A stretch of DNA of 23,117 bases from a virus: IMG/VR virus record IMGVR_UViG_3300042922_000605, positions 1-23,117 of that record; one strand, written 5' to 3'. The notes under the pieces were generated by a model. That model saw nothing but the letters and a program-made list of their open reading frames with translations. It was not told the origin of the DNA and searched no databases. Both the position numbers and the translations under genes were made by a program. This document shows, in pieces, positions 1 through 23,117 of the stretch (positions within the stretch are counted from its first letter, which is position 1; each line of letters opens with the position of its first letter).

Positions 1-2
1 TA

Positions 3-995
3 ATGGCATTTGATATTTTTAATCCACCAGTTTCACACGTAGCAGAAGGTATTGAAGGTAAATCTTTCTTAGTTTATGGTAGTAACTCTCTTGGTAAAAC
101 AAAACAAGCAACAAGACTTCCCAAGCCTTTCCACTTGGGTTTTGAAGGAACAGGACTAGACGCAATTAATGGTGTGCCTTTTGCACCGATTAATAAGTGG
201 ACAGATTTTAAAAGGGTTAATAAGCAATTAACCGACCCAAGAACTCTTGATAAAGTACATGAAATTTATCAAACTATTATTTTTGATGAAGTTGAAGCAA
301 GTGCTTTGTATTGCCAGAAATACATTGCTGATAAGTATGGTGTAGAAACAGTTGGTGAAGGTAATGAAGGTTTTGGATTATGGAAAGAATACTCGACAGA
401 ATACTGGACGCAGATTGACAAGTTACTAAAAGCTGGATTTACTGTTTTGTTTATTGCCCATCAAGCAGCAGATAAAGATGGAAAGCTTTGGCCGAAGGGT
501 GATAAACGCGCTATTGATCCTATTCGTGACAATTGCAATACTATCATTTTTGTTAAGTCAAACGGAGTAGATAAAGATGGGCATGTGGTTAAATCAACTG
601 GATATTTCCATGAAACTCCTGAATTCTTTGCCAGATCACGTTTTGATTATATTGTTCCATTCATTGAAGAATTTACTGCTGAAAATTTGATCAAAGCAGT
701 TGAAGATGCAGTTATTGAACAAGCAAAACACGATGAAGTTAAGCCTGTAAGTTTTGAAAAACAACAAGAATCAAAAGAGACTGAGGAATATAATTTTGAT
801 GGTTTGATTAATGAAGCAAAAGAAATTATCAATTCATTGATCACTGATGAAAAAAGTAAAAAAGTCAACGCTCCAAAAATTAAGATGATTGTTGATAAAT
901 ATCTAGGTAAAGATAATAAATTGAATGAGGCTACTGAAAAACAGGTTGAACAAGTTGCGGAAATTGTATCTGACCTAAAAGATCTTGTAGAATAA
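3..995 (+). CDS. yorG: RecA/Sak4-like P-loop ATPase (AAA_24 type), SPbeta YorG-like
   Basis: 330-residue P-loop ATPase. Walker A is GSNSLGKT at residues 26-33, Walker B is TIIFDEVEA at 91-99, and FIAHQ at 150-154 is a sensor-like strand end. This layout fits phage AAA_24/Sak4 ATPases, which act with single-strand annealing or recombination proteins during phage DNA replication. The C-terminal third (about 240-330) is charged and probably helical, outside the ATPase core. It is the first gene of a replication block that continues with helicase, primase, exonuclease and polymerase. The ATG at 3 is chosen because MAFDIFNPP looks like a natural N-terminus, but only two bases precede it, so its ribosome binding site is not visible and an upstream start cannot be excluded. 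The symbol rests on remembered SPbeta gene order. Confidence 0.8.
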   Translation: MAFDIFNPPVSHVAEGIEGKSFLVYGSNSLGKTKQATRLPKPFHLGFEGTGLDAINGVPFAPINKWTDFKRVNKQLTDPRTLDKVHEIYQTIIFDEVEASALYCQKYIADKYGVETVGEGNEGFGLWKEYSTEYWTQIDKLLKAGFTVLFIAHQAADKDGKLWPKGDKRAIDPIRDNCNTIIFVKSNGVDKDGHVVKSTGYFHETPEFFARSRFDYIVPFIEEFTAENLIKAVEDAVIEQAKHDEVKPVSFEKQQESKETEEYNFDGLINEAKEIINSLITDEKSKKVNAPKIKMIVDKYLGKDNKLNEATEKQVEQVAEIVSDLKDLVE

Positions 996-1021
996 TATAT
1001 AATATTAAACAAATACATAAC

Positions 1022-1059
1022 TGAGGAGGAAGGAATAACCCTTCTCTCCTCATATTTTT
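1022..1059 (+). terminator. Intrinsic terminator between ATPase and zinc-finger genes
   Basis: TGAGGAGGAAGG (1022-1033) pairs with CCTTC-T-CTCCTCA (1040-1052) to give a 12-bp stem with one bulged T and a loop of about 6 nt. The run TATTTTTATA follows. This is a standard rho-independent terminator, and it lies inside an otherwise co-directional replication block, so it may attenuate rather than end transcription. The 5' arm also contains AGGAGG, but no start codon is suitably placed for it. Confidence 0.8.
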
Positions 1060-1078
1060 ATATAAGTTAGGTGATTTA

Positions 1079-1606
1079 ATGGCAGAAAAAAGTTATAAAT
1101 GTCCTTATTGTCATAAGCCTGTGTTAGCAAATGAAGCTGTTCCAGTTAAGAAACGTTATTGGCATCCTCAATGCTTACAACAAGAAAAAGAACAAAAGAA
1201 AGTAAAAGCAGAAATTAAACAGGAAGTTAAGTTAGCAGCAAGAAATGATCCTGACTACAAGAACTTAGTTAAGTATATTTGTAAATTATACGATCTTGAA
1301 CAATTAACACCAATGATACGTTCGCAAATTGAGAAATATCATGAGCAATATGACATGAAATATAAGGGTATGAAGTTATCGTTGGAGTATTTTTATGAAA
1401 TTAAAGAAAATGAAATTAAATCTAAATATGGAATAGGCATTGTTCCATCTATCTATGGAGATGCCAAGGCTTTATATTTGTCGCAGATGAAGATGAAGAG
1501 GAGTTTAAAACAATACAACGGTCAGCAACAAACTAACACAGTTAAGGTCAATATGAAACCCAAGAATAACAGACAAGATAAATTAATTGATATTAGCAAG
1601 ATTTGA
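1079..1606 (+). CDS. yorH: Zinc-finger protein of the replication block, YorH-like
   Basis: 175 residues. The N-terminus carries a four-ligand zinc site: CPYC at 8-11, then HPQC about 20 residues later (ligands C-x2-C ... H-x2-C), much like half a LIM or zinc-ribbon module. The rest is lysine/glutamate-rich and probably helical, with a basic C-terminal tail. No enzymatic motif is visible. It sits between the recombination ATPase and the helicase, so a helicase-loading or DNA-binding accessory role is possible, but that is inferred from position only. The start is ATG 1079 with AGGTGA just upstream. The preceding hairpin terminator makes its expression depend on readthrough or an unseen promoter. 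Confidence 0.65.
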   Translation: MAEKSYKCPYCHKPVLANEAVPVKKRYWHPQCLQQEKEQKKVKAEIKQEVKLAARNDPDYKNLVKYICKLYDLEQLTPMIRSQIEKYHEQYDMKYKGMKLSLEYFYEIKENEIKSKYGIGIVPSIYGDAKALYLSQMKMKRSLKQYNGQQQTNTVKVNMKPKNNRQDKLIDISKI

Positions 1607-1627
1607 CTGAAGGTGACGTGATAAATA

Positions 1628-3163
1628 TTGTCAAAAACCAGTTTACAAGATACTAAATCTATTATTCAAGTTTTAGGATGTTTAATGTTAAAGCCTGATT
1701 TACTCAATGACTTAAATGAATATGATTTAAACAATGAGGATTTTCCTGAGCAATTTCACAAAATTATTTTTGCTGCGATTAATAATTTATATCAAAATGG
1801 TGCAGAAGTAATTGATGAGCCAACAATTGACGGTTTTTTAGCTCCTTATGATGTTCAATATAAAATATTTAATGATAATAAAGGCGTTGAGGTTCTAACA
1901 AAAGCGAAAGATATTGCTCAGTTGGATAATTTTGATTACCATTATTGGCGAGTTAAGAAATTCAGTTTTCTTAGATCATGTCAAGATAAAGGTATTGATG
2001 TTAGCGATATTTATTCATCTTCTAATTTAAACTTTAAAGAAGATGCTGACATGAAAGAGAAATTTGACAAATACTCATTAGATGACTTATCTGGATTAAT
2101 TGAAGCCAAAGTGGTTGCACTAAAAGATGAATTTAAAACAAATAAACAATCACATGGTATTCAGGCAGCTAAAGGAATGAAAGAAAATGTTAAAAAATTA
2201 GAACAGTCACCGGATTTTGGTGCGCCACTGTGTAGTAAATTATTGAATACAATTTGTAGAGGGGCAAGATTGGGTAAATATTTTATCCGCTCTTTGCCAA
2301 CGGGTGGAGGAAAAACAAGGCTTGCTGTTGCTGATTTACTGAACATTTGTTGCAATGAAATTTACGATCCTCATAAAAAACGATGGGAGAGCAATGGAAT
2401 TGCTGGCTCAGGTTTGTTTATTACAACCGAACTTGATGAAGAAGAAATTCAAACCATCATGATTGCTTATCTTACTAATATTGAAGAAAGTAAAATTCTT
2501 GAAGGTAGCACTACAGATGAAGAAAAGGAACGTATTAATTATGCAATTGATTTGATTGAGCGTAGCAACATTTGGATTGAATATTTACCTGATTTTAATA
2601 TTGATGATATAAAGAGAGTTATTGAAAGTTATATTATTAAACATAATGTTCAGTATGTTGCGTTTGATTATATACATACTTCGGTACAATTAATGTCAGA
2701 GATTTCGAGTAAGAGTAAAATGAGTGGATTACGTGAAGACCAAATGCTATTGTTGCTCTCCAATGCATTAAAAAACATGGCTACATCTTCAAATGTATGG
2801 CTGTTATCTGCTACTCAGGTTAATGCAAGTTACAAAGAAAAGAATAATCAAGATGAGTCTGCATTACGTGGTGCAAAATCTATTGCTGATAAAGCTGATT
2901 GTGGAATGTTAATGCGCCCTGTTACTAAAGAAGATGATAAGTTAATTGAATCTGTTTTGCATAGCAATAATTTTATGGGAGTAGATAAACCTAATTACGT
3001 TTGTACAGTATATAAAAATAGGCGAGGTAAGTATTCTCATGTAGATGTATGGCTGAAAGTAAATCTCGGAACCAATAGAACAAAAGATTGTTTTGTAACT
3101 AAGAATGATGAATTGATTGATGTCCCATTGACAGATTTAGTTAAAACAGAATTTGATTTTTGA
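1628..3163 (+). CDS. yorI: Replicative DnaB-type DNA helicase, YorI-like
   Basis: 511 residues in DnaB layout. A helical N-terminal domain (about 8-115) resembles the DnaB primase-interacting domain. The RecA-like motor has Walker A SLPTGGGKT (222-230), the TTELDEEE stretch (266-273) where DnaB has its catalytic glutamate region, Walker B VQYVAFDY (341-348), SATQVNA (394-400) and RGAKSIADKAD (414-424), the usual DnaB H4 and arginine-finger region. It should form a ring and unwind the phage replication fork, pairing with the primase encoded directly downstream. It starts at TTG 1628, preceded by AAGGTGACG at a rather long spacing. The gap to the primase gene is only 16 nt, implying one transcript. 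Confidence 0.85.
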   Translation: MSKTSLQDTKSIIQVLGCLMLKPDLLNDLNEYDLNNEDFPEQFHKIIFAAINNLYQNGAEVIDEPTIDGFLAPYDVQYKIFNDNKGVEVLTKAKDIAQLDNFDYHYWRVKKFSFLRSCQDKGIDVSDIYSSSNLNFKEDADMKEKFDKYSLDDLSGLIEAKVVALKDEFKTNKQSHGIQAAKGMKENVKKLEQSPDFGAPLCSKLLNTICRGARLGKYFIRSLPTGGGKTRLAVADLLNICCNEIYDPHKKRWESNGIAGSGLFITTELDEEEIQTIMIAYLTNIEESKILEGSTTDEEKERINYAIDLIERSNIWIEYLPDFNIDDIKRVIESYIIKHNVQYVAFDYIHTSVQLMSEISSKSKMSGLREDQMLLLLSNALKNMATSSNVWLLSATQVNASYKEKNNQDESALRGAKSIADKADCGMLMRPVTKEDDKLIESVLHSNNFMGVDKPNYVCTVYKNRRGKYSHVDVWLKVNLGTNRTKDCFVTKNDELIDVPLTDLVKTEFDF

Positions 3164-3179
3164 GAGGTGATGATGCCTC

Positions 3180-4283
3180 TTGCCATATGATAAAGACAGA
3201 ATCAAAGAAGAATTAACATTAGCTGAAATTAAATCCATTATGCAAGATTTAGGATCAGAAGCACCTAAAATAATTGGTAATATGTTAGCATTCCAAACTA
3301 TTTGTCATGGTGGACATAAACATAAGTTATTTTACTATCCCGATTCATTTTCTTTTCATTGCTATACAGATTGCGGAGAAACTTTTGATATTTATGATTT
3401 AGTTATTAGAGTTAATCAGCAACAAGGTAGAGATTTTTCATTTTATGAAGCTGTTAGCTATGTAGCAGACTTCACAGGTAAAAACTATCAATTGAATCAT
3501 TACTTCACTGATCGACAGAGTTTTGTAGTAAATGACTTAGATTGGTTAAACAAATTTAAGAAAAAGCCTAAGACAGACATTCATCTGCCTGTATATAATG
3601 AAACAGTATTAGATGTATTTCTTCATTTACCTCATCAAAATTGGCTAGATGATGGGATATCATATGAAGTTATGATGAAATACGGGATTTGTTATTACGT
3701 AAAAGAGAATGCAATTGTTATCCCTGTAAGGAATCAGCAAGGACAATTAATTGGCATTAGACGAAGAGCATTAGAAAAAGATGAGATTGAATCAGGAAAG
3801 AAATATATGCCATTATCTGTTGCTGGTAAAATTTATTCATATCCTGCTTTATTTAATTTATATGGATTATATGAAAATCAAGAAACAATTGAACGGTTAA
3901 AGAAGTGCTTAATCTTTGAATCTGAGAAATCTGTTATGAAAGTCGAGTCATTCTATCCTGGTAACAATTTCACAGTAGCAACTTGTAATAGTAATCTATC
4001 AACTTGGCAGCGAGATACGATACTGGAGTTAGGTGTAGAAGAAGTTTTTCTCGCTTATGACAAAGAATTTGACGATGCCACAAGTGATAAAGCTGAAAAA
4101 TATAAAAATAAATTATTAAGATTAGCTCAAATGTTTACACCGTATGTTCGTACATATATTATTTGGGATCAAGATGGTTTATTGGAGATAAAAAATGCTC
4201 CATGTGATAAAGGACAAACAATATTTGAGAAATTATTAATGGAGAAATATGAGATAAATACAATGGAGGGTGAAGAAAATTAA
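3180..4283 (+). CDS. yorJ: DnaG-type primase with CHC2-like zinc site and TOPRIM domain, YorJ-like
   Basis: 367 residues. The N-terminal zinc site has C42-H43, H46 and then FHCYTDC with C61 and C65, followed by FDIYDLV, the pattern of phage CHC2 primase fingers. The TOPRIM core contains LIFESEKSVMKVES (244-257), giving the conserved glutamate, and FLAYDKEFDD (290-299), giving the acidic metal site. It should make RNA primers for lagging-strand synthesis. No C-terminal helicase-binding domain is evident and the protein is shorter than bacterial DnaG (about 600 residues). The start is TTG 3180, with GAGAGGTGA about 9 nt upstream; the nearer ATG at 3170/3173 opens only a six- or seven-codon frame. 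Its 3' end overlaps the exonuclease gene by 14 nt. Confidence 0.8.
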   Translation: MPYDKDRIKEELTLAEIKSIMQDLGSEAPKIIGNMLAFQTICHGGHKHKLFYYPDSFSFHCYTDCGETFDIYDLVIRVNQQQGRDFSFYEAVSYVADFTGKNYQLNHYFTDRQSFVVNDLDWLNKFKKKPKTDIHLPVYNETVLDVFLHLPHQNWLDDGISYEVMMKYGICYYVKENAIVIPVRNQQGQLIGIRRRALEKDEIESGKKYMPLSVAGKIYSYPALFNLYGLYENQETIERLKKCLIFESEKSVMKVESFYPGNNFTVATCNSNLSTWQRDTILELGVEEVFLAYDKEFDDATSDKAEKYKNKLLRLAQMFTPYVRTYIIWDQDGLLEIKNAPCDKGQTIFEKLLMEKYEINTMEGEEN

Positions 4284-5994
4284 ATATAAATTAATTGGAA
4301 ATAATACATATGAAAATCCTATTGAAACCGTACTACATAATCGTGGAGTAAATGATAAAGAAAAGTTTTTGAAGCCTGATAAAAGTGTAGATATTCACTA
4401 TTCTAAACTAAAAAATATTCATCAGGCAGTAGAATGTTTACTACAACATATCAGGGATGGAGATGATACTTTTCTTCAGACTGATAGCGACCCTGATGGC
4501 CTTTCATCATCTGCTATTCTTATTCAGTATTTGAATAGCGTATATCCAGATTTTATTAAGAATCACCTTACATATAATCTTCATTCGGGTAAACAACATG
4601 GTATTTTAGCTAAAGATGTTCCTAATCATATTAAATTGGTAATTGTTCCTGATGCTGCTGTACGAATGGAAGAACAGAAACAACTCTATGACCGTGGAAT
4701 TGATTTAATTATTATTGATCATCATGATATAGATGGAGATTCACCTTATTCTATACTTGTAAATAATCAAATTTCAGATGAATTTTCTTCCAAGCAGTTG
4801 GTTGGTGTTGGTATGACACTAAAATTCTTACAAGCATTAGATGATAAATTAGGGTTAAATAATGCTAAACAATACGTTGATTTAGTGGCGTTAGGGCATG
4901 TTAGTGATATTGCTGATATTCGAGATCCACTGGTAAATTATTATATTCATAAAGGGTTTAAACAGATTAATAATCCATTTCTTAAAGACTTGATTGAAAA
5001 ACAATCATTCTCAATGAAAGGAGAGGTTAATCCTACAAGTATTGGATGGTATGTAGTTCCTCTTCTGAATAGTTGCATTCGATCAGGAACACAAGAAGAA
5101 AAAGAAATGACTTTTAAGGCTCTGCTAGGCTCAAATGAGCAGGTTTATTATAAACGTGGTAAATGCTATGAATCTATTCAAAAGCATATGGCAAGACAAT
5201 TAACAAACATTAAACGTAGACAAGACAAAGCTAGAGATAACAGTGTAGCAGCACTTGAAGAAGTCATTAAAAAAAATCATCTTAATAATGATAAGATTCT
5301 TTTTGTGGTCGGTGATGAAACACTTGAGAAAAATTTCAGTGGATTGATTTGTGGTAAATTGGCGAATGAATATAAGCGACCAGCATTAGTTGGAAAGCCA
5401 TTTAATAAAAAATATGTTGCTGGTAGTGGTAGAGGGTATGACAAAGGAGTAGTTAGAGATTTTAAACAAATACTTCAAGATACGGGAGCATTTGAGTTTG
5501 TTGAGGGGCATCCCCAAGCATTCGGTTTTCAGATAGCACAAGAGAATATCCCATTAGTTGTAAATAAATTAAATAATAAATATAAAAATGTTGTTATTAA
5601 TGCTAATGAATATGATGTAGATTTTGTGATCCCATCATTTGAATTTAATTGTGCTTTAATCAAAGAAATTTACAAATATCATTCATTTTGGGCGCATGGT
5701 GTAGAGGAACCATTATTGGTTATTAAGGGGTTAGAATTGACTAAAAGTGATATTGAATTAATAGGCAAAAATAGTAAAAATCTAAAATTTAAACATAAGG
5801 ATATTGAATATATCAAGTTTCGATATGACGAAGACACATACAATAATTTATTTGGACAAGATGGTACATACACTATTGACATAATTGGTCGCTGCGGAAT
5901 TAATGAGTGGCAAGGACATAAAACACCACAAGTAAAAATGGAAGATTTTGAGATTAAAAGTGTGAAGAAGACTGATTGGGCAGATTTATTTTGA
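4270..5994 (+). CDS. yorK: RecJ-like single-strand DNA exonuclease (DHH/DHHA1), YorK-like
   Basis: 574 residues in RecJ layout. Motif I is TDSDPDG (71-77), motif II VPDAA (126-130), motif III DHHD (150-153) and motif IV LGHVSDIADI (208-217); these supply the metal-binding aspartates and histidines. The DHHA1 half has GSGRG near 385-390 and EGHPQAFGF near 413-421. A C-terminal region resembling the RecJ nucleic-acid-binding fold follows. It should degrade single-stranded DNA 5' to 3' in replication or recombination. It starts at GTG 4270 inside the primase gene, with GGAGG just before, so translation is probably coupled. Its TGA stop lies inside the -35 box of the polymerase promoter. Confidence 0.87.
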   Translation: MKKIKYKLIGNNTYENPIETVLHNRGVNDKEKFLKPDKSVDIHYSKLKNIHQAVECLLQHIRDGDDTFLQTDSDPDGLSSSAILIQYLNSVYPDFIKNHLTYNLHSGKQHGILAKDVPNHIKLVIVPDAAVRMEEQKQLYDRGIDLIIIDHHDIDGDSPYSILVNNQISDEFSSKQLVGVGMTLKFLQALDDKLGLNNAKQYVDLVALGHVSDIADIRDPLVNYYIHKGFKQINNPFLKDLIEKQSFSMKGEVNPTSIGWYVVPLLNSCIRSGTQEEKEMTFKALLGSNEQVYYKRGKCYESIQKHMARQLTNIKRRQDKARDNSVAALEEVIKKNHLNNDKILFVVGDETLEKNFSGLICGKLANEYKRPALVGKPFNKKYVAGSGRGYDKGVVRDFKQILQDTGAFEFVEGHPQAFGFQIAQENIPLVVNKLNNKYKNVVINANEYDVDFVIPSFEFNCALIKEIYKYHSFWAHGVEEPLLVIKGLELTKSDIELIGKNSKNLKFKHKDIEYIKFRYDEDTYNNLFGQDGTYTIDIIGRCGINEWQGHKTPQVKMEDFEIKSVKKTDWADLF

Positions 5995-6019
5995 CAAGAT
6001 AATGTATATTAAATATAAT
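5991..6019 (+). promoter_or_regulatory. Sigma-A promoter for the polymerase gene, with embedded TATATTAAATA element
   Basis: TTGACA at 5991-5996 and TATAAT at 6014-6019 are separated by exactly 17 bp, a perfect match to the vegetative consensus. Transcription should start near 6026, leaving a leader of only about 15 nt before the polymerase ATG. The spacer ends in TATATTAAA, shared with the promoters at 12505 and 18182. The -35 box contains the stop codon of the exonuclease gene. Confidence 0.8.
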
Positions 6020-6040
6020 AATATAGAAAAGAGCGATTGA

Positions 6041-8518
6041 ATGCCACCATTAAGCAATAAAAAAATAAACGATTTAATAAATACATATTTTTCAATGCAT
6101 GACCATTCCTGGTATTCTAATATTAGATTACTTGATTCAATTAACCGTCCAGATGAACTAATTAAATATGCAATAAGTTTAGGGTTAAGAGGTATCTGCT
6201 TAACAGATCATGAAGCATTATCAGGACATGTTCAATTTATTCAAGCATTTAAAAAACTAAAACAAGATAAAGATTTTCATGTTCCTGATGATTTTAAAAT
6301 TGGATTAGGTGACGAAATCTACTTGGTGAATGAAGATAGTTTAGATGAGTTGAAAGAGAACTATAAGAACAAAAACCCTGATACTCGTTTTTATCACTTT
6401 CTACTGTTGGCAAAAGATTTAGAGGGATATAGACAGCTACGTATTTTGAGTAGTAAAGCATGGGAGAATGAATTTTCAACAGGTTTTATGGATCGTGTAC
6501 CTACTTTTAAAAATGATTTTAAAGAAATTCTACAGGGTGGGCATGTAATAGGAACGTCTGCCTGTTTAGGCGGATTTTTACCCACAATGATAATTAGGCT
6601 AAGAGACGCACAGGCAGAGAACAAAAATAATAAAATTAAATATTATAAAAAACAGATTGATCAATTTATTAAATTTTGTATAGATGTCTTAGGTAATGAA
6701 AACTTTTTCTTTGAATTACAACCAACGCCCAATGAAGATCAATATTATGTTAATCGTTTTTTAATCAAATTAAGCAAAATCTATAATGTCCGTTATACAA
6801 TAGCTACTGATGCTCATTATTTAAAAAAAGAAGACAGAGAAGCGCACAAGATTTATCTTCAAAGTACAGAAGGTGAACGTGAAGTTGATGACTTCTATGC
6901 TTCAACCTATGTAATGAGTGCTAAAGAAATTCGAGAGTATATGGATAATGAATTAACAGATGAAGAAATCAATGAAGGGTTTAGAACAACTTTAATGATT
7001 GCAGACCAAATTGAACAATATGATTTATACCATAAAACCATTATTCCAACAACAATCATTCCTAATTTTAAAATAAGGCATATTTTTAAACCTGTATATG
7101 ATCGCTTTGAATATATTAAGAATTTTGCATGCTCTGATTACAAGATTGATCGATACTTGCTCTATTTAATTGAAAATGGATTTAATGAAAAACTACGAAA
7201 TAATAAATTAACCAAAGAATATTTTTATACAATTATGGATCGTATTAATATCGAGCTAGGAGAAATTTGGAAAATATCAATTAAGCTTGAAGATCGGCTA
7301 TCGTCTTACTACGTTTTAACAAAAAAAATAGTTGATTTAGTTTGGAGTAAAGGCGATTCAATTGTTGGAGTGTCAAGAGGTAGCGCTGGAGGGTTCTTAA
7401 TCAATTTCTTATTAGGAATTATACAAATGAATCCATTAGATTACAATCTACCACATTTTAGACATCTGACAGCAGAAAGGCCAGAATTACCAGATATCGA
7501 CATAGATTCACAACGTAATAGGCGACAACAAGTAATTCAAGCTATGAGAGATTATTTTGGTGAACGACAAGTATTGAATATTGCAACATTCTCTACTGAG
7601 GGTAGTAAAAGTGCATTATTAAGTGCTGCAAGAGGATTAGGTATTGATGTTGATGACTCTAGTTATATGGCATCATTGGTACCTTCTGAAAGAGGAAAAA
7701 CATGGAGCCTACATGATTGTTTTTTTGGTAGTGTCGATCCTGACAACCCAAGAAAACCAGTTAAAGAACTAGTGAATGTAGTAAATGGATATCCAAAACT
7801 GCAAGAAATTGCTTTAAAAATTGAGGGTGCTATTAAAAATCGATCAATTCATGCTTCAGGTGTTTATATTTACAATGATGATTATACAGAATTTAACGCT
7901 TTGATGAAATCTCCTAAAGGTCAACCGACAACACAATATGACATGGATGATAGTAATTATATGGGTAATTTGAAAGTGGATATGCTTACAGTGAAAAATC
8001 TGGATATTATCCGATCATGCATGGATATGTTAATTAAAGATAATTACATTAAAAAACAAAACACTTTAAGAGATACATATAATAAATATTTACATCCTGA
8101 TGTATTAGATTATGATGATCAGGCAATGTGGAAAAAAGTTGGAGCTAATAGTATTCCAGATTTATTCCAATTTGACACTCCTGTTGGACTGGAATGTGCA
8201 AGAAAAGTTAAACCAACAAATGTCGTGGAATTGGCAGCAGCAAACTCTCTAATGAGACTTATGGCAGAAGACGGTGAACAACCCGTAGATAAGTATATCA
8301 GGCATAAGCAACATCCTGAAGACTGGTTTGAAGAAATGAAAGGCTACGGTTTAACTGATGAAGAAATTGAGATTGCAAAAAAACATTTGGCAGAAGTATA
8401 TGGAGTAGCCGATAGTCAAGAATCTGTTATGCTCTTATCGATGGACAAAGATATAAGTAATTTTACTATTGCCGAATCGAATAAATTGCGAAAAGGGATC
8501 GCTAAATTGATTGGCGCT
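6041..8518 (+). CDS. yorL: DNA polymerase III alpha subunit, DnaE type, exon 1 (PHP and catalytic domains)
   Basis: 826 codons forming the N-terminal part of a family-C polymerase, the phage replicase. The PHP domain starts with HDHSWYSN (20-27) and TDHEALSG (55-62), followed by GTSACLGG and ATDAHYLKKEDREAH. The palm has RGSAGG, then PDIDID with catalytic D485 and D487, and NLKVDML with the third catalytic aspartate D647. HASGVYIY and NKLRKGIAKL are further family motifs. The open frame stops at TAA 8519-8521 because a group I intron begins there; homology resumes at 9837. Start ATG 6041 has only a weak purine stretch upstream, close to the predicted transcription start. The intact SPbeta homologue, as remembered, is about 1305 residues in one piece. 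Confidence 0.88.
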
Positions 8519-9836
8519 TAATGCAGAAATGTATTAATGATAAGTGGGCAAAATCGGTGAAGGCTAAGTCTTGTGGGCGCAAGACAGGAGCGACACTTAT
8601 CGGAGCTAAACAAATCGACAAAAATGAAGAAGAATTAATTATACAATTGCAAAAGCAAGGATTCAAAAGTATTGATATAGCAAAGAAGTTGCATAGACAT
8701 CCTACATCTATATGTCACATATTACGTAAGAATGGAATACATAATATAAATAATATTAAATTGAAAAGAGAAGAAATTGATCAAATAAAAGGACTGTACT
8801 TAAGTGGGATGACCATTCAAGAGATACACAAAAAATTAGATTGCTTAAATGTTAGTGAAGGAGCAATTAACTACGTTCTGAGAAAAGAAAATGTCACTCG
8901 TCCAAATGGAAAACAAGCAACGATTGATCATAATTATTTTGAAACTATTGATACAGAAGAAAAAGCATATTTTCTTGGGTTTTTGGCGGCTGATGGATGT
9001 GTCAGGATAGAGAAAAAATCACAAAATGGCTATTCATACTGCATTAGGTTGGAATTAAAGGTTGAAGATAAGTATATAATTGAAAAGCTCAGAGATGAAT
9101 TAAAAAGTGATCTTACAGTAAAAGAGTATATTGGACAAAGTGGTTTTAAAAATAAGAAGTATAACAAGCTAAAACGTAATGCTTACATAAGTTTTTATTC
9201 TAAAAAAATATTTAATGATTTAGCGAAATTAGGAATACATCCAGGTAAAACATTCAACTTATCTAAACTCCCATGTCTTAATCCAACAATGATGAAACAT
9301 TATATAAGAGGATTTTTTGATGGAGATGGAACAGTTTATATTAATAAAAGCTATGCTGAGCCAAGGACTATTTTTGGTTTTTATGGCACAAATAGCTTTT
9401 TAAATAGCTTGCAAGATTATCTAATAGATATAAATATATTAAATAAAAAACGAAAAATTTTCAAAAAGAAAGTTGAGAAGGTTAGTTTTGTCACTTATTC
9501 AACAATAAATGATATCAACAATTTTTACCATTACATATATGACAGTGCAACGATCTACTTAACACGTAAGAAAAGGAAATTTGATTTATACAGATAAATA
9601 TTAAGTCGCCCACAAGATAAGCTAATACCGAGGTAAAGCACAATGTAATAATTGTGGCTCACCGTAACGCATAGCAGATGAAACTCATATGAGAATATAA
9701 TTCTGCCACGAGTGCCCGACATCTGAACAAGTAAAGTTGAAGATGAATATGTATGCTGGACTGAATCAGAATTGACTGATTGTAACTGAAAAGTGATGAG
9801 GGAAACTTCCAGAACTAGAGGATAAAAAGCCTTTAG
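8519..9836 (+). mobile_element. Group I intron with a LAGLIDADG endonuclease gene, inserted in the polymerase gene
   Basis: The polymerase frame stops at 8519 and family homology resumes near 9837, so 1318 nt are foreign. The proposed ends follow group I rules: exon 1 ends in T (8518), the intron ends in G (9836), and both exons meet at a codon boundary. Flanking the endonuclease gene are structured sequences resembling a group I core: AAATCGGTGAAGG near 8551-8563, and GCTAATACCGAGG, CGTAACGCATAGC and GAAGATGAATATG in the 3' part. Visible helices include GTCTTG/CAAGAC (8568-8573/8580-8585), CACAAT/ATTGTG (9639-9644/9651-9656) and AATCAG/CTGATT (9764-9769/9776-9781). P1 could not be drawn convincingly, so the ends may be off by a few bases. 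A stop codon directly after the 5' site is common in phage introns. Confidence 0.78.
8521..9597 (+). CDS. LAGLIDADG homing endonuclease encoded in the intron
   Basis: 358 residues if begun at ATG 8521. Two LAGLIDADG helices, YFLGFLAADGC (150-160) and YIRGFFDGDGT (261-271), each contribute a catalytic aspartate, so it should act as a monomer cutting the intronless polymerase allele. Two helix-turn-helix-like segments precede them: DIAKKLHRHPTSICHILRKNG (52-72, joined here only as a position range) and the region 98-122. The tail is strongly basic. The first 30 or so residues are encoded by sequence that also belongs to the intron core, and no Shine-Dalgarno precedes 8521, so the true start is probably further in, around 8600-8655, perhaps at a non-ATG codon. 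Endonuclease genes of this type commonly sit in a peripheral loop of the intron. Confidence 0.85.
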   Translation: MQKCINDKWAKSVKAKSCGRKTGATLIGAKQIDKNEEELIIQLQKQGFKSIDIAKKLHRHPTSICHILRKNGIHNINNIKLKREEIDQIKGLYLSGMTIQEIHKKLDCLNVSEGAINYVLRKENVTRPNGKQATIDHNYFETIDTEEKAYFLGFLAADGCVRIEKKSQNGYSYCIRLELKVEDKYIIEKLRDELKSDLTVKEYIGQSGFKNKKYNKLKRNAYISFYSKKIFNDLAKLGIHPGKTFNLSKLPCLNPTMMKHYIRGFFDGDGTVYINKSYAEPRTIFGFYGTNSFLNSLQDYLIDINILNKKRKIFKKKVEKVSFVTYSTINDINNFYHYIYDSATIYLTRKKRKFDLYR

Positions 9837-9920
9837 GATAACACAACGAAAAAAAAGAAGAAAATGATTAAAGAGGTTAAGGAACTGTTCTACAAAAAGG
9901 GTGAAGCAAATGGCTCGTAA
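9837..9920 (+). CDS. yorL: Polymerase exon 2, in-frame segment ending at an early TAA
   Basis: After splicing, the exon 1 frame continues for 27 codons through KKKKKMIKEVKELFYKKG and GEANGS to TAA at 9918-9920. The residues KEVKELFYKKGEANG correspond to the helix after LRKxxxK in DnaE polymerases (family pattern FxxGxxxNG), so this is genuine polymerase sequence. The family homology then continues without a gap, but in the +1 frame, from RKEFLNYIWDTQ. Either the gene ends here and a separate polypeptide starts at 9910, or one extra base (in GGCTCG, 9912-9917) has broken it. The N-terminal product would be about 853 residues. Confidence 0.65.
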   Translation, partial: DNTTKKKKKMIKEVKELFYKKGEANGS

Positions 9921-11361
9921 AGAGTTTTTAAATTATATATGGGATACACAAATAGTTCCACAAATTGGCTATTCATTTAGCCGTTTACATTCTGAAGGAT
10001 ATTCGCTCATCGCCTTACAAGAAATGAATCTTGCTCATCGTTTTCCACAAATTTATTGGGATACTGCATGTTTGAGTATTGATGCATCTGCTGACGATGA
10101 TAATGATAGTAATAAATCTACTAATTATGGAAAGATAGCTTCTGCTATTGGAAAAATGCAAAGCAGGGGGACTAACGTGGCACTCCCTGATATTAATAGG
10201 GCTGATTTCGGTTTTAAGCCTGATGTTAAAAGTAATTCAATAATTTTCGGATTGAAAGCTATACAAGGCATGAATGATGATATTGTACGAGAAATTATTG
10301 TACACAGATCTTATCAATCCTTTCAGAATTTCATTAGTCAGATGTTTGTTGCTAAACTTGTTCAAAAGAAACACGTACTGCAATTGATTAAAGCTGGATG
10401 TTTTGATTCACTTGGAGATCGTATAGAAATCATGAAAGAATTTATTAAATCTATTGCAGAACCTAAAACAAAGCTAACAATGGCAAATTTATCTTCTATA
10501 ATTAATGAAAATCTTATTCCAAATGAATTACACAATTTGGTTAGACTGTTCAAGTTTAAAAAATACATATCAAATAATAAATTCATATATAAAGTCGTCA
10601 CTAAGCCAAAAGATAAGTGGATCAAATTAGATGTAATATCAATGGATTATATCAGCAATACATTTGAAGACGAAGATATTAAACAAATGCAAGTTGAAGT
10701 ATCTGATGATGGCACGATGATTATTTCAGAAAAGCAATTTACAAAAATTTATAATAAAACAATGCAGCCAATAAAAGACTGGCTGACAACAGATGAAGCA
10801 TTAAAAGTCTACAATAGTAGATTGATTGAAAATGAATGGCAAAAAGACTGTTCAGGCACAATTTCTCATTGGGAAATGGAATCAATATCTATGTATTTCC
10901 ATGAGCATGAATTAGCTCATGTTGCTAAAGAAAGATATGGAATTAAAGATTTCTTTAAGCAGTCACCAGAACCAGTAAAAGGGAAACCTTATAAATGGAA
11001 AAATAAACAAATGTATCAATATGAAATTTATCGCATTGCTGGAACTGTTCTTGATAAAGATAAAAATCGACATACAATCACCTTGCTCACAGATGAAGGA
11101 GTAGTAAATGTCCGTGTTTATGCTGGACTTTACAGTTATTTTGCGAGACAAATATCTAAACCTGTAAATGGTAAAAAGAAAGTTATTGATCCGTCATGGT
11201 TTAAGAAGGGGACAATGCTGCTTATCACAGGTTTCAGAAGTGGAGATAATTTTATTCCAAAGAAATATAAGGATTCGATTTATCAACACGTGATCGAACG
11301 TATTGATTCTATAGATGAAGAAGGTAGATTAACACTCACAGCAAATAGACCGCAAGTTTAA
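9910..11361 (+). CDS. yorL: DNA polymerase III alpha subunit, C-terminal part, as a separate frame
   Basis: 483 codons from ATG 9910. The product begins exactly where DnaE homology resumes: YIWDTQIVPQIGYSFSRLHSE matches the family segment around FAGYGFNKSHA (split here for length), then YSLIALQEMNLAHRFP. A helix-hairpin-helix region with LIKAGCFDSLG (near residue 160) and an OB-like C-terminal domain follow. These are the fingers end, (HhH)2 and OB domains that bind DNA. AAGGGTG at 9897-9903 lies 6 nt before ATG 9910, a good ribosome binding site, and the start overlaps the upstream TAA by 11 nt, so reinitiation is plausible. GTG 9901 is an alternative start but lacks spacing from the Shine-Dalgarno. 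Without splicing or a frame change this part lacks all catalytic aspartates. Confidence 0.8.
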   Translation: MARKEFLNYIWDTQIVPQIGYSFSRLHSEGYSLIALQEMNLAHRFPQIYWDTACLSIDASADDDNDSNKSTNYGKIASAIGKMQSRGTNVALPDINRADFGFKPDVKSNSIIFGLKAIQGMNDDIVREIIVHRSYQSFQNFISQMFVAKLVQKKHVLQLIKAGCFDSLGDRIEIMKEFIKSIAEPKTKLTMANLSSIINENLIPNELHNLVRLFKFKKYISNNKFIYKVVTKPKDKWIKLDVISMDYISNTFEDEDIKQMQVEVSDDGTMIISEKQFTKIYNKTMQPIKDWLTTDEALKVYNSRLIENEWQKDCSGTISHWEMESISMYFHEHELAHVAKERYGIKDFFKQSPEPVKGKPYKWKNKQMYQYEIYRIAGTVLDKDKNRHTITLLTDEGVVNVRVYAGLYSYFARQISKPVNGKKKVIDPSWFKKGTMLLITGFRSGDNFIPKKYKDSIYQHVIERIDSIDEEGRLTLTANRPQV

Positions 11362-11373
11362 AAGGATGGTTAG

Positions 11374-11985
11374 ATGAATAAAAAGATAAAGAAAAAAGCA
11401 GTAATGATTTTGTTAGTTATTGTACTTACTTTTAGTACATTTTTTACACAGATAAAATTAGACTTTCATCGGCACAAAACAAAGCCACATAAGCAGAAAA
11501 CAGCGAGAATTAAGCCTATTGATACCGTACAGCAACGTAAGGACATCATGAGGCTTAAACTATTCACTCGTCAACAATGGCTTAAAAAACGCAAACTGGA
11601 AGCTAGAAAAGCAGAAGAAAAACGTGAACGAATTAAAGAAGAACATCAAATAAAATTAAATAAGGAAAGAGAAGAGAGAAAGAAGAAAGAACAGCAGGAG
11701 AAACCATACATAGAACGCTGGATTACTGTGACTGCCTATACTAATAACGGGGGATCAGGGCATGGTAGGACTGCGAGTGGAGCAATGACACAAGAAGGTG
11801 TAACAATCGCTGCACCTGATTGGGTAGAAATGGGAAGTGTAGTGGAAATAAATAATCATAGATATACTGTTCAAGACCGAGGTGGGAAAATACAAGGGGA
11901 TCGATTTGATCTGTATATTGTAGATGAACAAAGAGCGATTGAATTTGGAGTAAAAAGAATTAAAGCTAAGATTTATAAAAACTAA
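11374..11985 (+). CDS. yorM: 3D-domain protein with N-terminal membrane anchor or signal, YorM-like
   Basis: 203 residues. A basic N-terminus followed by a hydrophobic segment (about 9-26) indicates a signal peptide or membrane anchor. Residues about 60-112 are dense in K, E and R and should form a coiled coil. The C-terminal 3D domain runs from WITVTAYT (near 116) to the end, with the conserved aspartates in VQDRGGK and GDRFDLYIVD, as in the catalytic domain of MltA-like and YabE/YocH-like cell-wall proteins. It probably acts on or binds peptidoglycan outside the membrane. It lies 12 nt after the polymerase gene, preceded by AAAGGATGG. Its position between replication and nucleotide genes is odd but is, as remembered, shared with SPbeta. 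Confidence 0.8.
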   Translation: MNKKIKKKAVMILLVIVLTFSTFFTQIKLDFHRHKTKPHKQKTARIKPIDTVQQRKDIMRLKLFTRQQWLKKRKLEARKAEEKRERIKEEHQIKLNKEREERKKKEQQEKPYIERWITVTAYTNNGGSGHGRTASGAMTQEGVTIAAPDWVEMGSVVEINNHRYTVQDRGGKIQGDRFDLYIVDEQRAIEFGVKRIKAKIYKN

Positions 11986-11997
11986 GGAGAGTTTATT

Positions 11998-12501
11998 ATG
12001 TCATTTTATGTGTGTGGATGTGACGCATCTGGTAAAACAACATTAGAAGCATCATTAGCTAAAAAAACTAATTTACCTATTATTAAAGGGTCATCTTTTG
12101 AATTAGCAAAATGTTCGAATGAAGAACTATTTAATCATTTTAAAAAGATCGCATTAAGCACAAAAAACTTAATTGTGGATCGTTTTGCCCCTTGCAACGT
12201 GGTGTATGCAAACAAGTATTCTGATTACGCTAAACTTACAGATGAACAATTTAATTATATTATGTCTATATTAGAAGTCAATAACGATGTTATTGTTTAT
12301 GTTCGTGCTGATCCAGAAGTAGTTAAACATCGTCTGCGACAACGTGGAGATGAATATATTCATGAAAAAGATGTAGATTCAATTATTAAGTCATATGATA
12401 ATCTATTTCATAATGCCAAGTTTAAATACATAGAAATTGATACGTCTACTGGAACTGACCCAACTATACTTACTGATTTTCTCGTAAATAATATTAAATA
12501 A
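11998..12501 (+). CDS. Thymidylate/deoxynucleoside-monophosphate kinase-like P-loop kinase
   Basis: 167 residues. The P-loop GCDASGKTT lies at 7-15, DRF at 61-63 is the DRx motif of thymidylate kinases, and the basic lid HRLRQRGDE lies at 111-119. It is shorter than bacterial Tmk (about 210 residues) but has the right order of elements. It probably phosphorylates a deoxynucleoside monophosphate to supply phage DNA synthesis; the exact substrate cannot be read from sequence. Start ATG 11998 has AAGGAGAG 9 nt upstream. A perfect promoter begins 4 nt after its stop. SPbeta carries kinases of this sort nearby (YorR/YorS), but the correspondence is uncertain, so no symbol is given. Confidence 0.75.
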   Translation: MSFYVCGCDASGKTTLEASLAKKTNLPIIKGSSFELAKCSNEELFNHFKKIALSTKNLIVDRFAPCNVVYANKYSDYAKLTDEQFNYIMSILEVNNDVIVYVRADPEVVKHRLRQRGDEYIHEKDVDSIIKSYDNLFHNAKFKYIEIDTSTGTDPTILTDFLVNNIK

Positions 12502-12529
12502 TCATTGACAACATATATAATATTAAATA
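12490..12529 (+). repeat. Pair of AATATTAAATA direct repeats, 29 bp apart, around a -35 box
   Basis: AATATTAAATA occurs at 12490-12500, at the end of the kinase gene, and again at 12519-12529 in the promoter spacer. The offset is 29 bp, nearly three helical turns, and the same pair with the same offset surrounds the promoter at 18182. This suggests a two-site operator, but no binding protein is identified here. Confidence 0.45.
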
Positions 12530-12533
12530 TAAT
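12505..12533 (+). promoter_or_regulatory. Sigma-A promoter for the first small-gene cluster
   Basis: TTGACA 12505-12510 and TATAAT 12528-12533 are separated by 17 bp. The start of transcription is expected near 12540. The spacer ends in AATATTAAA, as at 5991 and 18182. Confidence 0.85.
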
Positions 12534-12585
12534 AGAGTTACAGGTTAATTAGGAATTATATTAATCTGTAACTCTTAATTCTAAT
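12534..12585 (+). promoter_or_regulatory. Long inverted repeat directly after the -10 box, with possible pseudoknot
   Basis: AGAGTTACAGGTTAAT (12534-12549) is complementary to ATTAATCTGTAACTCT (12560-12575): 16 bp with one G-U pair. The outer 10 bp are perfect. In addition, loop and inner-stem bases 12548-12558 can pair with 12576-12585 (one bulge), an alternative or pseudoknot fold. Since transcription should start inside the 5' arm, the repeat may act as a DNA operator, or as a terminator or RNA structure for transcripts entering from upstream. No T-run follows it. Confidence 0.6.
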
Positions 12586-12602
12586 CAAATATAGGAGAAA
12601 AC

Positions 12603-12617
12603 ATGCCATTACTGTAA
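12603..12617 (+). CDS. Four-codon leader ORF (MPLL) with good ribosome binding site
   Basis: ATAGGAG (12591-12597) stands 5 nt before ATG 12603, which opens ATG-CCA-TTA-CTG-TAA. The site is better than that of the next real gene, which lies in the same frame after a second TAA (12639-12641). It could be a leader peptide, a relic of a longer N-terminus, or chance. Confidence 0.3.
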   Translation: MPLL

Positions 12618-12644
12618 TTGTGGTATGAGTATTACATATAAGCT

Positions 12645-12773
12645 ATGATAGTATCTTTATTTGTGATTCCACTGTTGGTTGCAATGTCTGTGATCATCTT
12701 AGTAATACATAAGATTTGTGATTGGTGCGAAATGGTTTTGATCAATATAAAATTAAATAAAAGAAAGAAGTGA
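12645..12773 (+). CDS. Small single-span membrane protein
   Basis: 42 codons. Residues 2-21 form one continuous hydrophobic helix, followed by a segment with two cysteines (C25, C28) and a lysine/arginine-rich tail, so the C-terminus should face the cytoplasm. No family is recognised. The ATG has only a weak Shine-Dalgarno, and a TAA lies one codon upstream in frame. Its TGA overlaps the GTG of the next membrane protein (GTGA), which supports translation of both as a coupled pair. Confidence 0.5.
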   Translation: MIVSLFVIPLLVAMSVIILVIHKICDWCEMVLINIKLNKRKK

Positions 12774-12901
12774 AATGGTTGGTAACGGCATTATTGGTCT
12801 GTGGAATTGTCATATTTATTGGACTCGGAAGTATGGTCTGTTGTGCAGCTATTGGTGGTGCTAAATTAGCAAAAGAAAAGTTAAGAGAAGGTGAATGGTG
12901 A
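12770..12901 (+). CDS. Small single-span membrane protein
   Basis: 43 codons from GTG 12770, overlapping the preceding stop codon by 4 nt. It begins MKWLVTALLV and stays hydrophobic to about residue 28, with a glycine- and cysteine-rich stretch (GLGSMVCCAAIGG, 18-30) and a charged end (KLAKEKLREGEW). The shape could be a membrane anchor or a lipoprotein-like signal, but no proper lipobox is evident. Function unknown. ATG 12775 opens another frame with no hydrophobic pattern and was not chosen. Confidence 0.5.
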   Translation: MKWLVTALLVCGIVIFIGLGSMVCCAAIGGAKLAKEKLREGEW

Positions 12902-13071
12902 TGAGTGAAAAAGATAGACAGGCTATGATTGATTGTTTATCTGCAAGTTTAAAATTATTAATTAAATTAAATATATTGTCAGAGGAAGAAGTAAAGAAAA
13001 GTTTAGATGATAGAAAATTTGAAGATTTATTTGATTTACTAAATGAAAAATATAAAGATATTACCAAATAA
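12901..13071 (+). CDS. Small hypothetical protein
   Basis: 56 codons, largely helical: a leucine/isoleucine-rich segment (13-28) followed by an acidic and lysine-rich half. GAAGGTGA lies 7 nt before ATG 12901, and the start overlaps the previous TGA by one base. No family recognised. It was found by direct translation; its frame agrees with the tight spacing on both sides. Confidence 0.6.
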   Translation: MSEKDRQAMIDCLSASLKLLIKLNILSEEEVKKSLDDRKFEDLFDLLNEKYKDITK

Positions 13072-13101
13072 TAAAATCGGGCTTCCATCGAGGTGAGAAG
13101 A

Positions 13102-13416
13102 ATGAATACAAACAAACATACACAAGCAGTTAAAGCACTCAAAAGTTTTAATCATTGGAGAGAATGGGTAATAGATGAAATTCGTGTGCAAATCATAGAT
13201 GATAAAACAGCATGGATTGACTATGAAAAATATATGGTTAATTCTCCACGAAATAGAATTGTGGTTACTGTTAATTGGTTTGAAAGAAGAAAAGGAATTA
13301 CACTTCAAACAAAAGTTACTCAAAAATTAAGTCAGTTAAAAATAAATTTGCAACAAGAAAATGAACAAATTATAGCGCAAAAAGAATTGGAAAGAAAATT
13401 AAATATTAAATATTAA
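13102..13416 (+). CDS. Hypothetical protein, C-terminal coiled coil
   Basis: 104 codons from ATG 13102, chosen over the GTG at 13093 because GAGGTGAG (13090-13097) forms its ribosome binding site. Residues 1-60 contain several aromatic positions (HWREW, YEKY) and look globular; residues about 68-104 are rich in Q, K, E and L and should be helical or coiled. Function unknown. Its 3' end consists of tandem AATATTAAAT repeats that encode the last residues. Confidence 0.6.
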   Translation: MNTNKHTQAVKALKSFNHWREWVIDEIRVQIIDDKTAWIDYEKYMVNSPRNRIVVTVNWFERRKGITLQTKVTQKLSQLKINLQQENEQIIAQKELERKLNIKY

Positions 13417-13433
13417 ATAAAGGAATGATACAT

Positions 13434-13739
13434 ATGGATAAAACAGTAATTATTAAATATCAAATTAAAAAGACATATTGTTCTTGTTGCGGGCAGAAAT
13501 TACCTGATCCTGAAGTAAGCAATGAAAGAGAGTTTATAATTTCATTAGAGGATGCGATTGAATGGGTGGATTGGAATTCGGCTGTTAAAGCAGATGATGA
13601 TTTTCATGCAATGGTTGAAGAATTTGTATATAATGCGATTAGTTTTTGGATAAGTTTTGATGCGGACGATCATTTGTTAATTGATAAGAGCGAATTTCAA
13701 AAAGTTGAGAAGTTTATACTGAAAAATATAATTAATTAA
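13434..13739 (+). CDS. Hypothetical acidic protein with N-terminal CxxC knuckle
   Basis: 101 codons. A cysteine cluster TYCSCCGQKLP (15-24) with C16 and C19 resembles the first half of a zinc ribbon of the kind seen at the N-terminus of many small phage proteins; no second CxxC is present. The rest is acidic (WVDW, KADDDFH, FDADDH) with a helical end. ATG 13434 is chosen because AAAGGA would sit directly against the alternative ATG at 13425. Function unknown. Confidence 0.6.
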   Translation: MDKTVIIKYQIKKTYCSCCGQKLPDPEVSNEREFIISLEDAIEWVDWNSAVKADDDFHAMVEEFVYNAISFWISFDADDHLLIDKSEFQKVEKFILKNIIN

Positions 13740-13768
13740 AATCATGTTTTTATTAGAAGGTGAGATAA

Positions 13769-13999
13769 TTGAGATTTAATAAAAGAATAATAAATAATAC
13801 TAAATTTATAAGTTTGACATTTTATAGAAGTAAACATGAATACATACTAGCTCTAGGTTGGTCATTGATTAAAGGAGATTGGTGGTATAGAGGAAGTCCC
13901 AAAAACAGAAAATTTTTTACCATAGGGAAAGATGTTTTTGATGAACATACACATTACGGAATATACATTGGTAGATTAGGGATTGTGTTTATGAATTAA
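13769..13999 (+). CDS. Hypothetical small basic protein
   Basis: 76 codons from TTG 13769 with AGAAGGTGAG at good spacing. Rich in aromatic residues (LGWSLIKGDWWYRG) and in basic residues at the N-terminus; probably a small beta-rich fold. No family recognised. No ATG is available in the first 70 codons, so TTG is the likely start. Confidence 0.55.
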   Translation: MRFNKRIINNTKFISLTFYRSKHEYILALGWSLIKGDWWYRGSPKNRKFFTIGKDVFDEHTHYGIYIGRLGIVFMN

Positions 14000-14036
14000 T
14001 AATTAAAACCAACATTTTAATAGGGGGTAAGTGAGA

Positions 14037-14192
14037 ATGACTGTAGATGATCAAATTCATATTGAGAATTATAAATTAATTAGCGGAAAACAAATGATAA
14101 TTAATTATATGGAGCAAGATGGATATGGAATTCTATTTGGATTAGATGAAATAGGAAGAAGATATGAATTATCTAAAATAAAATTAGGATAA
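14037..14192 (+). CDS. Hypothetical small protein
   Basis: 51 codons, preceded by TAGGGGGTAAG. The predicted product MTVDDQIHIENYKLISGKQ then a glycine-rich turn (EQDGYGILFGLDEIGRRYEL, 26-45) suggests a small beta-strand protein. Function unknown. It ends 13 nt before the next gene's ATG, in the same transcriptional array. Confidence 0.55.
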   Translation: MTVDDQIHIENYKLISGKQMIINYMEQDGYGILFGLDEIGRRYELSKIKLG

Positions 14193-14205
14193 TGGAGGAT
14201 AAAAA

Positions 14206-14457
14206 ATGTATTATAAAAAAATTTTTGTAGATGCATGGCAGTGGAATGGAACAGAAGATAGAAAATATTTTCCTGATTGGTTGATTGAAGAAGATAAGAA
14301 ACATTTGGTTGGTTTCTATGACAATATGATTGTTGTTGGCAAAATGGGACAACCAAATTATGGTGGTAAAGATGATTATGTCATTAAAGAAGGAAGCAGC
14401 TCTCTATATACCATCAGCAAAGAGGAATTTGAATCTAATTATATTGAAGTAAAATAA
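14206..14457 (+). CDS. Small conserved phage protein, 'xxAWQWNG ... GDYVIKxxxxxxYxIxxxxFExxY' family
   Basis: 83 codons, ATGGAGGA upstream. Two hallmarks of a widespread small phage family are visible: VDAWQWNG near the N-terminus (8-15), and near the end DDYVIKEGSSSLYTISKEEF (56-75) followed by ESNY. In the known family the later motif reads GDYIIKG...FYPC...FExTY. Its function is not established; members occur in accessory regions of Firmicute phages. Recognition is from pattern memory only. Confidence 0.65.
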   Translation: MYYKKIFVDAWQWNGTEDRKYFPDWLIEEDKKHLVGFYDNMIVVGKMGQPNYGGKDDYVIKEGSSSLYTISKEEFESNYIEVK

Positions 14458-14484
14458 AATGAGCGATTTATAAGGAGGAAACAA

Positions 14485-14667
14485 ATGATGGATTGGGCAG
14501 ATGAAATAGATTTATTAGGACAGAGAAAAGATGACAGTAAAACTAATAAGTTAGTTATTCGTCATCTATGCAATATTGAACAACAAAATAATCAAACAAA
14601 TGAGTTATTAGAACATATTGCAATAACATTGGATAACATTAATAAAAATGGAATTGCTTCATTTTAA
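14485..14667 (+). CDS. Hypothetical small protein
   Basis: 60 codons with a textbook AAGGAGGAAACAA-ATG site; ATG 14488 is an equal alternative. Mostly polar and probably helical (IRHLCNIEQQNNQTNELLEH, 25-44), perhaps oligomeric. The stop is followed by GGAGATG, the binding site of the next gene. No family recognised. Confidence 0.55.
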   Translation: MMDWADEIDLLGQRKDDSKTNKLVIRHLCNIEQQNNQTNELLEHIAITLDNINKNGIASF

Positions 14668-14681
14668 GGAGATGATTAAAG

Positions 14682-14945
14682 ATGAATAATGTTCATTATC
14701 TGCAAGGAAACAACTTTGAAAGTCGTAGAGAAGAATTATTTAATCGAATTGTCAGCTTATCGAATAAAATAAATACATTAAAAGGGATTGTTCAGAATCC
14801 TCTACCAGATAAAATTAGTAAATTCAATAATGAATCGTGGGATTATGTAACATCCGAAACATTTAGCATAGCGGATAATATTAAACAATGGAACAGTGAT
14901 TTAGCAATATTTTTAACTGATTTTTATAATGAGCATAAAGGATAA
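14682..14945 (+). CDS. Hypothetical helical protein
   Basis: 87 codons with AAGGAGATG upstream. The sequence is helical in character (RREELFNRIVSLSNKINTLK, 15-34; later FSIADNIKQWNSDLAIFLTD). No membrane segment, cysteine motif or known domain is visible. Function unknown. Confidence 0.55.
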   Translation: MNNVHYLQGNNFESRREELFNRIVSLSNKINTLKGIVQNPLPDKISKFNNESWDYVTSETFSIADNIKQWNSDLAIFLTDFYNEHKG

Positions 14946-14959
14946 GAGGTGATGAAAAT

Positions 14960-15157
14960 ATGACTGTGCAATAATTGTTAGATGTTTTAAATAATCGAGA
15001 TGAGATTCCAGACCCATCAAAAGCTGAACTGTGTTTTTACCTTGAAGGCGAAAATTATCAAGATGAGCCATCATTGAAATTAGCTAGTATTGGTGCATTT
15101 GATATTTCTACTGATATTACAATGGGATTTAAATTCCAAGATGAGGCTGACGAATAA
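14960..15157 (+). pseudogene. Small phage gene with nonsense codon at position 5
   Basis: AAGAGGTGATG serves ATG 14960, which reads MTVQ and then TAA (14972-14974). The same frame continues immediately as LLDVLNNRDEIPDPS and on for 60 codons to 15157. MTVQELLDxL is a common opening of small phage proteins, so TAA most likely replaced GAA by one G-to-T change. The remaining frame could restart only at TTG 14975, which has no ribosome binding site. The product, if made by readthrough or reinitiation, would be an acidic protein of about 65 residues. Sequencing error is the other explanation. Confidence 0.6.
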
Positions 15158-15181
15158 AATATCTGTTTTAAAGGAGAAAAA

Positions 15182-15376
15182 ATGGATGAATTTCTAAATA
15201 GATTAGCATTAACTATTTTTCTTATTGTGGCAGTAGACTTTATAATATGGGTTGGATGTACAGCGGAGATTCCATGGACAAATATTCATACCTATTTATT
15301 TTTAGGTTGGTTCTGGTATGTACTTTTTATATTTATCTATTGGCTATTCATTGAGCCATTCAGGAAGGAGAAATAA
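15182..15376 (+). CDS. Small membrane protein with two spans
   Basis: 64 codons, AAAGGAGAAA upstream. Hydrophobic segments at about 8-25 and 37-57 are separated by a short polar loop (CTAEIPWTNIH); the end PFRKEK is basic, which places both termini inside the cytoplasm. Aromatic residues cluster in the second span (GWFWYVLFIFIYWLF). Two-span small proteins in phages can be holin-like, but nothing here (no adjacent lysin gene) supports that. It ends just ahead of the next ATG. Confidence 0.6.
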   Translation: MDEFLNRLALTIFLIVAVDFIIWVGCTAEIPWTNIHTYLFLGWFWYVLFIFIYWLFIEPFRKEK

Positions 15377-15541
15377 ATGTATTCCTGTATAGTGTATAGT
15401 AATAAGCAAAATATGAGAAAAGTGTTCACCGATAGACATCAAGGGATGACGATAAATAAATTGAAACGAAGAATGGAATATATGAATAAAGAAGAAAAGT
15501 TAGATTTCAAAAATAAATTGAGGGAGAGAATAAATAAATGA
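15377..15541 (+). CDS. Small basic hypothetical protein
   Basis: 54 codons starting directly after the previous stop, with AAGGAG at 15364-15369. Strongly basic (NKLKRRMEYMNK; KNKLRERINK), probably helical, possibly nucleic-acid binding by charge alone. The stop TGA overlaps the next ATG (ATGA). Found by direct translation. No family recognised. Confidence 0.55.
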   Translation: MYSCIVYSNKQNMRKVFTDRHQGMTINKLKRRMEYMNKEEKLDFKNKLRERINK

Positions 15542-15972
15542 CAACTTGGCTGCTAGTATACATAGTAATTATGCTTGTTCTTAACATAAATAATATTAAA
15601 CAATTATTTACCAATAAAAGTAATCTCATTCAAAAGTACAATGATGGAATGGATCAGATGGAATCATTAAATAATATGATTGGAAATAAAGTCGTAACAA
15701 TAGTAATGTCATTATTTGGTTTATTATATGTAGCGTTTTACGCTTTATTTTATGTAATAGTTGGGAGCATGTTTAGTGATAATAAATTCCTATTGACTGT
15801 ATCTGTTTTGTTATTAATTAAATCAGCTTTCGCTTTATACAAAGTTATTGTTACGGTTATGAAAGAACCAGTAAAGATTAACCATTTACCTAGATATGAA
15901 TACATTAATTATATTTCTGAACCAGTAGAATTGATTTATATTATTGTGTTTTGTTGGATGTTACTTAGCTAA
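15538..15972 (+). CDS. Membrane protein with about four spans
   Basis: 144 codons. Hydrophobic segments lie at about 3-16, 52-76, 84-106 and 128-143, with a polar loop rich in N, K and Q between the first two. GAGGGAGAG precedes the ATG, which overlaps the stop of the small basic gene by 4 nt. No transporter or holin signature is recognised. It may act in the host envelope, for example in superinfection exclusion, but this is only a guess from topology. Confidence 0.65.
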   Translation: MTTWLLVYIVIMLVLNINNIKQLFTNKSNLIQKYNDGMDQMESLNNMIGNKVVTIVMSLFGLLYVAFYALFYVIVGSMFSDNKFLLTVSVLLLIKSAFALYKVIVTVMKEPVKINHLPRYEYINYISEPVELIYIIVFCWMLLS

Positions 15973-15991
15973 AAGGGGGAGAAAAAATAAA

Positions 15992-16273
15992 ATGTTGTTG
16001 TATTCTCTTGAACGGGCAGCATATGAAGATCACAATTTACTTGCTGTTAGTGATAAATTTGAAGATATTAAAAAAGAATATATGAATAGATCAGATGATG
16101 ATTACTATGATTTTTGGGTAACCATTTGGGATGGCAAGAAAAACATTGACATTGGGTTTAATGATGAAACCAAAGAGTGGGAATTAGATGAACCAGAAAG
16201 CTACGTTTTATCATATGATGGAACGACTAGTCTTGATTTATTTAAACAATTTAAGAAAGAAAATTTAGATTAA
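15992..16273 (+). CDS. Hypothetical acidic protein
   Basis: 93 codons from ATG 15992, chosen because AAAGGGGGAG lies 8-16 nt upstream; the same frame is open further back to 15944 but that part overlaps the membrane protein gene. The protein is acidic and tryptophan-rich in the middle (FWVTIWDGKKNIDIGF) and looks like a small alpha/beta fold. Function unknown. Confidence 0.6.
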   Translation: MLLYSLERAAYEDHNLLAVSDKFEDIKKEYMNRSDDDYYDFWVTIWDGKKNIDIGFNDETKEWELDEPESYVLSYDGTTSLDLFKQFKKENLD

Positions 16274-16299
16274 AATGCGTATTTTAAGGAGGATAATAC

Positions 16300-16515
16300 T
16301 TGATATCACAAGAAGAATATTGTAAAAAAGTAGAAGAAAATGAGTATATAGCATGGTATAGCTTTAATAATTATCGAGATAAAGGTAAAGAAATAGAAGA
16401 TTTTATATCGTTAAACGAAAAATTAGCTTATGAACTATTTGCTAACGGATATCAATATGGAAATTATGATGGTACAAATCTATGTAAAACAATGCTAAAT
16501 GAAAATAATAAATAA
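16300..16515 (+). CDS. Hypothetical acidic small protein
   Basis: 71 codons from TTG 16300 with AAGGAGG 7 nt upstream. Acidic and rich in tyrosine and asparagine (EENEYIAWYSFNNYRDKG). No ATG start is available near the N-terminus. No family recognised. It is the last gene before the endonuclease insertion. Confidence 0.55.
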   Translation: MISQEEYCKKVEENEYIAWYSFNNYRDKGKEIEDFISLNEKLAYELFANGYQYGNYDGTNLCKTMLNENNK

Positions 16516-16572
16516 ATCTATTCTTTTATTGAAATAATATTAAATATAGGAGAACTGATCAGTATTACATAA

Positions 16573-16599
16573 GCGTTGCAACGCCTCCTGACGGGGAGG
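16573..16599 (+). promoter_or_regulatory. 12-bp palindrome and hairpin that can hide the endonuclease ribosome binding site
   Basis: GCGTTGCAACGC (16573-16584) is a perfect palindrome. It is followed at once by CCTCC (16584-16588), loop TGACGG, GGAGG (16595-16599). GGAGG is the only Shine-Dalgarno for the TTG start at 16611, so this hairpin would occlude it. The GC-rich patch stands out from AT-rich surroundings. Structured leaders that hold back expression are known for other phage homing endonuclease genes. Confidence 0.6.
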
Positions 16600-16610
16600 A
16601 TACATATAGA

Positions 16611-18134
16611 TTGGCAATTTTGGAGAAAGAAGTTTGGATTGGACTAATAGGAAATAATATTGAATACTGGGAAAATAAGGGGTATAAAATACCAAGAACA
16701 AAGAGTAAAGATTACAAATTACATGTTAAAATAGGAACTAAGATATTAGTAAAAGTTGACGATTTACCAAAAAAAAGTTCAATAAAAGTTACAAAAATAT
16801 GTGATGTATGTGGAGAAACATCGAAAAATCAATCTTATGAAAATATAAATAATTATAGAAATAGAACTGACGGGAAAGACAGATGTCATAAATGTGGATT
16901 AGCATATGCACATAATTTACAGAAACATAATGCCCCATATGAAAAATCGCTATATTATTATGCGATAAGAAATGATAAGAAATACTTGCTTGATGAATAC
17001 AGTAATAAAAATAAATATTTGCCAGAGCAGGTATACCGCAGTTCAAATCAAGAATATTTGTGGACGTGTCTGAACTGCAAATCAGAATATACAATGAATA
17101 TTAGTGAAAGAACAATTAACGAATGTAGTTGTCCATATTGCGCGGGGAAGAAAGTGAATAAGACAAACTGCTTGTGGACGACTCATCCAGAAATAGCCAA
17201 ACATTTAAAAGATCAGTCTTTAGGATATGAAATAACAGCAGGAAGTAATAAGGAAGTTTTATTTATATGTCCAGATTGTAAATATGAATTTAATAGAATT
17301 ATTACGAATGTGAATAAACGTAGTTGCTCTTGTCCAAAATGTAGTGATGGAATTAGTTATCCAGCAAAATTTATGCATTCCATACTTGATCAGTTGGTTA
17401 AGAAAGGAGAATTAGACGTATACAAAAGTGAAAAAAAATTTAGTCATCCTGATTGGGGAGATAAAAGAAGCGATTTTTATATTTCATCAAAAAATATGAT
17501 TATAGAGACAAATGGAGAACAACATAAAAATGGTAGTTTTTCTAATTTTAGAAACGGTAGAACGGCAAAAGAAGAACAAGAAAATGATAAATTAAAACGT
17601 AAAATTGCTCAAGAAAAATTTGGTATCAAGCATTATATATTTTTAGATTGCGCAAAATCAGAAAAAGAATACATAAAAAATAGTGTATTAAAAAGTGAAA
17701 TATCAAACATATTTGATTTAGCTAAAATTGATTGGGATGAGTGTGCTAAATTTGCAATGTCATCAATGATGATAAAAGCATGTAAAATGTGGAACTCAGG
17801 AAAATATAAATATCCATTTGAAATAGCAAATAAATTGAATATAAGCGACTGTTCAGTAAAAAGGTATCTAAAACGTGGTTCCGAAGCAGGAATAATTAAT
17901 TATATAAAACGCAGACAAATTATTCAATTATCTTCAAGTGATAATATTATACATATATGGAAAAATCAACGATGTGCTAGTAATGCTATTAATATATCAC
18001 CATCAAGTATATCAGTTGTATGTTCGGGTAAATACAAAACGGCAGGAGGATTTAAATGGATGTACTTATCCGATTATCAAAAGATTCATCCAGAGTTTAC
18101 AGATGAAGATGTACAGAAATACTTAGTAAAATAA
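16611..18134 (+). CDS. Free-standing homing endonuclease, zinc-ribbon and Vsr-like (EDxHD) type
   Basis: 507 residues. Six CxxC pairs (C64/67, C92/95, C153/156, C174/177, C220/223, C241/244) form zinc ribbons of the type repeated in DUF4379-like DNA-binding modules. The nuclease core follows at about 249-350: YPAKFMHSIL, RSDFYI with D288, IIETNGEQH with E299 and H305, and YIFLDC, which fits Vsr/PD-(D/E)XK-like homing endonucleases such as I-Bth0305I. The C-terminus has a helix-turn-helix (about 402-422) and a NUMOD1-like repeat (SSSISVVCSG... AGGFKWMYL). Start TTG 16611 follows the GGAGG in the upstream hairpin by 11 nt. No disrupted host gene is obvious around it, so it appears to lie between genes. 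Confidence 0.8.
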   Translation: MAILEKEVWIGLIGNNIEYWENKGYKIPRTKSKDYKLHVKIGTKILVKVDDLPKKSSIKVTKICDVCGETSKNQSYENINNYRNRTDGKDRCHKCGLAYAHNLQKHNAPYEKSLYYYAIRNDKKYLLDEYSNKNKYLPEQVYRSSNQEYLWTCLNCKSEYTMNISERTINECSCPYCAGKKVNKTNCLWTTHPEIAKHLKDQSLGYEITAGSNKEVLFICPDCKYEFNRIITNVNKRSCSCPKCSDGISYPAKFMHSILDQLVKKGELDVYKSEKKFSHPDWGDKRSDFYISSKNMIIETNGEQHKNGSFSNFRNGRTAKEEQENDKLKRKIAQEKFGIKHYIFLDCAKSEKEYIKNSVLKSEISNIFDLAKIDWDECAKFAMSSMMIKACKMWNSGKYKYPFEIANKLNISDCSVKRYLKRGSEAGIINYIKRRQIIQLSSSDNIIHIWKNQRCASNAINISPSSISVVCSGKYKTAGGFKWMYLSDYQKIHPEFTDEDVQKYLVK

Positions 18135-18166
18135 TAAAAATACATAATAAAATCCATGTTTTATAC

Positions 18167-18206
18167 AATATTAAATAAACATTGACAATTAATATAATAT
18201 TAAATA
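18167..18206 (+). repeat. Second pair of AATATTAAATA direct repeats, 29 bp apart, around a -35 box
   Basis: Copies at 18167-18177 and 18196-18206 repeat the arrangement seen at 12490-12529, again with a 29-bp offset and with ATTGACA between them. The upstream copy here is intergenic, whereas at 12490 it overlaps coding sequence. Confidence 0.45.
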
Positions 18207-18210
18207 TAAT
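18182..18210 (+). promoter_or_regulatory. Sigma-A promoter for the second small-gene cluster
   Basis: TTGACA 18182-18187 and TATAAT 18205-18210 with a 17-bp spacer ending in AATATTAAA. Transcription should start near 18217, giving a leader of about 28 nt that includes the AAAAGGAG site of the first gene. Confidence 0.85.
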
Positions 18211-18244
18211 AAAGATACTAAATGAAAAAGGAGATTAATAGAAT

Positions 18245-18541
18245 ATGAAAGCTACAATTAAAGGTATTGCAGTTGAAGGAAGTGCCACTGAAATTGCAGA
18301 GTTAATTAATAAAGTAAGCGATAACGATAATAAAGATAAATTCTTTGACGCTGCAAAAGTAAGTGAGAAATCATTTAAGAAAGATGATCCATATAGTGAA
18401 CATCGAAGTATCATCTATACAAATCAAAATAGTGATCTTTTCGATCAAGCAACTGTTAAGTTTGAAATTATTTCTGGGGCTGAAAAGTTCTTCAATGAGA
18501 TCAGCAATTTGACTAAAGGTAGAGGGATTAAATATTACTGA
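18245..18541 (+). CDS. Hypothetical protein, first gene after the third promoter
   Basis: 98 codons with AAAAAGGAGATT upstream. The N-terminus MKATIKGIAVEGSATEIAEL followed by INK resembles small proteins that start with a beta strand carrying an 'exGtaeEia' turn, and the middle is charged (DNDNKDKFFDAAK). No catalytic motif is seen. Being first behind a consensus promoter with a strong ribosome binding site, it should be among the better expressed genes here. Function unknown. Confidence 0.65.
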   Translation: MKATIKGIAVEGSATEIAELINKVSDNDNKDKFFDAAKVSEKSFKKDDPYSEHRSIIYTNQNSDLFDQATVKFEIISGAEKFFNEISNLTKGRGIKYY

Positions 18542-18579
18542 TTGAAATTATATTTTCATTTGAAAGGTGGTGGAATTAG

Positions 18580-18924
18580 TTGGCATTTTATGATGAACCT
18601 ATTAAAAAGTATCCTATCATCACAGATAAAAGAGAATACCAAGTAAAAATCAAACCTCATCATAATTGGGATGGATTAACTGCTATTGTTTATAAAGTTA
18701 ATCATGGATTCCATTTTCATAAATTTAGAGATGTTAGTATATTTAATGAAACAGTAGTTAATATGCATTCTGATGATTTTTTAAGTAAATATAAATATAA
18801 TCTAGTTCAATTAGCTAAAGATGCTGTAAACGATTACGAAGAATGGGAAACACAAGAAAATCAAGACATAGCAAAACTTGAGCAATCTGTAAATGAATTT
18901 GAAACATGGAACGGAAAAGTCTAA
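18580..18924 (+). CDS. Hypothetical protein
   Basis: 114 codons from TTG 18580 with AAAGGTGGTGG upstream. The middle has a histidine- and aromatic-rich stretch (KPHHNWDG and HGFHFHKF) and the C-terminal 40 residues are acidic and probably helical (NDYEEWETQENQDIAKLEQ). Function unknown; the histidines could bind metal but their spacing fits no motif I recognise. Confidence 0.6.
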   Translation: MAFYDEPIKKYPIITDKREYQVKIKPHHNWDGLTAIVYKVNHGFHFHKFRDVSIFNETVVNMHSDDFLSKYKYNLVQLAKDAVNDYEEWETQENQDIAKLEQSVNEFETWNGKV

Positions 18925-18965
18925 TAAACAATATTAAATAATACATAAAAAGGTGGAAATATATA

Positions 18966-19310
18966 ATGGAAAAAGTTAAAGTAAATGCAGCAATGACAGA
19001 AATCTCAACTAAACTCAAGAAAGAATACTTTGTACAAGGTAAGAAATTTAAGCATGTAACAACCGAACTTCCCTATAAACTATTGAAGAAACTAGCTCGT
19101 AATAAAGTAAATGAACAAGAATCATATCAGTTTGGAACAATTGGTAAATCTCCAGTAGCTGTTGAATTATCACGTAAAGAACGTAGGAAAAAAGATAATT
19201 TTACTCCACTTTATAATGCTAACCGTTATAAGTTGGCTAGAAGCGAAAAGTATGATGAGAAGAAAAAGAAGAATGTAACAGTTGAAGCTTATGAACTGAT
19301 TGAAGGTTAA
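18966..19310 (+). CDS. Hypothetical basic protein
   Basis: 114 codons with AAAGGTGG upstream. Very rich in lysine and arginine (STKLKKEYFVQGKKFK, LSRKERRKKDNF, YDEKKKKNVT), so probably nucleic-acid binding, which is inferred from charge only. The next gene starts 5 nt after its stop, and that gene's AAGGTTAA site lies in this gene's last codons, suggesting coupled translation with the acidic partner downstream. Confidence 0.6.
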   Translation: MEKVKVNAAMTEISTKLKKEYFVQGKKFKHVTTELPYKLLKKLARNKVNEQESYQFGTIGKSPVAVELSRKERRKKDNFTPLYNANRYKLARSEKYDEKKKKNVTVEAYELIEG

Positions 19311-19315
19311 TACAT

Positions 19316-19636
19316 ATGACAGAGATTGATCAGTTTATGGTAAACAAGCTAATTGATAGTGAATTTGAGCCGATTAGCCAAATCGGTTGGAGATTATATA
19401 ACCGCAAAAAGCCAATGAATATTGAAGAATTAAATGAGATAGGCGCTTTGATTGTTACTGCATTTGGTGATGCTGAAAATTTTGATGTTGAAGCGATTAA
19501 AGAAGAATCCTTTGAAGCAGGTCGAGACGAAGGATATAGCGATGGTAAAGACTATGGATACGATGACGGTTATGATGATGGGTATGCAAAAGGATATCAA
19601 GATGGACTCGATGAAGGAAAATCAGGTGAAGAATAA
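19316..19636 (+). CDS. Acidic protein with a C-terminal YxDG repeat tail
   Basis: 106 codons. The N-terminal half is ordinary and probably helical; residues about 69-103 repeat a four-residue unit (GYSDG, DYGYDDG, YDDGY, AKGY, QDGLDEG) giving a strongly acidic tail with regular glycine and tyrosine. At the DNA level this is a short degenerate 12-nt repeat (19520-19620). Such tails occur in unrelated proteins; it may be flexible or a calcium- or protein-binding surface. It follows a very basic protein gene and overlaps the next ATG by one base (TAATG). Confidence 0.6.
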   Translation: MTEIDQFMVNKLIDSEFEPISQIGWRLYNRKKPMNIEELNEIGALIVTAFGDAENFDVEAIKEESFEAGRDEGYSDGKDYGYDDGYDDGYAKGYQDGLDEGKSGEE

Positions 19637-19983
19637 TGAGTTATACATATCAGAAAACGATTGAGTACAAGTTTGATGCACATTTTGTAAGTAGTGTATT
19701 GAAAAATAAATATTACTTTAGTTTCAGTGTTCCAGTTGATGAATATGGCAATGAGATTTCAATAAATCTTGAAAAGAAAATTAAACAAAAGATTAGAAAA
19801 AAATTAATTGAGCTAAAGATTATTGAGTCAGATCAAATCGCAGATATTTTACTTTCAAGTGGTTCATATGGCTCAGCTTATCATAGTATGATTCCAATGA
19901 TTGCTTATGCAAGGTGGATTGAAGATGTGACTGTTGCTGATGATGGTTTTACTTATACGAAGATTAAATTATTTTTGGAGTAA
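19636..19983 (+). CDS. Hypothetical protein
   Basis: 115 codons. Mixed alpha/beta composition with a lysine-rich helix in the middle (LEKKIKQKIRKKLIELK) and a conserved-looking glycine/serine turn (LLSSGSYGSAYHSM). The start overlaps the previous stop by one base, so translation is probably coupled. No family recognised. Confidence 0.6.
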   Translation: MSYTYQKTIEYKFDAHFVSSVLKNKYYFSFSVPVDEYGNEISINLEKKIKQKIRKKLIELKIIESDQIADILLSSGSYGSAYHSMIPMIAYARWIEDVTVADDGFTYTKIKLFLE

Positions 19984-20020
19984 ATGGAATTCTAATTTTA
20001 ACTAAAAGGAGACGTTTTTA

Positions 20021-20293
20021 ATGTTAGGACAAGCAAAATATTATTTAGATGTAAATTTTATTAAAAAGCATTTGGGAGAAGAATTTAAAAATGCTGATAT
20101 TGCAATTGTTGGGGCAATGGTGACCGACAATCATCAAGCAGTGGAAATTGAGTTTATTACAGATACAATCAATGAAAGAGAAACAGTTACTATTAAACCC
20201 AATGAATTAGTTAGAAGACAAAAATTAGATAAAGTGTTTAAATCCAACAAAGAAGCTAATGAATATTTTCAATCAGATAAGTTTAGTTTTTAA
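20021..20293 (+). CDS. Hypothetical protein
   Basis: 90 codons with AAAAGGAGACG upstream. Predicted small alpha/beta fold (FIKKHLGEEFKNADIAIVGA then VEIEFIT), ending in a basic then acidic helix. Function unknown. Confidence 0.6.
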   Translation: MLGQAKYYLDVNFIKKHLGEEFKNADIAIVGAMVTDNHQAVEIEFITDTINERETVTIKPNELVRRQKLDKVFKSNKEANEYFQSDKFSF

Positions 20294-20340
20294 ATTGTGA
20301 GATTTATTGCTTATTTTATATATGAAAAAGGGGATAAAGT

Positions 20341-20786
20341 ATGACACAAATTATGGGACAAGGTCTTGATGATGCAATTAGTGATCTACACATTAATGCA
20401 AAGAAACTTGTTGAAACACCTCATAATAGGTTTCAGGTGTGGGAGATTGAAGAAAAGGAACTGGATCGTTTAAATTCTATTTCTGATGATGATTGGAAAA
20501 GAGAATGGGGTTGATGGAGAGCTGGCGACTCTGTATATACTGGTACAGAAACAATTCAATATACGGTTAATGGGAAAACTATGTTGGGATATACAGGTAA
20601 ATATATATATTTGATGAAAAAGAAGAATATGAACCAGAAACATGGCATGACTATGAGTCATTTCAAGAATGGTTATGGACAGTTATGAATTTGAGTAATG
20701 ATACGAATACAGTTGCTATTGCTACAAGTTTAGCAATTGATAACCACATGAGTCTTGCTGAGTTTATTAACAAATACCAAAATTAA
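20341..20786 (+). pseudogene. Broken gene of the phage 'GWWR' small-protein family
   Basis: AAAAAGGGGAT serves ATG 20341. The frame reads through DDDWKREWG and hits TGA at 20512-20514, then continues as WRAGDS and TVNGKTMLGYTGKY. Small Firmicute phage proteins I recall carry GW(W/F)R at this point, so TGA replaces a tryptophan TGG. A second lesion lies in the TA repeat at 20601-20610: after it, coherent coding resumes two bases out of phase (FDEKEEYEPETWHDYESF to EFINKYQN, stop 20784-20786), consistent with gain of one TA unit. Corrected, the product would be about 147 residues. The two independent lesions make simple sequencing error less likely. Confidence 0.7.
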
Positions 20787-20839
20787 TAGATAAATTTTTA
20801 GTTTTATTATATTAAATAAAAAATTAGGAGTGATTACAT

Positions 20840-21340
20840 ATGTTAGAAAATGAAATTGCACACGGGTTACATACTTTTGATAAGGTGAATTATTTATTTG
20901 TTTCAGTCAATACAAATACAGGAATCTATAGAATTGATAAAGATAGAAGTGATCATTTCTATGGAAATCAATATCTAGGTGAAGATCGGGTTATTTCAGC
21001 ATTAAATACTCTTGAAAAAGTGATGGTGACAAATAAAACTAAGTCAACTATTATTACTTCAAATTTCGATCCATATGAAAAAGAAAACAGTACAGAGACA
21101 CTTAGCTCGGTTATAAACGAACTTAGAAATAATAATGAAGAATCACAAGTATTAGTAACTATTTATTTATCACAGAATGCTTTTAATAATTATATGCTGG
21201 GAGAAGAAGTTAGAGGATATTTCCGTCCATACAATAATAATCAAGTTGCAGTACATATTCCAACAAAAGAATTAAAAACACTTACGCAAGAAGCTTATGA
21301 ACCCGATTACACCACAATTCAAGGGCGAAAAATTTATTAA
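20840..21340 (+). CDS. Hypothetical protein
   Basis: 166 codons with TTAGGAGTGATTACAT before the ATG. Soluble, mixed composition, with many asparagines and threonines (SVNTNTGIYRI; IITSNFDPYEKENSTET) and probable alternating strands and helices. No family, membrane segment or metal site recognised. Confidence 0.6.
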   Translation: MLENEIAHGLHTFDKVNYLFVSVNTNTGIYRIDKDRSDHFYGNQYLGEDRVISALNTLEKVMVTNKTKSTIITSNFDPYEKENSTETLSSVINELRNNNEESQVLVTIYLSQNAFNNYMLGEEVRGYFRPYNNNQVAVHIPTKELKTLTQEAYEPDYTTIQGRKIY

Positions 21341-21389
21341 TAAATAAATGAATGATTTTAAATAAATTAAATATAAAGAAGGAAAATAA

Positions 21390-21698
21390 ATGAGTATTGA
21401 CTACTTTTCATGTGATCGTTGTGGTGAATCTTTCCCTGATGTTATTGATTTTGTGTCTTGTGATTGTGGAATTAATTGGTGTAGTAGTGAGTGTGCTGAA
21501 GGAGATGGATATAGGGAAGAGCCAGATGGTTATCTACCAGAAGGTGATACATACGAGCGAGATACAAGCTGTAAATATTGTAGACATGAAGATTTTAGTG
21601 ATAGTGAATTGCTTTCGTTTTCATTAACTAAATTAAATATGAATAGAAAAGGACTAATAGATAAATTCAAGGAGGAACATTTTAATGACAAAAGTTGA
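21390..21698 (+). CDS. Cysteine-rich zinc-binding small phage protein
   Basis: 102 codons, AAGAAGGAAA upstream. Metal-type cysteines: CDRCGE (8-13), CDCG (24-27), WCSSEC (30-35) and CKYC (61-64). This matches a small phage family with several CxxC or CxC elements followed by an acidic middle and a helical end (SDSELLSFSLTKL). It should bind two zinc ions, perhaps as a treble-clef or crossed-brace fold. Partner and function are unknown. Its last codons contain AAGGAGG, the binding site of the next gene. Confidence 0.65.
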   Translation: MSIDYFSCDRCGESFPDVIDFVSCDCGINWCSSECAEGDGYREEPDGYLPEGDTYERDTSCKYCRHEDFSDSELLSFSLTKLNMNRKGLIDKFKEEHFNDKS

Positions 21699-21840
21699 AT
21701 CCATTTTGAATAATCATTTTGCAACAGAGGAGAAAGGTATTACTTATATTCTTCAAGCAGCCAAACAAGAAATGAACGTAGTAGAATATGCAAATGAATT
21801 GGAAAATATGTTGTATCTTCTTAACAAGAATGTGAAGTGA
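21685..21840 (+). CDS. Hypothetical small protein
   Basis: 51 codons from ATG 21685, overlapping the zinc protein gene by 14 nt, with AAGGAGG 8 nt upstream. Helical composition (YILQAAKQEMNVVEYANELE). Found by direct translation. No family recognised. Confidence 0.6.
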   Translation: MTKVESILNNHFATEEKGITYILQAAKQEMNVVEYANELENMLYLLNKNVK

Positions 21841-21846
21841 TACATA

Positions 21847-22053
21847 ATGAGTAAAATTGATGAGATTTATGAAGAAGGTATCAATAATATAAGCAATACT
21901 CTTGATAATTACTTTAATGGCGGAGTTTTGAATTATGAATTAACGTTTGAAGAAATAGAAAATATTATCGAACAGTCAAGAATTAAAGCAGGAAATTACT
22001 ATAAAGATACTTGCAAAATGTATCAAGGTTATTCGGAAGAGGAGATTAACTAA
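21847..22053 (+). CDS. Hypothetical acidic small protein
   Basis: 68 codons. Acidic, helical (ELTFEEIENIIEQSRIKAG). Only GTGAAGTGA precedes the ATG, so expression may depend on coupling to the gene before it. GAAGAGGAG at its 3' end serves the next gene. Function unknown. Confidence 0.55.
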   Translation: MSKIDEIYEEGINNISNTLDNYFNGGVLNYELTFEEIENIIEQSRIKAGNYYKDTCKMYQGYSEEEIN

Positions 22054-22284
22054 ATGAATTATCCAGTATACCCACAAGATTTTGATGGTAAGAATACTGT
22101 TGAGGTGTCTAATAGTAGAATCAATGAATGGATTCGTCAGTGTGTAGATGAAGTAAGGGAGTCTCCAAATGATGATTACTACTTTACATCATCAGGTGGC
22201 ACAAAAGTTGAAGTAGTTAAGGAAAATGGGATGATTATAGTTGAAGTGTTTGAAACAAAAGAATATTACATTTACGAAGATTAA
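22054..22284 (+). CDS. Hypothetical acidic small protein
   Basis: 76 codons starting directly after the previous stop, with GAGGAGATT upstream. Probably two helices then three strands (TKVEVVKENGMIIVEVF ending KEYYIYED). Function unknown. Confidence 0.55.
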   Translation: MNYPVYPQDFDGKNTVEVSNSRINEWIRQCVDEVRESPNDDYYFTSSGGTKVEVVKENGMIIVEVFETKEYYIYED

Positions 22285-22302
22285 ATATTAGGAGATGGTA
22301 GA

Positions 22303-22929
22303 TTGGTAAAATATTATTCAACTTTAGATGACAATGTATTTAATTCTGAAAAGAAATTAATAGATTATATTAAAGAACATTACGTAAAGAAGGTTGAAGA
22401 AAAAGATTCTGATCTTTTAACTAAAGTATCCAAAGAATTTCCTGATTGGGAGATTACAATGGAGCCTTCGTCTTGTAGAGCAAAAAACAGATTTTGTTTA
22501 AGAAAAGAAAACCAATTTATTGAGGAGTATTATGGATATTTTGATGATACACACGAAAAACTAATTAAAAGAATTAAAGAAAACCTAAACACAATTAATT
22601 ACATAATAGAACAAGTTAATAAGAAATATAACTTCTATGCATTTAGATTTAAAAGTTTTACATACGGATATAGCGATGATGAAATATCATTTGATTTTAA
22701 ATATAAGATTGATAAAAATGATGAATGGATTAATGATGCTTATTATATTGACAAGAAAACTGTTGATGAATTTATCAAAGAACTATCAGTTTATTTTATT
22801 GACTATCTAGAGGGGAAACCAGAATCAGTTGATGATGGAGGATATTTTGTGGATTATAGCATTGGTAATATTCCTATCGGGGAAATAATGAATAGAGCAA
22901 AGAAGGTTCGACTAGAAGTTATTCAATAA
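22303..22929 (+). CDS. Hypothetical protein
   Basis: 208 codons from TTG 22303 with TTAGGAGATGG upstream. Rich in lysine, tyrosine and aspartate, soluble. Contains a two-cysteine segment (SSCRAKNRFCLRKE) and an acidic middle. No domain recognised. It is the largest of the non-endonuclease genes in this small-gene array. Confidence 0.6.
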   Translation: MVKYYSTLDDNVFNSEKKLIDYIKEHYVKKVEEKDSDLLTKVSKEFPDWEITMEPSSCRAKNRFCLRKENQFIEEYYGYFDDTHEKLIKRIKENLNTINYIIEQVNKKYNFYAFRFKSFTYGYSDDEISFDFKYKIDKNDEWINDAYYIDKKTVDEFIKELSVYFIDYLEGKPESVDDGGYFVDYSIGNIPIGEIMNRAKKVRLEVIQ

Positions 22930-22960
22930 TAGATTTTTGTTAAAAATTACGAAAAATAAA

Positions 22961-22977
22961 CCCTTGATTTGTAAGGG
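22961..22977 (+). other. Small hairpin CCCTT/AAGGG
   Basis: CCCTT (22961-22965) and AAGGG (22973-22977) form a 5-bp stem with a 7-nt loop in the 112-nt gap before the last gene. No T-run follows, so it does not look like a terminator; it could be an operator half-site pair or chance. Confidence 0.3.
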
Positions 22978-23041
22978 ATAAGAGGTATTGAATTTACGAT
23001 AAAATGAGGATTTTAAATAAGTAAAAAAGGAGTTTAATAAA

Positions 23042-23117
23042 TTGCATATACTTACCCATGTGTTTTTGAGTGATGACTGGGAAGGGCTGTATATAGATGA
23101 TCAATTATATGACCAGA
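23042..23117 (+). CDS. Partial hypothetical gene running off the window
   Basis: Open frame from TTG 23042, preceded by AAAAAAGGAGTTT at 9 nt. The 25 visible codons begin MHILTHVFLSDDWEGLYIDD, which reads like a short phage protein with an acidic N-terminal half. The end lies beyond the window. Confidence 0.5.
   Translation, partial: MHILTHVFLSDDWEGLYIDDQLYDQ

Follow-up and report, generated by a model that had tools for sequence, protein, structure and literature searches.

The window analysed here, a virus record of 23,117 bases, carries a YorL-type family-C (DnaE/PolIIIalpha) DNA polymerase on two open reading frames (ORFs) that overlap by 11 nt. The sequence slightly favours, at a little better than even odds, a bipartite family-C replicase whose second subunit would be started by termination-reinitiation; this restart, the pairing of the two subunits and their activity are inferences. 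The preliminary description had already suggested a replicase made as two coupled polypeptides that reassemble. This continues to be the best-supported reading, given a break shared between phages, selection on both halves, the overlapping ribosome site and start codon, and the location in a turn between helices, with recent inactivation and ribosomal frameshifting as its rivals. A more detailed version, to which we give somewhat less than an even chance, has two non-covalent subunits, divided within the finger domain and lacking an intein, their stoichiometry set through the 11-nt overlapping restart, and the arrangement held by selection while the rest of the gene neared synonymous saturation.

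The gene order of the window is that of yorJ-yorM in SPbeta, with an AAA ATPase, a DnaB-like helicase, a primase-like protein, a RecJ-like nuclease, the polymerase, a 3D protein and a kinase-like protein. The family-C domain set (PHP, palm, fingers and HhH) is complete only when both polymerase ORFs, which together match Pfam PHP, DNA_pol3_alpha, DNA_pol3_finger and HHH_6, are combined. Exon 1 (6041 to 8503, plus strand, like the other features of the polymerase gene given below) codes for the PHP domain, the palm and most of the fingers (Pfam PHP, DNA_pol3_alpha and DNA_pol3_finger), and its alignment with the relative L003 ends at an intron. Exon 2 (9849 to 9920) is the tail of this N-terminal ORF, translated as KKKKKMIKEVKELFYKKGEANGS. 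Once the intron (8504 to 9848) is removed, the ORF has 844 codons, for a product of 98.0 kDa. The C-terminal ORF (9910 to 11361, 483 codons, 56.1 kDa) codes for the remaining finger helices and the HhH and OB part (Pfam HHH_6, E 3e-15; phrog_12219, phrog_405 and phrog_20695), and is 49% identical to YorL over 98% of the query. The expected 56 kDa for the second product was thus accurate, and the 97 kDa given for the first has to be raised to 98.0. Both catalytic motifs of the palm, PDIDID and KVDM, are in the N-terminal ORF, and their aspartates are invariant in our alignment A4. The divide between the palm and the HhH/OB domains is less clean than had been described: the break lies inside the finger region, and the final portion of the fingers (FLNYIWDTQ...YSFSRLHSEGYS...) is encoded by the second ORF.

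At the break, the exon 2 frame reads ...KEVKELFYKKGEANGS and then TAA (9918 to 9920), while the residues typical of the family, ...G(T/A)RKEFLNYIWDTQ, resume in the +1 frame, which is translated as MARKEFLNYIWDTQIVP from the ATG at 9910. The split into two frames, with this stop and this restart, is as first described, and so is the 11-nt overlap ATGGCTCGTAA (9910 to 9920), which contains the start of one ORF and the stop of the other and is identical in the relatives L002 and L003, together with the Shine-Dalgarno-like AAGGGTG (9897 to 9903) ending 6 nt upstream of the ATG. Two further details needed correction. The last residues of the first product are ...ANGS and not ...ANG, with the stop where it had been placed. 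The change, described as one base, is equivalent to +1 in frame, but when judged against intact relatives, GR1 (ENGKKNGTRKEFLDYVW) and L135 (GGEKTGARKVFLDYVW), on balance two bases are missing from the codons of the turn; a gain of one base would leave the protein one residue short of the family length. Neither ORF carries extra residues that could belong to a split intein: the first ends within the family turn and the second begins there with M-A-R-K-E-F. No inserted endonuclease gene or spacer was found between the halves, which overlap by 11 nt. A LAGLIDADG ORF does sit in the intron that ends 61 nt before ATG 9910, but this intron is absent from L002 and L003, which share the break. Two other possibilities were considered and discarded, i.e., a second ORF beginning at GTG 9901, which has a weaker ribosome-binding site (-5.3), and transcriptional slippage on the run of eight A at 9849 to 9856, since the +1 frame has a stop between the run and the break.

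A shared break among YorL-like relatives had been proposed as a check, and it is present in L002 and L003, which come from assemblies 3300042934 and 3300042923 and are the split form's only close relatives in IMG/VR. Over 10,233 bases these two contigs do not differ, so that the split clade is small: the window plus one further phage present in two assemblies. The break is the same letter for letter in both (also in L091), in flanking sequence that is only ca. 82% identical to the window. Single metagenome contigs often have indels, and an assembly error had been one of the alternatives put forward, but the same letters in contigs of two other assemblies, ca. 18% different from the window around the break, exclude it for practical purposes, and a sequencing or assembly error is now extremely improbable. 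In the comparison, the frame runs uninterrupted across the break position in all 107 distinct intact homologues. The loci checked came from two overlapping viral scans (80 each) and from genomes (30), and except for L002 and L003 they either read through or are interrupted nearby, at GY|SFS (L039 to L044 and L090) or at LLD|YVW (L094), apart from a few fragments. No further member was found in additional viral scans, in the 30-locus genome scan or in two largely overlapping draws of 397 genomes, and a pattern scan for the break sequence returned only L002 and L003. As far as these comparisons of sequence reach, absence from the other checked loci makes the break specific to one clade. For the N part, the protein of the window is 89% identical to that of L002, whereas none of the other five relatives in the comparison exceeds 54%. 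The interruption in L094, a candidate for a second split, turned out to be an intron-like insertion with a LAGLIDADG-like ORF. Separately, the C part of dnaE runs into an early stop in L082 and L160 (at 5292 in L082), in L119 (4926) and in L120 (835), which may mark additional introns or breaks.

We located the break on an AlphaFold model of the intact relative L014 (mean pLDDT of 88.6), which matches DnaE chains with Z of 27 to 37. In this model, helices 493-509 and 514-528 of the finger domain are joined by a four-residue turn (510-513), and the break maps to it, with the end of the first ORF at the equivalent of residue 512 and the start of the second at about 511-513. The halves are thus PHP, palm and most of the fingers on one side and the remaining finger helices, HhH and OB on the other. 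It should be noted that a break in a turn is not a rare outcome, since 37% of the residues of the model are outside helix and strand.

Under the two-subunit reading, the split would have originated by the net loss of two bases in the codons of this tight turn, a place where a break of the chain is likely to be tolerated. Ribosomes would translate the spliced first ORF as far as TAA 9918, and either the ribosome terminating there or a neighbour would restart at ATG 9910, eight bases back, aided by AAGGGTG. The resulting polypeptides of 98 and 56 kDa would then pair through an interface in the finger domain to give a working polymerase. The AAGGGTG site pairs with the 16S tail with an energy of -8.5 kcal/mol in both phages, equal to that at the start of the kinase-like gene of the window at 11998, and its distance to the ATG is that of an initiation site. 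ATG 9910 and TAA 9918 lie within about 10 nt of each other and are accompanied by this site; start/stop overlaps within 10 nt are taken as a signature of translational coupling in surveys of frame transitions (PMC3711429), and short gene overlaps are enriched among subunits of one complex (PMC10666635). However, pairing as good as this is found at 6.7% of all ATGs in the window, and 11 of the 107 intact homologues have an off-frame NTG near the break position with pairing at least as good (an ATG in only 1 of the 11), so the restart signal alone is only moderately significant. The site and the ATG follow in part from the coding sequence of KKGEANG itself. Sequence coding for KKG-x-x-NG tends to spell a ribosome site, and hence a small deletion at this point can give a second gene at once. 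A possible 9-bp long-range stem enclosing the restart site was seen at 9880 to 9960 in both the window and L003, with weak statistics (z of -1.1 and -1.8).

Both halves show the marks of strong purifying selection. Between the window and L002/L003, dN/dS is 0.047 in the N part (after the intron that L002 and L003 have of their own) and 0.073 in the C part, at a dS of about 1.3, with 0.048 for the first 484 codons, and the proteins are 89 and 85% identical, respectively. Intact neighbours have higher values (0.10 for the C part of recJ, 0.23 for the primase and 0.24 for the 3D protein), and no further stop or frame change was found in the polymerase ORFs of either lineage. Neither relaxed selection nor additional lesions, the usual signs of a pseudogene, are therefore seen, although the break itself may be recent. 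If the common ancestor already had the break, function has been retained in both halves ever since. The age of the break is connected with a 93-nt tract around it (9876 to 9968) that has a single mismatch to L002/L003 and diverges less than any other 30-codon stretch among the codons compared. Within eight codons either side of the junction, none of 15 codons has a synonymous change (5.9 expected, p = 0.00025), and an identical codon run as long as the one at the junction came up in 33 of 5,000 permutations. With two sequences to compare, the tract may reflect constraint on the region of the translation start or a short recent exchange; tracts of 60 to 104 nt that are identical between the window phage and L002/L003 occur elsewhere too. 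If it does come from a recent exchange between mosaic phages, the break could postdate the divergence seen elsewhere in the gene. Co-conversion with the intron was considered as the cause of the tract and is disfavoured, as the 27 bases adjacent to the intron, which precede the tract, include several differences.

This tract is where the reading as an inactivating deletion, which we consider unlikely though a serious competitor, finds one of its arguments. The polymerase gene would have died recently, the break would have spread between mosaic phages by recombination, and replication would depend on the host or on another polymerase. A break inside an almost identical stretch of an otherwise 82% identical gene is what such a spread would leave, and the identical tracts elsewhere between the same phages indicate that exchange is common. 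The frame break in recJ of L002 and L003 could also mean decay, and in L004, whose upstream part matches the window at 94% identity, dnaE is intact and a different allele, i.e., alleles are swapped within the group; polymerase swapping has been documented for the clade that includes Spbetavirus (PMC11348598). On the other hand, the two ORFs are free of other lesions in both lineages, with dN/dS of 0.05 to 0.07 on both sides of the break, and the tract has the break at its centre and stops short of the intron edge, which does not fit simple co-conversion with the intron. Besides, the same dead copy of an essential-looking gene is unlikely in two phages unless its loss is neutral.

Ribosomal frameshifting (+1 or -2), by which part of the translations would yield a full-length polymerase, is to us more doubtful still. 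The +1 frame contains no stop between about 9868 and 9918, a -2 slip at the run AAAAAGGG within the overlap would give a product of the family length, and recJ of the same phage group has a strong candidate +1 site, CCC_UGA_C, of a type documented in Listeria phages (PMC5009743). At the polymerase break, however, the stop TCG_TAA allows no re-pairing and its context is not UGA_C, whereas AAAAAGGG could re-pair but is not followed by a slow A-site codon. The frameshift site of RF2 has a short spacing from its Shine-Dalgarno sequence. The 6 nt between the Shine-Dalgarno-like site and ATG 9910 are the spacing of initiation, unlike that at the RF2 site. Nor is the downstream RNA stably folded in L003 (z of 0.2), and it is only weakly so in the window (z of -1.9), within a range of -1.9 to +0.9 across the stretches tested. 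Taken together, the sequence features make frameshifting appear less likely than a coupled restart.

The closest known relatives of this polymerase are YorL of Bacillus phage SPbeta (SPBc2) and similar proteins, which share the yorJ/K/L/M-like gene order, the domains and 49% identity over the C part; YorL, however, is a single continuous ORF of 1,305 amino acids through the break position. A replicative polymerase on two polypeptides without an intein is found in Aeromonas phages 25 and 44RR (gp43A/gp43B), and the halves of phage 25 copurify with activity (PMC2988022), but these belong to family B and are parted by a homing endonuclease gene or an untranslated spacer instead of an 11-nt overlap. 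Phage Aeh1 has another important enzyme in pieces, the split NrdA, which is active (PMC2988022), in this case produced by insertion of an endonuclease gene (mobE). Pairs of genes joined by termination-reinitiation likewise have a start a few bases before the upstream stop and an internal Shine-Dalgarno site, but usually the motif is ATGA or TGATG between separate genes, whereas here there is an 11-nt overlap inside one ancestral gene. Cyanobacteria, too, have a family-C polymerase on two polypeptides, the split DnaE (Npu/Ssp DnaE intein), with the break in the finger region, although its halves are ligated by a split intein, of which the window ORFs have no part; we take its intein site (before CFNKSHS) to be ca. 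20 residues downstream of the window break. No report of a non-intein split DnaE was found in the literature searched, most subscription journals being outside the search. If the two-subunit reading is correct, this would be, as far as searched, the first family-C replicase that is cut in the finger domain and works as two pieces with no intein involved. The break would also offer a cut site found in nature to those who construct split DnaE polymerases, and one small deletion would have sufficed to make an enzyme of two subunits, since a start signal was already present in another frame of the coding sequence.

Introns are a recurrent feature of dnaE in this phage group. The window intron, between the IA and KKKKK codons, is a clean insertion relative to L003 and is absent from L002 and L003; its removal brings AKKKKKM (...GIAKKKKKMIKEV...) back into frame and gives the same length as in L003. 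A U precedes the intron and a G stands at its end, as in group I, which is not proof of that class; no Rfam model matches 8504 to 9848, and the intron is possibly divergent or of an unusual class. It contains an ORF of 358 amino acids (8521 to 9597) resembling LAGLIDADG_3 homing endonucleases (Pfam E 2e-8; phrog_4645, endonuclease). The group has dnaE introns at three more sites, PD|IDID in L002/L003 (3923 to 4937 in L002), LLD|YVW in L094 (3366 to 4503) and GY|SFS in L039 to L044 (upstream of 4501), the last of which presumably corresponds to the split-intein position of cyanobacteria. By eye, the intron ORF of L002 is GIY-YIG-like, and that of L094 is LAGLIDADG-like. The family phrog_20695, a separate C-terminal-only PHROGs family labelled "DNA binding protein", begins near GY|SFS, and its members are probably annotated pieces of intron-interrupted dnaE. 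Elsewhere in the window, an ORF of 507 amino acids (16611 to 18134) resembles HNH/homing endonucleases (phrog_559 and phrog_9084).

The recJ/yorK homologue of L002/L003 and L004 has a +1 frame change exactly in the DHH motif (DSDP|DGLSSS), at GAT_CCC_TGA_C (2934 to 2955 in L091; 1922 to 1933 in L004), a known type of +1 frameshift site (CCC_UGA), and recJ of the window (4270 to 5994) is continuous there. The first 74 codons of recJ have no synonymous difference between L002 and L004, which indicates that this segment was shared recently. L004 (L013) is a mosaic: it combines its similarity to the window upstream and its own intact dnaE allele with a C-terminal two thirds of dnaE that is mostly 93 to 98% identical to the split allele of L002. 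Exchange between L002 and L004 is clear for the final two thirds of the dnaE C part.
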